Source of the DNA: an uncultured Schlesneria sp.
Lineage (GTDB): Bacteria > Planctomycetota > Planctomycetia > Planctomycetales > Planctomycetaceae
DNA: 64,000 nt
Assembly (NCBI GenBank): GCA_903840265.1
Contig: CAIMFH010000030.1
Span: forward strand, 62,001 to 126,000
Direction: 5' to 3'
In this document: positions 1 through 64,000 of the stretch, one piece after another
Layout of the letters: every line of letters starts with the position of its first letter
How positions within the stretch are numbered: position 1 is the first letter of the stretch
Notes under the pieces: model-generated
Database searches by the model: none
What the model saw: only the letters and a program-made list of their open reading frames with translations
What the model was told of the DNA's origin: nothing
Translations under genes and position numbers: made by a program

Positions 1-2
1 TC

Positions 3-263
3 GACACTTCTCGCAACGATCCGAAAGACTCCGGTCCGCAGGTCAGTAACCATCGATCGCTGGCACCTAGACTCGCGGTTTCCACATTGCGCAAAGGGGT
101 CTCGAAGACAACGCTCTCGCATGCGGAATTATCAGCACAGAGCCCGGTCGACGACCACCAGAGGAGAGTCATCGCGCTGCTGAGCAATTGGCTGATCAAA
201 CGTGGCCGACGCATTTGCTTCTTTCTTTGCCGAGGTGAATTGGCCGTTGGACTCAGATCGTAG
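3..263 (+). other. open frame running in from the left edge, unrecognised
   Basis: An uninterrupted frame of about 86 codons enters from the left boundary and stops at a TAG at 261-263. The end is rich in Arg and hydrophobic residues. No family was recognised, and a frame of this length can occur by chance in this base composition. It could be the C-terminus of a gene lying outside the window or simply non-coding. Confidence 0.2.
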
Positions 264-1174
264 TGATCATCATTTGCAAGGATCAAGCGTTTCAGAAATG
301 CAGGCATGACACAACCGCGATTTGTCTGGTCGCCAAGAACTTGGGAGAATGTCATTTGAGGTTATTCGCAAATCGACCCCATCGTCTCGAACCTTACGAA
401 ATGGCAGAATTTGTCAGTCCATGGCAGTGTTTTGGGGGGGTACCGATTTTGTCAGCGAGATGTCTAGCGAGATTTTGAGAATTGACAGTGTGGAACTGAC
501 ACATCGATCTGCCTCCTACGAAAAACGGCCACACCTGTTGACCCCGATTTGGCGGTCGACACGTGTGGCCGTTGGTTACGGTCCACTGATTCTTAGTACG
601 TAGTGGATATTCGTTATGCCATATTTCGCGAAATGTCTCGCCACTCGCGGTGGGGGCTCATCTACGAGGCCGACCGTCACTGACAGATTTTGACACCCCA
701 GGACAGTTTTTGACATTGGGGGACAAAACGGGGCTGTTTTTGGCGGTTTTCCTCAAAAAAGTGGATGTTTTGTGACAGATCGATAAGTCAGACGGAGTGA
801 CGAGATGAAAGTCACGCGTGACGAGGGAAAACGGAGAGAAGAGGGGCTACCACGGAACACACGGAAGGGACGGAAAAGAACAAGAATGGACCACGAATCG
901 GATCAATTCGCACGAATTCAGAAATGAAGAATCATGAGGAAAGCGAATGCGTGAAGATCGCGGTTGGTAGAATCTCTGGCACCACGGGCCGGTGCTAGCG
1001 ATCGCAACTCTTGGCCACACCGATAAGACGCTGGTCGTTCAAAGCCGCCGCTGGTGGTACCCGGAGATTTTTTTGTTTTTTTGATTTGTCGATTTGTGCT
1101 CATGCCATTCGACGTGTGGATAGCAGGTTCTATTGAACGTGCTGCAAACCAAACACACTGAAGGAATACAGGTC
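264..1174. other. gene-free stretch with TGACA-rich clusters
   Basis: No convincing gene is seen. Two clusters of TGACA/TGTCA words lie at about 447-500 and 677-725, flanking the hairpin element at 521-586. Such reiterated words resemble the ends of some insertion sequences (IS21-type ends are an example), but no transposase is present. Around 840-920 there is a run of the 'accacgaa...cacgaat' type that recurs near 57.49 kb and is a common dispersed sequence rather than a gene. Confidence 0.4.
521..586 (-). terminator. leader-terminator element, copy A
   Basis: Read on the minus strand, a conserved ACCGTAACCAAC flank leads into a stem ACGGCCACAC (563-572 with 525-534), a long inner arm, and a T-tract. 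It is followed by TAGGAGG and an ATG at 506 that opens only a 35-codon frame. The flank and stem are nearly identical to copy B at 57305-57360 and similar to copy C at 63304-63350. The structure is that of an intrinsic terminator placed just before a ribosome-binding site. Here the downstream gene appears lost. Confidence 0.6.
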
Positions 1175-1639
1175 ATGATCGACTTACCGCACGTCACTCA
1201 AACGACGACTCAGCTTACGGCTGTGATTCACCTCCAGATTGCCCGTCACGAGATCCAGCGCGTCATGGGACCGGGCCTTCGCGAGTTGATGTCGACCGTT
1301 GCCGATCAGGGGATCAAGCCGACCGGACCGTGGTTTGTCCATCATTTGACGAGACCTGCGGACGGCTGGGATTTCGAGATTAGCGTGCCCGTGAGCGAGC
1401 CGGTCGTCGCGTCGGGTCGAGTCAAACCGAGCCAGTGGCCCGCCATGAAGGTGGCCAGGACAGTCTACGAAGGGCCCTACGAGGGTCTCGCTGGTGCTTG
1501 GGGCGAATTCATGGACTGGCTTGCCACCAGCGGACATACGCCCGCCGAAGATCTCTACGAAACCTACGTGAAAGGGCCGGAGTCGAGCCCAGACCCGAGC
1601 ACCTGGCGCACAGAGTTCTCGAAGCCGTTGATCAGCTAG
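1175..1639 (+). CDS. GyrI-like small-molecule-binding domain protein
   Basis: A 154-residue protein that is essentially one GyrI-like domain, the fold that forms the effector-binding part of AraC/MerR-type activators. Characteristic blocks appear in order: GPWFVHH at 51-57, FEISVPV at 67-73, VYEGPYEGL at 97-105 and YVKGP at 131-135. No helix-turn-helix is attached, so it is a stand-alone domain that probably binds a small hydrophobic or cationic ligand in the cytoplasm; the ligand cannot be told from sequence. The ATG at 1175 is preferred over an in-frame upstream start at 1133 because AAGGA lies about ten bases before it and the extra 14 residues are not domain-like. It stands alone, with dispersed hairpins downstream. 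Confidence 0.75.
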   Translation: MIDLPHVTQTTTQLTAVIHLQIARHEIQRVMGPGLRELMSTVADQGIKPTGPWFVHHLTRPADGWDFEISVPVSEPVVASGRVKPSQWPAMKVARTVYEGPYEGLAGAWGEFMDWLATSGHTPAEDLYETYVKGPESSPDPSTWRTEFSKPLIS

Positions 1640-1685
1640 TATTGTGGTGGGGTGGCATTGCGTGACCCTTCGAAGTCAACGGGAT

Positions 1686-1730
1686 GTGCCACTGCTTGGC
1701 CGCTTCGGACAAGCAGTGCTCATTGGCACC
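1686..1730 (+). repeat. dispersed hairpin repeat (CACTGCTTGGCCG type), copy 1
   Basis: CACTGCTTGGCCGCTTCGGACAAGCAGTG forms a self-complementary stem around a TTCG-like centre. Related copies occur at 1835, 6398, 9259, 45075, 45221 and 47108. Confidence 0.7.
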
Positions 1731-1834
1731 CCAGACTTCGAAGTCTGGGGTCTCTTTCAACGCTCTGCCGGATTCCAGGATGATTCAATAAGCCCTTGAT
1801 TAAGGCGATTTCGTCAAAGGTTTATGCGCAGTTA

Positions 1835-1868
1835 GCACTGCTTGTCCGAAGCGGCCAAGCAGTGGCAC
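1835..1868 (-). repeat. dispersed hairpin repeat, copy 2 (inverted)
   Basis: GCACTGCTTGTCCGAAGCGGCCAAGCAGTGGCAC is the reverse orientation of copy 1, about 105 bp away, so the two copies can also pair with each other. Confidence 0.7.
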
Positions 1869-1953
1869 GGCGTATCGACTTCGAAGAGCAATTCCACCCC
1901 TGGCCACCCTGCCGCATTCGAGACGGTCTCTCATTCGGGTTGATGACTAATCG

Positions 1954-2370
1954 TCATTGCGGAGGGCGTTTTCGGGGTAGCATCCAGGGAGGAAAGGTGG
2001 CGTTCCCATTAATGACTGCGATGATCAACGCAACTTTGATTGCCGCACAAATGGCATAGAGTGCTGGCACGACTGCCATCATGCAGATGTCTTCCAATGC
2101 GAGGCAGATCAGGGTTGTCATCACGGCTGGTCTTCCTGGTCGCACGAGGCCAGCAACACAGCCAACTAACCCGGAAACGAGAATTCCGAGGATGAGGAGT
2201 ATCGCAACGCCCAAGCCGCCAATTGGTCCCGGCTGCGAAGGGAATGTCGGTGCAATTCTAAGTCCCAGCAATAGCAGGGGCGGCCCAATATTCAGTAGCA
2301 CCGCACAGACTCCACAGGCCATCCCCCAGAGGAGTCGTTTTTCAAGATTGGCAACCGGAAACTCGGACAT
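1954..2370 (-). CDS. small multi-span membrane protein, unrecognised
   Basis: A 138-residue hydrophobic protein with about four predicted membrane spans (roughly 13-37, 51-77, 83-105 and 107-125) and a short basic C-terminal tail (PRKRPPQ). No family was recognised. The ATG at 2370 is chosen because GAGG sits seven bases upstream; an ATG eight codons further upstream has no such site. It faces the GyrI-like gene convergently across a repeat-rich gap. Nothing in the context indicates a role. It is probably an inner-membrane protein of unknown function. Confidence 0.55.
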   Translation of the reverse strand: MSEFPVANLEKRLLWGMACGVCAVLLNIGPPLLLLGLRIAPTFPSQPGPIGGLGVAILLILGILVSGLVGCVAGLVRPGRPAVMTTLICLALEDICMMAVVPALYAICAAIKVALIIAVINGNATFPPWMLPRKRPPQ

Positions 2371-2643
2371 TGATTCACCTCGTTGATGCAGCACGTTTCC
2401 GAACAGGACTGTCGCGGCGTGTGGTGGAAGCCACGATCAGCCCGCTACAACCCCTGATGATGAGGCCATCACGACGTGATTGACGATCGGTGGACCGCAT
2501 GGGACATTCGCCTGCCTGGGGAGCTATTCGAGCCTGCCAAGGATAAAGGCTCGGTTGCAGCGAAGATATCACGGTCGTTTTCGCGATCTTATCGGAAACG
2601 AAAGCTTGACCGTTGGTGTCGTCTCGCTTGGTACCATGCTGAC

Positions 2644-3105
2644 ATGAACGCATTCTTCCACGGCTGGCGACGCAAAGCAGGGACCGTCACGCTGGTGATG
2701 GCGTTGGCACTGCTGCTGGGATGGATGAGAAGCCACCGCGTGGAAGATGTGATTTCATTCCGAAGCAGCGAAAAGTCGCAAGATGCAATTCTCGTTTCAG
2801 AGCATCGCGTTATTTGGGCAAGGTGGTACTGGAGAGACGGCCTGCCGCGCACGGGCGGGACTTCGCCGATCCAGTGGTCTGCGGAACGGCATTCCATTAA
2901 TCCCTTAATGTTTTTCCATCGTCTGACACCCACGTCCGAGGGACGTCTGTGTGGATTCGAGCACGCCAGATATGTTGATCGATTGAGCAATGATCAAGAG
3001 AGTTTCGTCTGGTCAATGTGGGCCGCGTCATACTGGTCACTCATCGTGCCGCTCACTCTTCTCGCCGCGTACCTGATTCTATGGAAGCCGCGGAAGCGGG
3101 TGTAA
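2644..3105 (+). CDS. membrane protein of a planctomycete 'SWRRK' family
   Basis: A 153-residue protein with a membrane span near 13-30, an extracytoplasmic middle part, and a second span near 128-147 followed by a basic tail (KPRKRV). The N-terminus (FFHGWRRKAG-TVTLVMAL) is clearly related to that of the protein at 17555-17896 (FFKSWRRKLG-CITLLMAV), and both end in an outward loop followed by a final span. The two are therefore paralogues with the same topology. No biochemical function is known to me. The ATG at 2644 is chosen by alignment with the paralogue; the ribosome-binding site is weak. Confidence 0.6.
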   Translation: MNAFFHGWRRKAGTVTLVMALALLLGWMRSHRVEDVISFRSSEKSQDAILVSEHRVIWARWYWRDGLPRTGGTSPIQWSAERHSINPLMFFHRLTPTSEGRLCGFEHARYVDRLSNDQESFVWSMWAASYWSLIVPLTLLAAYLILWKPRKRV

Positions 3106-3389
3106 GGACAGGTAGACACTGCGTCCCCTTCAAAGCTTGCATCCGCTCTGCCTCTGCCGAGTGATGAAGCCTTGCGACCACAAGCATTCACGAGCAGTTG
3201 TAACTCTTCGCCACACCCGGCGACGGTCGGTGTCAAATGCCCGAAGTGCCACTGCCCGGATATGCGAGGCAAATGTACGACTGGCATCGCAGGAAGAAAT
3301 CGCCGCCGATGTGCTGCCTGAGTTGAGGCGGCGTGCCCGTGGTAGCTGATCCGGCAATTGTTGCTCAAGATATGGTGCCGGATCGCCGC

Positions 3390-4424
3390 CTAGGAATTCG
3401 ACGGTTTCCCTCTCGGAGCCAATGGGGCAGTCCTATTGCCAGGTGAGACGGCCACTGAAAATGGGGGGAGTCCGAGAGCAATCCGCATCGCATTCACGCC
3501 CTCGAAGGCTACCGCTCCGCCTTGTCTTCCGCTCCGATATTCAATCGCGTTTGTGCCTAACTGTACGCTGAGTTGTGAAGATGAGTTCATCATCTCTACA
3601 AATTCCTCAAGACTGTTGGCATCTCTGACCGCTGCAACCACGAAGTCGTTTGAAACCCCGAAATCGTTAAATGCTTGAAGGATAAGAGACTGCAATCTCA
3701 TGTCTTTGAGACGCCGTGTTTCCTCGTTAATGATCTCCTTCGAATCTTTGGGAGCCACGGTTGTCATCAGCGACTCAAGATATCTTCGCAGCGTAGTATT
3801 TGACTCAGTGAGTTGGTTCACCTGAAGCGAAAGGCTCGTCAGCTGTTGTTGGCTTGACCTTGTGCGCAATAGCTCCTGAAACAGCCCGGCCCATTGATCG
3901 CGAAGCCACTCCTCGATTTCGTGATACCGATCGAACGAGAACAGCGGGTTGTTCTTGGGCAGTGCCAAGACTTCTTCAACCATCATGAAAATATTGGCCG
4001 AGTCGACGTGAGCGTATTTTACCTTGGTCGAACTGCGATTCTTCTTGAAGGTCTGATACTCTGCGTACACGGCTCGTTCGATAAGTACGTAGAGCGGGAC
4101 GTTGCTCTCCGCGGCAGTCTTAAATTCCTGACGCGTGATGCTGTCGTAGCGAGTGTAGAAGTCGTCCCCCTTCTTGCTTTTTACTCGCTCAGAATCGCTC
4201 ACTTCGGATCCGTATCGACCGCCCACGATCAGGACCATGATGTCGGCTTGCTGGATTTCGCGGTAGCAGGACGCATCCAAGGCGATGTCAGGCGCATACG
4301 CGATCGACCCCTTCTCGGACAAAACTGGCTCGAATCCCAGTGATTCAATGAATCCCTCAAGCGCCGAGCGGAGATGCTTCAGGTCGTAGTACGTGCTGCT
4401 GACGAAAACGCGGGGACGGGCCAT
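3390..4424 (-). CDS. DUF4062-domain protein
   Basis: A 344-residue protein whose first ~110 residues are a DUF4062 domain: RVFVSSTYYDLKHLR at 5-19, a conserved Cys-Arg around residue 52, and DIMVLIVGGRYGS shortly after. DUF4062 occurs as the leading module of many prokaryotic conflict-type and signalling proteins; its activity is not established. The middle holds a Gln/Leu-rich coiled coil, and the C-terminal ~100 residues look like a helical module followed by a disordered tail. The ATG at 4424 matches the domain start. It diverges from the OLD-type nuclease gene at 4620 across 195 bp, suggesting a shared regulatory region and a joint job. Role in defence is inference only. Confidence 0.7.
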   Translation of the reverse strand: MARPRVFVSSTYYDLKHLRSALEGFIESLGFEPVLSEKGSIAYAPDIALDASCYREIQQADIMVLIVGGRYGSEVSDSERVKSKKGDDFYTRYDSITRQEFKTAAESNVPLYVLIERAVYAEYQTFKKNRSSTKVKYAHVDSANIFMMVEEVLALPKNNPLFSFDRYHEIEEWLRDQWAGLFQELLRTRSSQQQLTSLSLQVNQLTESNTTLRRYLESLMTTVAPKDSKEIINEETRRLKDMRLQSLILQAFNDFGVSNDFVVAAVRDANSLEEFVEMMNSSSQLSVQLGTNAIEYRSGRQGGAVAFEGVNAMRIALGLPPFSVAVSPGNRTAPLAPRGKPSNS

Positions 4425-4619
4425 CGGTGCGAGGTATCGTCTGGGTTGGTTGGTAAAACGAAGAACGCCAGCATGTGGACGCGCTAGAACCGTCGTCAAC
4501 AGTTTTGCTGCCAATTTCGAAGGCAGTCTTCGAACGAAGTTGTTGCGAACGCCCTTGCCGCAGTCCTAGCATGTGACAAAAGTTCTCAACTAAACCTAGT
4601 TCTATTTGAAAGGCATCTG

Positions 4620-6353
4620 TTGCCAGCACAGACGTTTCTCCACGGCATCGGATTGGCTTGCTACCGCAGCTTCGGACCCGACATTCAGCGTATCGGGCCT
4701 TTCGCCGGTATTAACCTATTCGCTGGTAGCAACAATTCGGGAAAGTCGAACATCCTGCGTTTTTTACACGACCACCTCGAGAGGAGCTATAAGCCTGCGT
4801 TCGGCAATTTGGCGGTCAAGTTGACTCCAGATGACCTCCATCGATCTCAGACAAGACATGTCACAATCGCGATTGCAGCACCTCATTTGGACCAGTGTCA
4901 GGATTCAATAACGACCGATCCCTACTACAAGCGCATGGTGCTGCAATGGCTAAAATCAGTGGCGCTCTCTCCCAAAGGAGACGGCTTGGTGTGGCTCGAC
5001 TTTGTAGGGGACGAGAATAGCCAAGCGCCTGATAAGGAAATCATACGTCGATCGATGGAAGTAACTGGAATGGAGTGGGAGCAACTAAGGAACCACCTAC
5101 TGCCGAATCAGCACTACAATGAGCGTGAGATCACGACAAGAGCGATCCTTTTTCACCTCTGCGGAAAAATATTTCCGCTTTCAGTGCCCGGCGTCGTCAC
5201 CATTCCGCCGATTCGTGCCGTTAGTACAGCGCGATCAAATCTCGAAAGAATCCACGATGGTGGTGGGTTGATTGATGAACTATCCACCCTTGAGCATTAC
5301 TCCTCGAAGCAGCCCGAATTCGGAGTGCGATTTGAACGTATTCAGCAATTTTTCTGTGACATAATTGGTGACCCCACGGCGCGACTCCGTGTTCCACATG
5401 CGCGCAACACGATCGCGATCAAAATCCAAGACAGAGACTTAGATTTCGAGCATCTGGGAACTGGCATTCAGCAGACAATTATCATGGCAGCTGCCGGGAC
5501 GATTTTCGAGAACTCGATCGTTTGCATCGAAGAACCAGAGACTCATTTGCACCCGGTCCTCCAGAGAAAGCTTATTGCCTATCTGGCGGCGAAGACGTCG
5601 AATCAGTATTTCATCTCGACCCACTCAGCGCACCTACTCGATGCTGAGATCACCGCAAACAATGCAGCAATTTTCCACGTTCGATTGACCAACGGAACCA
5701 CCAAGGTCAACCCCGTGCGTACGCCAGGCGATCGCTGGCAGATCTGCGCTGACCTTGGCTATCGGGCTTCTGATCTAGTTCAGTCGAATTGTATTGTTTG
5801 GGTTGAAGGTCCTTCCGACCGGATCCACATCAACCATTGGATCAAAGCGCATGACCCCGAGTTGATCGAAGGTGTGCACTACTCTGTGATGTTTTACGGC
5901 GGCGGACTGCTGTCGCACTTGACTGCGGCGGACGATCCAACCACGGCTGTCGCAGTTGAAGATTTTATCAAACTTCGTCGAATGAATCGGAACATGGCCG
6001 TCATGATGGACAGCGACAAGGCGACATGCTCAACGAAGGTCGGGGTTCACAAGAAGCGGATCATGGCGGAGTTTACCAAAGAGTCTGGCGTTGGCTGGAT
6101 CACGGCGGGCCGGACTATAGAGAATTACCTCTCCCCAGCTTGTTGGCAGGCCGCATTTCTGGCTGCCCATCCGAATTCGATAGCGAAGCTAAGCAAACAC
6201 GCTCTCTATGCCCCAGTGCGGAAAGATGGAAAGTCGTTCAATAAGGTGGCTGTTGCGAAGGCCGCGGCCGCACTGCAGGCTGATCTTGGTGTCCTCGATC
6301 TCCGGAAGCGAATCAAAGCACTGGTCGATTTCATTTGGAAGTGCAATCAGTAG
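4620..6353 (+). CDS. OLD-family ATP-dependent endonuclease (AAA ATPase + TOPRIM)
   Basis: A 577-residue protein with the ABC-type ATPase plus TOPRIM layout of OLD nucleases. Seen: Walker A GSNNSGKS at 36-43, a Gln-loop/signature region near 280-290, Walker B CIEEPETHLHP near 302-312, the switch His in STHSAHLLDAE near 332-342, then TOPRIM motifs VWVEGPSDR near 394-402 and VMMDSDK near 461-467, followed by the ENYL block typical of the family. Family members (GajA, AriA and relatives) cut or sense phage DNA in ATP-controlled fashion. The start is a TTG at 4620, giving the conserved N-terminal strand; a downstream start would remove it. Divergent to the DUF4062 gene. Antiphage role is inferred from family and neighbourhood. 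Confidence 0.85.
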   Translation: MPAQTFLHGIGLACYRSFGPDIQRIGPFAGINLFAGSNNSGKSNILRFLHDHLERSYKPAFGNLAVKLTPDDLHRSQTRHVTIAIAAPHLDQCQDSITTDPYYKRMVLQWLKSVALSPKGDGLVWLDFVGDENSQAPDKEIIRRSMEVTGMEWEQLRNHLLPNQHYNEREITTRAILFHLCGKIFPLSVPGVVTIPPIRAVSTARSNLERIHDGGGLIDELSTLEHYSSKQPEFGVRFERIQQFFCDIIGDPTARLRVPHARNTIAIKIQDRDLDFEHLGTGIQQTIIMAAAGTIFENSIVCIEEPETHLHPVLQRKLIAYLAAKTSNQYFISTHSAHLLDAEITANNAAIFHVRLTNGTTKVNPVRTPGDRWQICADLGYRASDLVQSNCIVWVEGPSDRIHINHWIKAHDPELIEGVHYSVMFYGGGLLSHLTAADDPTTAVAVEDFIKLRRMNRNMAVMMDSDKATCSTKVGVHKKRIMAEFTKESGVGWITAGRTIENYLSPACWQAAFLAAHPNSIAKLSKHALYAPVRKDGKSFNKVAVAKAAAALQADLGVLDLRKRIKALVDFIWKCNQ

Positions 6354-6744
6354 ACGGGTTGGCACTGCCTAATCCTTCGAAGTCAATGGGATTCGCCACC
6401 GTGTGGTCGCTTAGAACAAGCGGTGCACACAGGCAGGAAAGGCTTTGATGTTCGTGTCGTCTCCGATTGTTTAACAGTATATGGCGCTCATTAATAGGAC
6501 ACTCCTCTCTGATGAAGTGATTTCGTCAATGGATTATACGGAGTAAGTAGCAATTGAGCGAAGCGATCGAACAGTGCCAGAGCAGAGGGACTTCGAAAGT
6601 GTGTGAAATCGTGCCACCTCACAGTCGCACGATAGCTTTCACTCATGCCTCCACTCGACCGCGCATTATTGTACGTGCACGAATGGTCGGATAAGATTCG
6701 ATTTCGTGACGTAGCCCTAAAAGATTATTTAAGGATGTTCTGCG
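6354..6744. other. intergenic stretch with degenerate repeats
   Basis: No gene is seen. The 'cttcgaagtcaatggg' word and a degenerate hairpin copy (about 6398-6433) show that the dispersed repeat family also sits here. An AT-rich segment near 6470-6560 could hold the promoter for the gene at 6745. Confidence 0.4.
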
Positions 6745-7446
6745 ATGCCGTCTACGATACTCGAAAGTGCGAGCGCGATTGCCCAAATAATTTCGGCTAT
6801 CGGCATCATTTTTCTTGGCATCCAGCTCGTCTTATACCAGCAAGAAATGCGTGACGATCACGATCGGTCCCGGCGTGAGAATGCAATTACGTTCCTTTTG
6901 GAATGGGCGAAAGGCCTCGATCGCAATGTGTCATTGACGAGAAAGCTCGTTGAACAACTTGATACTGAACAAATTAAGGCTCTCAGAGACCTTGAACCCT
7001 TCGAAATATCGAAAGACATGCGAGAAACCGTCGCCGCTTGCCTAGATCGCGATGAATCCTCACTCGAAATATCTGGAACGACATGTCGTGTCCCGCGAGA
7101 GTTCGTAAAAGTCATCAAGTGGCAAACAATTTCGTATCTGAACTTGTTAGAGGCAGTTTTGTCAGCATGGCGTCACAACATCGCAGATAGGAAAATGATC
7201 GAGGAACAATTTGAGTGCCTGATAAATCCCGATGCCCACCATACCATGTTGGAAAAATACCGAGGCTTGGCTCAAGGAGGATTCAAAGCATTACCCGCGA
7301 TACACGAATTCTATCAGACAGTGTTGAAAAAACGGATGGATGGTGAACGTCATATAGATCCCGGAAAGCCACCACTGGGCACCGGCGGGACTCATCCAAG
7401 AAGCCTCAGCCAGCGAAGAAGTGGGAGCAACGAAAAAATCAGGTGA
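6745..7446 (+). CDS. membrane-anchored cytoplasmic helical protein, unrecognised
   Basis: A 233-residue protein with one N-terminal membrane span (about 8-30, IAQIISAIGIIFLGIQLVLY) followed by a charged helical domain rich in Glu, Arg and Lys up to residue ~200, and a low-complexity Gly/Ser/Arg tail. This 'short span then helical bundle' layout is seen in DUF4760-like proteins, but the family was not firmly recognised. AAGGA about nine bases before the ATG supports the start. It follows the OLD nuclease on the same strand after 390 bp. It could be the membrane part of the same accessory patch, but nothing proves a link. Confidence 0.6.
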   Translation: MPSTILESASAIAQIISAIGIIFLGIQLVLYQQEMRDDHDRSRRENAITFLLEWAKGLDRNVSLTRKLVEQLDTEQIKALRDLEPFEISKDMRETVAACLDRDESSLEISGTTCRVPREFVKVIKWQTISYLNLLEAVLSAWRHNIADRKMIEEQFECLINPDAHHTMLEKYRGLAQGGFKALPAIHEFYQTVLKKRMDGERHIDPGKPPLGTGGTHPRSLSQRRSGSNEKIR

Positions 7447-7566
7447 CTGTTGGCGCAGTGGCACGGCACATTGACTTCCGGGGGGCTAGCAATGTCACCC
7501 TGCCAGTTATTATGAAGGCACGATTCATCTAGCACATGCCGACTGCTGAGGTTCCTGGAGAGACTG

Positions 7567-8232
7567 ATGCCCGCCCTGATTCGATGCGTCTGCGGTAAGC
7601 GATACCGAATCGCCCAGAACGCGGTCCGCAAGCCCATTTCCTGTAATGAGTGCGGCGAGGAGTTGCCTCTTCCTGACGCTGCGACCGACGACGGGGACGA
7701 GTCCTACAATAGTGATGCCGGCGACGATAACGAGTATTCGTCGCCGCCGCGTCGTTCTCGTCGCGGGCAAAAGAAGGGTGGCCGCCGGTCTGAGAACTCG
7801 GTCTCGGTGATCAACAGCGATCTACTGGTCCGGGGTGCGGGACTGCTCGTCTTTCTCGCGACGTTGATCTATGCGATCCACCGATTCGTGTTCTACGAGT
7901 GGCCGGACAATATTCCCGTGGTCGTGAGGGCCGTCGTCGTCTGCTGGCCGATGCTGATTTTTGGGCTAATCGGTCTGTACATCGCCTGGATCGGGGAAGA
8001 GCCTGAGCGGGCGGAGTGCCGCAAAAATCGGATTCGCGGACTGACCAAGTGTGGGATTGGCTTGGTGATGGCAGTGGTCGGCGTTGCGTTGACCGCTGTT
8101 TCTGCCAAGGGAAATGTCAGGGTAATCTTTGGTGGGCTGATGGGTGTGGGAGTCTTGTTCGTGATGTTTGGATGCCTGGGAGCATTGACTGGTCGCGAAT
8201 TCAAGCACCGCGGGGATCGCGGAGATGAGTAA
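7567..8232 (+). CDS. zinc-ribbon membrane protein (MJ0042-like)
   Basis: A 221-residue protein that opens with a zinc-ribbon (Cys at 7, 9, 26 and 29: RCVCGKRYR and SCNECGEEL), typical of the MJ0042-type fingers that planctomycetes put at the start of many membrane proteins. A charged Asp/Ser/Arg linker (35-78) leads into about four membrane spans (roughly 82-100, 112-135, 155-175, 177-200). GGAGA lies seven to eight bases before the ATG. No enzymatic domain is visible. The ribbon would be cytoplasmic and may mediate protein contacts. Function unknown. Confidence 0.7.
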   Translation: MPALIRCVCGKRYRIAQNAVRKPISCNECGEELPLPDAATDDGDESYNSDAGDDNEYSSPPRRSRRGQKKGGRRSENSVSVINSDLLVRGAGLLVFLATLIYAIHRFVFYEWPDNIPVVVRAVVVCWPMLIFGLIGLYIAWIGEEPERAECRKNRIRGLTKCGIGLVMAVVGVALTAVSAKGNVRVIFGGLMGVGVLFVMFGCLGALTGREFKHRGDRGDE

Positions 8233-8308
8233 CCCCGGCGAGCTCGAAGGGCCGTCGTGAGACTTGTTGACGCCGACAGACTGCGCCGTCGAACGATCTC
8301 TCGATACG

Positions 8309-8767
8309 TCATTCTTCGCGGTAGGGTTCAACGCGCCAACTTATGACCTGTCCTGAGATGTAAAAGTCGGATCGTCTAAACTCGTCGATCGTTTCAGGAT
8401 CTGCACAATAGGGCGAGAGATCACACCACACATTGCCTTCGAACCAAGCAACGTTCAATCCATCGGATAAAATCTGCCTCGTCGACTTGCCTTCCCGAAA
8501 CAATATTTCCGCAACTCTATCGACAACAATCACGACATTGGACCAGCCGGTATCCGCCTGTTGATCTTGGCTGGAAAGGGTCAGTGTCGCTTGCTGCTGT
8601 CCCGAAGCGCAGTAGTGATGCTCCACCCTTCGAACAATGGCGTCATTGAAGGAGTTGAACCGATCCAAAAAGCCGCCAATCGCCGATTCTTCTAATTTGT
8701 CCATGATTTCGTTCCAATCGGCAGGTTGGCTGGGACTTCCTGCCGGCGTGCTGGAGACCATTTTCAT
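8309..8767 (-). CDS. unknown protein, second gene of a coupled pair
   Basis: A 152-residue soluble acidic protein with no recognised family. It begins with a short disordered Ser/Pro stretch, and the C-terminal third (SDFYISGQVISWRVEP) looks like a compact beta-rich end. Its ATG overlaps the stop of the gene at 8764-9096 in an ATGA arrangement, so the two are translationally coupled. Small soluble coupled pairs of this sort are common among polymorphic-toxin immunity genes, but no toxin is adjacent and this remains a guess. Confidence 0.6.
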   Translation of the reverse strand: MKMVSSTPAGSPSQPADWNEIMDKLEESAIGGFLDRFNSFNDAIVRRVEHHYCASGQQQATLTLSSQDQQADTGWSNVVIVVDRVAEILFREGKSTRQILSDGLNVAWFEGNVWCDLSPYCADPETIDEFRRSDFYISGQVISWRVEPYREE

Positions 8768-9096
8768 TTGAGTTGCTGCAGAGCACGTGATGCCAGGTTT
8801 CGCACTCGTTGCATTTGGGGACTCGTCACCAATTCCGCAGCTGGAAGGGTGTCATCAACTTCGCGTACGGCTGCTGCCAACTCGCGCAGTGTTGATGTTG
8901 CGTCAGCGCCAAGCTCCAATGGGATAGCGTCATCATTCAACGCGTCGCCGAGGCCCGTATCATCGAATGTCTGGCAGACCAGTTCTGAAAACGTCGATTC
9001 TTCTGTTAGCGACTTACCAGTCCAGACTCGATTCTGGAAGACCGCGTCGGAGAGATCAGTCAGACATTCGACAAGATTAGTGATAGAGACTTTCAT
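8764..9096 (-). CDS. unknown small acidic protein, first gene of a coupled pair
   Basis: A 110-residue acidic, helix-rich protein (LTDLSDAVF near the start; ALNDDAIPLELGADA in the middle) with no recognised domain. The ATG at 9096 gives a compact reading; the upstream extension is low-complexity and overlaps repeats. Its last bases overlap the next gene's start (ATGA at 8764-8767), which argues that both are real and co-translated. Function unknown. Confidence 0.5.
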   Translation of the reverse strand: MKVSITNLVECLTDLSDAVFQNRVWTGKSLTEESTFSELVCQTFDDTGLGDALNDDAIPLELGADATSTLRELAAAVREVDDTLPAAELVTSPQMQRVRNLASRALQQLK

Positions 9097-9177
9097 AGAC
9101 GCGGCGACCGCGAGGGAGTTGATTGGAGTGAGTAGAAAGTAGAGAAGAGTTAAACGCCATGATACCTCGACGTGGTA

Positions 9178-9222
9178 CAGCACGACCTTGTCGAGGACTC
9201 CAAAATCGTGGCACCCGGTGTC
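9178..9222 (+). repeat. dispersed repeat (CTTGTCGAGGACTCC type), copy 1
   Basis: CACGACCTTGTCGAGGACTCCAAAATCGTGGCACCCGG-type sequence, nearly identical to 14776-14822. It lies in the gap upstream of the hydrolase gene, next to a hairpin copy at 9259-9294 and a 'ttgacttccggggggctagc' word shared with about 7470-7490. Confidence 0.6.
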
Positions 9223-9258
9223 ATTTTGACAAACTTCGGCGAACTTCGACATGTAGAA

Positions 9259-9294
9259 GCACTGCTTGTCCCGAAGCGGCCAAGCAAGTGGCAC
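9259..9294 (-). repeat. dispersed hairpin repeat, copy
   Basis: GCACTGCTTGTCCCGAAGCGGCCAAGCAAGTGGCAC, same orientation as 1835-1868 with single-base insertions in both arms. Confidence 0.65.
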
Positions 9295-9378
9295 AGGACG
9301 TTGACTTCCGGGGGGCTAGCGATGCCACCCGCACTAAAGCCATCACAACCAATCTCTCGTTCATCATCAGGGCCAACC

Positions 9379-10605
9379 ATGACGATCAACATCGATTGCC
9401 CCGAGTGCGACAAAACCTACCGTCTCCCGGACAGTGCGGCGGGAAAAAAATTCCGTTGCAAAGAGTGCGAAACGGCGATCTCCGTTCCTTTGGACGATGT
9501 CGAAGAGCTTGACTACGCGGACGAAGACGAGCCACCCGTTCGGCGAAAGCCTGCCGCGAAAAAGCCGAAGCGGAAGAAGTCGAAACCGTCCTCGATCTGG
9601 TCGACACCACTGCCTTGGATCGGGATTGGCGGCGGTGGATTTCTAGCGTTGATCCTGCTGGTTGCCATTGTCTCGGCGGGAAGGAAAATCGGCAGCAATA
9701 CCAGCGTCGCCAGCACCGGTCAGGCAGACGCACTCTTTCCGGTCGCTCAAGTTCCCGTGCCGTCGTTTCCGGAACTCACAGCTCCCCGTATCCTGCAACC
9801 GTCTGGCGTCAGGATGTGGTTCGTGAAGCTGCCGCCGTCGTCAACGCCCGGTCATTCGATGGCGTTTCGAGTCTACCTGCCTCCCACCGATGCGCCCGAC
9901 CGGTCCCTGCCGTGCGTCCTGGTCGCCCCTGCGGGATCGAACCTGCTGGTCGGAAACGACATGGACGCCGACGACTATCATGCCGAGACGTTGCCCTACG
10001 CCGAAGCAGGGATGGCTGTGATCTTCTATTCGTTGGACGGCGGCCTGGCTGACCTGCAGAATGCCAGCAACGCCCAATTGAAGGCGGGGTACACCAAGTT
10101 CCGAGCGGCCCACGCCGGCGTCGTGGATGGTCGCAATGCCCTCGAATACGTGGTGGCCAAGCTCCCTCAGGTCGACCCGAAAAAGATCTACACCGCGGGT
10201 CATAGTTCTGCCGGAACGGTATCACTGTTGATGGCCGAGCATGAACCGCGCCTGGCCGGTTCGATCGCCTATGCCCCCTGCACGGATGTCGAAGCGAGGC
10301 TCGCAGATGCCGTGTCCAACTGGACCGTCCGATCGCTGCTGCCCGATCTGCAGAACTTCCTGAAGCAAAGCTCGCCAAAAACTCACGTCAGCCACATCGG
10401 CTGTCCGGTCTTTGTCTTTCACGCGAACGACGACAGCAACGTCAACGTCAGCGAGTCCCGCGACTTCGTGAATCGCCTGAAGGCAGCGGGCAAACAAGTC
10501 GACTTTCAAACGGTCCCGTTTGGCGATCACTATGATTCCATGGTGAAGCAAGGAATCCCTGCCGCGATCAGCTGGTTGAAACAGCAAAACTCGAAATCCA
10601 TGTGA
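9379..10605 (+). CDS. zinc-ribbon, membrane-anchored alpha/beta hydrolase
   Basis: A 408-residue protein built from an MJ0042-like zinc-ribbon (Cys 7, 10, 27, 30), an acidic/basic linker, one membrane span (about 75-95), and an extracytoplasmic alpha/beta-hydrolase domain of the dienelactone-hydrolase/acetyl-xylan-esterase kind. Triad candidates: Ser276 in AGHSSAG (the nucleophile elbow, with Ala where a second Gly is usual), Asp in HANDDSNV near 347-354, and His in FGDHYDSM near 381. Substrate is unknown; an ester or acyl-glycan is likely for this fold. The start follows from the CPEC zinc motif. The upstream gap is packed with dispersed repeats, so the promoter is not obvious. Confidence 0.75.
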   Translation: MTINIDCPECDKTYRLPDSAAGKKFRCKECETAISVPLDDVEELDYADEDEPPVRRKPAAKKPKRKKSKPSSIWSTPLPWIGIGGGGFLALILLVAIVSAGRKIGSNTSVASTGQADALFPVAQVPVPSFPELTAPRILQPSGVRMWFVKLPPSSTPGHSMAFRVYLPPTDAPDRSLPCVLVAPAGSNLLVGNDMDADDYHAETLPYAEAGMAVIFYSLDGGLADLQNASNAQLKAGYTKFRAAHAGVVDGRNALEYVVAKLPQVDPKKIYTAGHSSAGTVSLLMAEHEPRLAGSIAYAPCTDVEARLADAVSNWTVRSLLPDLQNFLKQSSPKTHVSHIGCPVFVFHANDDSNVNVSESRDFVNRLKAAGKQVDFQTVPFGDHYDSMVKQGIPAAISWLKQQNSKSM

Positions 10606-10621
10606 AAGTGACGCGATGTCA

Positions 10622-10946
10622 TCACCTTTGGATATCACTCGTCGGTGGTTCTTCTGAGATTGCGGAGTCGGACCCGGGACCGTCGCCCTCGCTTCGCTGA
10701 TGCAAGGCGAGCGGTCGCACGCAGCGGCCATCGCTTCGGGGGCACTCGCAGCACGACAGAGTCAGTATCTCCCCAAAGCCAAGCGAGTGATCTACCTGTT
10801 CATGGCAGGGGCTCCATCGCATCTGGAACTGTTCGACAATAAGTTCGGCTTCGGATTCGCCGTGCTTCGTGAACTTGAACTTCCAAGGCCGAGATTTCCG
10901 CCTCACCGATGTGCATGGTGAAGTCGTCGCGAAGCTATTGGCCTAA
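10622..10946 (+). pseudogene. DUF1501 gene remnant (internal deletion and frameshifts)
   Basis: Pieces of the two ends of a DUF1501 protein lie next to each other in different frames. The N-terminal part has RRWF, GTVALASLMQGE and AKRVIYLFMAGAPSHLELFD. The C-terminal part is QGRDFRLTDVHGEVVAKLLA followed by TAA at 10944-10946. DUF1501 proteins are normally several hundred residues long, so the middle is missing. DUF1501 is usually paired with DUF1549/DUF1553 genes in planctomycetes, and a DUF1549 remnant lies 0.8 kb downstream. Confidence 0.75.
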
Positions 10947-11097
10947 GCCTCCCACATGGCGCACCCTCAACCATCAATGTTTTCTTTCTTGATGAGTATT
11001 CACCGAAAGTCGGAGCGTTTGCTCTGTATCCCGAATTCAAGATCGAAGATCATGGTGCCTATCCGTTCTGGGCATGCTGCGTCACCAAGGTGTGCCC

Positions 11098-11712
11098 ATG
11101 TTTACGACACCCGCCCCTTTGGCTCGCCCCATGATTCAAGCTTTGATATTTGATTGCGACGGTACGCTGACCGATTCGATGCCTCTGCATTTCGTGGCGT
11201 GGAGCCAGACCATGCGGCGGTTTGGGATTGAGTTTTCCGAAGACCGGTTCTACGAACTGGGAGGCATCCCCAGCGACAAGATCATCCAGATGCTGGCGGA
11301 CGAAGCACAGTTGTTGCTCGACGTTGCCGCTGTCACTCAGGAAAAGGAACAAGTGTTCCTCGACAGTCTGCACCTGCTCGAAGAAATCGCGGCCATCACC
11401 TCCATCGTTCGCGAGAATAAAGGGAAGCTGCCGATGGCAGTGGCCAGCGGCGGCTTCCGCGATATCGTGGCGAAACAGATTGCTCACATCGGTCTGGAAG
11501 GTTGGTTCGACACGATGGTCACGGCCGAGGACACGGCTCGTCACAAGCCGGAACCAGACGTCTTTCTGGAAGCGGCCCGCCGGTTAGGCGTCGCGCCCGC
11601 GAACTGCCTCGTCTACGAGGACGCCGACCTGGGAATCGAAGCCGCTCGCCGAGCCGGCATGCAATGGGTCGACGTGCGAACTCTACACCGTCCAAGAAGA
11701 ATGACTGCGTAG
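11098..11712 (+). CDS. HAD hydrolase, beta-phosphoglucomutase-like
   Basis: A 204-residue HAD-superfamily protein with all core motifs: motif I FDCDGTLTDSMPLH (nucleophile Asp and acid/base Asp), motif II VASGGF, the conserved Lys in ARHKPEPDVF, and motif IV VYEDADLGIEAARRAGM. The cap region and GGIPSDKI stretch match the beta-phosphoglucomutase/phosphatase subgroup, so it should act on a sugar phosphate or a related small phosphate in the cytoplasm. The ATG at 11098 is chosen as the nearest to motif I with little extra; an ATG at 11131 is also possible. It sits between DUF1501 and DUF1549 remnants and is followed by a terminator. Confidence 0.85.
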   Translation: MFTTPAPLARPMIQALIFDCDGTLTDSMPLHFVAWSQTMRRFGIEFSEDRFYELGGIPSDKIIQMLADEAQLLLDVAAVTQEKEQVFLDSLHLLEEIAAITSIVRENKGKLPMAVASGGFRDIVAKQIAHIGLEGWFDTMVTAEDTARHKPEPDVFLEAARRLGVAPANCLVYEDADLGIEAARRAGMQWVDVRTLHRPRRMTA

Positions 11713-11727
11713 AGCCCTGTCGGTTAT

Positions 11728-11752
11728 GTTATGCTTCAGCATAACTTTTTTC
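11728..11752 (+). terminator. intrinsic terminator made from a repeated palindrome
   Basis: GTTATGCTTCAGCATAAC followed by T6 lies 16 bases after the HAD stop. The same palindrome, without the T-run, recurs at 20943-20960 and 27466-27483. Confidence 0.6.
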
Positions 11753-11784
11753 TGCAACAGACTGGCAGAAGTGAGTGGCCGTGG

Positions 11785-11975
11785 GTCGGCCTGACACCCA
11801 CCGTTGCCGAAGTTGACGCCTTCCTCGCCGACAAGTCCGCCGACGCCTACGAGAAGCAGGTGGAGCGACTGTTGAAGTCGCCGCACTACGGTGAGCGCTG
11901 GGGCCGACATTGGCTCGATGCGGCGCGCTATGCCGATTCGGATGGCTTCGAAAAGGATAAGTCGCGACAGATCTC
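11785..11975 (+). pseudogene. DUF1549 gene fragment
   Basis: About 60 codons match the start of a DUF1549 domain: [39 protein letters not shown] and [16 protein letters not shown]. The family similarity stops abruptly after KSRQ and the reading continues into repeat sequence. DUF1549 proteins are usually several hundred residues long with a DUF1553 partner domain, so this is a relic. Confidence 0.75.
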
Positions 11976-12138
11976 GTTCGCCTTCGGATTATCGGTCAAC
12001 CCGCGTGTTCTGTCGTCCCTTCCGGGACTTGCGTGGTTGTCAATGTGCGCACCCACCACTCGAAGTGGTGGGCTATTATCGGTCGTCCCTCACGGGACTA
12101 AGAGCACAATTCGAAAGGGAAACTCCTGGAAAAATGGC
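11976..12138. repeat. repeat block after the DUF1549 relic
   Basis: Contains CCCACCACTCGAAGTGGTGGG (about 12051-12071), a perfect short inverted repeat, flanked by two 'tcgtccct-cc/ca-gggact' words (near 12012 and 12085). No gene is seen. It marks the point where family similarity to DUF1549 ends. Confidence 0.5.
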
Positions 12139-13554
12139 TCAGTTCGTAACTGCCGAATTGCTTTCAGGCTTCTGTAACGACGGGGCGTCGATTGTTGCGT
12201 GCAGGATCTTGAGTTGGATGTTGATCTTCAGGCCGTCGCAGCGCTGGTGGATGATTTCGGGGAGGTTGTTGAATAGCAGCGAGGAGTTTTCCTGGGTGTA
12301 GTAGCCGCTGACGGAACTGACCAGGCCGAGGAGGTCGCTGCAGAGGCTGAGGTAGAGCAGGTTGTCGCGGCGGCGTTCGGGGTCGGTGACGCCGAGGACA
12401 TCTTTCGAGCTTTGATGCATGCTGATCAAGCTGATCAGTGAGTTGAGTTCGTGGAAGCGTTTGCGGTAGGTCAGCATCTCGATCCCCAGCAGGGCCAGGA
12501 ACGCCAGTACGATGTTGATCAGGATGCCCATCAGAGCTTCGACGCCTTGGAAGATCTCGCTGGTTTCGCTGATGGTGCCATCAAAGCTGCCGCTGGTGAT
12601 CGACGGGGGGCGACCTTCGATCAGGATGCTGGCGACGGCAAGCAGCCGAGGGGTCAGGTTGGGGCGAGCGACCAGGTAGGTGGCGACGCTGTAGGTGGGA
12701 ACCGCTTCGGGCGGGAACGAGGGGATGCTGAGTAAGTAACCGGCGGGGATGGTCGTCGGCTTCAGGTAATCCAACTGAGTCGCTCGGGCACCCAGATCGG
12801 GCGAGCCCATGACGAAGCCAGCCTTGGCCAGGCGTTCACTCGCTCGCAGGGTTCGTTCGTCGGCGGGGTCTTTCACGACGAAGACGGCATCGATGTCTGC
12901 GGGGATCGCATAGGGTTCTTCGTCCGAGAGTCCTTTCCAGTCGTGTACGTATTCAATGTGCGAGTCCTGCTTCCAGGCCTTCATGAACGCTTGAGCGACC
13001 GAATGGCTTCCTTCGCCCGACAGTGATGTCAGCACGCGTTTCACTTCGGCGAATGGTTTTCCGTTGCGCACGAACCACAACACGATTTCTGGTTGTTGCG
13101 TTTCCAGGCGCGGCAGGTCGGCTGACATCGGCAGGCCACCTTGCACGAACGCGAGATCCACTTTGCCCTCGGCCACCATTTCCGCGGCTTCGCGCGATCC
13201 GCGCACGATCACGGGTTTGAAGAGCAGCCGATGGGCTCGTGAGACTTTCGTGCGCAGTTCCTGCGCGTCTCGATCGGGGAGGGCGATCGTCAGCACTGAG
13301 ACGCCCCAAAAGTGCATGTAGACCCAACCGACGAACAGCACGAGGGCCACGGCGAGAAAGACGACGGGGAGCCGATGCAGGCCGAACGGTTTGTTGAGGT
13401 CTCGTGAAACGGTTTCGGCTTCTCTGGCGGCGCTGGCGACGCGTTCCGCCAACGCGGGCAGGCCTTGATGAGTCGGCAGTTGGCGCAGGATTTCGGCGCG
13501 CAGACGTTCGGCGCTGTCGATCAGCGGTTTGATTTCCAGTCGCAGCCTGGTCAC
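12139..13554 (-). CDS. membrane-tethered TAXI-type solute-binding protein
   Basis: A 471-residue protein with a helical N-terminal cytoplasmic part (1-60), a membrane span (62-82), an extracytoplasmic TAXI/NMT1-like periplasmic-binding domain (about 90-365; [50 protein letters not shown]), a second span (about 372-393) and a cytoplasmic C-terminal helical tail. TAXI proteins normally are free receptors of TRAP transporters. Here the domain is held between two spans and no TRAP permease is nearby, so it may act as a sensor rather than in uptake (inference). The start is a GTG at 13554 with AAGGA seven bases upstream; codons further upstream are low-complexity. Confidence 0.75.
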
Positions 13555-13888
13555 TGTCCGGTCCTTGATGGGAGATTCCTGGAGACTCGAGTCCTTTGAC
13601 CGCCATAAGATAGTGATGTACGTTGCTTCCTGCCCGTGACTGCGGGGATGATTCTGGAAGTGGATGGCAGAGTTCGTGTGTCGTGTGTGAGTTTTTGAGA
13701 TGAAGAGGTATGGCACACGGAGTGTGCCTACTACTTTGAAGAACGTTGTTGTTTGTTAGTCGGCTCACGGAAATCACCGTTAGTTGATCGAATAGGGCCG
13801 AGAAATCATGCGAAAGTTTCGACGTCAATTGACTGAACTTCTGAGCGGCTTTCGGAGGGTCTCTGAAAAATCGGGGGATTGTGTGTTG

Positions 13889-14674
13889 ATGGGCCAGGGG
13901 GCTCACGTCCCCCGCTCAGGAAGGCGCGTTGTTGCTTGCCTCGCCGTGTGTCTGTCGCTGGCAGCGAGTTTCTGTAGCGCTCAAGACGCCAAGGCGGACA
14001 GGGTTCCCAAGATCGTTGTGGCGATCCCGCTGGCGATCGAGACTGGTGTGCCGATCAAGCTGACGCTGCGTGGGCATTTGCTGGATCAGGTCACCGAAGT
14101 CAAAGTCGGTGCGGCGGACTTGAAGGCTGAGATCGTGTCGAAGGGGAAGGCTGCCGTTCCGCCGAACTATGATGCTAAGAGGGTCGGTGAGACTCAGGCG
14201 GAACTCAAGTTCACGTTACCGGCGGAGACTCCTTCGGGTCGGTTGTCGCTGATCGCGGTGAATGCCGAGGGGGCGAGTGTTCCGTATGAAATCATCGTCG
14301 CCAAGGCCGACGAGCTAATTCAGGAGAAAGAACCGAATGACGGGTTCAAGACCGCTCAACTTATCAGCATGAGCAAGACGGTTGTCGGCACGATTCATGA
14401 CCAACGCAATGTCGACGTGTTTGAGATCAAAGGGGAAGCGGGGCAGAAACTGACGATCAGCGTGGTGGCTCAGCAGGTGGGTTCGTTGATGGACCCGTTC
14501 CTGACGCTGTATGACGGCGGGGGCCAGGTTGTGGTCGGAGTCGATGACAACGATGGCCGCGATGCGAAGCTGGAGGTCACGCTGGCCAAGTCGGGTTTGT
14601 ATTACATCACCGTTCAGGATGCGAACGATGCGGGTGGTCCGCACTTCGCGTATTTGCTGAAGGTGACGCAGTGA
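13889..14674 (+). CDS. secreted PPC-domain protein
   Basis: A 261-residue exported protein with a signal peptide (RRVVACLAVCLSLAASFCSAQ), an Ig-like/IPT part with the 'pG..v.ltlrG' pattern, and a pre-peptidase C-terminal (PPC) domain starting at KEPNDGFKTAQ and ending with SGLYYITVQDA. PPC domains are beta-sandwiches found in many secreted bacterial proteins and probably help adhesion or substrate binding. There is no catalytic domain. An earlier ATG at 13808 is in frame, but the 27 extra residues precede a normal signal peptide and the GGGGGA upstream of 13889 is a better ribosome-binding site. Divergent from the TAXI-type gene. Confidence 0.7.
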   Translation: MGQGAHVPRSGRRVVACLAVCLSLAASFCSAQDAKADRVPKIVVAIPLAIETGVPIKLTLRGHLLDQVTEVKVGAADLKAEIVSKGKAAVPPNYDAKRVGETQAELKFTLPAETPSGRLSLIAVNAEGASVPYEIIVAKADELIQEKEPNDGFKTAQLISMSKTVVGTIHDQRNVDVFEIKGEAGQKLTISVVAQQVGSLMDPFLTLYDGGGQVVVGVDDNDGRDAKLEVTLAKSGLYYITVQDANDAGGPHFAYLLKVTQ

Positions 14675-15146
14675 TGATGTTGTCTTGGTGAACTGGGCCG
14701 CATCAGCATGCGGACCGATTGGCTCGGCGCTGTGAAACTAGATGAGATGCCATCCGGGTGCGTGTTATGCATCCGAAAGAAGACACGACCTTGTCGAGGA
14801 CTCCAAGATCGTGGCACCCGGCGACGCGAATTCGTAGCGGCCTTGATTCGAGCGTCTCGTCATTTTTTGAGGCTTGCGTGAACTGGGTCCGCGTGCTGAC
14901 GCAGCGCGGCTCACCTGAGAGAAACTGAGCGCGTCCGCTCCATTGAATGTGCGATTGCATCGGTGAACTGGCTCACATTTTGATGAAATTTTCGCCAGTT
15001 TCTTCAGGTTTCCACGTTTCGCAAAACGGCTTCGGACGGGGGATAGTCCTTGCCGGGATGAAATGGGTGGCTATAGTGTCAGGAAGAATGGGCGTCCCTG
15101 CCGTCGTGTGGACGCCGCGATTGTTTGTTCCAAGGAGAGAGCCTCG
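14675..15146. other. intergenic stretch with two dispersed repeats
   Basis: No gene is seen. It contains a CTTGTCGAGGACTCC repeat (14776-14822) and a 'gggtccgcgtgctgacgcagcgcggctcacctga' repeat (about 14885-14922) whose relatives lie at 34016-34049 and 34087-34119. The last ~150 bases must carry the promoter of the thioredoxin-like gene. Confidence 0.5.
14776..14822 (+). repeat. dispersed repeat (CTTGTCGAGGACTCC type), copy 2
   Basis: Near-identical to 9178-9222 over about 40 bases, ending in GTGGCACCCGG. Confidence 0.6.
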
Positions 15147-15704
15147 ATGAAGAAGACCCTGATGGCGTTTGTCACGCTGGTTGTTGCGTCAGTCGGCCTG
15201 GCCGTCGCCGCGGAAAAGGTTCAGTCGGGATTGCAAAAGGGTGCCACGGTTCCACCTTTCAACGTCAAGGACATCACTGGTCCTGCTAAGGACGGCGATG
15301 AACTGTGTTACCGCTGCCGTTACGGTAGTGCTCCAGTCGTCACGATTTTCGCCAAGGAAATGACCGACGAAGTCGCTGCTCTGACCAAGGAACTGGATGG
15401 CGTTGTCGCCAAGAACCGTGACCAGAAGATGGCCGGTTTTGTCGTTCTGATGTCCGATGATCCAGCCAAGGCTGCTCCATCGCTGACGAAGACCGCTGAA
15501 AAGTTGAAGATTCAACAACTGCCGCTGACCACCTTCAATGGGGCTGCCGGTCCTAAGGGCTACAAGCTCAACGAAAAAGCCGACGTCACCGTCATGATGT
15601 GGGTCGATGGAACCGTCAAGGTTAGCGAAGCCTTCAACAAGGGCGACCTGACCAAGGACGCGATCGCCAAGGTTTCCGCTGAAACCAAGCAGATCCTTGA
15701 GTAA
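15147..15704 (+). CDS. exported thioredoxin-fold protein
   Basis: A 185-residue protein with a clean signal peptide (MKKTLMAFVTLVVASVGLAVAA) and a thioredoxin-like domain. The pattern 'ELCYRCRYG' followed by PVVTIFAKEM places a CxxC at the usual active-site position, and PLTTFNG/VTVMMWVDG match the later strands. It probably works in the cell-envelope space in thiol handling or as a structural relative; the Tyr-Arg between the cysteines is unusual. AAGGAGAG lies seven to eight bases before the ATG. A strong terminator follows. No operon partner. Confidence 0.7.
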   Translation: MKKTLMAFVTLVVASVGLAVAAEKVQSGLQKGATVPPFNVKDITGPAKDGDELCYRCRYGSAPVVTIFAKEMTDEVAALTKELDGVVAKNRDQKMAGFVVLMSDDPAKAAPSLTKTAEKLKIQQLPLTTFNGAAGPKGYKLNEKADVTVMMWVDGTVKVSEAFNKGDLTKDAIAKVSAETKQILE

Positions 15705-15729
15705 TTTGGTTTGAGCGTTCACGACGCAG

Positions 15730-15768
15730 CACCCCGCGCTTCCATCGAATCGCGGGGTGATTCTTTTG
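15730..15768 (+). terminator. intrinsic terminator after the thioredoxin-like gene
   Basis: CACCCCGCG (15730-15738) pairs with CGCGGGGTG (15751-15759), followed by ATTCTTTT. Confidence 0.75.
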
Positions 15769-15807
15769 GTAAGACGAAGACAGACATTGAACCACGGAAT
15801 ACACTGG

Positions 15808-15896
15808 TGCGTGTCGCACTTACGTGTCGCGTTGAAACATGGGTTAGACCAAGCGGTCTTCTGCTCGCGGGACGCCACAGTTAAGTGGGATGCGCT
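15808..15896. repeat. ~90-bp dispersed element, copy 1
   Basis: Begins GTGCGTGTCGCACTTACG, has CGCGTTGAAACATGGGTTAG in the middle and ends CGCCACAGTTAAGTGGGATG. Matching copies are at 29258-29346 and 37834-37923. No coding frame is shared. Confidence 0.7.
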
Positions 15897-16008
15897 CCAA
15901 AGACGAAATGAAGAGACTGAAATTGTGTTCTGTGTTGGAGGCTGATTGGATCACCTGCGTTCGTCGTCTAAGTGTCTGGTGGAGAAAGCCGAAGAGATTT
16001 GAAACACC

Positions 16009-16180
16009 TTGGAGTGCGGTGGCTCGACACCGCTTTGGATCAAGTCGATCGGGCAGCATGATTGCATTGGAGCGGAGATCGTAGAGATAGGCCGCGTTTC
16101 GTGTGATCGGTTGTCGTCCTTGCGGCTTGAGGTGTGTGGTGATTGAAGCCAACGCTCCGTCGAGCCGGAGCACTCCAAAG
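16009..16180. repeat. ~171-bp MITE-like element, copy 1
   Basis: Starts TTGGAGTGCGGTGGCTCGAC and ends GTCGAGCCGGAGCACTCCAA, giving imperfect terminal inverted repeats. Same-sized relatives are at 22050-22219 and 27288-27459. The last bases, CTCCAAAGG, overlap the ribosome-binding site of the rhomboid gene at 16192. Confidence 0.75.
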
Positions 16181-16191
16181 GAAACCGTTGA

Positions 16192-17436
16192 GTGAGTCCG
16201 TTTCGTCGAGCCCCTGTGACGGCTGAGTGTCTGATTATCTGCACTGCGATGTGGGTGATCTGTGCGACTCGGTCATTTGAAGGGATGCGTTATGGCGATG
16301 CGCAGCGGCAGTGGGGGGCCGCGGTCAGTCTGGAAATTACCAGCTACGACGACGCGCCCGATATGGTTCATCGGCAGTTGAAAGGTCCATTCGATCTGTG
16401 GGCAGGCGAATGGTGGCGGATGCCCGTCAGTGCTTTCCATCATGGTGATCTAGTCCATCTGTTGTTGAACTGCTCGGCCGCCTGGATGCTGGGCCGGCGC
16501 CTGGAACAGCGCTGGGGCAGCCTGCGCTATGCGCTGTTTCTCATTCCTGCGATCTTGATTCCGATGGTGGCCGAGACCATCAGTGGCAATGCGGCCGTCG
16601 GGTTCTCGGGAGCGGTCTGTGCCATGCTGGGGGCATTGATGGTCCTGCAACCGCAGGATCCTCGAACGGACGATCTGCCGCAGGAAGTGATTCTCTTTTC
16701 GCTGGGATTCATTCTCCTGGGGATCCCCTTCAATGCTCTGGAACTGGCCCCGATTCGGATCGCCAATACCGCTCACTTCGCGGGCCTGATCTATGGCGGA
16801 TTGACCGCCTGGAGTTGTTGCGGACCAGTCTCACGATTCCTGATCGTGCGAGCCGCGTTCGTCGCAGCGCACGTGCTGATCTTGCCTGCGATCTGGCTGG
16901 CGACGCATCCGATCATGAACGGACGTTACTTATGGTATCTGGCCGATCGCGACGCGCGCGTGGAACCTGCCCAACGCGAGGCATTGCTCAAGCTGGCGGT
17001 GGAGGCTGATCCGTCGTTAACGGCGCTGTGGCTGCGGTTGGCGGACTATCGGCTGGCCGAGGGGAGCACTCTGGCCGCGTGGACTGTGATCATGGAAGGG
17101 CTGCTGCAGAACCCGTCCGACACCGATCTATTCGACGCGGCTCGCGCCATCTGGCGACGCCTTCCACAGGGACCGGAACGCGAAACCGCCGAAGCCGAGT
17201 TGAAGCGCGTCTTTGGTGATCAAGCCGAAGCCTGGTCGCGACAAATTCGCAATACTCGCCTGATCGCCAAGGGGCCTCGCAAGTCGGAACCGAAAACGCC
17301 GGAACTCGATCCGAAGGATTTCCCGCTCAATCAATCGATCGATCTGCAGTGGGAGCCGAAGCCAAGGGTGGAACCGAAGTCGCCGGTGCTTGATCCTGAT
17401 CAACCGAACAGTGCCAGCGAAGGGACGACGCTGTAG
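16192..17436 (+). CDS. rhomboid intramembrane serine protease with C-terminal repeat region
   Basis: A 414-residue protein. Residues ~1-240 form a rhomboid domain: HHGDLVHLLLN after the first spans, catalytic Ser in GFSGAV near 139, and catalytic His in AHFAGLIYGG near 195. Residues ~255-345 are helical and TPR-like (ALLKLAVEADPSLTALWLRL), and the last ~60 are a Pro/Glu/Lys-rich cytoplasmic tail. Rhomboids cut transmembrane proteins within the membrane; the repeat tail may recruit substrates. The start is GTG at 16192, with AAAGGAA eight bases upstream, partly contributed by the MITE-like repeat that ends at 16180. Confidence 0.85.
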   Translation: MSPFRRAPVTAECLIICTAMWVICATRSFEGMRYGDAQRQWGAAVSLEITSYDDAPDMVHRQLKGPFDLWAGEWWRMPVSAFHHGDLVHLLLNCSAAWMLGRRLEQRWGSLRYALFLIPAILIPMVAETISGNAAVGFSGAVCAMLGALMVLQPQDPRTDDLPQEVILFSLGFILLGIPFNALELAPIRIANTAHFAGLIYGGLTAWSCCGPVSRFLIVRAAFVAAHVLILPAIWLATHPIMNGRYLWYLADRDARVEPAQREALLKLAVEADPSLTALWLRLADYRLAEGSTLAAWTVIMEGLLQNPSDTDLFDAARAIWRRLPQGPERETAEAELKRVFGDQAEAWSRQIRNTRLIAKGPRKSEPKTPELDPKDFPLNQSIDLQWEPKPRVEPKSPVLDPDQPNSASEGTTL

Positions 17437-17449
17437 CGATCTGCCCTCG

Positions 17450-17540
17450 TTTAACCGCGCGGGCATCGCCCCGCGCGTCGGAAGATGTGAGTGCCGTCCA
17501 CGCAGAAACGCGCAGGGCGTTGCCCGTGCGGTTAAACGAA
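17450..17540. repeat. inverted repeat pair (TTTAACCGCGCGGGCATCGCC)
   Basis: GTTTAACCGCGCGGGCATCGCCCCGCGCG at 17450 pairs with CGCGCAGGGCGTTGCCCGTGCGGTTAAAC ending at 17538. A single related half-copy is at 47198-47228. Confidence 0.6.
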
Positions 17541-17554
17541 GAGGAACAATCCCT

Positions 17555-17896
17555 GTGCGTGACTTCTTCAAAAGCTGGCGACGAAAACTTGGCTGCATCA
17601 CTCTGCTGATGGCAGTCGTTGTCACGATAGCTTGGGTGCGGAGCTTATTTATTGGCGACTTGGTCTTGCTTCGCGAGTATGAGATCCTTTGCCAGGAAGG
17701 AGCGATCTCGTGGGTGTGGCATCCGGGACCGCCGCCGATTCCCGATTTGTTGGTCAGCATTCCCTTGGCTGATCGACCCGGCTTCAAACATTTCGACATG
17801 TGCGTCCCTTATTGGCCGTTCGCCACCACGCTGACTTTATTGTCTTGCTATCTGATGCTTAGCACCGGCCGAAGACGTGATCGCCAAGCGACTTAA
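17555..17896 (+). CDS. membrane protein of the 'SWRRK' family (paralogue)
   Basis: A 113-residue protein with a membrane span near 14-33 and a second near 86-104, a loop containing WVWHPGPPPIPD and IPLADRPGFKH, and a basic tail. The N-terminus (RDFFKSWRRKLGCITLLMA) matches that of the protein at 2644-3105. The GTG start at 17555 has AGAGGAA about eight bases upstream and gives the same N-terminus as the paralogue. It precedes the EamA-type gene by 13 bases, so they may be co-transcribed. Function unknown. Confidence 0.65.
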   Translation: MRDFFKSWRRKLGCITLLMAVVVTIAWVRSLFIGDLVLLREYEILCQEGAISWVWHPGPPPIPDLLVSIPLADRPGFKHFDMCVPYWPFATTLTLLSCYLMLSTGRRRDRQAT

Positions 17897-17909
17897 AAGA
17901 GATCAAACG

Positions 17910-18335
17910 ATGCAACAAAGCTGGTTGGTGTTTGCTTTGGGTTCGGCGTTTTTTGCGGGGTTAACGGCGATCCTGGGCAAGGTTGGTGTCGCGCAGATCA
18001 ATTCGAATTTGGCGACGTTCATTCGCACGATTGTGATTCTGGTTGTGACTGCGGTCATCATCTGCTGGCGCAGTGAATGGGAGCCCTTGAATCGTCTGTC
18101 GAGTCGTGGGCTGCTGTTCCTGGTCTTATCGGGTCTGGCGACCGGCGCGTCGTGGCTTTGTTATTACAGAGCGTTGCAGTTGGGGCCGGCGTCGCAGGTG
18201 GCACCGATCGATAAGCTCAGCGTGGTGTTCGTGCTGCTGGTCGCGTGGCTCTGTTTGGGCGAGCCCATGACCTGGCGCGTCGCCTTCGGGGGGCTACTGA
18301 TTGTGGCCGGGGCAGTGACGCTGGCGACGAAGTAA
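17910..18335 (+). CDS. short EamA-domain transporter
   Basis: A 141-residue hydrophobic protein with one EamA repeat of five spans (WLVFALGSAFFAGLTAILGK at the start; ASWLCYYRALQLGPAS and LVAWLCLGEPMTW near the end). Full-length DMT carriers have two such repeats. One-repeat members of this type are about 140 residues and are thought to work as dimers, so it is probably not truncated. Substrate unknown. The ATG at 17910 has AAAAGAGA upstream. Confidence 0.8.
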   Translation: MQQSWLVFALGSAFFAGLTAILGKVGVAQINSNLATFIRTIVILVVTAVIICWRSEWEPLNRLSSRGLLFLVLSGLATGASWLCYYRALQLGPASQVAPIDKLSVVFVLLVAWLCLGEPMTWRVAFGGLLIVAGAVTLATK

Positions 18336-18348
18336 GAGAACCGACTTC

Positions 18349-18660
18349 TTACAGCATCTGCGGCATGCCCATGGGCAGCCCGCGCGAGAACTGCGCAGTC
18401 ACACTTCGCGCGATGTACGCGGGAGAGCCCACGATTTTCGGCGGCGCTTCGGGGTGTCGGATGAATGAGACGATCGCTCCGACTTCGATCTGAGTAACCA
18501 GCGGGTTGCCGCAGGGTTCCAGCATGACGGCGATGCATTCGGCATCGTCGATAATCACTCCGGTGCCACGTCCGTCGCAATAGCCGAGTTCGTCGTAGTG
18601 CGAAAGCTGAATGAGGGCCGCGTCTTCGTAGAGCACATCCAGGTATTCTTGAGCGTCCAT
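18349..18660 (-). CDS. unknown 103-residue protein
   Basis: A small, mildly acidic protein without signal peptide or spans. CDGRGTGVIIDD and PPKIVGSPAYIARSVTAQ are notable but were not recognised. GGGAG about nine bases before the ATG supports expression. It is convergent with the EamA gene and 13 bases from it. Function unknown. Confidence 0.55.
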   Translation of the reverse strand: MDAQEYLDVLYEDAALIQLSHYDELGYCDGRGTGVIIDDAECIAVMLEPCGNPLVTQIEVGAIVSFIRHPEAPPKIVGSPAYIARSVTAQFSRGLPMGMPQML

Positions 18661-18857
18661 TTGATCAGCTCCCGTCTCGGGGTCAAAGCGCGTTCAGCAT
18701 CAGGTGATACTGTCGCAAATTAGCATTTCGCGTGCCGATCTTTGGCTGTATGTCGAGGGAGACGGGAATGGTGGTCGAGGAGCTTGGCTGGTCGTCCAAA
18801 AGCCAATTCGGGCGTTTTGCGGGCAGGCTCGTGTTCCGTTGCCAGAGAACGACTCGC

Positions 18858-19088
18858 TCAGATCTCGGTCTGCGCGGACAACCGCGATTCCATCCAGTTC
18901 AGCATTTCCTGCCGATCTTCGGGACAGAGGCTCAGCCAGATCCGGATCACAGCGGCGTAGGGTTCGCGACTGGAGCGTGGTGGCTCGCAGCCTTGGATGA
19001 CGATGTCACGGAACCGGCGTCTGGCTGTCGACGAGGCAAGAGACCAGCGGTCCTTCAACTCAATCGTTGCGTCCGATTGCATTAACAT
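18858..19088 (-). CDS. unknown 76-residue protein
   Basis: A short soluble protein containing RIWLSLCPEDRQEMLNWMES, a helical stretch with Trp residues. A strong GAAGGAAC site lies six to seven bases before the ATG (at 19088), which is the main reason for calling it. No family was recognised. It may be transcribed together with the gene at 18349-18660, 197 bases downstream. Confidence 0.5.
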   Translation of the reverse strand: MLMQSDATIELKDRWSLASSTARRRFRDIVIQGCEPPRSSREPYAAVIRIWLSLCPEDRQEMLNWMESRLSAQTEI

Positions 19089-19249
19089 TGGGGGTTCCTT
19101 CCCGCCAAGAGGTGGTTATTCCATTGCCATTGTCTATCGGCGCACCCGTGTCTATCACTTTTGTGGTTAATCTCGAACCACGTAAAGTCCCCGCAATTGG
19201 CACCGGTAGCAGCACCTGGGCTGACGGTCGCGGAGATCTCAGAGACTGC

Positions 19250-20428
19250 TCAACTGCCGACGAGAACCGACTGAACGGCCGTCTCCCAATAGGACTCGCG
19301 ACGACTCGACGAATTCAGTTCAGCCAGGCTGGCGACGATCAATTCGATCGGTTGCGGCTTGCCGAAGAAGTAGCCTTGAACCAGATCAAAGCCGATTTCC
19401 TGACAGGCATCGCGTTCGTTGCGGGTCTCCACTCCTTCGGCGATGGTCATGATGCCGATATCGCGAGCCATCTGTACCAGGGATCGCAGCATCTGCTGTC
19501 GCGCCTTGGGGGCTTGATCGATCCCGCGAATCACTTCGATGTCAAATTTCAAAAAGTCTGATGGCGCATCGATGAGCTCCAGGATTTTTGACGGACCCTG
19601 GCCGAAGTCATCGTAGGCCAAGCCGATATCCAGTTGACGCAGTTGTCTGGCAAAATCTTTGATGACCGCGGGATTGCAGATCGAGCTTTCATGGATCTCC
19701 AGCACGATGGGAACCTGGGTGTTCTCTTCGCGCAGTTGCTCCAGCGTGCGGATCAAGTTCGGGCTGGCAATTTCGGAAGGATGCGCATTCAAGAATCGCA
19801 CGGCGTTGTTCGGCAGGAATTGCCCATGACGCATGCCTTCGCTGCGGCTGAGCTCGCTGAGTCCGCATTCCATGCCAGCGCGTGTCGCGGCACCGAACAG
19901 TTCGTTGGCGCTGCGAAAGCCGTCTCGCGCCGATCGGACCAACACCTCGTAGCCGATCGTCGTGCCCGATGACACATTGACGATGGGCTGATAGTTCGGG
20001 GTAATCGCCCGATCGACCATCAACTGCTTGAATTCGATCGCGCTGGCAAACAGCGAGTTTCCCGGCAGGTTCATCGTTTCCAGCGGAGAGACATCCACAT
20101 TCTGCGAGACGCGCCATTCGTAGCTGCCGAACTGAACGATATCGTCGGGTTGAATCTGCCGCCGACCGTGAATGCGAATGCCGTTGATGAATGTCCCGTT
20201 GGTGCTGCCGTTATCTTCCAGATAGAGGTCTCGACCATAGACCAGAAATTCGGCGTGCTTTCTGGAGACGTGCTGACACTGAACCAGCAGATCACGAGGA
20301 CCAGTTCGACCCACTTCGAAGGGAGATTTACCGAGCGGGATCGCTGCCAGTTCGCCGGCTGAATTCTCAGCGCGCGGAATGAGTTCCCAGCGTTTCCTGA
20401 CAGGGGGATCCAAGTTCGCGAATTTCAC
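19250..20428 (-). CDS. FHA-EAL protein, c-di-GMP phosphodiesterase-like
   Basis: A 392-residue cytoplasmic protein. Residues ~35-105 are an FHA domain (GRTGPRDLL, SRKHAEFLV, DNGSTNGTFING), which binds phosphothreonine peptides. Residues ~150-380 are an EAL domain. Its metal and catalytic positions are largely kept: YEVLVRS (EVL instead of EAL), Asn in FLNAHPS, Glu in LEIHES, DDFG, KFDIEVI, AEGVETRNE and QGYFFGKP. It probably hydrolyses c-di-GMP and is steered by a phosphorylated partner via the FHA part (inference). It sits alone, but other c-di-GMP genes lie at 36.5-41 kb. Confidence 0.85.
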   Translation of the reverse strand: MKFANLDPPVRKRWELIPRAENSAGELAAIPLGKSPFEVGRTGPRDLLVQCQHVSRKHAEFLVYGRDLYLEDNGSTNGTFINGIRIHGRRQIQPDDIVQFGSYEWRVSQNVDVSPLETMNLPGNSLFASAIEFKQLMVDRAITPNYQPIVNVSSGTTIGYEVLVRSARDGFRSANELFGAATRAGMECGLSELSRSEGMRHGQFLPNNAVRFLNAHPSEIASPNLIRTLEQLREENTQVPIVLEIHESSICNPAVIKDFARQLRQLDIGLAYDDFGQGPSKILELIDAPSDFLKFDIEVIRGIDQAPKARQQMLRSLVQMARDIGIMTIAEGVETRNERDACQEIGFDLVQGYFFGKPQPIELIVASLAELNSSSRRESYWETAVQSVLVGS

Positions 20429-20987
20429 GATCAGTCCTAGCGCAGTTGCATCAATGACGAGACGAGGTTGACCGTCGTCTCGCAGACCTTGGCCGCACGG
20501 GAATCGTGGCGCTTTTCCCGTGAGTGATGGTTAACTCTTAGCCAAAATTCTTGCGGTGCAAGTGGACCGATCGATTCTTGAAGTCATCGGATTACCGCAA
20601 GGATCAGAATTCGGATTGTGAGGATTAAACCAGCGTGTTCTGAAGTGCAGTCGCCAGTTTCATCTGCTCCCTACTGCCAGTTCGACGGAATGGAGTTCTC
20701 GCGATCCGGTGAAGGGCGTCGTCCGAGTAATCAAACTGCCGTTCCCAGATTGTTACTGGTGGGGCCGGTGGTCGAACATCTTGCGAACGCGTTCCCAAGT
20801 GATCGATGGGGGTACCACAGGTTTTTCAAACATCGTACGGCTTCTTGTACGCTGTCCCGAAGAATCGAATTCTGGGGGGTATCCTACAACGCTCAGCCAA
20901 GTTCGGTAGGTTATCCTCCGGCATGACTTCCCGCAGGAAAGAGTTATGCTGAAGCATAACCTACGACTGAATACCCACAGGTGAATC
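20429..20987. other. divergent intergenic region
   Basis: No convincing gene. Features seen: an 8-bp inverted repeat CTTGCGGT (20550-20557) / ACCGCAAG (20594-20601), and near 20875-20960 a cluster of GTAGGTTATCC/GGTATCCTAC words ending in the GTTATGCTGAAGCATAAC palindrome (20943-20960). The latter lies just before the dehydrogenase gene and may be regulatory. Confidence 0.4.
20943..20960. repeat. 18-bp palindrome GTTATGCTGAAGCATAAC, copy
   Basis: Perfect inverted repeat shared with 27466-27483; both are followed by CTACGA. A TTC-centred relative is at 11728-11745. Confidence 0.6.
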
Positions 20988-22037
20988 ATGGATGCATTGA
21001 CGGTGCGGCCCGGTGAAGCGAATTCGGCTTGGATCGAACAGATTGATGAGCCTGCTATTGAGTCTGGTTCAGTGCTGGTCCAGACGCTGGCAGTAGGTAT
21101 TTGCGGGACGGATCTGGAGATCATTGCGGGCGAATACGGCTGGGCTCCGCCAAACCGTGATCGACTGGTGTTGGGGCATGAATCGATTGGCCGCGTCCTG
21201 GAAGCTCCTGCGGATAGCGGTCTGAGTGCGGGTGACTTCGTCGCCGGGATCGTGCGACATCCGGATCCTGTCCCGTGCGCAAACTGCGCTGTCGGCGAAT
21301 GGGACATGTGCCGCAACGGTCTGTACACCGAGCGAGGGATCAAAGAGATTGATGGCTTCTGCCGCGAGCGGTATCGGTCGGACCCGCATTTTCTGGTGAA
21401 GGCGCCCGCCTCACTCGGGATTGAAGGAGTGCTGATTGAGCCGACCAGTGTCATTGCCAAGGCGTGGGATCACATTGAGCGAATTGGGGCTCGTTCGGTC
21501 TGGAAGCCGAAGGTCGTGCTGATCACTGGTGCTGGACCAATTGGGCTGCTGGCTGCGATGATGGGGCGGCAGCGTGAGTTGGAAGTGCATGTCCTGGATA
21601 TTGTCACGGATGGACCCAAGCCGGGTCTCGTCGCTGACCTGGGGGCTCAGTACCATTCGACCGGCATCAAGGAACTGGCGAGCAAGGCCGACATCGTGAT
21701 CGAATGCACGGGGATCGGGCAACTGGTTTTCGACATCTTGTCGTCCACGCCTGCCGGGGCCATCACGTGCCTGGCCGGGATCTCGAGCGGTGGTCGAACG
21801 ATCAGTGCGGATTTCGGCACGCTGAACAAGTCGATGGTCCTGGAAAACGATGTTGTCTTCGGCTCGGTCAACGCGAATCGCCGCCATTACGAAATGGCGG
21901 TCAACGCGCTTGCTCAGGCCGATCACGCCTGGCTGCAACGCATCGCCAATCGCCGCGTCCCGCTGCAGCAATGGCACGATGCCACGACCCGCGGCCCCAA
22001 CGATGTGAAGACGCTGATTCAGTTGGCGGATCTGTGA
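20988..22037 (+). CDS. zinc-dependent glucose dehydrogenase-like MDR enzyme
   Basis: A 349-residue medium-chain dehydrogenase. Catalytic-zinc region: GICGTDLEI (Cys 39) and GHESIG (His/Glu near 63). A Cys-rich segment PCANCAVGEWDMC may hold the structural zinc. The nucleotide-binding motif is GAGPIGLL near 184. The sequence IVRHPDPVPC and the long second half (NKSMVLENDVVFGSVNANRRHY) match the archaeal-type glucose 1-dehydrogenase group, so the probable reaction is NAD(P)-dependent oxidation of glucose or a related aldose. No operon partner; a MITE-like repeat follows directly. Confidence 0.85.
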   Translation: MDALTVRPGEANSAWIEQIDEPAIESGSVLVQTLAVGICGTDLEIIAGEYGWAPPNRDRLVLGHESIGRVLEAPADSGLSAGDFVAGIVRHPDPVPCANCAVGEWDMCRNGLYTERGIKEIDGFCRERYRSDPHFLVKAPASLGIEGVLIEPTSVIAKAWDHIERIGARSVWKPKVVLITGAGPIGLLAAMMGRQRELEVHVLDIVTDGPKPGLVADLGAQYHSTGIKELASKADIVIECTGIGQLVFDILSSTPAGAITCLAGISSGGRTISADFGTLNKSMVLENDVVFGSVNANRRHYEMAVNALAQADHAWLQRIANRRVPLQQWHDATTRGPNDVKTLIQLADL

Positions 22038-22049
22038 TGCCGGACTCTC

Positions 22050-22219
22050 TTTGGAGTGCGGTGGCTCGACACCGCTTTGGATCAAGTTGAAATCGCGACC
22101 TGATCACAACGGAGTGAAGATCGTAAAGACGTGGCGGCATTTTCTATCCACGGTCGTTCTCGCATTGTCGAGTCCGCTGTCACTGAAGCCAAAGCTCCGT
22201 CGAGCCGGAGCACTCCAAA
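22050..22219. repeat. ~171-bp MITE-like element, copy 2
   Basis: Begins TTGGAGTGCGGTGGCTCGAC and ends GTCGAGCCGGAGCACTCCAA, as at 16009-16180. It fills most of the gap between the dehydrogenase and PPC-protein genes. Confidence 0.75.
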
Positions 22220-22317
22220 ATCGATCAATCGCGATCTCCCACTGCGAAATCATTTGGTACGATGTTTCACCGACCTGCGACTGATGCCTCATTGATTCCC
22301 CGCCGAGATTGCTCATC

Positions 22318-24432
22318 ATGACTTTCCGCCTGATTCTGCCAGTCTGCTTGTTGATGATTCTGTCCACTGGCGCATTGGCCGATTTGCCGTCACCGCAGTT
22401 GCATCGCATCACGCCGCTGGGGATTAACGCTCCGGGCGAGGTCGAAATTACGATGCTCGGGGCCGACCTCGAAGGTGTCGATTCGTTGCTGTTCGATCAT
22501 CCCGGCCTGAAGGCCGCCTTTGTCAAAGACAAGGTCTTCAAGATCACGGTCCCTGCGGATGTCCCAGCCGGAACCTACGATGTGCGTGCGGTCGGTCGCT
22601 TTGGCGTGACCAATCCGCGACTGCTCTCGATCACGCATGGCCTGCAGGACGTTGCGGAAGTTGAACCGAACAACGAGGCTGGCAAGGCGCAGGCGATCGC
22701 GGTGAATAATGCGATCAATGGCGAGTCCGATGGCAACAACCAGGATCTGTATCGACTGCCGCTGAAGCAGGGACAGCGAGTCATCATTGATTGCCAGTCG
22801 GCTCGATTGGATACGGAGATGGACCCAGAACTGGTGCTGTTTTCGGCAACCGGCCAGCCCCTGCAGAGCAACCGCGATTACTACGGTCGCGATCCGATGC
22901 TTGATTTTCTGGCTCCGGCGGACGGCGACTACCTGATTGAAGTGCGCGACCTGACCTATCGAGGTGGCTATCCCTATCGATTGATCGTGACGAACAAGCC
23001 GCATATCGAGAACGTGTTTCCTCGGGCGGTGCAGGCAGGACAGACTGTGGAACTCACGGTGCTCGGTCAGAACCTGGGAGCGGGTTCGCAGCCGTCACCT
23101 TGGAAAGTGGGCGATCTGACGTTGGATATGGTGAAGCTGCCGGTCACTGCTTCGAGCAACATCACGCCGACGGGGGCGTATCGATTCATCGAGCATGCGT
23201 CACAGCATTCGGTGCTGCCGACGGCGGCGACCTGTACGCTGGTCGGCGAACAGATCTCGCTTCTGAATGCGAACCCTCAAATCCTCCTGGTCAGCGACAC
23301 GCCAACGACAATCGAGGCCGAACCGAATGACACGCGCGAGCAAGCTCAATCGCTGACCTTGCCCGCCGTGGTGAGTGCTCGATTTGATCAACCGCGCGAT
23401 GTCGACTGGTACACGTTCGAAACCGACGACAAGGGGGGAGCCTATGGATTTGATGTGTATTGCGAACGCATCGCGGGTCGTGCTGATCCCGCGCTGACCG
23501 TGATGGACGAGAAGGGGAACATTGCCGGTTCGCTCGACGACTTTGGTCATCGCATCTCATCGTTCGACGGGCATCTGCGAGATCCTTCGGGTTCGATCAA
23601 CCTGGCTCCCAAGACGAAGTACCGGGTCATGGTCAAGGAGGCTTACGGATACGGAGGGGCTCGGTATCAGTACGTGCTCAGCGTCCGCAAGCCGCAGCCC
23701 GACTTCTTTGTGGCATCGATTCAGACGACCAACAACATGGCCGGAACCACGATCTGGCAGGGCGGGGCCGAGCACCTGGATATTGTAGTGCATGCCAAAG
23801 ACGGCTTTACCGATTCGATCACGATTACGGCTGAAGGACTTCCCCCGGGACTGCATGCGGGTCCGCTGACGATCACCAACAATTCACGCGGGACGCTGGT
23901 GTTGTGGACGGATGATAATGCCGCGCCGTGGACAGGACCGGTCAAGTTGTTCGCGACCGGCAAAGTCGGCGAGACCACACTACGCCGCGAAGTCCGCGCC
24001 TTCTGCCGCGTCTACAATCAAGTCGGCAGCCGGGAAACTCACGAGCATGTTTTCGCGATCCGTGAAAAGGCCCCGTTCAGTCTGTCGATCGAGCCGGATC
24101 GAATCCAAATTGAATCCGGCAAGAAGGCGGAAGTGAAGTTGCGACTGGTCCGACACTGGCCCGATTTTAAGAGCGCGCTGAACTACCAACCGCTGAACTT
24201 TCCGGGCGGGTTCCAACTCGGCAATGGCACGATCAACGCCGATCAAACCGAAGTCACGATTACGATCGACGTGCAAGCGGGGCTCAAACCAGCCGACTAC
24301 ACTTTGGTGGTTCTTGGACAGGGCCAAGTCCCTTTCAATAAAGACGCCTCCAAGCCGGAGAAGCCGAACACGCTGGTTTCGATTCCGAGTAGACCGCTGA
24401 CGATCACGGTGACGGAACCACCGAAGAGGTGA
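22318..24432 (+). CDS. large secreted PPC/Ig-like protein
   Basis: A 704-residue exported protein. Signal peptide FRLILPVCLLMILSTGALA, then an IPT/Ig-like part (PGEVEITMLGADL), PPC domain 1 beginning AEVEPNNEAGKAQ (near 115), a second IPT part (QTVELTVLGQNLG), PPC domain 2 beginning EAEPNDTREQAQ (near 340), and further beta domains to the end. No protease or hydrolase domain is fused. This is a typical planctomycete exoprotein, probably cell-surface or matrix bound. The ATG at 22318 immediately precedes the signal peptide; a TTG three codons earlier is less likely. It shares its domain type with the protein at 13889-14674. Confidence 0.85.
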   Translation: MTFRLILPVCLLMILSTGALADLPSPQLHRITPLGINAPGEVEITMLGADLEGVDSLLFDHPGLKAAFVKDKVFKITVPADVPAGTYDVRAVGRFGVTNPRLLSITHGLQDVAEVEPNNEAGKAQAIAVNNAINGESDGNNQDLYRLPLKQGQRVIIDCQSARLDTEMDPELVLFSATGQPLQSNRDYYGRDPMLDFLAPADGDYLIEVRDLTYRGGYPYRLIVTNKPHIENVFPRAVQAGQTVELTVLGQNLGAGSQPSPWKVGDLTLDMVKLPVTASSNITPTGAYRFIEHASQHSVLPTAATCTLVGEQISLLNANPQILLVSDTPTTIEAEPNDTREQAQSLTLPAVVSARFDQPRDVDWYTFETDDKGGAYGFDVYCERIAGRADPALTVMDEKGNIAGSLDDFGHRISSFDGHLRDPSGSINLAPKTKYRVMVKEAYGYGGARYQYVLSVRKPQPDFFVASIQTTNNMAGTTIWQGGAEHLDIVVHAKDGFTDSITITAEGLPPGLHAGPLTITNNSRGTLVLWTDDNAAPWTGPVKLFATGKVGETTLRREVRAFCRVYNQVGSRETHEHVFAIREKAPFSLSIEPDRIQIESGKKAEVKLRLVRHWPDFKSALNYQPLNFPGGFQLGNGTINADQTEVTITIDVQAGLKPADYTLVVLGQGQVPFNKDASKPEKPNTLVSIPSRPLTITVTEPPKR

Positions 24433-24440
24433 GGTGGTAC

Positions 24441-25868
24441 CTATGAAACAGTGCCATGCGTGATCTCGTTCAGTCGCGCTCTAACCCTCACCAGATCGTC
24501 CACCAGCAGCGACAGTGTGGCTTGCCGCTGTGCGGGAGTCGGAGATCGTAGGATTGCGGACGGGTGATACGTGGCGATCGTTGATCCACACCAATCGCTT
24601 GGCAGGAATTCCCCTCGTTGGCGAGTGATACTGAATCCCGGTGCGATCAATGATTGAGCTGCGGTGGCTCCCAGGCAGACCAGGATATCTGGCTTGATCA
24701 GTTTCAATTCGGCTTCGATCCACGGTCGACAGGCTGATGCCTCGCGAGCAGAGGGCTTCTGATGCAGCCGCCGAGTCTCGGACCGTTCAAATTTAAAATG
24801 TTTGACGGCATTCGTGACGTAGATCTCTGCGCGATTGAGGCCCGCTTGAGCGAGTGCATCGTTAAGGACATCGCCTGCGGGTCCGACAAAGGGTCGTCCC
24901 GCGATGTCTTCGCTGTCCCCTGGTTGCTCGCCCACCAGCACGATCCGGGCGTCAGTGGGGCCTTCGCCAAACACGGTCTGGGTCGCGTCACGATATAGAT
25001 CGCATCCCCGGCAGATGACAGCGGCATCGCGCAATGCATCCCAGGTCAATTCGGCTGGCAAGTGATCGGCGGCGGATCGAGCATGGCCTTCCTGTCGAGC
25101 GATCATCTCGGCGACGCGGCGCGGTGCGTCGTCCAGCAATTCTTGGATGATTTCCGTCTCGGGTAGCGTCTTCCAATGACGCAGGGGCATTTCGCGCACC
25201 ATCGCTTTCAGCTTGATGCGAGCCGGGTTGAAGATCGCGCCATAGTACGTGCGCCATAGATCTTCGAGTTCATCCGGTGCAGGGGCATCTCGTTGAGAGC
25301 AACCAGGCCCGTAGACTAGTTCTGTCTGGTTCCAGACGACGGATTCGTCAGGCGTCAGAATCGCCCAGTTCATGGCGGGAAATCGACGCGCGAAGAACGG
25401 AACTGCCAGGCGTACAATCCGATGATCGGGTCGATGCCAGGCGATGAACTGCTCGCCCTCTTCACTGATGACCTTTCGGAACCGCACGAACGCATGCATC
25501 TTGTGGATGTCGCGCCGGACCGCCTTCTCCATCCTGCGGACTTGATACACATCGTCGTCGGTGTGGACTTCGAGCAAGCGAGAATCCAGTGTCGTCAGCC
25601 GCCACAACAGGCGATACAGCAACTGGAATCGATCGGGATCGCGGTGGCAGGCGACCACCCGTGCCAGATTGAGAAACTTTGGAGGCACCGAGATGACCGT
25701 CGTTGCCTCAGCCGCGGCAACTGACTGCTCCTCTTGTGCGGCGTCGAAGAGACTCCCTTGCGACGACTGCTCGTGAAAGCAGACATCGCCGGGGCTGACG
25801 CGTGATCGCAGCAGTTGCCGCGCGATGCCTCGCCACTCTTCGAACGTCTCTACCGTGTAGGTCTGCAT
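24441..25868 (-). CDS. DUF4130-UdgX fusion, uracil-DNA glycosylase family
   Basis: A 475-residue two-part protein. The N-terminal ~230 residues are the DUF4130-type region seen in the 'putative DNA metabolism protein' family (VRRMEKAVRRDIHKMHAF, FARRFPAMNW). The C-terminal part is a family-4-like uracil-DNA glycosylase with VGEQPGDSED near 311-320, FVGPAG, and TYHPSAIL near 430. The insert RRLHQKPS near 360 corresponds to the UdgX-specific loop whose His forms a covalent bond with DNA at uracil. So it is probably a uracil-trapping repair protein. Its ATG overlaps the stop of the radical SAM gene (TAATG), the standard partner of this family. Confidence 0.85.
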   Translation of the reverse strand: MQTYTVETFEEWRGIARQLLRSRVSPGDVCFHEQSSQGSLFDAAQEEQSVAAAEATTVISVPPKFLNLARVVACHRDPDRFQLLYRLLWRLTTLDSRLLEVHTDDDVYQVRRMEKAVRRDIHKMHAFVRFRKVISEEGEQFIAWHRPDHRIVRLAVPFFARRFPAMNWAILTPDESVVWNQTELVYGPGCSQRDAPAPDELEDLWRTYYGAIFNPARIKLKAMVREMPLRHWKTLPETEIIQELLDDAPRRVAEMIARQEGHARSAADHLPAELTWDALRDAAVICRGCDLYRDATQTVFGEGPTDARIVLVGEQPGDSEDIAGRPFVGPAGDVLNDALAQAGLNRAEIYVTNAVKHFKFERSETRRLHQKPSAREASACRPWIEAELKLIKPDILVCLGATAAQSLIAPGFSITRQRGEFLPSDWCGSTIATYHPSAILRSPTPAQRQATLSLLVDDLVRVRARLNEITHGTVS

Positions 25869-27121
25869 TACAGTTGACCGTCGATCGAGGACTCATCGCT
25901 GTCGAACAGCAGCAACTGCTTTTCTTTCACTTTCAACTGGTCGCGCAATCCCAGCTTATCCAGCGATCGCAAGCCAGGATTGTGATCGTGTGTGATGACG
26001 AACGGGGCGGTCCTGTTCCAGGCCACTCGCAGTTTCTTGAGGTCGCTGATACACAGACGATGATGTCGGCGAATGGACAGGATTCGATCAACGTTTCGCG
26101 TTCCGATCCCGGGGATGCGCCACAGCAGCTCACGGCTGGCGCGATTCACATCGACGGGAAAGAAGTCGCGGTGCTGTAGTGCCCAAGCGAGTTTGGGGTC
26201 GATATCCAGTGAAAGATTGCGATCTGCTTCGGCCACCAGTTCCGACGCCTGAAAGCCATAGAACCGCAGCAGCCAGTCGGCTTGATAGAGACGATGTTCG
26301 CGTACCAGCGGCGGACTGCGACCCGGCAACCTGGCATCGGCATGGGGAATCGGACTATAGGCCGAGTAGTAGACGCGGCGAAGATGCTGCTTTGAATAGA
26401 GGCTGGCCGACGTGTTGAGGATATCGAGGTCGGGTGTCGCGGTCGCGCCGACGATCATCTGCGTGCTTTGACCGGCGGGGGCAAAGCGATCTGGTTTGAA
26501 TCCTGCTTTGCGATCTGCCTTAAACTGATCGATGCGAGACTTGATCGTGTCCATGGCCTCTTCGATCTCGGGGGCCTTTTTCTCGGGTGCCAGCATCTTC
26601 AAGTCGGCAGGGGTCGGCAGTTCGACATTGACGCTGAGGCGATCGGCCCAGCGTCCTGCTTCTTCCAGCAATTGATCACTGGCACCGGGGATCGTTTTCA
26701 GGTGGATATACCCGCCGAACTTGTGGTCGACGCGTAGCGATTTCGCGACCAGCACCATCTGATCCATCGTGTAGTCGGCGTTTTGGATGATTCCCGAGCT
26801 GAGAAACAGACCTTCGATGTAGTTCCGCTGGTAGAACTGAATCGTCAGCCGCACGACTTCTTCGACGCTGAAGCGCGCACGAGGCGTATCGCTGGTGACG
26901 CGATTGACGCAGTACTGACAATCGAAAATGCAGTAGTTGGTCAGCAGGATCTTGAGCAGCGACACGCATCGTCCATCAGGCGTGTAGCTGTGGCAGATCC
27001 CCATTCCCTCGGTCGTCCCCAGGCGGCTTCCGGTGCGTGTCCCTTTGGAACCGCTGCTCGCGCATGAGGCATCGTATTTAGCGGCATCGGCGAGAATGGT
27101 CAGCTTTTGCTCAATCAGCAT
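25868..27121 (-). CDS. radical SAM protein of the DNA repair/modification family
   Basis: A 417-residue radical SAM enzyme with the cluster motif NYCIFDCQYC (Cys 64, 68, 71), barrel segments GLFLSSGI and GGYIHLKTIPG, and a C-terminal helix-hairpin-helix DNA-binding module (LLWRIPGIGTRNVDRIL near 345). It matches the family annotated as 'putative DNA modification/repair radical SAM protein', which is nearly always found next to a DUF4130/UdgX protein. It precedes that gene here and overlaps it by one base. The substrate is not known; DNA bound through the HhH is likely. Confidence 0.85.
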   Translation of the reverse strand: MLIEQKLTILADAAKYDASCASSGSKGTRTGSRLGTTEGMGICHSYTPDGRCVSLLKILLTNYCIFDCQYCVNRVTSDTPRARFSVEEVVRLTIQFYQRNYIEGLFLSSGIIQNADYTMDQMVLVAKSLRVDHKFGGYIHLKTIPGASDQLLEEAGRWADRLSVNVELPTPADLKMLAPEKKAPEIEEAMDTIKSRIDQFKADRKAGFKPDRFAPAGQSTQMIVGATATPDLDILNTSASLYSKQHLRRVYYSAYSPIPHADARLPGRSPPLVREHRLYQADWLLRFYGFQASELVAEADRNLSLDIDPKLAWALQHRDFFPVDVNRASRELLWRIPGIGTRNVDRILSIRRHHRLCISDLKKLRVAWNRTAPFVITHDHNPGLRSLDKLGLRDQLKVKEKQLLLFDSDESSIDGQL

Positions 27122-27287
27122 TTGCGTGTTGACTCCAAATCCGTTTAGCAGCCGTCATGCAACTCCGAGACTGTGCGTGAGTATTTAACCGCGGTTGATT
27201 GAAAGAGTTAACGCGCTAGGGGAGCGGGTACGCTAATCAAACATTGACCCGCAGACACGACTAGAGGTCTGATCTGCTCGGGCGCCC

Positions 27288-27459
27288 TTTGGAGTGCGGT
27301 GGCTCGACACCGCTTTGGATCAGGTTGCAATCGCGACATGATCACATGGAAGCGAGAAACGTAAGACTTGGTCGCATCACTTCATCTGGATTCGGTCTGT
27401 GCGTTCATAGGTTGTTCGGCTATTGAAACCAAAGCTCCGTCTAGCCGGAGCACTCCAAA
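27288..27459. repeat. ~171-bp MITE-like element, copy 3
   Basis: Begins TTTGGAGTGCGGTGGCTCG and ends CTAGCCGGAGCACTCCAAA, with the same internal 'ggatca.gtt...gcga.c' layout as copies 1 and 2. Confidence 0.75.
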
Positions 27460-27465
27460 GCGTAA

Positions 27466-27483
27466 GTTATGCTGAAGCATAAC
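27466..27483. repeat. 18-bp palindrome GTTATGCTGAAGCATAAC, copy
   Basis: Same palindrome and same CTACGA flank as 20943-20960. It lies just downstream of the GroES-like gene's stop on the minus strand and could end its transcript, but there is no T-run on that side. Confidence 0.5.
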
Positions 27484-27499
27484 CTACGAAGAAGGAACC

Positions 27500-27901
<402 letters not shown>

Positions 27902-28138
27902 GATTCTAGGCGGGTGGTAAAGAGGAAGAAAGGCTCTTTCGACGGCGTCTGTCCGGTCGTGGGAGTGTGGCACGCCATGAGGCTTTGCGAAGGGCGTGGG
28001 ATTTCGGCTTCATTCGCGACCACGCCCGTCGCAAAGCCACAGAGCGTGCCACCCCGGGGAGAGATTGATCGGCGTTCGAATATATGTGACAAATGACTGT
28101 TGGCTCTTCAACACGATTTCCAGTGATAGGGCAAACCC

Positions 28139-29257
28139 GTGCTTTCGATCTTTCGCGAGGCGATTGACCAACTTCCGATGTATCGCGCCGATCCCGAACT
28201 GTGGATTCGTTGCGCCTATTCGGAGTTCGTACACCCTGAATACGGGAAGCAAGATGCGAATACGCGAGAGCGATATCGCCGGTTGATTGCCCTGCAGTAT
28301 GATCATCACCCCGCGGATGAGTCCCTCGTACGTTATCTGTTTGACCAGGAAGTCATTGCCCGTTCGAAGGATGACTTTCAGGGATTCGGCGACGCCTTGC
28401 GGCTGGTTAGTTATCTGCTGTCGCGTTGGAGGCGAGGGAGCGATTTGTGGCGTTTCGCGGCCGCAAAGTGCGCGAACTTCGATACCTATTGTGGGTATGA
28501 CTCGCAGTTTCTCTTTGCGGTGGGGCGTGATGCCGCTCTGGCCGAGTTCGCCAACTCGGACCATGAATTGAAAGACGAGATCAAGCAATTTCTCTTTGAC
28601 GAACAGGGCGACTGTCATTTCAGTTCTGCGGAGATTGAAGACTGGCAAAGAGCCTTGGTGGAGGAGTTCTCGAAACGACCAGAGGACGAACCACTGATGG
28701 TCTGGATTGACCGAGCTATGGTCTTTGAAATTTGCGATGAAGGGCTACTGTTGCTGGACCGACTTGAAGCATCAGAGACAAACGAGTCGCTGAGTTCTTT
28801 GAGCTATCTGCGAGAGCAACTGGGTGATTTGAAGGGTGCGATCAAGCATCGTCGGGCGATGCTGGATATGGCGCAGGACGAGTGGGATCGGGCCTCAAAC
28901 GCCTGCTGTGTCGCTAAACTGCTGTTAAAAGATGGGAGGCCCGATGAAGCCTGGATACTCGTTCGCGGGTTCGACGACTACCTGCCACGAATCGACGGAT
29001 GGCACACCGTGGGGTTAGGTCGCAGCATTGTCGCGGTGGCCTTTCAAATTGCAACAACGGCGTCACCAGATGTGGCCCGAATGGGATTTGAATGGGCTTG
29101 CCGTCACGAATCTCAGTTAGAGACATCGTGGTTGCATCTCTTGAGGCTGGCCACCGAAGCTGCCATCAGGCTGGACGATTCCGTGAGAGCAAAACACTAT
29201 CAGGCTGCCGCGGATGCAGAACAACGGCGTATCGATGAGGTTTCCAAGAAGCACTAG
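28139..29257 (+). CDS. helical-repeat (TPR-like) protein, unrecognised
   Basis: A 372-residue, acidic, all-helical protein without signal peptide. Segments such as RRLIALQYDHHPADES, YLREQLGDLKGAIKHRRAML and ACRHESQLETSWLHLLRLA have the A-A spacing of TPR/Sel1-like repeats. These scaffolds bind partner proteins; no catalytic motif is seen. The start is GTG at 28139 with AGGG seven bases upstream. A 90-bp dispersed element begins right after the stop. Function unknown. Confidence 0.6.
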   Translation: MLSIFREAIDQLPMYRADPELWIRCAYSEFVHPEYGKQDANTRERYRRLIALQYDHHPADESLVRYLFDQEVIARSKDDFQGFGDALRLVSYLLSRWRRGSDLWRFAAAKCANFDTYCGYDSQFLFAVGRDAALAEFANSDHELKDEIKQFLFDEQGDCHFSSAEIEDWQRALVEEFSKRPEDEPLMVWIDRAMVFEICDEGLLLLDRLEASETNESLSSLSYLREQLGDLKGAIKHRRAMLDMAQDEWDRASNACCVAKLLLKDGRPDEAWILVRGFDDYLPRIDGWHTVGLGRSIVAVAFQIATTASPDVARMGFEWACRHESQLETSWLHLLRLATEAAIRLDDSVRAKHYQAAADAEQRRIDEVSKKH

Positions 29258-29346
29258 TGCGTGTCGCACTGATGCATCGCGTTGAAACATGGGTTGGACT
29301 AAGCGATTTTCTGCTCGCGTGACGCCACAGTTAAGTAGGATGGGCT
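29258..29346. repeat. ~90-bp dispersed element, copy 2
   Basis: GTGCGTGTCGCACTGATGC start, CGCGTTGAAACATGGGTTGG core and CGCCACAGTTAAGTAGGATG end; as at 15808-15896 and 37834-37923. It abuts the stop codon of the preceding gene. Confidence 0.7.
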
Positions 29347-29389
29347 TTAATGGTGACACTCCGGACGACTTTCGCTCAGTGGTCCGCTT

Positions 29390-29635
29390 TCAGAATTCCG
29401 ATGACGCATCCACCATTTGCTGGCGATTCGCCGTCAGATACTGTTCGGCCTCGTCGATGGTAGTGAACGTCATCGATTTGTCTGCTAGCCACTTGCCGTC
29501 GGTCGACCACGCGGCTTGATAGGTCTTTGGCAGAGTGGTCTTACCGGTGAGGCCCGCAAAGTCGCGGTCTGCGCGTTCGACTCCGATGGCCAAGATCCAG
29601 CAGCCGGGGGCCAATTCGTAGGGTTCGATATCCAT
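29390..29635 (-). CDS. unknown 81-residue protein
   Basis: A small acidic soluble protein with a compact alpha/beta look (GCWILAIGVERAD, SMTFTTIDEAEQYLTA). AGGA lies eight to nine bases before the ATG. No family is known to me. It is flanked by a repeat element downstream and diverges from the OPT transporter gene upstream. Confidence 0.55.
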   Translation of the reverse strand: MDIEPYELAPGCWILAIGVERADRDFAGLTGKTTLPKTYQAAWSTDGKWLADKSMTFTTIDEAEQYLTANRQQMVDASSEF

Positions 29636-29957
29636 TTGGGTGATCCTGTATGGGAAGGCTGCGGCAAGGCGTCACTTAGCAACGGGAGCGACGATCGATT
29701 CCGATGGTGGTTTGAGTTGCAAATATCGAGCCAGCGGGTGGATTGCTGTAGTGCGGTTCTGGGGGCATTTTCGCCGAGAGATTGGAAGAAGTGGATGTAC
29801 GAATAACTGCCGATGACGTTCGCCCAAGGTCTTGGCGACCTTAGCTACGGGAGGAGTCCCTCCTTCGCCTTTCCGCATCACTTGGTCTATCTGCCGTTGT
29901 CGAGTACAAACGGATTTCGGTCCTGTCCGCACTTCGCCGCCACCCAGGAAGGCATTC
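29636..29957. other. intergenic region upstream of the OPT gene
   Basis: No gene is seen. Near 29850-29875 CTACGGGAGGAGTCCCTCCTTCG forms a short GC-rich hairpin of a dispersed type. It lies about 85 bases upstream of the OPT start and could be leader structure. Confidence 0.4.
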
Positions 29958-31892
29958 ATGACGATTCAGCAGTTATCTGAGGAACAGATTCGCGATTGGA
30001 CTGTCGAGCAGAAGGACAAGTGGTGGCTGGAGAATGTTTATCGCGGCAACATGCCCCAGTTGACGATTCGCTCGGCCCTGATGGGTTTCGTCCTTGGCGG
30101 TCTGCTGTCGGCGACAAACCTGTATATCGGTGCTAAGACCGGGTGGTCGCTGGGAGTGGGAATCACCTCGGTCATCCTGGCGTTTGCCTTCTTCAAGGTT
30201 CTGCAGCAACTCGGGATGAAAGAGTTCACGATCCTGGAGAACAACGCGATGCAGTCGATCGCGACGTCGGCCGGTTACATGACCGCTCCGCTGATCTCGT
30301 CTCTGACGGCCTACATGATCGTCAACAAGGTGATCATCCCGTGGTGGCAGATCATTCTGTGGAATATTTCCCTGTCGATCCTGGGTGTGCTGTTCGCGTT
30401 TCCGATGAAGCGGCGGTTTATCAATGACGAACAGCACCCGTTCCCCGAAGGCCGCGCGGCCGGGGTCGTGATGGATACGTTGCACTCGTCAGATGCGTCC
30501 GTCGGGCTGATGAAGGCGAAGATCCTGGGCGTTGCCGCCGGGACGGCCGCGTTCATCAAGTTCCTGCAGTCCGAAGGGATCCAAACATGGATCCAAACAC
30601 GAGTGGGTGTTGCCAAGGACAAGGTGCTGCATCTGCATGAGGATCTGTTTCAGTTGTTCGGACTGACGGGACCCAATGCTCCCAAGCTGCGCGGCGTCGA
30701 CCTCAATCAACTGACGGTCTCACCGACGGTGGATGTGGCCTTGATTGGGGCGGGAGGCTTGATGGGGATTCGAGCAGGAGTTTCGCTGCTGATCGGTGCC
30801 GTCCTGAACTACTTGATTCTGGCCCCGTGGATGATCGAAATCGGTGAGATCAAACCGAAGGCGGACGGCATCACTTACGGAATGAGGCAAATTACGATCT
30901 GGGCGTTGTGGCCCGGTGTCGCGGCCATGGTGGTGGCGTCATTCGTTTCGTTCTTCGCCAAGCCCGACGTGATCTTGGGCGCTTTCCGCGGATTGACCGG
31001 GGAGCGCACCGGAGACGACCCTCTGAAGGAGATCGAGTTTCCGTTGTGGATTTCGGTAGTCGGGATTCCGATCATGAGTGTGATCACCGCCTGGATGGGT
31101 CTGGCCTTCTTCGACGTGCCGATCTGGGCGTCGCTGGTCGGACTGCCGCTGACGTTCATTCTGTCGCTGGTCGCCGCCAATTCGACGGCGCTGACCAGTA
31201 CGACACCGGTTGGAGCCACCAGCAAGATCACACAGTTGTTCTACGGCATCATTCGACCGGGCGACATTAAATCGAACCTGGCCACGGCAGGGATTACTGC
31301 TGAAGTGGTCAGCAATTCGTCCAACCTGCTGATGGATATCAAGCCGGGTTACATGCTGGGAGCCAAGCCGCGTCAACAGGCGATCGGCCATATTATCGGC
31401 ATCTTCAGTGGGGCGATTGCCAGCACGTTCCTGTTCTTCGCGCTGTTCACCAAGGGACTGGACCCGAACAATCCCGAGACGATCGCCAACCTGCAGAACG
31501 ACCAGTTTCCGATGCCCGCTGTCACAATCTGGGTTGGTGTCGCTCAGGTTCTGAAAGAAGGGCTTCACAAGTTGCCCGGTTCGATCCAAACGGCTGTGGT
31601 TATCGCTTCGATTGCAGCCATGATTTTGGAATTGACCCGCATCGTCACGAAGAATCGATTCCCTCTGTCCCCCGTCGCGATCGGCCTGGCCTTCGTGATC
31701 GACTTCCGATCGTCGCTGTGCATGTTTACCGGAGCCCTCTTGTTCTGGCTGCTGGGTGTGGGGCGAGTGAAAGAAGAGCACGCGGCGAACAATTTGTGGG
31801 TGCAAAATCACGAACCGATCTGCGCGGGGATCATCGCCGGGGCGAGCCTGATGGGGATCGCCGATACGATGGTCACTGTCTTCCTGCTGTAA
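29958..31892 (+). CDS. oligopeptide transporter, OPT family
   Basis: A 644-residue integral membrane protein with many spans, of the OPT/YSL superfamily. Recognisable parts: TIRSALMGFVLGGLLSATNL, ENNAMQSIATSAGYMTAPL, HPFPEGRAAGVVMDTLH, ANSTALTSTTPVGATSKITQ and KPRQQAIGHIIGIFSGA. Members import small peptides or metal chelates with protons. AGGAAGG seven bases before the ATG at 29958 decides the start over an upstream in-frame codon. It is followed after 18 bases by peptidase T, which suggests peptide uptake and breakdown as one unit. Confidence 0.9.
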   Translation: MTIQQLSEEQIRDWTVEQKDKWWLENVYRGNMPQLTIRSALMGFVLGGLLSATNLYIGAKTGWSLGVGITSVILAFAFFKVLQQLGMKEFTILENNAMQSIATSAGYMTAPLISSLTAYMIVNKVIIPWWQIILWNISLSILGVLFAFPMKRRFINDEQHPFPEGRAAGVVMDTLHSSDASVGLMKAKILGVAAGTAAFIKFLQSEGIQTWIQTRVGVAKDKVLHLHEDLFQLFGLTGPNAPKLRGVDLNQLTVSPTVDVALIGAGGLMGIRAGVSLLIGAVLNYLILAPWMIEIGEIKPKADGITYGMRQITIWALWPGVAAMVVASFVSFFAKPDVILGAFRGLTGERTGDDPLKEIEFPLWISVVGIPIMSVITAWMGLAFFDVPIWASLVGLPLTFILSLVAANSTALTSTTPVGATSKITQLFYGIIRPGDIKSNLATAGITAEVVSNSSNLLMDIKPGYMLGAKPRQQAIGHIIGIFSGAIASTFLFFALFTKGLDPNNPETIANLQNDQFPMPAVTIWVGVAQVLKEGLHKLPGSIQTAVVIASIAAMILELTRIVTKNRFPLSPVAIGLAFVIDFRSSLCMFTGALLFWLLGVGRVKEEHAANNLWVQNHEPICAGIIAGASLMGIADTMVTVFLL

Positions 31893-31910
31893 CTTCTTTG
31901 AGACACCGAT

Positions 31911-33137
31911 ATGACAACTTTGCTTTCTCGTTTCCTGCGCTACGTGAAGATTGACACTCAAGCGGATGAGACCAGCACCACTTATCCCAGTACCGCCAAG
32001 CAACTGACGCTCAGCCACATGCTGGCTGAGGAATGTCGGTCGCTGGGGCTGACCGAGATTACGTGCGACGAATTTGGCATCGTGATGGCCACGGTGCCTG
32101 CGACCGTGTCTGGAAGCGTGCCGGCGATTGCTTATGTCGCGCACGTTGATACGTCGCCCGAGTACTCGTCGGTCGATGTCAATCCGCTGCTGCATGAGAA
32201 CTACCAGGGGAACGACATCGTCTTGCCGAAGGACGGCAAGGTACTGCGAGTCAGCGAGAATCCCGATCTGAAGAACTGCATCGGTCAGACCGTGATCACG
32301 ACCGATGGTTCGACGCTGTTGGGTTCCGATGACAAGTCTGGCGTCGCTGTGATCATGTCGGCCGCAGCGGAACTGATGCGGCGCGCGAAGGAGCTGAAGC
32401 ATGGCCCTGTGCGACTCTGTTTCACGTGTGATGAAGAGATCGGACGCGGGACCGACAAGCTGGATCTGAAGCAGCTGGGGGCTCATGTTGCCTATACGCT
32501 CGACGGGGGCGGACGCGACGAGATCGATTCGGAAACGTTCTCGGCCGATGGAGCGAAGGTCACCGTCAAAGGGATCAACACGCATCCGTCTGTCGGCAAG
32601 GGAGCGATGGTCAATGCCGTTCGGATCCTCAGTACGTTCATCTCGCGATTGCCGACGGCTGGCCTGAGCCCCGAAACCACCGATGGTCGCGACGGGTTTA
32701 TTCATCCGTATCACATCGAAGGGGGCGTCGCTGAAGCGAGTGCCCGGTTGATCCTGCGCGACTTTGAAACCGAGAAGCTGGCCGCGCAAGCCGCGTTACT
32801 CGAATCAATCGCCGCGTCGTTGCGAGCGGAGCATCCTCGTGCTGAGATCTTGATCGAGGTTCGTCCGCAATACCGCAACATGCGCGAAGGCCTGGCGCCG
32901 GAACCGCGAGCGATTTCGAAAGCGGTCGATGCGATGAAGTCGCTCGGTCGTGTTCCGAAGCTGACCATCATTCGCGGTGGGACGGATGGCTCGATGCTGA
33001 CCGCGAAGGGGTTGCCGACACCGAACCTGTCGACAGGCGAACACAACCCGCATTCGCCGCTGGAATGGACCTGCCTGGAAGAGATGCAGGCGGCGGTTGA
33101 CGTCCTGGTGCAATTGGCGGTCGAGTGGGGTAAGTAA
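31911..33137 (+). CDS. pepT: peptidase T (tripeptide aminopeptidase)
   Basis: A 408-residue M20B metallopeptidase that releases the N-terminal residue of tripeptides in the cytoplasm. Two-zinc site residues are visible: His78 and Asp80 in YVAHVDTSPE, Asp in LGSDDKSG, the catalytic Glu pair in TCDEEIGRG, Asp in YTLDGGG, and the late His in STGEHNPHS. Length matches the family (about 410). It follows the OPT transporter by 18 bases and likely uses its peptides. Confidence 0.92.
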   Translation: MTTLLSRFLRYVKIDTQADETSTTYPSTAKQLTLSHMLAEECRSLGLTEITCDEFGIVMATVPATVSGSVPAIAYVAHVDTSPEYSSVDVNPLLHENYQGNDIVLPKDGKVLRVSENPDLKNCIGQTVITTDGSTLLGSDDKSGVAVIMSAAAELMRRAKELKHGPVRLCFTCDEEIGRGTDKLDLKQLGAHVAYTLDGGGRDEIDSETFSADGAKVTVKGINTHPSVGKGAMVNAVRILSTFISRLPTAGLSPETTDGRDGFIHPYHIEGGVAEASARLILRDFETEKLAAQAALLESIAASLRAEHPRAEILIEVRPQYRNMREGLAPEPRAISKAVDAMKSLGRVPKLTIIRGGTDGSMLTAKGLPTPNLSTGEHNPHSPLEWTCLEEMQAAVDVLVQLAVEWGK

Positions 33138-33141
33138 TGTA

Positions 33142-33215
33142 GACGGCACGCTCCGTGTGCCGAGATTCTTGTCGATGGAACATGCAACGGCACACGGAGT
33201 GTGCCTACTACATTA
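33142..33215. repeat. inverted repeat of the GGCACACGGAGTGTGCC type
   Basis: GGCACGCTCCGTGTGCCG and CGGCACACGGAGTGTGCCTACTAC face each other across about 35 bases between pepT and the SDR gene. A single copy of the second half is at about 13709-13734. Confidence 0.55.
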
Positions 33216-33224
33216 GAGGCGACG

Positions 33225-33998
33225 ATGGATCTGCGGCTTGCTGGCAAAGTGGGGATTGTGACCGGGGCCAGTCGTGGGATTGGGCGTGCGATTGCTCAGT
33301 CTCTGGCGGCGGAAGGGATGCGGCTGGTGCTGGTCGCTCGATCTGCTGAGCAACTCGCGGATCTTGCCAAGCGCCTGCCGACGCCGAGTCTGGTTCAGGT
33401 TGCCGATCTGCGTCAGGAGGATGCCGCTGAAGAGTTGGTTGCTGCGACAATTGATCAGTTTGGTCAACTGGATCTGCTGGTGAACAACGCCGGGGCGACT
33501 GTGCGCGGCGACTTCCTGAAGCTGACCGATACCGAATGGGACGACGGGTTCGCGCTGAAGTTCTTCGGAGCGATGCGCTGTTGCCGAGCGGCATGGCCTT
33601 ACCTGCAACAGTCGCAGGGATCGATCGTCAACATCGTTGGGATTGGCGGCCGGACGGGATCGGCAGAATTTGCTATTGGTGGCTCGGTCAACGCGGCGGT
33701 GCTGAACCTGACCAAGGTGCTGGCTGATCGCGGGATCAGCGATGGCGTTCGCGTGAACGCGATCAACCCTGGTGCCATTGCGACGGATCGACTGCAAACT
33801 CGCATCGACAAATCGGCGAGCGATCAGGGAATCGCGAAAGAGGAAGCGGCCGAGAAACTGGCTCGCGAGATGAAGATCGCTCGATTCGGAACGCCGACGG
33901 AGATTGGTGATGCGGTTGCGTTTTTGGCGTCATTCCGAGCGGCGTATTGCCAGGGGTCGATCATCGATATCGATGGTGGCCAAACGAGGACGCTGTAA
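33225..33998 (+). CDS. atypical short-chain dehydrogenase/reductase
   Basis: A 257-residue Rossmann protein with the SDR cofactor motif TGASRGIG near 13-20, NNAGA near 87, and the C-terminal INPGAIATDRL and DIDGG blocks. In the active-site region, however, the reading NIVGIGGRTGSAEFAIGG then SVNAAVLNLTK aligns with canonical NISS...YxxxK such that Ser, Tyr and Lys are replaced (Val/Gly, Gly and Asn). So it may bind NAD(P)H without normal SDR catalysis. The ATG at 33225 (MDLRLAGKVG) is the standard SDR start. No operon partner. Confidence 0.8.
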   Translation: MDLRLAGKVGIVTGASRGIGRAIAQSLAAEGMRLVLVARSAEQLADLAKRLPTPSLVQVADLRQEDAAEELVAATIDQFGQLDLLVNNAGATVRGDFLKLTDTEWDDGFALKFFGAMRCCRAAWPYLQQSQGSIVNIVGIGGRTGSAEFAIGGSVNAAVLNLTKVLADRGISDGVRVNAINPGAIATDRLQTRIDKSASDQGIAKEEAAEKLAREMKIARFGTPTEIGDAVAFLASFRAAYCQGSIIDIDGGQTRTL

Positions 33999-34009
33999 GC
34001 GTCACGAAT

Positions 34010-34121
34010 CGGTCCAGGTGAGCCGCGCTGCGTCAGCACGCGGACCCGATTCACACTGGACCACGCGATCATGTCAAGACGAAGAGTCCGCATGCTGACG
34101 AAGCGCGGCTCACCTGTGACC
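34010..34121. repeat. inverted repeat of the AGGTGAGCCGCGC type
   Basis: CCAGGTGAGCCGCGCTGCGTCAGCACGCGGACCCG (34014-34049) and GCATGCTGACGAAGCGCGGCTCACCTG (34090-34116) form a large inverted pair downstream of the SDR gene. A single copy is at about 14885-14922. Confidence 0.6.
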
Positions 34122-34289
34122 ATTCACTACCGAGTGAACCGAGCGGCCTCCACGCTTGTCTCTGACATCTCTCTGGGTGCCGACAACTCGTGAAAGGTTT
34201 CGCGATGTTGGCTGTAGATGGGGGTAGATGCTGCTGCGCATGTCGTGGAGCGGTGTCGACGGAACGCTCGAACGAAGTCGCAGGGGATC

Positions 34290-35264
34290 ATGTTAGACGG
34301 CAGTCGCAACTCGAAAATAGCATTCAACTTCTGTTGTATTTGCCTGATTTGGGGTTCGACGTTTCTGGCAGTGAAGTACGCCATCGAGACCATCCCGCCG
34401 TTCGTTGTGACGGCCCTGCGCTACGTGATGGCCAGTTTGGTGCTGGCCATGATCAGTAAGATGCGAAAAGAAACTTGGCTGACGGCGGCGAATCTGCGTC
34501 TCGCTGCTATCAGCGGATTCTTATTGAGCCTGGGCAATGCCTTAGTCTGTTATTCGGTGACATCATTGCCGACTGGTTTGGTGGCGGTGGTGATTGGATC
34601 GCTACCCGCGTGGATCATTCTGTTCGACTGGCAATTGTTCCGCGGCAAGCCACCTCAGTGGGGTCAGGTCGCCGGGATCGTATTGTCGCTGATCGGCGTT
34701 GGTGCGCTGACCAGTTCACACTCCGAGCATCTGGACATGCGGAATCTGCTGGTCTGGATCGCGCTGTTCTCGTCGATTGGGGTCTGGGCGATGGGGACGC
34801 TGGTTCAGCGTCAAGCTTCGGTGCGGGGTTCGATCTTCCTGTTCTCGTCGGTGCAGTCGCTGGTCGGTGGTGTGATGATTGGAGCCACGACGACCTGGGA
34901 TGGGAGTTTGGCTTTCCCCTGGGATCAGATCACGACTTCGTCCGTGTTGGCTTTGCTGTATCTGACGTTGGTTGGAACCGTGGCGGCGGGGACATCGTAT
35001 GTCTGGCTCAGCCAGAACGCGGAACCTCGTCTGGTGAGTACCTACGCGTTGATCACTCCGGTCGTTGCCGTATGGCTGGGCTGGTTGGTCGCGGGTGAAG
35101 CGGTGACAGGATCGACGCTGAGTAACTCAATGATCGTGCTGGCTGGCGTGGCATTGATTGCGTTAAGTGGTCAGGCCTGGCGAACCAAAAGGTTCGTTCG
35201 TCGAGCCCCTGTAATTCTTACTGAGCGGGTGACAGCGACGTTGCGGACGCCGGTCGAGGTGTGA
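34290..35264 (+). CDS. DMT-superfamily (EamA) exporter
   Basis: A 324-residue protein with ten spans in two EamA repeats (FCCICLIWGSTFLAVKYAIE and ALRYVMASLVLA in the first; GTVAAGTSYVWLSQNAEPR and TPVVAVWLGWLVAGEA in the second). Proteins of this family export amino acids, metabolites or drugs. The cytoplasmic tail is basic. The ATG at 34290 has AGGGG five bases upstream and gives the normal first span. Substrate unknown. Confidence 0.88.
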   Translation: MLDGSRNSKIAFNFCCICLIWGSTFLAVKYAIETIPPFVVTALRYVMASLVLAMISKMRKETWLTAANLRLAAISGFLLSLGNALVCYSVTSLPTGLVAVVIGSLPAWIILFDWQLFRGKPPQWGQVAGIVLSLIGVGALTSSHSEHLDMRNLLVWIALFSSIGVWAMGTLVQRQASVRGSIFLFSSVQSLVGGVMIGATTTWDGSLAFPWDQITTSSVLALLYLTLVGTVAAGTSYVWLSQNAEPRLVSTYALITPVVAVWLGWLVAGEAVTGSTLSNSMIVLAGVALIALSGQAWRTKRFVRRAPVILTERVTATLRTPVEV

Positions 35265-35274
35265 TGATTCTGAT

Positions 35275-35358
35275 TGGGAGGGCGAGGCTCCTGCCGAGCC
35301 GCAATTGTTATTGTGAGTCCGTCGACATGCGCGGCTCGGCGGGAGCCTCGCCCTCCCA
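35275..35358. repeat. inverted repeat (GGGAGGGCGAGGCTCC)
   Basis: GGGAGGGCGAGGCTCCTGCCGAGCCGC pairs with GCGGCTCGGCGGGAGCCTCGCCCTCCC across a short loop directly after the exporter gene. It can form one long hairpin and may end transcription. Confidence 0.65.
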
Positions 35359-35491
35359 AAAAGAAGAAGTGACCGTTCCCTAAATCATGGTCGCGATTGA
35401 TTCATGGTCGTCCTAGAACCACAATGAATGGCCGGGGCCGTTGATTGTGCCTCTCAGGATTGACCGATCTCATTCATTCGCGGGGCCTTCG

Positions 35492-36370
35492 ATGATTCGC
35501 ACCTGGTTTGCTCGTTCGTGTCTGTGTGTCTGCTTTGTGGCAATCAGTACGGTCAATTTGCCTGCGGCAGACGTCTTCGAGCGACATGCGGCCCCCCTCG
35601 TGAAGCGTCTGGCTGAGAGTGGCGAGGCGGTCAAACTGGTGACGATGCAGGATGCGTCCAAGATTAAGCCACTCGCCCCGACCATCGGTTCGCCGTGCTT
35701 TGTCGCCAAGACGGACGAAGGGAGCTATGCGAAGGTGCTGGTTTCGTGGGGCTTGAAGAAGGGCAAGAATACCGAGAAGCCGATGCCAGTGTTGTTGATC
35801 GAGCGATACGTGGTTTATCGGGGTGATCGGCTGGACCTGACGTCGGCGACGGGCAAAGACGTGATGCTGTTCCCCGGCTTCGCCTTCAATCTGGATATCG
35901 GGCAGGTCGTGCCTGAAGGGCAAGGAGGCGACATTATCTTCACTGCAGACGGTGAGCTGATCCCGGCCGACCACGTTAAACTTGTGGTCTTGAATGGATC
36001 GCAGTTGCCGCCAGCCGACAAAGCCGCTCGCCGCGACCCTCAGGATCATGAAGGAGTCGTTGGCGAAGATTTCACGGGAACTTGGAAATTGAACGCCGAT
36101 GGCCGCTGGTTGGGCGAGCTTGATCTGAAAGTGACCGATGGCGGCAAGGCGACCGGATCATTCACCTCCGAGGAATCGAAGAACTCGTATGAGGTGACCG
36201 GGCAGCTTGGCAGTACGCCGCATAACGTGAAGCTGGAAGTGTTTCTGGCGAACACACAACTATCGGTGGACGGCTTTCTGTGGACGAAGGACAAGTCGCA
36301 GATGGCGGGAACCGTCACCATGACAGGCCGCAAATTCGGCTTTGTTGCGACGCGCGTTGCAGGCGAATAA
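35492..36370 (+). CDS. secreted protein of unknown function
   Basis: A 292-residue exported protein. Signal peptide FARSCLCVCFVAISTVNLPAA, a middle part with beta strands (VLLIERYVVYRGDRLDLT, GFAFNLDIGQVVPEG), and a C-terminal beta-rich module starting GTWKLNADGRWLGELDL that resembles a lipocalin-like or META-like 'tested by extra residues' domain (many alternating strands, FVATRV end). No family was firmly recognised. The ATG at 35492 opens the signal peptide. It lies between repeats and the HD-GYP gene, without visible link. Confidence 0.7.
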   Translation: MIRTWFARSCLCVCFVAISTVNLPAADVFERHAAPLVKRLAESGEAVKLVTMQDASKIKPLAPTIGSPCFVAKTDEGSYAKVLVSWGLKKGKNTEKPMPVLLIERYVVYRGDRLDLTSATGKDVMLFPGFAFNLDIGQVVPEGQGGDIIFTADGELIPADHVKLVVLNGSQLPPADKAARRDPQDHEGVVGEDFTGTWKLNADGRWLGELDLKVTDGGKATGSFTSEESKNSYEVTGQLGSTPHNVKLEVFLANTQLSVDGFLWTKDKSQMAGTVTMTGRKFGFVATRVAGE

Positions 36371-36560
36371 GTCGGTAGATTCCGTGTCATCGCGCCAGTC
36401 GGACGGACTGTGATCTGTGTACGAGTTGTTGCCAAAAATCTCGACCGCATAGACGTGATATCAGGAACTGCGAACTAGATTCAACAGTGATTATGTCCAC
36501 TGCGGACCTACCAACAGTTTCGGCTGCATTGCAGTCGCGTCCGAAACATGGATCACTGCC

Positions 36561-37823
36561 ATGAGCACAGAAGCTGCTCCACAAATCGAGTCGGTACTCA
36601 GTGAGGTTCGAACCCAATTCGGGTCCGATCCCTCAATGGTCGCTCGGGTTGATGGAGGCGCGAGTCGAACATCGGTCACGGGAATGCCACCCCGTGAACA
36701 AGACGAATCGCTATTAAACGCCAAGATCCTGATCGTCGATGACGAACCGATCAACGTGAAGGTCTGTCAAAAGTACCTGCACGAGTTAGGTTATAAGAAG
36801 TGCATCGGCCTGACGGACTCCACACGAACGATTGCCGTGATCCTGGAAGAGCGTCCGGATGTGATCATCCTGGACGTGATGATGCCGATCGTCAGTGGTG
36901 TGGATGTTTTGAAGCTGATCCGTCGACACGATGAACTGGCTCACCTGCCCGTCCTGATCCTGACCGCCTCTGCCGACCGTACGACGAAGCTGACTGTCCT
37001 GAACCTGGGGGCGACCGACTTCTTGACGAAGCCGATTGATCCGAGCGAGATGGCTCCGCGAGTCCGCAACGTTCTGTCGGTCAAACGCTATCACGATTCA
37101 CTGCGCAACCATGCACAAGCTCTGGAAGAGGCCGTTCGTCAGCGGACCGCCGAATTAGAGTCGTCTCGCATGGATGTCATTCACTGCCTGGCCAAGGCGG
37201 TGGAATATCGCGATGACCACACGGGTCGACATGTCGAACGAGTCGGTCGCTATTCGGGAATGATTGCGCGGACGCTGGGCATGGACCCGACGACCAGCTC
37301 GATGATCGAACTGGCGTCGCAACTGCATGACGTTGGCAAGATCGGTGTTCCCGACGACATCCTGCTGAAGCCGGGCCGGTTGACTCCGGAAGAGTACGAG
37401 CGGATGCAAAAACATACGCTGTTCGGTCGCAAGATCGTCGAACAGATGAGCGAACGGGAATGGGAAAAGCTGCGTCAGCATGTGCAGATCGGTTGTCGAA
37501 TCCTCGACGCTCCCCGGTCGCCATTGCTCACGATGGCTTCGCGCATCGCGTTGACCCATCACGAACGCTGGGATGGATCGGGCTATCCGCTGGGCCTGGC
37601 TGGCGAAGACATTCCGATCGAAGGTCGAATCACTGCGGTGGCCGATGTGTTCGACGCGCTCAGCAGTGTGCGTCCTTACAAGCCGTCCTATCCGATTGAC
37701 AAGTGCTTTAACATTCTGCGTAGTGAAAGCGGCACACACTTCGATCCCAAAGTGATCGAAGCCTTTTTCTCACGCCGTGATGATGTCGTGCGAACTCAAC
37801 TGGAACTCGCCGATACCGAGTGA
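36561..37823 (+). CDS. response regulator with HD-GYP c-di-GMP phosphodiesterase
   Basis: A 420-residue cytoplasmic protein: disordered N-terminus (1-52), receiver domain (~54-170) with acidic pocket ILIVDDEP and phospho-acceptor Asp105 in VIILDVMMP, a Lys in FLTKPID, then a short coiled linker and an HD-GYP domain (~195-400). The latter shows YRDDHTGRHVERV, LHDVGKIGVPD, THHERWDGSGYP and FDALSSVRPYK, all the hallmarks of an active enzyme. It should degrade c-di-GMP when phosphorylated. The hybrid kinase encoded 1 kb downstream is a candidate donor. A 90-bp repeat follows its stop. Confidence 0.9.
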   Translation: MSTEAAPQIESVLSEVRTQFGSDPSMVARVDGGASRTSVTGMPPREQDESLLNAKILIVDDEPINVKVCQKYLHELGYKKCIGLTDSTRTIAVILEERPDVIILDVMMPIVSGVDVLKLIRRHDELAHLPVLILTASADRTTKLTVLNLGATDFLTKPIDPSEMAPRVRNVLSVKRYHDSLRNHAQALEEAVRQRTAELESSRMDVIHCLAKAVEYRDDHTGRHVERVGRYSGMIARTLGMDPTTSSMIELASQLHDVGKIGVPDDILLKPGRLTPEEYERMQKHTLFGRKIVEQMSEREWEKLRQHVQIGCRILDAPRSPLLTMASRIALTHHERWDGSGYPLGLAGEDIPIEGRITAVADVFDALSSVRPYKPSYPIDKCFNILRSESGTHFDPKVIEAFFSRRDDVVRTQLELADTE

Positions 37824-38184
37824 TCCAGAGGAAGTGCGGGTCGCACTGACGTGTCGCGTTGAAGCATGGGTTAGACACAGTGGGTTTTGGCTCGCGGGAC
37901 GCCACAATAAGGTGGGATGCGCTCGAATGGGCCTCACCGAACGGCGGCTCGCTCGCTGTTGTCGCTCATCTCGCCGGGGATTTGGGTCGATCACGTGATG
38001 GCATCGCGTGCGACGGCGCCCAATTTCTGGCGAAAGCGGCGAACTCTTTGAGCCACGGCGATCACCACAACGACGACCTTGTCGAGTCCCGAAGTCCGGA
38101 CCAGAAATAACTCCCCGGTACCCAAAGGCGTGCTAAGTTTTGTGTACGTCCTTGGGCCCGAATTCGTTGTTCATTGGAGTGAAG
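37824..38184. other. intergenic region with dispersed element
   Basis: No gene is seen. It contains the third 90-bp element (37834-37923) and, near 38080, a partial 'cgaccttgtcgag' repeat. The region before 38185 must contain the promoter of the YfiR-kinase operon. Confidence 0.45.
37834..37923. repeat. ~90-bp dispersed element, copy 3
   Basis: GTGCGGGTCGCACTGACG start, CGCGTTGAAGCATGGGTTAG core and CGCCACAATAAGGTGGGATG end; diverged from copies at 15808 and 29258 mainly in the centre. Confidence 0.65.
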
Positions 38185-38871
38185 ATGTCGTCCGTCATTC
38201 ATCCCGTCGAGATGGCGCAACTCTTTGGCAACCGGATCGAGATGCCGTCAAAGCCAAAAACGATCAGCCCGCACATGCAGGAACTTTCCTGGCCGGCCAA
38301 GTCTGTTTTGATGGCCGCCGCGACATTGATGATTGGATTTTCGACACTGGCGGCCTGTCGTGGAAACGATGCGCGAACCACTTCCAAGATGATTGCTCGA
38401 GGTGATTCGTCGTTGGCCTACTCGGCCTTGTCGTACATCACCTGGCCGAAGGAATCGTTTGAGGCCGAGACTTCGCCCTTCGTGATGGCCGTGCTTGGCA
38501 AGGTGTCGTCGGCCCATGAAAAGCTGCAAGCCCCTTATCTGGAGGGGAAAAAGCGGATTCACGGACGTGTCGTGGAGATTCGCAAATATGAGTCACCTGA
38601 TGAAGTTGCCCATAGCCACGTGCTGCTGGTCGCCGAATCGTACCCGCAGAAACTGGCGAGTCGAGCGCTGGAAATGGTTGACGGTAAGTCAGTGCTCACG
38701 ATTGGCGAGACCGGTACTTTCGCCAAAGCCGGGGGGGTATTGAGCATCGTGAAGAGTGGCGATAGTTCCCTGTTGGAACTCAGTCAGCGGGCCGCGGCCA
38801 AGCAACGACTGAAGGTCGACGTTCGATTGGTCAACGTCTCTGTCCTCGTGGACGAAGATCGAGGTCGCTGA
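38185..38871 (+). CDS. YfiR-like periplasmic regulator
   Basis: A 228-residue protein with a long N-terminal region (1-39), a hydrophobic export segment (SVLMAAATLMIGFSTLAAC, with a lipobox-like LAAC), and a YfiR/DUF4154 domain: SALSYITWPKESF, PFVMAVLGKV, HGRVVEIRKY, HVLLVAES, VLTIGETGTFAKAGGVL and RLKVDVRLVNVS. YfiR is the periplasmic repressor of the diguanylate cyclase YfiN in Pseudomonas. Here the next gene, overlapping in TGATG, is a histidine kinase instead, so it likely controls that kinase (inference). GGAG five bases before the ATG sets the start. Confidence 0.85.
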   Translation: MSSVIHPVEMAQLFGNRIEMPSKPKTISPHMQELSWPAKSVLMAAATLMIGFSTLAACRGNDARTTSKMIARGDSSLAYSALSYITWPKESFEAETSPFVMAVLGKVSSAHEKLQAPYLEGKKRIHGRVVEIRKYESPDEVAHSHVLLVAESYPQKLASRALEMVDGKSVLTIGETGTFAKAGGVLSIVKSGDSSLLELSQRAAAKQRLKVDVRLVNVSVLVDEDRGR

Positions 38872-41249
38872 TGCCCGCCGCAGGCTGGATCCGCAATTTG
38901 CACTTGCGAACGAAGCTGATTCTGTTGTCCGCGATCACCGTGGGACTGGCACTAGTGTTGGCGTGCGCCGGTTTTCTGCTGAATGACTTGAGACTGTTGC
39001 GCGATTCGAAGCTGCGACAATTGAAGATGCAGGCCGAACTGCTGAGCTTCAGTAGTTCGGTCGTCGTGTCGATGGGGCAGCGGCATCAGGCCGAGGAACT
39101 GCTGGCGTCGCTACGTTCGCAGCCGACCATTGAAATGGCCGGTCTGTATGACGCCAATGATCGGCGAGTCGCCTCTTACGCGCCGGATATCAGTGTCGTC
39201 GTGCCGAGCAAAGTGCCGATGCGGGAGGGCGTGCGGACCACGGCGACTGGCTATCTGGAAGTCTTTCAGCCGATCATGGATCCGCAGCAGACGCGCGTCG
39301 GGACCGTCTATCTGCGGACCAGTATGCGCGATTTGTGGGAGCAAATGAGCAGCTACTCGCGCGTGTCGCTGCTGGTGATGGTCCTGGCGTTAGGAGTCGC
39401 CACGCTGTTCGGATCGGTCATGCAGAACACGGTGTCGAAGCCGATCCTGGAACTGGCCGCCGCCGCGCAGAAAATTACTTCAAACGATGACTACTCGATT
39501 CGCGTCCACTCCGATTCTCGCGACGAACTGGGCATCCTGTACAACTCTTTCAATCGCATGATTGAACAAGTCCAATCCTCACGGAACGAGTTGGAACTGG
39601 GCCAGAAACAACTGGAACGCCGCATCGCCGATCGCACATTCCTGCTGCAGGAAGAAATCGAACACCGGACGCGCATTCAGTCGGAACTGGTCAATGCCAA
39701 AGAGCGTGCCGAAGCCGCCAGCCAGGCCAAAAGCAGCTTCCTGGCAAACATGAGTCACGAAATTCGAACTCCGCTGAACGCGATCCTGGGATTTGCCGAT
39801 CTATTGCGCGTCGGTGGCGACCGCAACAACGAGGCGGAACGCCAGGATTTCCTCGAGACGATTCATCGCAGTGGCGAACATCTGCTGACGCTGGTCAACG
39901 ACATCCTCGATCTGACCAAGATCGAAGCGGGCCAGATGGATTACGAGCAAGCGCAGTTCTCGCCCCATCAGGTGATCGCCGAAGTCATGTCGGTCATGCG
40001 GGCGCGAGCTCACGGTAAAGGGCTGGCTCTGGATTATCACTGGTATGGATCGATTCCCGAAGTCATCACCAGCGACTCGGCTCGTTTCCGTCAACTGCTG
40101 CTGAACCTGATCGGTAACGCGATCAAATTTACCGAACGGGGCGGCGTTCAGGCGGTGGCGCGATTGGATGCGGAACGTGGTGAATTGACCGTGGATGTCA
40201 TCGACACGGGGATCGGTATTCCTGCTGGCGTGTGCGAATCAATCTTCAAACCGTTTACGCAGGCCGATAGCTCGGTCACTCGACGATTCGGTGGAACGGG
40301 ATTGGGTCTGTCGATCAGCCGTCACCTGGCGACCGGACTGGGGGGACGCATTTCGGTCCAAAGCGAAGTCGGCAAGGGAAGCACGTTCTCTGTGACGATT
40401 GCGACCGGACCATTGTCGGAAGTCCGCCTGTTGGATCATCCAGTCTCCGACATCATGACCGTCGCACGGCCTCAGCCTACGCCACCGCGCAATCGGCTGG
40501 ATGGACTGTCGGTCCTGGTGGTCGACGACGGCGAAACGAATCGCAAGCTGATTCGACTGGTGCTGGATCGAGCCGGTGCGACGACGCGCATGGCCGAAAA
40601 TGGACTCGAAGCGGTCGAACTGGGGCTGGTCTATCACTTCGACCTGATCCTGATGGATATGCAGATGCCGTTGATGGACGGCTACACCGCCGCTGGTCGA
40701 CTGCGCGAACACGGCTGCCGAGTTCCCATCGTCGCCCTGACGGCTCACGCGATGCGCGGCGATGCCGAACGATGCATCGAAGCGGGCTGCTCGGACTATC
40801 TGACCAAGCCGATCAACCCCGAGAAGCTGATCGAGAAGATCTCCACAATCCTGGGCGAAATCAACCCGGTTCCGGCCACCGCTCCGAAAGCAGAGACGAA
40901 GCGGCTGCTGCACGATGCGGTCGTTTCCGAACTGCCGGTTGACGATCAAGAATTCGCCGACATCGTGACCGAGTTCGTCGATCGATTCCGGTTGAAGCTG
41001 ACGGAGATGCATCAGGCTCATGCTTCCGAAGACTGGCAGACCATGGCCGAGCTGGCTCACTGGCTGGCTGGTGCGGGGGGGTCTGCTGGCTTCCCGATCC
41101 TGACAGACTCGGCCCGCGAATTGGAAACGAAGCTGCTGAAGAATGATCTGTCGGAGCTTGACGACCTCCTCGATCGTCTCGATCACCTGCTGCTGCTGAT
41201 TGCGTTCGGAGCCCCGCTCACACCGGTGGAACTAGAGAGTTCGCTGTAA
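38871..41249 (+). CDS. hybrid histidine kinase with CHASE8-like sensor
   Basis: A 792-residue inner-membrane kinase. Order: span 1 (~15-37), CHASE8-like periplasmic domain (~40-160; QPTIEMAGLYDANDRRVASY), span 2 (~165-187), HAMP, coiled coil, HisKA with His295 in NMSHEIRTPLNA, HATPase (TGIGIP, GGTGLGLSIS), receiver with Asp near 596 in LILMDMQMPLMDG, and HPt with His near 730 in AHWLAGAGGSAGF. This is the BarA-like phosphorelay layout. CHASE8 is also the sensor of the YfiN cyclase, fitting the YfiR-like protein encoded just upstream in overlap. Output partner could be the nearby HD-GYP response regulator. Confidence 0.92.
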   Translation: MPAAGWIRNLHLRTKLILLSAITVGLALVLACAGFLLNDLRLLRDSKLRQLKMQAELLSFSSSVVVSMGQRHQAEELLASLRSQPTIEMAGLYDANDRRVASYAPDISVVVPSKVPMREGVRTTATGYLEVFQPIMDPQQTRVGTVYLRTSMRDLWEQMSSYSRVSLLVMVLALGVATLFGSVMQNTVSKPILELAAAAQKITSNDDYSIRVHSDSRDELGILYNSFNRMIEQVQSSRNELELGQKQLERRIADRTFLLQEEIEHRTRIQSELVNAKERAEAASQAKSSFLANMSHEIRTPLNAILGFADLLRVGGDRNNEAERQDFLETIHRSGEHLLTLVNDILDLTKIEAGQMDYEQAQFSPHQVIAEVMSVMRARAHGKGLALDYHWYGSIPEVITSDSARFRQLLLNLIGNAIKFTERGGVQAVARLDAERGELTVDVIDTGIGIPAGVCESIFKPFTQADSSVTRRFGGTGLGLSISRHLATGLGGRISVQSEVGKGSTFSVTIATGPLSEVRLLDHPVSDIMTVARPQPTPPRNRLDGLSVLVVDDGETNRKLIRLVLDRAGATTRMAENGLEAVELGLVYHFDLILMDMQMPLMDGYTAAGRLREHGCRVPIVALTAHAMRGDAERCIEAGCSDYLTKPINPEKLIEKISTILGEINPVPATAPKAETKRLLHDAVVSELPVDDQEFADIVTEFVDRFRLKLTEMHQAHASEDWQTMAELAHWLAGAGGSAGFPILTDSARELETKLLKNDLSELDDLLDRLDHLLLLIAFGAPLTPVELESSL

Positions 41250-41261
41250 GCTCCCTAGTCG

Positions 41262-41352
41262 TCATTCCCGCGCGGGCGGGAATCCAGCGAGGTATGGTGA
41301 TGCCGGAATAGCAGAGCAGATGGATTCCCGCCCGCGCGGGAATGACGGGATG
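41262..41352. repeat. inverted repeat (CATTCCCGCGCGGGCGGGAATC)
   Basis: CATTCCCGCGCGGGCGGGAATCC (41262-41284) and GGATTCCCGCCCGCGCGGGAATG pair over a ~45-base loop, between two convergent genes. A common dispersed inverted repeat; it may serve as a bidirectional terminator. Confidence 0.65.
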
Positions 41353-41356
41353 GCGG

Positions 41357-41944
41357 TCACAACGTTCCCTTTGACGAGGGGATTCCCGTCTGACGAGGAT
41401 CGATCGTCGTCGCGATCCGCAGTGCCCGAGCGGTTGCTTTGAACAGACCTTCGGAAATGTGGTGACTGTTCGTGCCGTGATGCAGCACGAGATGCAGGTT
41501 CATCAGGGCGTTCGAAGCGACCGCCTGCCAGAACTCTTCGACCAGTTCGGTATCGAATTCGCCGATCTTCTCGGTGGGAAATTCGACCTTGTAAATAAAC
41601 TTCATCCGGCCGCTGAGGTCGAGTGCCGACGTGACCAGCGTCTCTTCCATCGGCAGCGTCATCGAACCGTAGCGAGTCAGACCCTGCTTGGTCCCCAAGG
41701 CTTGCAGTAGCGCTTTGCCCAGGCAGATGCCGACATCTTCCGTCGTGTGATGCGCATCGATATGCAGGTCGCCCTTGGCGGCGACTTCCAGATCGAACAA
41801 GCCGTGCTTGGCGAACAGTGTCAGCATGTGATCGAGGAACCCGACACCGGTCTCGATCTTGGCGACGCCGGTGCCGTCCAGGTTCAGCGACAGCACGATC
41901 TGCGTCTCGGCCGTGTTGCGTTCAATCTTCGCGATACGGGTCAT
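41357..41944 (-). CDS. hisB: imidazoleglycerol-phosphate dehydratase
   Basis: A 195-residue IGPD, step 6 of histidine biosynthesis (imidazoleglycerol phosphate to imidazole acetol phosphate). Both repeat halves with metal-binding histidines are present: [27 protein letters not shown], and the C-terminal [20 protein letters not shown]. Length matches the single-function enzyme. The ATG at 41944 ([14 protein letters not shown]) has GGAAAG seven bases before it; upstream in-frame ATGs add non-family residues. hisC lies 194 bases upstream on the same strand, so the two may be co-transcribed. Confidence 0.93.
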
Positions 41945-41984
41945 CTTGATCTTTCCGGTCATGGCATGAAGACGGAAGAAAATT

Positions 41985-42125
41985 TGAAACACAGAGGCAC
42001 AGAGATCACAAAGGAATGAGAAAGAATCTAGTTCTCTTCAATTCTCTTTCGTGTTTTCAGTGTGTTCCGTGGTTCATGGCTATTCTTTCTCCGTGTCGTC
42101 TGTGCCTCTGTGTTTCAAGCTCTTC
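41985..42125. repeat. inverted repeat between hisC and hisB
   Basis: TTGAAACACAGAGGCACAGAG near 41984-42004 and CTGTGCCTCTGTGTTTCAAG near 42100-42119 are inverted copies around a 'gtgttccgtggttcatgg' centre. This word is widely dispersed in environmental genomes. No gene is seen in it. Confidence 0.6.
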
Positions 42126-42138
42126 TGTGCACTTCTAC

Positions 42139-43215
42139 TTAAACAATCTCTTTCAGTGCCGCCAGCAGTCTGTCGATTTCCGGGTCCGTCCCCACCGTGA
42201 TTCGCAAGCCGTCCAGCTTGTGACCTGCTGCCCAATCGACATCGGGGAACGACATGTATCTGACCAGGATCTTTCTCATCTTGAGCGCTTCATACTGCAG
42301 CCGATGTTCGCCCGTGGGATGCGTGGCCCAGACGAAGTTGGTCTGGCTGGGGACGACGTTGAAGCCAAGTTCCGTAAGCGCCGCCGACAGACGTTCGCGC
42401 GTCGTCCGGATGCGAGCCGTATTCTGCTGCATCCAGTCCTGGTCTTCGATCGCCGCCGTTGCCGCCGCCAGCGACAGCGAATCGCAGTTGTAGCTGTCTT
42501 TCATCTTGCGCAGTCCGCCGATCACGTCGGGGTGAGCGATCGCGAATCCGAAGCGAACTCCGGCCAGGCTGTAGCTTTTGCTGAACGTCCGCGTGATGAC
42601 GACCTGCTTGCCGACATCACTGTTCAACAGTTCGCCACGATGAGGAGCGTCACAGAAATCGCCGTACGCTTCGTCGAGCACCAGCATGCCGCGAGGCGGC
42701 GTCAGCGATAGCAAGTAGTCCCACGTCCAGCGATTGCCCGATGGCGAATTCGGATTCGGAACGAAGATCAACTTGCTGCGAGCGATCTGGTCACCGATCT
42801 TATCGAAATTCCACGACCAGTCAGGTTCCAGTAACAGCCGTTCGTGCTTGGCCCCCTGCAGATCGGACAGGGTTTCGTACAGGATGTAGCTGGGGTACGG
42901 ATACGCGATCATGTCCGTCGGACCAGCGAACGACCGAGTCAGAATCGTCAGGATTTCGTCGCTGCCGTTCCCGGGTAGGATCCAATCGGGATCGAATCCC
43001 ACCACTTCCGCGGCGGCTTTGCGGAACTTCGTCCCCAGCGGATCGGGGTACAGATTCAGCTTCCCCTGAGCAGCCGCTGTCACCGCCTCGACAACGCGTG
43101 GCGACGGCGGATACGGGTTCTCATTCGTGTTCAGCTTGGTCCAGCCGGCATCTTGGGGCTGTTCGCCGGGAACATATCCGGCAATACGATCAATCTCAGG
43201 TCGAAACAGGCTCAT
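42139..43215 (-). CDS. hisC: histidinol-phosphate aminotransferase
   Basis: A 358-residue class I/II PLP aminotransferase converting imidazole acetol phosphate and glutamate to histidinol phosphate. Seen: KLNTNENPYPPSP near the start, PGNGSDEILTIL, FVPNPNSPSGN, DEAYGDF, the PLP-lysine in TRTFSKSYSLAGVRFGF, and a C-terminal Arg in GLRITVGT. Length fits HisC. Its neighbour hisB performs the preceding step. A divergent HAD-like gene lies upstream. Confidence 0.93.
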   Translation of the reverse strand: MSLFRPEIDRIAGYVPGEQPQDAGWTKLNTNENPYPPSPRVVEAVTAAAQGKLNLYPDPLGTKFRKAAAEVVGFDPDWILPGNGSDEILTILTRSFAGPTDMIAYPYPSYILYETLSDLQGAKHERLLLEPDWSWNFDKIGDQIARSKLIFVPNPNSPSGNRWTWDYLLSLTPPRGMLVLDEAYGDFCDAPHRGELLNSDVGKQVVITRTFSKSYSLAGVRFGFAIAHPDVIGGLRKMKDSYNCDSLSLAAATAAIEDQDWMQQNTARIRTTRERLSAALTELGFNVVPSQTNFVWATHPTGEHRLQYEALKMRKILVRYMSFPDVDWAAGHKLDGLRITVGTDPEIDRLLAALKEIV

Positions 43216-43482
43216 CGGGACGCGGACTTTCGCGAGCAGAAATCGGTCAAACAGTGGACACGGATTGTCGGGCGAGGTTCATGGAACTGCAACTGTGCCA
43301 GTCGGTTTCGATTCGCGTACGCCGCGAGACCATTAAAGATGGTGCAAACAGTCAGGCAACACCGCCGAACTTTCGATTTGGGATTTGATCAAAGTCGTTT
43401 GCGGTTATGATTGTGTGGACAGCCACAATCCTCTGGCAGCGATACACCTCTGTACGACATCCTAGAATCGAGTCACCTCCGC

Positions 43483-44439
43483 ATGGCGAAATCGCTACTC
43501 GAATATGCCGAATGGTTGGCCGAACGAAAATTGCGATGGCCGGCGGCACCGAAGATCGAGTCTGCCAAGGCGACGGCGTATCTCAAGCCTCTCACTGGCA
43601 TTCGCGCGATTACCTGGAACGTCTACGGAACTCTGCTGCGAATCACCGACGGCGAATTGCTGTTTCAGCACCCTCAAGCGATCCGCATGGAGATCGCCCT
43701 GGATAAGACCATCCAGGAATTCAACATGTGGAACAGCATGACTCGCAAGCCCGGCAAGCCCTGGGAGTACATGCAGCAGAAGTACCTCAACGCGGTCGAT
43801 GAACTGAAAATGGCCTCGTCGGGGCGAAAAGGGGATGCGACCGAGGTGAATTCGGCCCACGTCTGGAAGAAGCTGCTGTCGATGCTCGACAAAAAGGATT
43901 ACGAGTACGACACCGGGTTCTACGGCGATATGGATGAGCTGTCCGAGAAAGTCGCCTATTTCTTTCACAGTTCGCTGCAAGGAGTGGAAGCCGCCCCCGG
44001 AGCGTTACCCGCACTCCAGGCCGTTCAGGCGGCAGGCCTGCGACAGGCCTTGCTGACGGATGCGCAGCCATTCACGCTGGTGCAGCTCTTCCGAGCACTG
44101 CTCGAACAGGGGTCGATTCCGCGTCCCGATGTACTTTTTACACCGTCGCTGAACACCTTCTCCTACGAAGAAGGGGTGCGAAAACCCGCGAAAACCCTGT
44201 ATTTACGGGCTGTCGACCGATTTGTGAAAGCGGGCATCCAGCCGGAACAGATTCTGCATGTCAGCTCAAAGGTGCACGACGACTTAGCTGTGGCCAAGTC
44301 GCTTGGGATGCGCACGGCGCTGTATGCGTCGGAAAAGTTGGGGCTGCAGGCTGCCCCCGAAGACCTGAAGGATTCTGCCACGAAACCAGATCGCCTGATC
44401 ACGGAATTGACTCAGATTCGCGATCTGCTGGGAGTGTAA
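43483..44439 (+). CDS. HAD-like protein lacking the catalytic nucleophile
   Basis: A 318-residue protein with a HAD fold. Motif I reads ITWNVYGTLLR, with Asn where the nucleophilic Asp should be. A long helical cap (~60-170) follows; motif II is ALLTDAQPFT, the Lys motif FSYEEGVRKPAKTLYLRA, and motif IV HVSSKVHDDLAVAKSLGMRT, where the usual Gly-Asp is Ser-Ser. The changes suggest it is not a phosphatase; it may bind a phosphate compound or protein. The start at 43483 (MAKSLLEYAEWL) is the first ATG giving a compact N-terminus. Next gene is the FabZ-like hotdog protein. Confidence 0.75.
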   Translation: MAKSLLEYAEWLAERKLRWPAAPKIESAKATAYLKPLTGIRAITWNVYGTLLRITDGELLFQHPQAIRMEIALDKTIQEFNMWNSMTRKPGKPWEYMQQKYLNAVDELKMASSGRKGDATEVNSAHVWKKLLSMLDKKDYEYDTGFYGDMDELSEKVAYFFHSSLQGVEAAPGALPALQAVQAAGLRQALLTDAQPFTLVQLFRALLEQGSIPRPDVLFTPSLNTFSYEEGVRKPAKTLYLRAVDRFVKAGIQPEQILHVSSKVHDDLAVAKSLGMRTALYASEKLGLQAAPEDLKDSATKPDRLITELTQIRDLLGV

Positions 44440-44528
44440 AGGGAGACAGGAACCGCTGCCCGCTTGAACTTTCGAGCAGCTTCCTTCATCCTTCGCGACC
44501 AGATATTTGAATGCATAGGAGATGCTTG

Positions 44529-45044
44529 ATGCCCCCGCAGACACTTTATGATTTCAACTCGTTCGACGAGAGCAAACCGCTGTTCACGATCGAGGATATT
44601 CGCGAGATCAATCCGCAGCGATTCGAGATGGAGCAGCTGACTGGCATCCTGACTGTCGATCGCGAAGCCCATGGACTGGTCGGATATAAAGACATTACCG
44701 AGAACGAGTTCTGGGTTCGCGGCCACATGCCCGCTTTCCCGCTGATGCCAGGCGTGGTCCTGTGCGAATGCGCCGCTCAACTCGCTGGCTTTTACGCTCG
44801 AAAGTACAAGCTACTGGGGGGCGACTTCCTGGCCTTCGGCGGGATGGAAGATGTCCGGTTCCGCAGTCCGGTCTTCGTCGGCGATCGTCTGATCATTATG
44901 GCCCGACTGCACCGCATCCGAGCCGGCCAGCGAGCCGAATTCAATTTCCAGGGCTACGTCAAAGGGAAGATGGTCTACAGCGGGCAGATGATCGGAGTGC
45001 CGATTCATATCGATCGCCAGACCGTCAGCGCTGTTCCCGAATAA
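44529..45044 (+). CDS. FabZ/FabA-like hotdog dehydratase
   Basis: A 171-residue hotdog-fold protein. The FabZ active-site pattern GHMPAFPLMPGVVLCECAAQ (catalytic His and Glu) is at about 65-84, and FAGGMEDVRFRSPVFVGDRL matches the following strands (GG-x-D-x-x-R-F). It likely dehydrates (3R)-hydroxyacyl-ACP or hydrolyses a related thioester; an N-terminal extension of ~45 residues is unusual for FabZ. AGGAGATG seven bases before the ATG at 44529 sets the start. The gene follows the HAD-like gene on the same strand. Confidence 0.82.
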   Translation: MPPQTLYDFNSFDESKPLFTIEDIREINPQRFEMEQLTGILTVDREAHGLVGYKDITENEFWVRGHMPAFPLMPGVVLCECAAQLAGFYARKYKLLGGDFLAFGGMEDVRFRSPVFVGDRLIIMARLHRIRAGQRAEFNFQGYVKGKMVYSGQMIGVPIHIDRQTVSAVPE

Positions 45045-45074
45045 ACGATTTATTTGCTTCGAAACACGAGAGAC

Positions 45075-45112
45075 GTGCCACTGGTTGGCCGCTTCGGACA
45101 ACCAGTGCCGAT
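45075..45112 (+). repeat. dispersed hairpin repeat, copy
   Basis: GTGCCACTGGTTGGCCGCTTCGGACAACCAGTGCC; compensating changes in both arms versus 1686-1730 (GGTT/AACC instead of GCTT/AAGC), which supports selection or formation as a hairpin. Confidence 0.7.
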
Positions 45113-45220
45113 GCCACCGGACCCGTGACGATAATCTCTTCGACCTGCGCTTCCTCTGCTTACCGAGAACTTAAGTGCCGTGAGAAACACCTTTTTCTTT
45201 CCGGCTGATCGACCGCAATC

Positions 45221-45255
45221 GCACTGCTTGTCCGCCGCGGCCAAGCAGTGGCACT
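45221..45255 (-). repeat. dispersed hairpin repeat, inverted copy
   Basis: GCACTGCTTGTCCGCCGCGGCCAAGCAGTGGCAC, opposite in orientation to 45075-45112. Confidence 0.7.
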
Positions 45256-45425
45256 TCTGCGTATATTTAAGAGTGATAATCGTTTACGGCCTTGCCCGCA
45301 GGGGCACCGACCAATCAGCCCCGGGCACCGCCCGGGTTTGAGTCCATCCAAAACAAGCCCCGCAAGGGCGGCACGCGGCTCACTCCACCGATGGAGTGAC
45401 CCTGTTGAAGACCTCAGATAGAGCC

Positions 45426-46046
45426 ATGCCGTTACCAGTCGTTGATCTGCATCCTTATTTCATCACCTACGACGAAGTCGAAGGGGTTATCGATTGGAAG
45501 ACGTTCTTCGGGAACGATCATCCGGTCGAACTGGACATTGGCTGCGGTCGCGGCAAGTTTCTGTTCGAGTCGACGTTGGCTCATCCCGAAACCAACTGGC
45601 TCGGCGCGGAGCTCGACTTCAAGGAAGGTCGACGGGGAGCGTTGCGGATCGCCAAGCGAGCCCTTCCCAACGGTCGCGTCATTGGTGGAGATGCCAAGGA
45701 CTTGCTCGCGAAGAAAATCGCTCCGCATTCTGTCGCAGCAGCACGCGTCTACTTTCCGGATCCCTGGTGGAAGACCAAGCACCGCAGGCGACGACTGTTC
45801 ACCGACGAATTCGCGAACCTGCTGGCTCAGGTGGTGATGCACGGCGGTCACGTTCACTCGTGGTCAGATGTTGAAGAGTACTTCAAAGTCATCTCGGCCC
45901 TGATGAACAACCACGCCGACTTCGAACCGATGACGCCGCCGGAAGAACCCGAAGGTAAAGACGACCTCGATTACCTGACAGGCTTCCACCGCAGCCGCAA
46001 GAAAATGGGCTGCGCGATCCATCGCGGCCTGTGGCGCCGCCGCTAA
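45426..46046 (+). CDS. trmB: tRNA (guanine-N7-)-methyltransferase
   Basis: A 206-residue class I SAM methyltransferase that forms m7G46 in the tRNA variable loop. SAM site ELDIGCGRGKFLF near 35-47, NWLGAELDFKEGR, and the diagnostic FPDPWWKTKHRRRRL near 113-128 are all present. The C-terminal RSRKKMGCAIHRGLWRR is family-like. Length is normal. The ATG at 45426 is nearest to the domain; one at 45396 would add ten residues. Single gene, no operon evident. Confidence 0.93.
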   Translation: MPLPVVDLHPYFITYDEVEGVIDWKTFFGNDHPVELDIGCGRGKFLFESTLAHPETNWLGAELDFKEGRRGALRIAKRALPNGRVIGGDAKDLLAKKIAPHSVAAARVYFPDPWWKTKHRRRRLFTDEFANLLAQVVMHGGHVHSWSDVEEYFKVISALMNNHADFEPMTPPEEPEGKDDLDYLTGFHRSRKKMGCAIHRGLWRRR

Positions 46047-46084
46047 ATCGCCGCGTCATTCGCCTCGATTCGCCTTTGTCTTCG

Positions 46085-46192
46085 TGGGATGGGTTTCCAA
46101 CCCGTCACTCTTCCCAGCGCGCGATGTCTCGTGAAGACGAAATCTCAAGTCGAAGACCAAACCAAGGCGACGGGCTAGAAGCCCATCCCACG
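46085..46192. repeat. inverted repeat (GTGGGATGGGTTTCCAACCCGTC)
   Basis: GTGGGATGGGTTTCCAACCCGTC (46086-46108) pairs with GACGGGCTAGAAGCCCATCCCAC (about 46170-46192). A similar pair frames 63484-63685. Confidence 0.65.
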
Positions 46193-46204
46193 TAAAGGCA
46201 CCCC

Positions 46205-46239
46205 AAAAAGCAAACAGCCCCCGTGATAAGCGGGGGCCG
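46205..46239 (-). terminator. intrinsic terminator of the Gly/Tyr-rich gene
   Basis: On the minus strand GCCCCCG-CTTATCA-CGGGGGC (46238-46218) is followed by TGTTTGCTTTTTT. Confidence 0.75.
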
Positions 46240-46297
46240 ACTTGATTTGGTTTGCTAAGTGATGGCTGAAGTCAGCCGGGCATCGTGCTGGTCAGGA

Positions 46298-46690
46298 CTA
46301 CCGATTCAGGTACATGCCAAAGCCTGGGGTCGAGATCCCGACGCTTTGACCATATCCGCCGTACCCATAACCGCCACCGTAGCCACCGCCATAACCAGGA
46401 GCGTAGCCAGTGTTGTAGCCAGCTCCGTAGCCGTAGCCGGTGTTACAACCCACACCTGGATAAACAGGAGGTGCCACAATGATTGGTCGTGGAGGAGCAA
46501 CCACGATAGGTCGGTATCCGTAACCGCCCCCATACCCATAGCCGCCACGGTAACCGCCACCGTATCCACCCCCATGATTGTGACCATGGCCATGACCACC
46601 ACCCCATCCCCCATTCGCGAAGGCCGAACCGCCTCCTAAGGCCAACAAACCAGCAACAGCAACCATTCCCAACAGTGTGCGACGGAACAT
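46298..46690 (-). CDS. exported Gly/Tyr-rich repeat protein
   Basis: A 130-residue protein with a signal peptide (RRTLLGMVAVAGLLALGGGSAFA) followed by a mature part almost wholly of GGYGGGY-type repeats, His-Gly pairs (GHGHGHNHGG, possible metal binding) and a short RPIVVAPPRPIIVAPP segment. Such proteins are common in planctomycetes and are presumed to be cell-surface or matrix structural material. GAGAGAAC before the ATG is the ribosome-binding site; a terminator follows. Low complexity prevents family assignment. Confidence 0.75.
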   Translation of the reverse strand: MFRRTLLGMVAVAGLLALGGGSAFANGGWGGGHGHGHNHGGGYGGGYRGGYGYGGGYGYRPIVVAPPRPIIVAPPVYPGVGCNTGYGYGAGYNTGYAPGYGGGYGGGYGYGGYGQSVGISTPGFGMYLNR

Positions 46691-47355
46691 GATGTTCTCT
46701 CTTTCTTATTCGAACTTGCTTTGAATTTGTCTCAAGGACACGGAACAAGTACGAACGCAGAGACTGTGCCAAATCCAAAAATCCACTCAAGTTCGCGATT
46801 TAAGGGCACAACCGAGCCTCACCGACAACACCTTTGCGAAATGACTGACCGGTCACAAAAGACCTTATTTTCAGGCCTGAACCTTCCGTCGTGACGCTCG
46901 CCAGATCGTCAAAAACACCTCTTCGACACCCGCAACAAGCAGCAAAGAATCGCCCTACCATCTCACCGCTTGAAATCAATTTGATTCCACGCGCACTCAA
47001 ACGGGGCCAACGATCTGATTCAGAACATTCAACAACGCCGACCGTAACGCCTGTATCACATCCTCCCGATTTGCGGTCCGCAGTGGACACTCCCTAAAAC
47101 GACAGACGTGCCACTGCGTTGGCCGCTTCGGACAACCAGTGCCGATGCAAACAGACGCTGAAGATAACCCTCTCCCCACAGGTGGGTCGCGCACATCGTT
47201 TAACCGCGTGGGCATCGCCCCGCGCGTTTCTCTCGATGTCATCTCGTACTCACATCACCCGGGGAACGAGTCGCGAGCAAAGAAAAGAATCGGGCGTGGC
47301 CGGCTGGGGGCCTTGTGCCACCCGCCGTTTGCCAACGCCCTGCTGCAACGAAACC
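46691..47355. other. gene-free stretch with hairpin repeat
   Basis: No gene could be supported on either strand. It holds a hairpin repeat (47108-47147) and half of the TTTAACCGCG repeat (47198-47228). The 46691-46800 part carries the promoter of the Gly/Tyr-rich gene. Confidence 0.5.
47108..47147 (+). repeat. dispersed hairpin repeat, copy
   Basis: GTGCCACTGCGTTGGCCGCTTCGGACAACCAGTGCCG, nearly identical to 45075-45112 except one inserted base. Confidence 0.65.
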
Positions 47356-47781
47356 TCAATCTTCGCCCCGGTGATCCTGCAGCACTCCGCAGAGTACCCC
47401 CCGACCGGATCCCAAGACATACGCTAAAGCTTCTCCGAGCGACTCGGCCGAGAACGCGACTCGATTGCGATCGATCACCGCGAAGCGATTCGATGCCAGA
47501 GGTTGTTGATCGCGTGGCACGGGTTTGATGTCGGTCATCGATGAAACGTAGAACGACCTTTCGGACCCTTTATCCCGATCCTGGCCGATCATCAGCCACC
47601 GGCCGCGGTTCAGCCGGGGGTTGATCCGTTTGGTTGTCGGGTCCAACCGTTCCTTCCGGGTGTCTCGCACACTGATCACCAACACGCACCGCTGTTCCAG
47701 TGGCGAGCGAATCCCGGCATAGTTGTGTCGCGGATAGAAAAATGAATAGGCACTCCCTGCTTTCAAACGAGTCTTGGTCAC
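47356..47781 (-). CDS. unknown conserved-looking protein
   Basis: A 141-residue soluble basic protein. Its central part has a regular beta pattern (GSAYSFFYPRHNYAGIRS, CVLVISVRDTRKERLD, RGRWLMIGQDRDKGSERSFY, SSMTDIKPV) that suggests an SH3-like or small barrel domain, but no family was assigned. The start is taken as GTG at 47781 because GGAG lies seven bases upstream, whereas upstream codons are atypical. It follows csrA on the same strand after 136 bases. Confidence 0.6.
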   Translation of the reverse strand: MTKTRLKAGSAYSFFYPRHNYAGIRSPLEQRCVLVISVRDTRKERLDPTTKRINPRLNRGRWLMIGQDRDKGSERSFYVSSMTDIKPVPRDQQPLASNRFAVIDRNRVAFSAESLGEALAYVLGSGRGVLCGVLQDHRGED

Positions 47782-47917
47782 CGAACAACTCCAATCAAAG
47801 GAGCAGTGGGCGATCGCGGGCGGCGGGTTCCTAACTCCGCCGGCGCCCACCAGACAAACGCGGCCCCTCCCGAGCCCGCGACAGTAAGAGGTCCACGTGA
47901 CGTGATGTGATGTGACG

Positions 47918-48259
47918 TTATGACTTCAGGCAGGGCGAACGACGAGTCGCCTCTGCCGACGCGGCTTCCGGCAGCATCACGTCCAGCAGCGTTGCGTCAC
48001 CGGAACAACCTGACGCCCCAGAGAGACCAGGGGACGACAGACCAACGCACGACATGATATCGGACAACCCAACGTCAGCCGCCACAACGCCCTCTGACAC
48101 CGCATGATCGCTGAAGGTGAACTCGCTACGCGATACTCGCACCGATCGAGGTGCCGTAACCCCAATCTTGACGCTCCCGTTGCTGACCCGCAGCACGGTC
48201 ACGACAATGTCATCACCAATCTTGATCTCATCATGCAAACCACGAGACAGAACTAGCAT
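47918..48259 (-). CDS. csrA: carbon storage regulator CsrA with C-terminal extension
   Basis: A 113-residue protein. The first ~58 residues are CsrA: MLVLSRGLHDEIKIGDDIVV, TVLRVSNGSVKIGVTAPRSV and RVSRSEF, with the RNA-contacting Leu4/Arg6 and the late Arg kept. CsrA dimers bind GGA motifs in mRNA leaders and block or promote translation. Normal length is about 60-75, so about 50 residues of Ser/Gly/Ala-rich tail are extra. The ATG at 48259 is fixed by the family start. An 18-bp palindrome at 48519-48536 lies 260 bases upstream. Close to the phage/glycan cluster. Confidence 0.85.
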   Translation of the reverse strand: MLVLSRGLHDEIKIGDDIVVTVLRVSNGSVKIGVTAPRSVRVSRSEFTFSDHAVSEGVVAADVGLSDIMSCVGLSSPGLSGASGCSGDATLLDVMLPEAASAEATRRSPCLKS

Positions 48260-48518
48260 TTCGACAACCCTTTCGAAAATGCCGCGATGAGGCCAGGCGT
48301 ACCAACGCCAGGGCGCAGCACCATTTGGAAGAGTGCGATCGACGACGCACCAAAACACGAAAAACGCTCGGCGGCTTGCTTCGATCCGGGGCGAGATCAG
48401 CACTAATCTCGGCGAAGCACCCGTGAAGAGTCACGGTCGTAAGACAGGCGAAGATTAGCTTCTATATCGCCAATCCGTCAATGAAAAAGTGCGTCGTTTT
48501 GGAGTGAAATTCGTTTTT

Positions 48519-48536
48519 TGAATACGATCGTATTCA
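48519..48536. promoter_or_regulatory. 18-bp perfect palindrome upstream of csrA
   Basis: TGAATACGATCGTATTCA is a perfect inverted repeat next to a T6 run (plus strand). It is followed by an 8-bp inverted repeat GATCGCAA (48537-48544) / TTGCGATC (48559-48566). It sits in the 342-bp gap between the kinase gene and csrA and could be an operator, or together with the second repeat the end of the kinase transcript. Confidence 0.45.
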
Positions 48537-48601
48537 GATCGCAATACCACTATTGAGGTTGCGATCTTCAACTATTTTTGGACGGGATCGGACGGCGCGA
48601 C

Positions 48602-49594
48602 CTAACTCCCTGACCAATGTGGGGAAACCCGATGATTCTCGAGAAATGACTGCGTCTGCCCCTCAACGTAACCCTCAGACACTGTTAGTTTGGTTTCCAG
48701 GCGTTGCTCAACTTCTGCGACGGAAACCGGCTGGCAGCCTGCGAGTTCGCACTGTAATCCCGCGGCTGTATTGGCCCATTCAATCGCGTGGGGCCAGTCC
48801 CGGCCGTGGCATCTCTGGTAGGCCAATCCCGCGATAAATTGATCCCCCGCGCCCAGCGGATCGACCAAGTTCTGGCAGGTCGACAATAACGTCCCTTCTC
48901 GCTCGCCGTCGCACCAATGCAGCCCGTCCGCACCCCGTTTGGTGATCACACATTCCGCGCGACACCACGGCGGCAGTTCATGAGAGCCCCCCGCAATGGC
49001 CGCCGGCACGAAATCACCATCAGGCGTGGTCTTGATCGGATCGACATAGACGGGAATCCTCGACCGACCGAGTTGCCGCATCAGGTCCCTGGTTACGACT
49101 CCCTTGCCATGATCGGCCACGATGATGGCATCCGGAGCCGATTCGGCGATCAGTCGAGCCAGTAGCGCTGCATCGCTCGGACTGATCGGTTCACGCAGAT
49201 CCTCATCCAGCCGAGGCCCGGTCATCCGCCCCTGTACCCACAACCGAGTCTTACTCGTCGTCCGCCCATGCACCATCACCACGCGATGCCCAAACCCGGC
49301 TGCAGCGACCTCGCCGCACCCATCTCGTCCCACAGCCCCATACAATTCGACTTGAGCTCCCAGCGCGTCGAGCATCAACGCGACATTCCCGGCCCCACCC
49401 AACCGCCGCTGAGTCCGCTTAATCCCCAGCACCGGCCAAGGCCCCTCCTGCGAAATCCGCTCGCAAGAACAGTGCAGGTCGACATCCACCATGATGTCCC
49501 CCACGACGGCGATTCGCGGATGTTGATTTTGAGCTGTTTGGCAGGTTAGTCTGTTCGTCACGTAAGGCCACCATTCCAGAGAAGTGTTCGACAC
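48602..49594 (-). CDS. PfkB-family kinase of the RfaE1 (HldE kinase domain) type
   Basis: A 330-residue carbohydrate kinase. RIAVVGDIMVDVDLHCSCER near 27-46 and GPWPVLGIKRTQRRLGGAGN match the RfaE domain-1 start (D-glycero-D-manno-heptose 7-phosphate kinase); CVITKRGADGLHW and DPLGAGDQFIAGLAYQ are the PfkB anion-hole/base motif (Asp in GAGDQ). In many bacteria this domain is fused to the nucleotidyltransferase encoded here separately at 55379-55870. It probably phosphorylates a heptose or related sugar for the neighbouring glycan operon. GTG start at 49594; 27 bases from the divergent lectin gene. Confidence 0.82.
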   Translation of the reverse strand: MSNTSLEWWPYVTNRLTCQTAQNQHPRIAVVGDIMVDVDLHCSCERISQEGPWPVLGIKRTQRRLGGAGNVALMLDALGAQVELYGAVGRDGCGEVAAAGFGHRVVMVHGRTTSKTRLWVQGRMTGPRLDEDLREPISPSDAALLARLIAESAPDAIIVADHGKGVVTRDLMRQLGRSRIPVYVDPIKTTPDGDFVPAAIAGGSHELPPWCRAECVITKRGADGLHWCDGEREGTLLSTCQNLVDPLGAGDQFIAGLAYQRCHGRDWPHAIEWANTAAGLQCELAGCQPVSVAEVEQRLETKLTVSEGYVEGQTQSFLENHRVSPHWSGS

Positions 49595-49621
49595 GAGAAG
49601 TGCTCAACAAGGGATGCCTGA

Positions 49622-50380
49622 ATGAACTTCCGCATCAACCATCAATTCGCCGCGCTCGCCATCCTGTTCTCCACCAGCTCGCTGATGGGCGACGACACGA
49701 AGCCCGCCGCCCCAGCGACCCCGGCCGCAGCCATCCCCGACATCGCTCCATTCCTGCTCCCCTCAGTCGAAGAGAAATTCACCTCCGACGCCGCCAAAGC
49801 CGACGCCGCCACCGCCAAAGCCGAGCAAGAAGCCGCCAAAGCAAAGAGATCCGCCGCCGAGATCCGCCTAAAAGCCTACAAGGACAAGCTCGCCGAAATC
49901 ACCAAAACCGGCGACTTCGACAAAGCCCAACAAGTCAAAGCCCGCATCACGCAACTGGAAAACGACCCCGAAGGCGAATCCCACAAGCCCGAGAAACCAA
50001 CCAAACGCCCGCGACCAAAAGACACAGTGAAATTTGGTGGACATACCTATGCCCTGATTAAAGAACCAGCGACTTGGCACGTGGCAAAGCAGCGGTGTGA
50101 GGAGATGGGCGGGCATTTGGTGTGTGTTGAGTCCCGAGAAGAGGAAGAGTTTATTGCTCAACTGTGTTCTCCCTGCGATCGGGCCGTTTGGATCGGGGCA
50201 TCTGATGAGGTGGAAGAAGGAAATTGGCTTTGGGTGAATGGCAAGTCCGTAATGATGCAAAAAGCGAAACTGTCAAACGCGCCTAAATCAAACTGGTTAG
50301 CTTACTTTCCGCCCGTTAACGGGTTCGTTGATAATGGCGCCGGTGACAGGATCTACTACGTAGCGGAATGGTCGCGCTGA
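49622..50380 (+). CDS. exported coiled-coil protein with C-type lectin domain
   Basis: A 252-residue protein: signal peptide (HQFAALAILFSTSSLMGDD), Ala/Pro linker, an Ala/Lys/Glu-rich coiled coil (~55-130), and a C-type lectin-like domain (~138-252) with HTYALIKEPATWHVAKQRCE, EMGGHLVCVESREEEEFIA, VWIGASDEVEEGNWLWVNG and a final YYVAEWSR (WIGL-type and C-terminal strands). Such domains bind sugars or proteins outside the cell. The gene points opposite to the surrounding glycan genes and its 3' end overlaps the convergent transferase gene by 25 bases. Its glycan context hints that it may recognise that glycan (inference). Confidence 0.8.
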   Translation: MNFRINHQFAALAILFSTSSLMGDDTKPAAPATPAAAIPDIAPFLLPSVEEKFTSDAAKADAATAKAEQEAAKAKRSAAEIRLKAYKDKLAEITKTGDFDKAQQVKARITQLENDPEGESHKPEKPTKRPRPKDTVKFGGHTYALIKEPATWHVAKQRCEEMGGHLVCVESREEEEFIAQLCSPCDRAVWIGASDEVEEGNWLWVNGKSVMMQKAKLSNAPKSNWLAYFPPVNGFVDNGAGDRIYYVAEWSR

Positions 50381-51528
50381 ATCGGTTTCCGAAAAACAAC
50401 CATGATGTCGTCATATCGTCCTTTGACGTTGCGCCGGTCATAGACGGTAGCACCAGGAAAGTGGCTCAGGGCTTCCATGTCGCCCTCAGACTGCACGTCT
50501 TCAATGACATAAATTCCGCCATCAATGAGGAAATGGGATAGGACTGCAAAAGCAAGCACCATGTCTTCCAAGATGTGACTGCCATCATCCACAATTAGCT
50601 GGAATGGTCCATGGTCTTTCGCCCACTGCGTCACTGCTTGAACATCCCGCGAATCCATATGATGCGTTGAGATGCGATCCTCACCGCGCACCATGAACGA
50701 TGGGTTAATATCGATCCCATGAATGTGTGCATTCGGAAAGAAATCGCGCCACGCCCGGAGTGAATTGCCAGCATGAACCCCGATTTCCAATATCGGAGAA
50801 TGCGTGCTCCGCAACGGTTCAATCAATGGGCCGTACGCATCGCAGTAACTATGGACTTCGCTCTTGTCGGTACCTGAGTAATGCATAATGTCGCAGATGT
50901 CACGAGCTGGAAACTCCGGAAATCGATGGCGATAGTGCTCATGTCCTTGGTCCCAAAACACATCAGAGTCAGCGTCGCTCATGTACTCTACGGTTGCACC
51001 CATGTCCTGCACTTGTCGCAGAAAATTGTGCGAACCGAATTCAAACTTGCGGCAGTCCTGTATTGACGCCACCGGATCGCATGGGAATTTCAATCGACTG
51101 GCAATATCGCTCCGAATCATGAACGCGGCCGAGCGACTGTGGAACGGGATGCCCACGCTTGCGCCTTCATTGGTTTTGGATACAATCAGGCCCACCTCTG
51201 GCCCTTTGATGTAGCTTCGAAACAAGTCTACGAAATCCACTCGCATCGGAAGGAAATCATCAGGTGCGCAGAGCAGCCAGTCCCATTCCGGCAATGGCAG
51301 TCGGCCGAGGATCGCATCTTGATATACTCCGACATCAGCGCCGACATTCTGGCGTTCGATTACGACCGGTTCAGTATCCACAACGCGCACTGTGCCGCCA
51401 TCGGTGTTTCGCACGATGTACAATTCGTCTGATCGTTCCACGGAATTCCAGATGCGCTTCCAGCGTTCTGTGTTTCTCCAGCGATCATACACCACCATCA
51501 GCACAAGAATCTGTGACGTCGCAGTCAT
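50356..51528 (-). CDS. bifunctional transferase: RgpF-like N-part + SAM methyltransferase
   Basis: A 390-residue protein, last gene of the glycan operon. The N-terminal ~190 residues look like a GT-A/RgpF-like glycosyl-transfer domain (ILVLMVVYDRWRN, ERQNVGADVGVYQDAI, LLCAPDDFLPM as a DxD-like motif). The C-terminal ~175 residues are a class I SAM methyltransferase (LEIGVHAGNSLRAWRDFF, HGIDINPSF, IVDDGSHILEDMV). It may both add and methylate a sugar. The ATG at 51528 is five bases past the previous stop, with GGGGAG ten bases upstream, so translation is coupled. Confidence 0.75.
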   Translation of the reverse strand: MTATSQILVLMVVYDRWRNTERWKRIWNSVERSDELYIVRNTDGGTVRVVDTEPVVIERQNVGADVGVYQDAILGRLPLPEWDWLLCAPDDFLPMRVDFVDLFRSYIKGPEVGLIVSKTNEGASVGIPFHSRSAAFMIRSDIASRLKFPCDPVASIQDCRKFEFGSHNFLRQVQDMGATVEYMSDADSDVFWDQGHEHYRHRFPEFPARDICDIMHYSGTDKSEVHSYCDAYGPLIEPLRSTHSPILEIGVHAGNSLRAWRDFFPNAHIHGIDINPSFMVRGEDRISTHHMDSRDVQAVTQWAKDHGPFQLIVDDGSHILEDMVLAFAVLSHFLIDGGIYVIEDVQSEGDMEALSHFPGATVYDRRNVKGRYDDIMVVFRKPIQRDHSAT

Positions 51529-51533
51529 TACCT

Positions 51534-52316
51534 CTAGACTCCCCATGAGGAAGCGAGCGCCGCAGCGCGATTCAGCGCCGTAATGTGCCGTTCTTGCATG
51601 CTTATCCTGACCGAGCGAGCATGCAGCCAGTGCTCCGTTTCCTGATTCTCGAAGTTCGTCTCCCGTCCAAGGAATCGCATGGTCACACCTTGGTGAGCCA
51701 TGATCTTCGCGAACGTCGTCTCCGTGTCCGGCCATCCCCATTCACACTGAACTCGTGGCAATCCAAACTCATGATGTCCGCGACGGATGGACCATGATGC
51801 GCCAGCGCGATCCAATGCAGGAATATCATAAATCGTGCAGACCATTCCCATCACCGCGTCTGAAAACGGGTTCACATCAGGATATGGCAGGCCATTCTCC
51901 CAAGCGTGCTTGGCAGCTGGGCCGCGCGGCGACATGCCCCATCCGGCAACCCCGCCATACTTCATCTGCGATTCCATGTACGTCACCACGCCACGGTGCA
52001 GCGGGAACACGTCAACATGCGTGGCGAGCAAATATTTCGTGTGACATCGTGCGAAGGCGTAGTCGTGAGCATAGGCAACTGGATCTGACACGTGGCCAGA
52101 GCAAGTCGGCTGTTTTAGATTCAGGCTCGCAAGCTCGACTCGTGGGTTGTCGCGCAGCCTGGACTTGAGCTGGGGGTTGCTGTCAAGACGACCAAATGTG
52201 TCGATCACCAGTAACGACGGTTCGCCATCCTGCGCCAACCACAGGCGACTCGAAACATCTAGAAAGTCGTCATTCCCGTCGCAAGGAATCACGATCATCG
52301 TGTTGGAGTAATGCAT
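51534..52316 (-). CDS. probable glycosyltransferase-like protein of the glycan operon
   Basis: A 260-residue protein with a GT-A-like start (NTMIVIPCDGNDDFLD), a strand-turn CHTKYLLATHVDVFP near 90-103 that could supply the metal-binding acidic site, and GVAGWGMSPRGPA and YDIPALDRAGASW in the second half. No firm family. It overlaps the preceding methyltransferase gene by 22 bases; the ATG at 52316 with AAAGGCG upstream fits best. From the context it would act on the operon's glycan. Function is inferred. Confidence 0.6.
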   Translation of the reverse strand: MHYSNTMIVIPCDGNDDFLDVSSRLWLAQDGEPSLLVIDTFGRLDSNPQLKSRLRDNPRVELASLNLKQPTCSGHVSDPVAYAHDYAFARCHTKYLLATHVDVFPLHRGVVTYMESQMKYGGVAGWGMSPRGPAAKHAWENGLPYPDVNPFSDAVMGMVCTIYDIPALDRAGASWSIRRGHHEFGLPRVQCEWGWPDTETTFAKIMAHQGVTMRFLGRETNFENQETEHWLHARSVRISMQERHITALNRAAALASSWGV

Positions 52317-53476
52317 GGTTCGCCTTTCAAAGTTGGGCAAATCAGTTCGCCACCAGCCGCCACAAACTCGGATTCACGGGCGATGATCTGACGGTAAAAG
52401 TTCCAAGCCATCACGATGGCCGTGTAGGCCGGTGTCAATTGGTCTCGCGGCACAATTGGGATTAGCGCTCCTGGGATCCACAATCCTTGCTTGGCTGGTG
52501 TCGTGTCCGTTGCGAGTTCAACCGTGTCTGTTCCGAGCTTCCAGAAATTCGCCAATTGCGTGGCTTTGGCTGGGGCTCCGTAAAAGCAGACCGGTCGCCG
52601 ATTGCTGATCGCGTCATCAATCCGCGACATCACATATTCTCGTCGAGATTCGAGATCAGATCGGAACTTCTGCCAGTCGTGTTTTCGGAATTCGATCGGC
52701 ATGGAAATTGTTGTTTTTGATGCCCACATCCTGAGCGTTCCGCACTGGGCATCAATGACTTCCCAGTCTTCAATCGCGAAGCCATGACGAGCCAGCAGCG
52801 CACCGAGTGACCACTCGTCGAAGTAACTGACGTGCTCATGGTACATCATCTCGAAGCCAGCTTCTTCGAGTAGGGATTGTAAATACTGAACCTCTACGAC
52901 AAAGATGCCATTCGGCTTGAGTGCCCTGCTTACGCCGCTCATGAAATCATTCAGATTGTCGCTGTGGCCGAGAACATTGCAGGCCACAACAACATCAGCT
53001 CTACCAGCGAATGCGGCAGCGACTGATTCCGACCAATACGCATTGATTGTCGTGCCGCGAGTCAGCCGCTTCCTGGCAATCTCACAATGCGTCTTGGCCG
53101 GATCAACCCCTGCAACATCGAAACCTTCCACTTCCATCGCCTCGAGTAGCGTGCCATCATTGCTGCCAATTTCGATGGCTAGGCCACTCCCCACTCGTTG
53201 CTTGATCGACTGAGCGAGCGATCTGAACAAGGCGGTATTCGGGGTACTCGCCCCAGTGAAGAAGCGGTAATCTGAATACATTACTTCCGGCTCGACGACG
53301 TACCGCAATTGAACCAGGGAGCATTCCGTGCATTCTGCCACGACCAGCGGATAGGCTTCTCCCGGCGATGCGAGGTCGTCCGCTTTTAATAAACTGTTCG
53401 CCAGCGGCATCGACCCCATCGAAAACACGTCGCGCAGGGGGCCGCTACACGAATCGCACATTTCACGAATCAACAT
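52295..53476 (-). CDS. sugar C-methyltransferase (three-domain, NovU/TylCIII type)
   Basis: A 393-residue SAM-dependent methyltransferase. N-terminal zinc-binding region (CDSCSG at 7-12 and CTECSLVQLR) , SAM domain with AIEIGSNDGTLLEAME and VVVACNVLGHSDNLNDF, then YHEHVSYFDEWSLGALL and a C-terminal domain with YGAPAKATQLANF. This matches the C-methyltransferases that make branched-chain deoxysugars from nucleotide-sugar ketones. Its ATG overlaps the previous stop in TGATG. It suggests that the operon's glycan carries a C-branched sugar. Confidence 0.85.
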   Translation of the reverse strand: MLIREMCDSCSGPLRDVFSMGSMPLANSLLKADDLASPGEAYPLVVAECTECSLVQLRYVVEPEVMYSDYRFFTGASTPNTALFRSLAQSIKQRVGSGLAIEIGSNDGTLLEAMEVEGFDVAGVDPAKTHCEIARKRLTRGTTINAYWSESVAAAFAGRADVVVACNVLGHSDNLNDFMSGVSRALKPNGIFVVEVQYLQSLLEEAGFEMMYHEHVSYFDEWSLGALLARHGFAIEDWEVIDAQCGTLRMWASKTTISMPIEFRKHDWQKFRSDLESRREYVMSRIDDAISNRRPVCFYGAPAKATQLANFWKLGTDTVELATDTTPAKQGLWIPGALIPIVPRDQLTPAYTAIVMAWNFYRQIIARESEFVAAGGELICPTLKGEPCITPTR

Positions 53477-55386
53477 CACTTCACTCCATCGAATGGCTTC
53501 ACGAATGTTTCGCAATGGGGCGTTCCTCCCCATTTTATGACATATCGCTCGAGCCCTTTGTTGAACCAGTTGTTGAGAGCTCCTTGCTCTTCCGCACTCA
53601 TCGCCGCCTTCGTAGCGCTAGGTCCGTTGTTCTTGAATCCTGAGCTCAGTGGACAACCAGTCGCCACCGCCGCCAGCTTCGCTCGCCTCGCATAGTCATT
53701 GTCCTCGTGGTAGGCCGGGTAGAATTCGGCGTCCCAAGGACCAATCGCTTTCCACGCTTCGTTGCGAATCATGTGGACGGTAAAGGCCATGCTGCCGTCG
53801 GCGAACACGAGAGGCGTCTTACACTCCAGCATCTTTTCAAATAAATCTGGGCCAACCTCCACATCGTCGGCCCCGACGATTAGCGGGGCGGGCTGGCAGA
53901 GATGCTGTAAGACATTGAAACCGCCAGAGACCCCGAGATTGTAAGGTGGTCGGATGATCTCGATTCGGCGTGACGGATGGCCGGTCCACTTGCCGCCGCT
54001 GTTGTCAACAACGTAGATTTTGGCCGGAAGAAGAGTCGATTTGAGAACCGCTTCGATGGCGAGTTCAAGCAGATCGAACCTGTTGTAAGTCAGGACACCG
54101 AAGAAAAAAGCAGGATTGGCATCAGGAATTGAATCCGAAGGATGACCGACCGCTTGATTGGGCTCATTCGTTGGCACGAGAGCACTTACGATTGGGCGAA
54201 GTTCTATCGGCATTTTCTCCCAACTTAGCCAACGCCCGCGAAACACGCCGTCATCATTCAATGAGAGATGGCATGTCGGGCCGCCATGAATTCCATAGAT
54301 CGTGATGACTTCGCCGATTGGAGTCGGCTCAATCTTCCAGACCTTTTCACAATCGCCAGCGCCTTCGCCGATCGTTCCATCCGACCGAAGTTCGACTTCT
54401 CGCTGGTCGTGGCCGACTCTGTCATATATGTATCTGCCTGGAATCGGCGGAAAGTTTACGCGCATGCGAGATCCTTGAGAAATCTGAGTAGTGGACGGAG
54501 AGTCGAGCAGCTTCATGGCACACATTAAAATGTCGTCCGCCGTTGGTTCGGGGCCGGAGTACTCGGCGAAATTCCAGTTGGGGCGATAGTTCCAATAGTC
54601 GTGATCCTTGCCATCCACCAGATACACCGAATGCGGACTCGGCAAGCACACTCGCGGCGGTTTCAAGGATCGGAAGACGCCCAGAGTCCTGATAGGGGTC
54701 AACGCGGAAAGGTGAAGCGGCCCGCTGTCCACTCCGATCATCAGGTCGCATCGCTCGTATAACGCGCACAGACGATCGATGCCGATGTGGCCCCAGCTAG
54801 GTTTGATTCCTTTGCATCTGGCATCACCGACCATAGGGGCTCGGCGATCGAAGTCGAGGACTACGACGGAACCGCCGGTTTGATCGAGTAGTTTTAGAAT
54901 GACGTCGAAGGCCACCTCTGTTGGTAGAGACTTTCGCTCATGCCAATTGGTGCCTCGACTGTGGAAGCAGATGATTGGGTGTGGCAGGCCTTCCAGAAAC
55001 TGTTCTGCTTCGGCATGGGCTTCGGCTGAGATGAAGTCGTGTGCCGACAGGCGAACTATGCACAACTCGTCCCAGGCTTGTTCTTGCGTCAGACCTAGAT
55101 CTTCCAACTTCGGCATTACGTCGTGACGCAGGCCGAAGGCCACTTTGTTTGTGGCGTGATCAGGCAGACTGAGATCGTCGAAACCGCTTGGATAATGGTA
55201 AGAGTGGTCTGGCAGATCTCCACCTTGGATAATGTTGACGCCGGCTACCTTCCACAGGAACAGCTTGTTTTCTTCGGCTTGGACTGTCACGTCGTAACCA
55301 CGACGTTTGTAGATCTGTACGGCGTGAGCCATGTGGCAAACGTCGCCGAGACCGTGGCGGTCGAACTTAAACTTTAGCTCAGGCAT
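53476..55386 (-). CDS. GT9 (heptosyltransferase-like) + GT2 fusion
   Basis: A 636-residue protein. The N-terminal ~300 residues are GT-B family 9: KFKFDRHGLGDVCHMAHAVQ, PIICFHSRGTNWHERKSLP and the diagnostic CDLMIGVDSGPLHLSAL near 213-229. A middle segment (~310-400) with YIYDRVGHDQREVELRSDG and GVFRGRWLSWE was not recognised. The C-terminal ~210 residues are GT-A family 2: FGVLTYNRFDLLELAIEAVL, IYVVDNSGG, LIVGADDVEV (DxD-like) and FYPAYHEDNDYARRA. So one protein may transfer two sugars. It overlaps the RfaE2-type gene by eight bases. Confidence 0.8.
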   Translation of the reverse strand: MPELKFKFDRHGLGDVCHMAHAVQIYKRRGYDVTVQAEENKLFLWKVAGVNIIQGGDLPDHSYHYPSGFDDLSLPDHATNKVAFGLRHDVMPKLEDLGLTQEQAWDELCIVRLSAHDFISAEAHAEAEQFLEGLPHPIICFHSRGTNWHERKSLPTEVAFDVILKLLDQTGGSVVVLDFDRRAPMVGDARCKGIKPSWGHIGIDRLCALYERCDLMIGVDSGPLHLSALTPIRTLGVFRSLKPPRVCLPSPHSVYLVDGKDHDYWNYRPNWNFAEYSGPEPTADDILMCAMKLLDSPSTTQISQGSRMRVNFPPIPGRYIYDRVGHDQREVELRSDGTIGEGAGDCEKVWKIEPTPIGEVITIYGIHGGPTCHLSLNDDGVFRGRWLSWEKMPIELRPIVSALVPTNEPNQAVGHPSDSIPDANPAFFFGVLTYNRFDLLELAIEAVLKSTLLPAKIYVVDNSGGKWTGHPSRRIEIIRPPYNLGVSGGFNVLQHLCQPAPLIVGADDVEVGPDLFEKMLECKTPLVFADGSMAFTVHMIRNEAWKAIGPWDAEFYPAYHEDNDYARRAKLAAVATGCPLSSGFKNNGPSATKAAMSAEEQGALNNWFNKGLERYVIKWGGTPHCETFVKPFDGVK

Positions 55387-55870
55387 GAGTGCGAATCCTT
55401 GTGATGATCCCAGTCGTGCTGATCGGAAGTCCGTCGAGGATGACCACCTTGGCCCCGTATGATTTGGCGAGAGCGGCTTCGGGCAGGTTTTCTTCCGAGT
55501 AACCTGGACCTTTCACGATGATGTCGGGTCGCAGGCGCTCGATCAGGTTGTTTGGCGTGTCGTCTGCAAAGAGATGAACTTCGTCGACGTACCGGCAGGC
55601 GGCGACGATTCCTTGTCGCCAGCGCTGTGAGATGATTGGTCGCTCGGGACCCTTTATCCTCTGGATCGAAGCGTCTGTGTTGAGGCCGACAATCAGCTTG
55701 GTTCCGAGTGCCCTGCAGCGACGCAGGAAGTCGACGTGTCCATAGTGGAACAGGTCGAAACACCCGTTCGTGAAGACCGTTACCGGCATCGCCACCTCTT
55801 CTGCGGCCCTGCCCGCCACAAACAGGGGCGACGGCAGTGGCGATGCCGGTTGATGTTGAAGTTCATTCAT
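55379..55870 (-). CDS. RfaE2-type nucleotidyltransferase (HldE C-domain)
   Basis: A 163-residue cytidylyltransferase-fold protein. The HxGH signature is at TNGCFDLFHYGHVDFL (34-49), followed by LIVGLNTDASIQRIKGPERP, VKGPGYSEENLPE and a final ISTTGIITRIR. It is the separate form of the domain that activates heptose 1-phosphate to ADP-heptose. The kinase half is at 48602-49594. With two GT9 proteins here, an ADP-heptose-like donor is plausible. ATG overlaps the upstream GT9 stop (ATGA) and its own stop overlaps the next gene. Confidence 0.85.
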   Translation of the reverse strand: MNELQHQPASPLPSPLFVAGRAAEEVAMPVTVFTNGCFDLFHYGHVDFLRRCRALGTKLIVGLNTDASIQRIKGPERPIISQRWRQGIVAACRYVDEVHLFADDTPNNLIERLRPDIIVKGPGYSEENLPEAALAKSYGAKVVILDGLPISTTGIITRIRTHA

Positions 55871-56811
55871 ACAGCTAACCTCGCGTATCGTTGAATGATG
55901 CTCACGACATCGTCGGGCTGAATCATCGCCATGCATTTGGCGACTGGCGTTTTCAGGCCGATGACAGGGTGTTCACAGAGTTGCTTATCTTTGGGATCGC
56001 CATCACCGAGTGGGACGACTCGCGATTTCCAGCAGGCGTTTTGTTGACAGCAGGGCAACGCGCCGATCGTGTGCAGCGTGTGCATTTTGGGGTAACACAG
56101 AAACGTCACTGGTTCGCGACCGCCAGCCAGGTAGACGTAGGGCTTCTCGAAGGCGGCACACAGATGCATCAGGTAGGTCACCGGTCCCAATCCGATGGCG
56201 GAGTGATAGACGAGACGATGCAGCATGCGATGTGTCGTGTCGCCCAGGACCGAGATGCACCGTTCCAGGCGATAATGGTTATGCCCGGCTTCGCCGATTT
56301 GAACCCACTGGAACAAGCCCAGCGTCCGATCAATCACTTCCTGGTAGTATTCGATCGGCCACTGCTTGATCGTGTAGTCGCACTTGGAACCGGCGACGAG
56401 GACTCCGTAAGGCGTCTTGCGACCGTGCGTGAAGTGCTCCTGCAGCATTGTCAGCCAATTCTTTTCTTCATCCGCCAAGTAGATGAACGGACGGTTAGAG
56501 CGGGCGTAGAGCGGCCGACCAAGTTTCTCGCCCAGGAACTCTGTGTAGCACGAGACGAAGTTGATTGGTGTCTGGTTCGAGCGATTGATTTGCGGATATT
56601 CCATCTGGATTCGTGTGGCTTCGGGGTCGTTGTCGGGGATGGGGGTGATCCAGGGGTTGTGTTGCCAGATGTCGGGGCAGGGGGTGCGGATGTCGGTGAC
56701 GTATTGGCCGGGGTAGGTTTCGTGCAGCGATTGGACGGCGACGGTCATGGTCATGATGTCGCCTGGGCATAGGGGGCAGCAGAGGATTAGTTTTCGCGGG
56801 GGCTTTTTCAT
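55867..56811 (-). CDS. GT9 glycosyltransferase (heptosyltransferase family)
   Basis: A 314-residue GT-B family 9 protein and first gene of the glycan operon. LILCCPLCPGDIMTMTVAVQ is the N-terminal nucleotide-sugar-fold start; KCDYTIKQWPIEYYQEVID, FQWVQIGEAGHNHY and SAIGLGPVTYLMHLCAAF (the family's GxDSGxxHLAA-like site, here without Asp/Ser) follow. Several cysteines near the C-terminus (LPCCQQNACWK, KQLCEHP) are unusual and may hold a metal. It likely transfers a heptose-like sugar to an envelope glycan. 56812-56868 is the gap to the preceding small gene. Confidence 0.8.
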   Translation of the reverse strand: MKKPPRKLILCCPLCPGDIMTMTVAVQSLHETYPGQYVTDIRTPCPDIWQHNPWITPIPDNDPEATRIQMEYPQINRSNQTPINFVSCYTEFLGEKLGRPLYARSNRPFIYLADEEKNWLTMLQEHFTHGRKTPYGVLVAGSKCDYTIKQWPIEYYQEVIDRTLGLFQWVQIGEAGHNHYRLERCISVLGDTTHRMLHRLVYHSAIGLGPVTYLMHLCAAFEKPYVYLAGGREPVTFLCYPKMHTLHTIGALPCCQQNACWKSRVVPLGDGDPKDKQLCEHPVIGLKTPVAKCMAMIQPDDVVSIIQRYARLAV

Positions 56812-56868
56812 GGCGATGATTAAGGCGGCTGAGGGCGCGGGCTGAGGGCTAAGCGACGGAGATGAGCA

Positions 56869-57267
56869 TTAGTCTGGAGTACTTAGTTCGTTCAGGTTTT
56901 CGGTGAGCATGGCGACGGATTTGTCGAGGTCGACTGTGGGGAAGTTGGTGGCGGTTCGTTCGAGGTGCAAACGACCGTCGGTGACGTGCCAGACGGCGAA
57001 GAGCCAGCGGCCGGACTGAATTGCGGTGGCGAGTTGTTGCAGATTCTCGGCTGGAATCACTCCGGCGACTTGAGCCAACTGCACGACCGGAGCGGATTTA
57101 TGCGAATCTACCTGTTGTGCGTCAGATGTCTCTTTGGATGTCTTATTAACAGCACGTGTGACGATCTTTCCGGTACGTTTGGGCGATCTCGTCGTGGGGA
57201 CATTGCTGTCGAGTGGAGAATTGTCTGCAGTGGGGGGTGTGGAGGTTACGGGTTTGCGTTTGGGCAT
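56869..57267 (-). CDS. unknown 132-residue protein behind a leader terminator
   Basis: A protein with a basic, Thr/Ser/Pro-rich N-terminus (~1-62, PKRKPVTSTPPTADNS, RSPKRTGKIVTRAVNK) and a compact C-terminal part (~63-132, VQLAQVAGVIPAENLQQL, RWLFAVWHVTDGRLHLER). No family was recognised. Its leader contains terminator element B between presumed promoter and start, as for the portal gene. It lies 58 bases upstream of the glycan operon and may be its first gene or a small phage-derived factor. Confidence 0.6.
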   Translation of the reverse strand: MPKRKPVTSTPPTADNSPLDSNVPTTRSPKRTGKIVTRAVNKTSKETSDAQQVDSHKSAPVVQLAQVAGVIPAENLQQLATAIQSGRWLFAVWHVTDGRLHLERTATNFPTVDLDKSVAMLTENLNELSTPD

Positions 57268-57294
57268 GGCGAGTTCCAACGAAATGGCGACGGG

Positions 57295-57362
57295 AAACAA
57301 AAAAACGGCCACACCTCGTTTCGCACTTTTGCGAACAGGGTGTGGCCGTTGGTTACGGTCCA
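57295..57362 (-). terminator. leader-terminator element, copy B
   Basis: On the minus strand GGACCGTAACCAAC precedes the stem ACGGCCACACC (57349-57339 with 57315-57305), a nested TTCGCA/TGCGAA arm, and a T7 run, 28 bases before the ATG at 57267. The flank plus stem is identical to copy A over more than 20 bases. Confidence 0.75.
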
Positions 57363-57831
57363 CGGTTGTTTCAGACGGGGATGATTGTGCCTTGAAACAG
57401 CGAAATGTCAATATGCTTCTTCGACGATTTTAGTAAGTTTCCCGCGAATTGTCGGTAGCGTGGACTTAACTCGTTGAGGCGAAAGAGGGACCACGAATCT
57501 CACAAATGCACACGAATGGGAAGAAGAGAGATTCAAGCGAAGTCGCGAAGAGCTGTGACGAGCGAGAGCGGACTGTGACAGTTGAAGATTTCCGAATAAA
57601 TGGTTGAAGAGAAGCTTGGAGTGCAGAGCGTCACGGAGGAACTGGGTGGTATATGAAAGTAACTAGGAACGAATCGACAGATAAGTATTACGGTGCCACA
57701 GCGAATGCATGTGCGATTCAACAAGGTTGTAGAGAAGCAAGAAGCGTGAAAGTGGAGTCGAAACGCGAAAGCCCCAGCGATATGCTGAGGGGCTGGGGCC
57801 TGTTTCGTTTTATCTTGGTTGGTCAAGCGGC
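57363..57831. other. intergenic stretch with hairpins
   Basis: No gene is supported. 'agagggaccacgaatctcacaaatgcac' at 57483-57515 is a dispersed word also near 885. A strong GCCCCAGC...GCTGGGGC hairpin lies at 57773-57801. Confidence 0.45.
57773..57815. terminator. GCCCCAGC hairpin, possibly bidirectional terminator
   Basis: GCCCCAGC (57773-57780) pairs with GCTGGGGC (57794-57801). The plus side is followed by CTGTTTCGTTTTAT and the minus side by TTTCGCGTTTCG. Confidence 0.5.
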
Positions 57832-58032
57832 ATGCCAGAGCGCAGAGATCCCCGTTCATGGGCCGTATGGGGAGCGATTGCGGGAATGATCGCGGGTCGA
57901 CTGTCCTATGATGCGAATATTGCCACGATTGAAGACATCCGATTTCGGTTTTATGTCGGGGCAATCGTTGGTGCGCTGGGCGGACTCGCCCTAGCCAAAC
58001 TTCTCGACGCCAAGAGGTCGCTGCAGGACTGA
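57832..58032 (+). CDS. small two-span membrane protein
   Basis: A 66-residue protein with two hydrophobic segments (SWAVWGAIAGMIAGRLSYD; FYVGAIVGALGGLALAKLL), both with GxxxG-like spacing, and a basic end. No family known. The ribosome-binding site is weak (AAGCGG). It is plus-strand in a minus-strand region and converges on a phosphatase-like fragment. Confidence 0.5.
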   Translation: MPERRDPRSWAVWGAIAGMIAGRLSYDANIATIEDIRFRFYVGAIVGALGGLALAKLLDAKRSLQD

Positions 58033-58058
58033 GACAACGGGATTCATGGAGCAGTCCA

Positions 58059-58466
58059 TTATTCGTGGTGTGACGTTGCTGTCGGATCCGCTTGACCCTG
58101 CTTCACGAGATACGCGTTCAACAGCTCTCGTTGAGTGGCGTTGATATCGACACCTGATCTGAGTGCTCGCAGGCGTGACAATGCGGAATCGATGTTCTGT
58201 TCGAAGCCATTGCGAATCAAGAACGCCACGACAATGGTGGATGTTCTTCCGTGTCCTAACGCGCAATGGACGTAGATCGGATTCGCAGCTGTCGTCTTCT
58301 TCAACCAGTCGACCAGCTCCTGCAGATGCTCGACGGTGGTCACGGTACCATCTGAAACGGAGGGTGCCCTTGCAGTGGCGACAGGGTGGCGATGTTTGTG
58401 AATTGCAGTCCGCCGCGATGAGACGATTATTGGGTTTCGTCGGAATCGGAGGGTGCATCTCCGCAT
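58059..58466 (-). pseudogene. truncated dual-specificity phosphatase-like gene
   Basis: The C-terminal ~95 codons encode a DSP/PTP-like domain end with the intact P-loop VHCALGHGRTSTIVVAF (Cys-x5-Arg) and the preceding VDWLKKTTAANPIYV. The N-terminal half of a normal DSP is missing. Its place is taken by sequence similar (near 58366-58400) to 58683-58716 within the membrane protein end. It also overlaps the small membrane protein gene at 58427-58660. So probably a 5'-truncated relic, though a short active form is not excluded. Confidence 0.6.
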
Positions 58467-58660
58467 CGCACCACAACCCAGACCGCAAAAGTAATCAAGC
58501 CCATTGCGATGACGACGGCAAGCATGAACAGTTCAAAACCACCAGCGACGCCAAAACAGACTCCAAGAAACACAGACACGAAGGCCAGCGGGACCGCACA
58601 GCCCGCTAGGATCAGTGCCGCTATTTTGCGACGATTGTGATCGTCGTTGACATTATTCAT
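58427..58660 (-). CDS. small two-span membrane protein, second of a coupled pair
   Basis: A 77-residue protein with two spans (KIAALILAGCAVPLAFVSVF and ELFMLAVVIAMGLITFAVWV) and an acidic tail (DAPSDSDETQ). The ATG overlaps the previous stop as ATGA. It may be an immunity or accessory membrane protein to the lipase gene upstream; there is no direct evidence. Confidence 0.65.
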   Translation of the reverse strand: MNNVNDDHNRRKIAALILAGCAVPLAFVSVFLGVCFGVAGGFELFMLAVVIAMGLITFAVWVVVRCGDAPSDSDETQ

Positions 58661-59214
58661 CGCAGGTCGTCTCTTGGAACGGCGTGTGGCCTTGCAGCGG
58701 CGACAGGGTGGCGAGGTTTTCGAATGGCGAGCGCGTAGAGCATCGCCAACAGGCTCATGCTCATGACTCCAAACCAGACAAAGTCGACATCAGGCATCAT
58801 TACGAGCATGACGTTTGCGAACATAAATAACGGGATTGGATAAAAATAGAGGTACCAGACTGCTTGATCGTCGTTCCGAACCATAATCCGGATCGCCAGT
58901 GCTGACAGCGTCACCAGTAAACCACTGACGAGCATGACCACTCCAGCGACGGTCAAACAGGCCGAGGGGGGAGCGTTATCGCAAAACGCAACGACGAGGA
59001 CTGTTCCCATTGTTCCTGCCAACCCGGCTGCCAACGTTAATGCGGTGTTCAACAACAGCAGGATGAACCGAACGATCTTTTCGACATCTGCCAGATCTCG
59101 ATGGGTCCGGATGCCCGCTAGCTTCGACAGCCAATAGATACCGCCCAGCGTAATAGCTGCCACAAACACCATTAGACCCGACGACTGAAGCCGATATTCT
59201 GTTTCGGGATCCAC
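58657..59214 (-). CDS. multi-span membrane protein, first of a coupled pair
   Basis: A 185-residue protein with about five spans (GLMVFVAAITLGGIYWL; LLLLNTALTLAAGLAGT; CLTVAGVVMLVSGLLVT; YFYPIPLFMFANVMLVM; FVWFGVMSMSLLAMLYAL) and an Arg/Pro-rich tail. No family recognised. The start is GTG at 59214 with AAAGG six bases upstream. It lies 230 bases downstream of the lipase gene on the same strand; lipase effectors are often followed by membrane-located immunity proteins, so this is a candidate. Confidence 0.65.
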   Translation of the reverse strand: MDPETEYRLQSSGLMVFVAAITLGGIYWLSKLAGIRTHRDLADVEKIVRFILLLLNTALTLAAGLAGTMGTVLVVAFCDNAPPSACLTVAGVVMLVSGLLVTLSALAIRIMVRNDDQAVWYLYFYPIPLFMFANVMLVMMPDVDFVWFGVMSMSLLAMLYALAIRKPRHPVAAARPHAVPRDDLR

Positions 59215-59446
59215 GATACACCTTTGCCATTGTCTGGAGGCGAAACTCGCCCTGTAACCCATCAAATCGATGGCTGCACGACTCTCTTGCCATCAAGGCG
59301 TTGCTGTGTTGGGTTTATAACGCGATTTTGTTGTTCTCCAATACATCGCACCACCGAAATAGTTGGAAACGATTCACGTGGAGGGGTGACGTGCGCACGG
59401 AATGTGTCGGTATAATCGCTATCGCCGACAGCGAAGAGAACCAATC

Positions 59447-61609
59447 TCATGGCGCTGGGCGACTTAAGCCTTTCTGAATGTGGTCCATTCCGTGCTTGGC
59501 GATAGAGGTTCCAGAGCCGGAATCGAGCCAATAGTTCGTTCCAACCCCGTCAGGCATGAGATATGGAATAGCCTGGGTGGCGGGCGCGGTAGGCCCCTTC
59601 TGCAGAATTTTAGGAATTGGTAAACGTCCGTCTTGGAGAGAGCTCAGGACTTCGCCCTGAACTCGAAATGCTCGAATTAGCTCTGTCGCATTGCTGAGAT
59701 TCATTTTATGCCGATTCACAGTCCATGGATGTACTCCTGCGGCGTTGAATGTGACGGTGTCTCCAATACGATTGACGATCGCAGCGGCCGATGCGAGGCC
59801 TCCGCCGAGTGAGTGCCCGGTTAATCGCAGATTGGGAAACTTCTTCTTTAGCTGCGCGGTAAGTTGAATTGCCTGTTCGTATTGTCGATCCTGGAATCCA
59901 AGCCCTTGTCGGCCATTCGCGACGACAAGGTCTCTTCGGTCTTCAAAAGTAGTTCCTGCAAAGCCAAGAACTGCTTCTCCGGTCTTATGGTTGACGAATA
60001 ATACTGCATTGAAACTGGTCTCATCATTGCGAAAGTCGCGAACTTTTGACCATCCCAAATCTGTTGCCGTTTTCGATAGTGGCACGTCTTCATAAGATGC
60101 GCTCGCCAATTCTCCCATAATGCGAGCGTCTTTGATCCACTTGAGCAGGGGTCGGCCTCCCTCTCTGCTGCTTGGTCCCGTTTCGGTCAGCTTCGGAAGG
60201 TCAGGCAGATTCAGGCCGTTTGATAGTGATGCTCGATCACGATTGATCTCCGCTTGATATCGCTTCACCCTTTGTTGCGAATAATTGATGAATGCTTCCA
60301 GCGTTTTAATTCGATCCCGAGTTGCGCGAGTCACTATGTAGTGACCCTTGAGCTGCTTCAGTTCTTTGACCGCCGCATCCTGTTGTCGTGTCAGAGCGTC
60401 AACCTGACTTTGCCGCTCTGCGATGCGTTTCTGAAGCTCACGGCTTCGCTGCTCTTCCGGTGTTGGTTCTACAGGATCGGTTAGGAGTTTTGTCGCAGAC
60501 GAATGGTGATGAATCTGCCTCCATCCGGAATCGCCTTCAATGGGGGAATGCGACTTGTCGAATGCTTGAACAGCGCCCCCAAGTCCAGTCCCCCTCGCTT
60601 TGACCTGCCGGCCTTTGTTATCGACACCTTCCTGATAACCGGTGGTCGTCAATCTACCGAAGCCGTGCTGATCAAATTCAGAATCCAACTGCCGCCATTG
60701 TTTTACCAAGGCGCTCCTTTCATTCTGGAGCCTCCGTTCGTCGGCCTGAGATTCCACGGTCCAGGCCCCATATTGGTACTTCGCGAGTTCTGCATCTTTC
60801 TGGCGAATCTGATTTCGAAGAGCGCTCCCACGTTCAACAAGCTCTAGAAACTTCTTTGATTGGTCGCGACCTAGACCCGGCACATGCAGACCTGAGTGCT
60901 GTTTGTACTTCCATTCAGGATGAGACGAGACAACATAGTGCTGCCGGAGTGGCGTCGTGAAATGCTGCTGGAATGGTTCAGTGGCAGCTGCCGTCGTTCC
61001 TTCACCCGCTTTGACAAACTGTCCACCGTTGCGTTGACCCGCCTCAGCACGAGGGTGCTTTGAGGCGTCGAACTGACCGTTTGAAGCAGATCCCTTCGTC
61101 GCCTCCTTCTCGGCCTGGTACCGAGCCAGGATCGTGTTTGACGTAGAAACGTCGGCGTCTGGCTTACTCAGTGGGTACCACTTGAGGTGCGGTTTCGGCG
61201 GTGGTGAATCTGCCAGCAGACCGCAGGCGCGGTACCAGTTGTATCGGGCGATGGCCCAGTCGACGCGCGACCAGGTGCGTGGGTCGTCGCCCTTTGTCTG
61301 CTCTCCGTTCTCTGTCTGATGCCGTGCGGCTTCGACTCGTTGGGAATAGCGGTGCCGTTGGGTTGAGGCGAAAGGTGGTTGATATGTTGTTGCCAGGTCG
61401 TCGTCTGGCTTGCTCAGCGGGTACCACTTGAGATGCGGTTTCGGTGGCGGTGCGTCTGGTGACCGCTCGTGCGTTGTGGTCACGGTGTTGTGCGGCGAAT
61501 CGCTTAGCATTCCGCAGGCGCGGTACCAGTTGTACCGGGCGATGGCCCATTCGACGCGTGTCATGGGTGGTGCTGATCCGAGACTGGCTTGGCGTTTGGT
61601 TGAGGTCAT
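59447..61609 (-). CDS. phage-linked class 3 lipase with duplicated N-terminus
   Basis: A 720-residue soluble protein. N-terminus: two near-identical ~60-85-residue units, each with WAIARYNWYRACG and PPPKPHLKWYPLSKPD. Then FDASKHPRAEAG and GGQFVKAG, a phrase typical of phage head-associated proteins, a long charged coiled-coil middle (~260-480), and a C-terminal Lipase_3 domain with FVNHKTGEAVLGFAGT, nucleophile elbow RLTGHSLGGGLASAAA, and a late His in the Lys/Met-rich end (SIAKHGMDHIQKG). It follows the portal gene by a short gap. ATG at 61609 has GGAGG nine bases upstream. A phage-carried lipolytic toxin is plausible. Confidence 0.8.
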   Translation of the reverse strand: MTSTKRQASLGSAPPMTRVEWAIARYNWYRACGMLSDSPHNTVTTTHERSPDAPPPKPHLKWYPLSKPDDDLATTYQPPFASTQRHRYSQRVEAARHQTENGEQTKGDDPRTWSRVDWAIARYNWYRACGLLADSPPPKPHLKWYPLSKPDADVSTSNTILARYQAEKEATKGSASNGQFDASKHPRAEAGQRNGGQFVKAGEGTTAAATEPFQQHFTTPLRQHYVVSSHPEWKYKQHSGLHVPGLGRDQSKKFLELVERGSALRNQIRQKDAELAKYQYGAWTVESQADERRLQNERSALVKQWRQLDSEFDQHGFGRLTTTGYQEGVDNKGRQVKARGTGLGGAVQAFDKSHSPIEGDSGWRQIHHHSSATKLLTDPVEPTPEEQRSRELQKRIAERQSQVDALTRQQDAAVKELKQLKGHYIVTRATRDRIKTLEAFINYSQQRVKRYQAEINRDRASLSNGLNLPDLPKLTETGPSSREGGRPLLKWIKDARIMGELASASYEDVPLSKTATDLGWSKVRDFRNDETSFNAVLFVNHKTGEAVLGFAGTTFEDRRDLVVANGRQGLGFQDRQYEQAIQLTAQLKKKFPNLRLTGHSLGGGLASAAAIVNRIGDTVTFNAAGVHPWTVNRHKMNLSNATELIRAFRVQGEVLSSLQDGRLPIPKILQKGPTAPATQAIPYLMPDGVGTNYWLDSGSGTSIAKHGMDHIQKGLSRPAP

Positions 61610-61644
61610 TGAGGGGTGCCTCCGTTGGTGTTGACGTGGTCTGT

Positions 61645-63279
61645 TCACGATTGACGAGTCAGCGAGCGGTTGTGTCGCTGGTCCGCATTTGTGTTGGGTT
61701 GGGCTGAAGGTGTTGTCGGGGCTGTATCGCTCTTGGAAGACACTGGTGGCTCAAGGCCGCCACCAGTGGCACCCGAAGTGACGGGCGGCTTCCCGCTGGG
61801 CTGCTGACCATGGGGGTCACTCTTTTGAGTTAGTTGGCCTTTCGGGTCCAACACGTCGTCGCCCGGGCCGGGGATGGCGGCTCCGACGAGTTGATAGAGG
61901 TCGCGTTTGCGGAACGACAAGCCGCGATCGAGCAGCGACGTCCAGGCTTGCAGTTGCTTGTCGATGTCGGCCTGTTCGGTTTGGATCACGAACCGCGGGC
62001 GGAATCCGGGCTCGGACCAGAGTCCCTTCTGCACGTTGATCTGAATAATCGAGCCGAGCAGGTCGCTGGTCAGCGTTTCTTCCAGGTTGGCCGAGTCGCT
62101 CTGCAGGATTTGCAGTAGCGTGTCGGCGTGCAGTTCGGCGACACCCGAACCCATTCCCGTCGCTTCTGATTCGGAGGACAGCACCTGACCGAGGATGTAC
62201 CGCTTGATGCGATGGCCGAAGTACTGCGTCAGCAACTGATGCAGCGTTTCGACTCCCTGGAAGCCGGGATCGATGATCTCGACTCCGTACTGGCCGGTAT
62301 CGCCGACAGGGACGGGGACCAGCAGAATATGTTGCTCGCCGCTGTTGTAGCCTTCGGCTGCCGATTTGGCTTCGTCGTGAGCCTGCTGATTTCCCTGCGG
62401 ATACTTCCAGACCTGGATGCCACCTGCCATTCGTTCCAGAAACTCCATCAAGAACGCCATGGTTTCCTGCTTCTGGTACCACTCCCAATAAATGACCGAG
62501 CGTATTCCGACGCCGTAGATCGATCCCGCTCGCACGCCGTCGGCATAGTCGGCGTCTTCGATGTGATGCTTGTGGATCAGCAGCAACCGTCGCTCGTTGG
62601 GAGAGAGGAAGTAGCCCAGGCCATAGTCGGTCGGCTGCACCTTCCAACGTCCGTTGATCACGTCACCCACGCTGTAGCGACTGCCCACGCGGATGCCGAC
62701 CTGGCCTTCGTATTCACCCGGTTGCAGCGGCCGGTCGGGGCGTTGTTGACGGAACACCAGCTTGTCACCGTTCAGCGGCTTCCAGCCCCAGTCATCCTGG
62801 TGTCGCGGCGTTGGCATCCAGACGGATTTGTTGTTAACGATCTGAACTCCCCAGCGATGCTGGATGCCGTACTTGCCGTACCAGATCGCGTGCTGACAGT
62901 TGCGCCGGTACTCGGTGAAGTGACTGATCCGCCGACAGATCGCTTCTAATAGCGAGCAGAATTCACGCTGATCGGCGGACGAACTGTTTTCAGATTCGAT
63001 ATGCCAGTTCAAGAGTGCGACGGATCGCTGGCGAGAATCGAGGCATTCGCGGATGCCGACATCGTTCCGCATGAAGCGGGCGTTGGACCGATCGTCCAGC
63101 AGCGCCTCGTCGTAGTCGCGATAGACCGACGCGAGCGACGTGTACCGATTAAGGAACGTATCGACATGACTGACCGGATATTTACCCCGATTGGGAGCGG
63201 TCCAGTCGACTTGGCCGCCGTCGCGTCGACGTTGGCCGTAGGTGACTCCAGACATCAAAGATTGATTGCGAACATCCAT
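61645..63279 (-). CDS. Mu-type phage portal protein (DUF935)
   Basis: A 544-residue protein of the DUF935 (Mu gp29-like) portal family, which forms the ring at the DNA entry vertex of phage heads. Recognisable: NDVGIRECLDSRQRSVALLN, AIWYGKYGIQHRWGV, RRLLLIHKHHIEDADYADG, RAGSIYGVGIRSVIYWEW, and LGQVLSSESEATGMGSGVAE near 365-385. The tail is Pro/Ser/Thr-rich. GGAGG eight bases before the ATG at 63279 sets the start; terminator element C lies just upstream in the leader. No terminase, capsid or tail gene is seen in the window. Confidence 0.85.
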   Translation of the reverse strand: MDVRNQSLMSGVTYGQRRRDGGQVDWTAPNRGKYPVSHVDTFLNRYTSLASVYRDYDEALLDDRSNARFMRNDVGIRECLDSRQRSVALLNWHIESENSSSADQREFCSLLEAICRRISHFTEYRRNCQHAIWYGKYGIQHRWGVQIVNNKSVWMPTPRHQDDWGWKPLNGDKLVFRQQRPDRPLQPGEYEGQVGIRVGSRYSVGDVINGRWKVQPTDYGLGYFLSPNERRLLLIHKHHIEDADYADGVRAGSIYGVGIRSVIYWEWYQKQETMAFLMEFLERMAGGIQVWKYPQGNQQAHDEAKSAAEGYNSGEQHILLVPVPVGDTGQYGVEIIDPGFQGVETLHQLLTQYFGHRIKRYILGQVLSSESEATGMGSGVAELHADTLLQILQSDSANLEETLTSDLLGSIIQINVQKGLWSEPGFRPRFVIQTEQADIDKQLQAWTSLLDRGLSFRKRDLYQLVGAAIPGPGDDVLDPKGQLTQKSDPHGQQPSGKPPVTSGATGGGLEPPVSSKSDTAPTTPSAQPNTNADQRHNRSLTRQS

Positions 63280-63299
63280 CGGGGCAGCCTCCAAAGACA

Positions 63300-63352
63300 A
63301 AAAAAGGCCGCAATCTCGTGATAAACGAGACTGCGGCCTGTTGGTTACAGTG
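63300..63352 (-). terminator. leader-terminator element, copy C
   Basis: On the minus strand ACTGTAACCAAC precedes stem AGGCCGCAGTCTCGT (63338-63324) pairing with ACGAGATTGCGGCCT (63318-63304), then T7, and GGAGG of the portal gene about 15 bases further. Flank conserved with copies A and B; stem differs in sequence but keeps GGCC.CA. Confidence 0.75.
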
Positions 63353-63483
63353 CCACATCGGTGTCAGGCCCGACCTGACGAACCAGGTGGGGCGGGGGAG
63401 AGTATAGATCAACTCGTGTGACTCAAAGAAGCCCCTAATTGGGGAACTTTGCGAAGATTGTGGCAGATTGTTGAGCCCCGTTG

Positions 63484-63685
63484 TGGGATAGGCTTCCAGC
63501 CCGTCGCCTTCTCTTTCTTGTCTTAGTCCCGATAGGGACGGCAGAAGTTCACGGTGGAAATGCAGCTCCCGAGACGTTGTCCATCGTCATATTTCTGCGT
63601 TCAAGCGGGAACTGTCATCGAACGCTTCTGTCGTCCCTGACGGGACTGATGAGCAGAAATGACGGGCTGGAAGCCCATCCTGCGG
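63484..63685. repeat. inverted repeat (GTGGGATAGGCTTCCAGCCCGTC)
   Basis: Outer arms as at 46085-46192, inner palindromes GTCCCGATAGGGAC and GTCCCTGACGGGAC. Confidence 0.65.
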
Positions 63686-63734
63686 AAGAGGGAGGAACGG
63701 AAGAGGGGGAACGGTGTGGGACGGTCCAACTCGC

Positions 63735-64000
63735 CTAGCGCTTCGCGCCGATCTCGCCATGCGAGCCGCTGTTGATGACTGTCAAATCGAAGATGTTTTC
63801 GCTCGGCTTCCACACCTTGAAGATCTTGCTGGGATCGACGGGGGCGTGACCTTTTGATGGGATGAGAGACAGGTTGTTCGTCGCCTTCACATCGCCTGCC
63901 AGCGAGAACCGGGCCGCGATGTTGTCGCGAACGACCACCGACTTGGACGGGGTTCCGTTCTTGCGATTGAAGACGCCGATCCACGCTTGAATCTTCGGAG
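63735..64000 (-). CDS. C-terminus of an unrecognised gene running off the right edge
   Basis: About 88 codons open to the right boundary, ending TGA/TAG at 63735. The reading (AWIGVFNRKNGTPSKSVVVR, AARFSLAGDVKATNNLSLIP, KIFKVWKPSENIFDLTVINS) looks like a beta-rich, probably exported or envelope protein. No family recognised. Since it ends before the inverted repeat, it is probably a host gene upstream of the phage module rather than part of it. Confidence 0.55.
   Translation of the reverse strand, partial: PKIQAWIGVFNRKNGTPSKSVVVRDNIAARFSLAGDVKATNNLSLIPSKGHAPVDPSKIFKVWKPSENIFDLTVINSGSHGEIGAKR

What the first reader, a model, noticed from the sequence alone, without database searches (positions are those of the whole stretch)
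57832..63279. Orphan phage portal plus lipase module with two candidate immunity proteins
A Mu-type portal protein and a long class 3 lipase carrying a phage-head-like KHPR/GGQF phrase are consecutive, with no terminase, capsid or tail gene in the window. Lipase_3 with an intact GHSLGG elbow at the C-terminus of a large repeat/coiled-coil protein resembles polymorphic-toxin design, and two overlapping small membrane genes follow, as immunity genes do for lipolytic effectors. This may be a domesticated phage structure that carries a lipolytic toxin.
Basis: partly seen in the sequence, partly recalled or inferred. Interest (0 to 1): 0.7.

Follow-up and report, generated by a model that had tools for sequence, protein, structure and literature searches.

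The report
Swappable toxin beside a scattered phage
In a planctomycete bacterium (Schlesneria) the gene for a phage DNA gate sits directly in front of a toxin-like gene whose end resembles a membrane-fat-cutting enzyme, a sister species carries a different end at the same spot, and other shell genes of the phage lie scattered nearby, so this looks like an exchangeable antibacterial weapon tied to an old phage shell.

Summary
In detail: a Mu-type portal gene is followed by a 720-733 aa protein with an intact lipase triad. The portal is not an orphan: terminase lies 18.5 kb and capsid about 45 kb to its right on the same contig, with host genes between. The lipase protein is one of five in this genome that share an N-terminal header (seen in two Schlesneria genomes) but have unrelated ends, among them a DddA-like deaminase and a WHH nuclease. 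At the orthologous site in a sister species portal and header are kept at 90% DNA identity while the end is replaced: a polymorphic toxin. The lipase is closest to the T6SS effector Tle6 (PDB 7UBZ), yet this genome gave no match to the T6SS sheath family VipB. The header ends in a KHPR..GGQF motif shared with portal-region proteins of related phages, which suggests capsid loading. The two small membrane genes are not lipase-specific: they persist in the sister beside a non-lipase end. Portal, terminase and capsid were under strong constraint (dN/dS 0.02-0.04), but this genome and its sister each lack different structural genes in the stretches searched, so a working particle is doubtful. Verdict: polymorphic toxin well supported; capsid delivery plausible; domesticated particle possible but weakened.

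The parts
61645..63300 (-). Mu-type phage portal protein (TTG start at 63300; ATG alternative at 63279)
   Evidence: PF06074 E 2.9e-39; phrog_113 E 1.1e-25; dN/dS 0.038 against the G012 orthologue
59447..61609 (-). polymorphic toxin: header + KHPR linker + middle region + Tle6-like lipase C-terminus (ORF opens at GTG 61648; ATG 61609 is the likelier start)
61151..61609 (-). repeat header, two copies of a RV(E/D)WAIARYNWYRACG...KPHLKWYPLSK unit, shared by 5 proteins of this genome and 2 of G012
61016..61060 (-). KHPRAEAGQRNGGQF linker motif, also in portal-region proteins of related phages
59447..60151 (-). lipase toxin domain (triad S613, E666, H719)
   Evidence: A3 profile matches PDB 7ubz_B E 6.1e-30; single sequence E 2.8e-23; homologue at the C-end of an RHS protein in G034
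59355..61201 (-). segment without DNA similarity to the orthologous G012 locus: the swapped toxin end; no gene other than the toxin was recognised in it
   Evidence: blastn; ORFs of 57400-59700
58657..59265 (-). fast-evolving protein with five hydrophobic stretches (202 aa), kept in G012 beside a non-lipase toxin end
   Evidence: 57% identity, dN/dS 0.444; hydropathy
58427..58660 (-). small hydrophobic protein (77 aa), kept in G012
58059..58466 (-). dual-specificity phosphatase domain, shorter than the 259-aa G012 copy
   Evidence: PF00782, PF22785
56869..57411 (-). 180-aa protein weakly like a 102-aa gene of the G007 prophage
   Evidence: 32-33% identity over 52 aa
52295..56811 (-). glycan module (glycosyltransferase 9, nucleotidyltransferase, GT9+GT2 fusion, C-methyltransferase); its methyltransferase is 30% identical to one behind the structural genes of the G007 prophage
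   Evidence: nucleotidyltransferase named by eye; phage origin is inference

Best explanation
The window gene is a polymorphic toxin encoded in the slot directly behind a phage portal gene. A conserved header plus a KHPR..GGQF linker carries exchangeable C-terminal domains; here the domain is a Tle6-like lipase. The portal is one piece of a phage head module that lies split over about 60 kb among host genes, has descended with the host since the split from the sister species, and is found in the four genomes of one Schlesneria clade. Proposed mechanism: the header-linker part is bound to or packaged in a phage-type head near the portal, as MuF-type and polyvalent proteins are thought to be, the toxin is injected with DNA into another bacterium, and the lipase cuts its membrane phospholipids. 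Shown here: conserved header, swapped ends, lipase family with intact triad, portal neighbour, split phage, past constraint. Inferred: head loading, injection, phospholipase activity, antibacterial role. In this genome the particle may now be incomplete.
For: Header in five proteins of this genome whose last 220 residues show no similarity to each other at E 0.01; ends identified as DddA-like PF14428 E 5.1e-11, WHH PF14414 and Colicin-DNase PF12639, Tle6-like lipase. Three gene pairs compared with G012 (two of header toxins, one of the C19 group): all three break sharply inside the toxin gene, and two of the three have conserved DNA on both sides. Tox-MPTase4 (PF15640 E 3.9e-11) and DUF6572 (E 7.5e-28) genes follow the G012 copy. 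The lipase domain also ends an RHS protein in G034 (TIGR03696). KHPR..G.F motif: 24 rows of 1037 called genes over all loci fetched by then, each a toxin of this kind, a portal-fused protein or a protein within about 7 kb behind a portal; several rows are overlapping copies of one gene, and the loci had been fetched for portals or toxins, so the sample is biased. Another header toxin abuts the end of the capsid block (C30:179490). No VipB match in this genome. N-terminal parts of the three pairs at dN/dS 0.09-0.23.
Against: No MuF domain found. Portal next to this header was seen in only two genomes, one ancestral event. No header was found in the whole genomes of G011, G007, G053, G047 and G028, which have related portals, nor in viral contigs. 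3 of the 5 header proteins of this genome (C118 twice, C65) have no neighbour that I recognised by eye as a phage gene. This genome lacks, in C30:62001-189472, one structural gene kept in the other four genomes and the start of the next. No linked immunity gene for the lipase. The G011 blocks stand among other host genes than in G000, so their position is not conserved.
Confidence: 0.58

Rival explanations
1. Decaying prophage: phage pieces split by rearrangement, now losing genes, with toxin genes kept as phage cargo or as selfish swapping cassettes. No particle is made in this strain and the toxin has no delivery route of its own.
For: Deletion of the 166-189 aa gene and the start of the next in this genome; three other genes missing and a fourth truncated in G012; late frameshift of the G012 portal. 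Patchy in the genus: capsid and terminase in the same 5 of 15 genomes. Absence was tested on the whole genome only for C30:176311 in G012; the others only on the fetched contig stretches.
Against: Portal, terminase and capsid at dN/dS 0.038, 0.042, 0.021 with dS like that of host neighbours; the carriers G000, G012, G011, G013 form one rpoB clade, 99/97 support; N-terminal toxin parts are also constrained.
Confidence: 0.3
2. Gene-transfer-agent-like domesticated particle: the split head blocks are still expressed together, package DNA, and carry the header toxins as payload.
For: Split blocks with host genes between; constraint and descent with the host; G011 keeps 12 of the 18 G007 phage proteins probed, on two contigs.
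Against: Structural genes missing from the stretches searched in G000 and G012; G011 has no header toxin; no evidence of expression or DNA packaging.
Confidence: 0.2
3. T6SS effector: the lipase is an ordinary Tle6-type effector that landed behind a phage gene.
For: Best solved relative is a T6SS lipase with ankyrin immunity.
Against: No VipB match in this genome or in G012, G011, G007, G013, while 4 of 15 genus genomes have one; no VgrG, Hcp or PAAR family matched in the protein at E 0.1. Other T6SS families were not searched.
Confidence: 0.05
4. The two overlapping small membrane genes are the cognate immunity genes of the lipase.
For: Position directly behind the toxin; the 202-aa gene evolves fast, dN/dS 0.444; G012 also holds a lipase domain of this type, some 78 kb away, so the genes could serve there too.
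Against: Both genes lie outside the swapped segment and are kept in G012 beside a non-lipase end. Lipase homologues in G012 and G034 are followed by ankyrin genes instead, as reported for Tle6.
Confidence: 0.07

Closest known systems
MuF polymorphic toxins (Jamet et al. 2017, PMC5576092; MuF phage-capsid-like system of Zhang et al. 2012, PMC3482391)
   Same: Gene directly behind a phage portal; exchangeable C-terminal toxin; proposed packing into the phage head; terminase and capsid genes in the wider neighbourhood
   Different: N-terminus has no Pfam MuF match; five header copies in this genome, three of them with no phage gene recognised beside them; phage genes split among host genes; the Zhang table row for MuF, as seen, does not list planctomycetes
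Tle6 phospholipase effector, Enterobacter cloacae Tle (PDB 7UBZ, 9CYS; PMC11470151)
   Same: Lipase domain and Ser-Glu-His triad align; ankyrin gene next to two of the three homologous domains compared
   Different: Different N-terminus, no VipB match in the genome, no adjacent ankyrin gene in the window
Polyvalent phage proteins with InPase domains behind or fused to the portal (Iyer et al. 2017, PMC5512222)
   Same: Same slot: G007 carries one behind its portal (PF18823); by eye, similar proteins lie behind or fused to related portals in G198, G345 and viral contigs, several with the KHPR motif
   Different: No InPase match in the window protein; it ends in a lipase-type toxin domain
Gene transfer agents
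   Same: Split, constrained phage structural genes that descend with the host
   Different: Structural set incomplete in the stretches searched of this genome; DNA transfer untested; toxin cargo (defining features of GTAs are recalled, not taken from a paper read here)

Membership tests
Polymorphic toxin system | conserved N-terminal part with variable C-terminal toxin domains | tested here: met
   5 header proteins in G000 with mutually unrelated ends; 3 of 3 G000-G012 gene pairs compared (two header toxins, one C19 group) show C-terminal replacement, 2 of 3 with conserved DNA on both sides
Polymorphic toxin system | toxin domain shared with other toxin families | tested here: met
   same lipase domain at the end of an RHS-core protein in G034
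Polymorphic toxin system | adjacent cognate immunity gene | tested here: inconclusive
   candidates beside sibling toxins (DUF6572; SUKH-like matches under Pfam's cut-off; their immunity role is recalled) but none specific to the lipase in the window
MuF polymorphic toxin | MuF domain (PF04233 or PF06152) | tested here: not met
   no match at E up to 0.1; the MuF3 and MuF4 profiles of the 2017 paper were not available
MuF polymorphic toxin | gene immediately downstream of a phage portal gene | tested here: met
MuF polymorphic toxin | encoded within a temperate phage or prophage | tested here: not met
   phage pieces split among host genes; one of these, at C30:139905, is present in 15 of 15 genus genomes
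Tle6 phospholipase | sequence relation and catalytic Ser-Glu-His | tested here: met
Tle6 phospholipase | adjacent ankyrin-repeat immunity gene | tested here: not met
   no ankyrin gene beside the window copy; present beside the G012 and G034 domains. An unlinked one is not excluded: a weak ankyrin relative lies on C133 of this genome (29% identity, E 1.1e-7)
Tle6 phospholipase | T6SS-delivered | tested here: not met
   0 VipB matches in G000, listed as 99.98% complete
Tle6 phospholipase | MODIC crosslink residues (Arg180, Lys461) | not tested
   no alignment covering both residues was made
Gene transfer agent | phage structural genes split, descending with the host, under purifying selection | tested here: met
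   descent by dS is shown for the G000-G012 pair only
Gene transfer agent | complete set of particle genes | tested here: not met
   of 18 G007 phage proteins probed, hits in the fetched stretches: G000 15 (one partial), G012 13 (one truncated), G011 12; deletions in G000 and G012
Gene transfer agent | packages and transfers host DNA | not testable with these tools
   needs culture

The most novel reading that the evidence does not exclude
A clade of Schlesneria has turned a split phage head into a vehicle that, in the window species and its sister, is shared by a family of exchangeable header toxins encoded around the genome (five in the window species): a capsid-based weapon system whose header has no MuF match and whose payload includes a T6SS-type lipase and a DddA-like DNA deaminase.
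Probability: 0.2. Interest if true: 0.85.

Novelty: new variant of a known kind. Interest (0 to 1): 0.6.

Why it matters
Capsid-delivered polymorphic toxins were proposed in 2012 and named MuF toxins in 2017; the papers I saw in part present head loading as a prediction. Here the header plus KHPR..GGQF linker is a short, conserved candidate loading signal shared by toxins and phage portal-region proteins, which makes the loading idea directly testable. The locus also shows a Tle6-type lipase in a genome without a VipB match, next to a phage portal, and a phage head module that stayed constrained while scattered among host genes.

Tried and rejected
Orphan-portal idea: rejected, terminase and capsid are on the same contig. 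One large prophage with cargo: rejected, because the gene at C30:139905, between portal and terminase, has orthologues in 15 of 15 genus genomes, and a helicase and a transporter between the blocks have orthologues in some relatives without the phage (G008, G003 and others). Membrane genes as lipase-specific immunity: rejected. T6SS effector: rejected for this genome on VipB. Simple 'functional domesticated particle': I first leaned to it on dN/dS and the rpoB tree, then found different deletions in G000 and G012 and lowered it. PHROGs on ten further genes of the phage regions gave only two weak matches of unknown function. Header in viral contigs: none. Portal in cultured phages: 8 records, at most 31% identity. 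Paper searches (listings only) for planctomycete gene transfer agents, Schlesneria prophages, planctomycete polymorphic toxins, and toxin plus gene-transfer-agent combinations showed no title on this system in the rows listed.
Full report
What is there. The window is C30:62001-126000 of a 7.49 Mb genome. On the minus strand the portal gene (61645-63300) is followed by the lipase gene. Pfam gives Portal_Mu at E 2.9e-39 for the first, and for the second only a sub-threshold Lipase_3 match (20.2 bits, cut-off 22) plus a weak HR1_TOCA match. The ORF opens at a GTG that overlaps the portal stop, but the six other header proteins aligned start 13 residues later at an ATG (61609) with GGAGG upstream, so the protein is probably 720 aa.

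The organism. The window genome is labelled the same genus.

The portal is not alone. To the right of the window, on the same contig, lie a terminase large subunit (C30:143762-145264; Terminase_6N, phrog_2) and a block at C30:168175-179246 with a scaffold-like gene (phrog_673), a capsid (phrog_1005), a head-tail adaptor (phrog_195) and further genes without a named family. An apparently intact prophage on contig C32 of the relative G007 carries the homologues in one run, with an integrase and recombination genes named by eye. In the window genome the run is cut into three blocks. The gene at C30:139905, between portal and terminase, has orthologues in all 15 genus genomes searched; a transporter and a helicase between the blocks also have orthologues in some relatives without the phage. 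The blocks therefore stand among host genes. In G012 portal, terminase and capsid start at 108, 171 and 186 kb of one contig; in G011 terminase and portal sit on C33 and the capsid block on C40, by my arithmetic at least about 42 kb apart. In G013 the contigs are too short to tell.

Inheritance and constraint. Capsid and terminase were each found in 5 of 15 genus genomes, the same five. On an rpoB tree of 13 genomes (G009 without a match and G004 in fragments were left out) G000, G012, G011 and G013 form one clade, support 99/97; G007 lies outside. The tree puts G011 beside G000 and G012 with only 88/88, while capsid and terminase are most alike between G011 and G013 when G000-G012 is set aside, and the G011 blocks have other host neighbours than those of G000; so descent with the host is shown well for the G000-G012 pair and is only suggested for the clade. 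Thirty-one G000-G012 gene pairs were compared. dN/dS was 0.038 for portal, 0.042 for terminase and 0.021 for capsid, but higher for some phage-region genes (small terminase 0.203, 151291 0.261, 172704 0.377). dS in the 19 phage-region genes (0.32-0.55) resembles that of the eight genes I labelled host (0.27-0.59), two of which belong to the glycan module that may itself be of phage origin.

Results against a working particle. A deletion in G000 (G012 coordinates about 187369-188530) removes a 166-189 aa gene that G012, G011, G013 and G007 keep, and the start of the next gene. G012 in turn has no homologues of C30:175664, 176311 and 178884 in its fetched contig, a truncated 173814 homologue, and a frameshift late in its portal. 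Only the 176311 absence was tested on the whole G012 genome (short weak hit only). Of 18 G007 phage proteins probed, G000 has hits for 15, G012 for 13 and G011 for 12 in the stretches fetched. G011 has no header toxin. So I give a functional particle in this strain a low probability.

The toxin family. A search of 59 relatives found matches to the toxin in 4; the header part was in G000 and G012 only. In 297 class genomes the header was in G000 plus one weak partial hit in G149; G012 is not among the matches, so it was evidently not drawn. The scan of named genome contigs gave two loci, both of G012, and no relative was found in viral contigs. G000 has five header proteins: the window gene, C30:179490, two on C118, one on C65. 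Their last 220 residues show no similarity to each other at E 0.01. They are a Tle6-like lipase, a DddA-like deaminase (PF14428, E 5.1e-11), a WHH/colicin-DNase nuclease, and two ends without a Pfam match above cut-off. A second group on C19 and on G012 C106 has another N-terminus before the same KHPR motif.

C-terminal replacement. At the window locus portal and header match G012 at 90.3% DNA identity up to window 61202; similarity resumes at 59354, behind the toxin stop. G012 has there a different end in two overlapping ORFs, the second without a Pfam match, then a DUF6572 gene (E 7.5e-28) and a Tox-MPTase4 gene (E 3.9e-11). The C118 toxin and its G012 counterpart break in the same way with conserved DNA on both sides. 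The C19/C106 pair also breaks, but its match begins only about 0.5 kb upstream of the gene and no longer flank matched. The N-terminal parts of the three pairs have dN/dS 0.23, 0.21 and 0.09.

The lipase. A profile of the window domain and two homologues matches PDB 7ubz_B, T6SS lipase effector, at E 6.1e-30; the window sequence alone gives 2.8e-23. S613, E666 and H719 align with Ser341, Glu393 and His448. The paper, read in passages, names the group Tle6 and says it is invariably encoded with ankyrin-repeat immunity proteins. Ankyrin genes do follow the homologous domains in G012 and G034; none follows the window copy, though a weak ankyrin relative elsewhere in this genome (C133) leaves an unlinked partner possible. 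This genome has no match to the T6SS sheath family VipB; 4 of 15 genus genomes do. In G034 the domain ends an RHS-core protein. Of the three lipase loci only the window's is next to a portal.

Why a phage head is suspected. In related phages the slot behind the portal, or the portal's own C-end, often carries large polyvalent proteins: in G007 with an InPase domain (E 6.9e-54), in G198, G345 and several viral contigs read by eye. Portal relatives were found in 12 of 347 class genomes and 12 viral loci; cultured phages gave 8 records at no more than 31% identity. The KHPR..G.F motif was searched in 1037 called genes over all loci fetched by then: 24 rows hit, each a toxin of this kind, a portal-fused protein or a protein within about 7 kb behind a portal; several rows are overlapping copies of one gene, and the loci were fetched because they hold portals or toxins. 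Iyer et al. 2017 (passages) and Zhang et al. 2012 (passages) propose that such proteins are packaged in the head. Jamet et al. 2017 (abstract and the first part of Results) describe MuF toxins as MuF-domain proteins encoded directly behind the portal; the window protein has no Pfam MuF match. It works like one in layout but is not shown to be a member.

Immunity. The 202-aa and 77-aa genes are both kept in G012 beside a non-lipase end and lie outside the swapped segment, so they are not specific to the lipase. The 202-aa gene evolves fast (dN/dS 0.444), which leaves a general role open.

Judgement. Polymorphic toxin: strong. Lipase family: strong; activity untested. Head loading: plausible. 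Working domesticated particle in this strain: doubtful. Kind: new variant of capsid-associated polymorphic toxins.

Noticed in passing
C30:179490-182218 (L005/L006, right of the window): Second header toxin on this contig, ending in a DddA-like DNA deaminase, directly behind the capsid block, followed by a 160-aa gene that may be its immunity gene (no Pfam match).
   Followed up: partly
G000:C19:89037-90818 (L053:7037-8818) and G012:C106:116711-118444 (L054:6711-8444): Second toxin group with another N-terminus before the same KHPR motif and different C-termini in the two species.
   Followed up: partly
window 52295-56811: Glycosyltransferase and methyltransferase module; a similar kind of module lies behind the structural genes of the G007 prophage, so it may be of phage origin.
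   Followed up: partly
window 47380-47757: Stretch encoding a relative (48% over 126 aa) of a 156-aa gene that lies next to the integrase in the G007 prophage; phage-related pieces may reach further left in the window.
   Followed up: no
window 58059-58466: Dual-specificity phosphatase, Pfam also matching the polymorphic-toxin-system phosphatase family Tc-R-P; the G012 copy is longer (259 aa).
   Followed up: no
C30:127176-138435 (L003): Several paralogous small proteins with a GWRRK start and a LLSAYLILWKPRK-like end, in both orientations, between portal and terminase (seen by eye).
   Followed up: no
G012:C82:112618-113001 (L040:2618-3001): Tox-MPTase4 metallopeptidase toxin gene standing alone behind the swapped toxin.
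   Followed up: yes
G034:C508 (L052:7816-9192): RHS-core protein ending in the same lipase domain, with an ankyrin gene downstream.
   Followed up: partly
C30:164469-164780 (L005:4469-4780): 103-aa SUKH-like gene (by eye) near the capsid block, close in sequence to the candidate immunity gene beside the C65 toxin, with no toxin recognised next to it.
   Followed up: no
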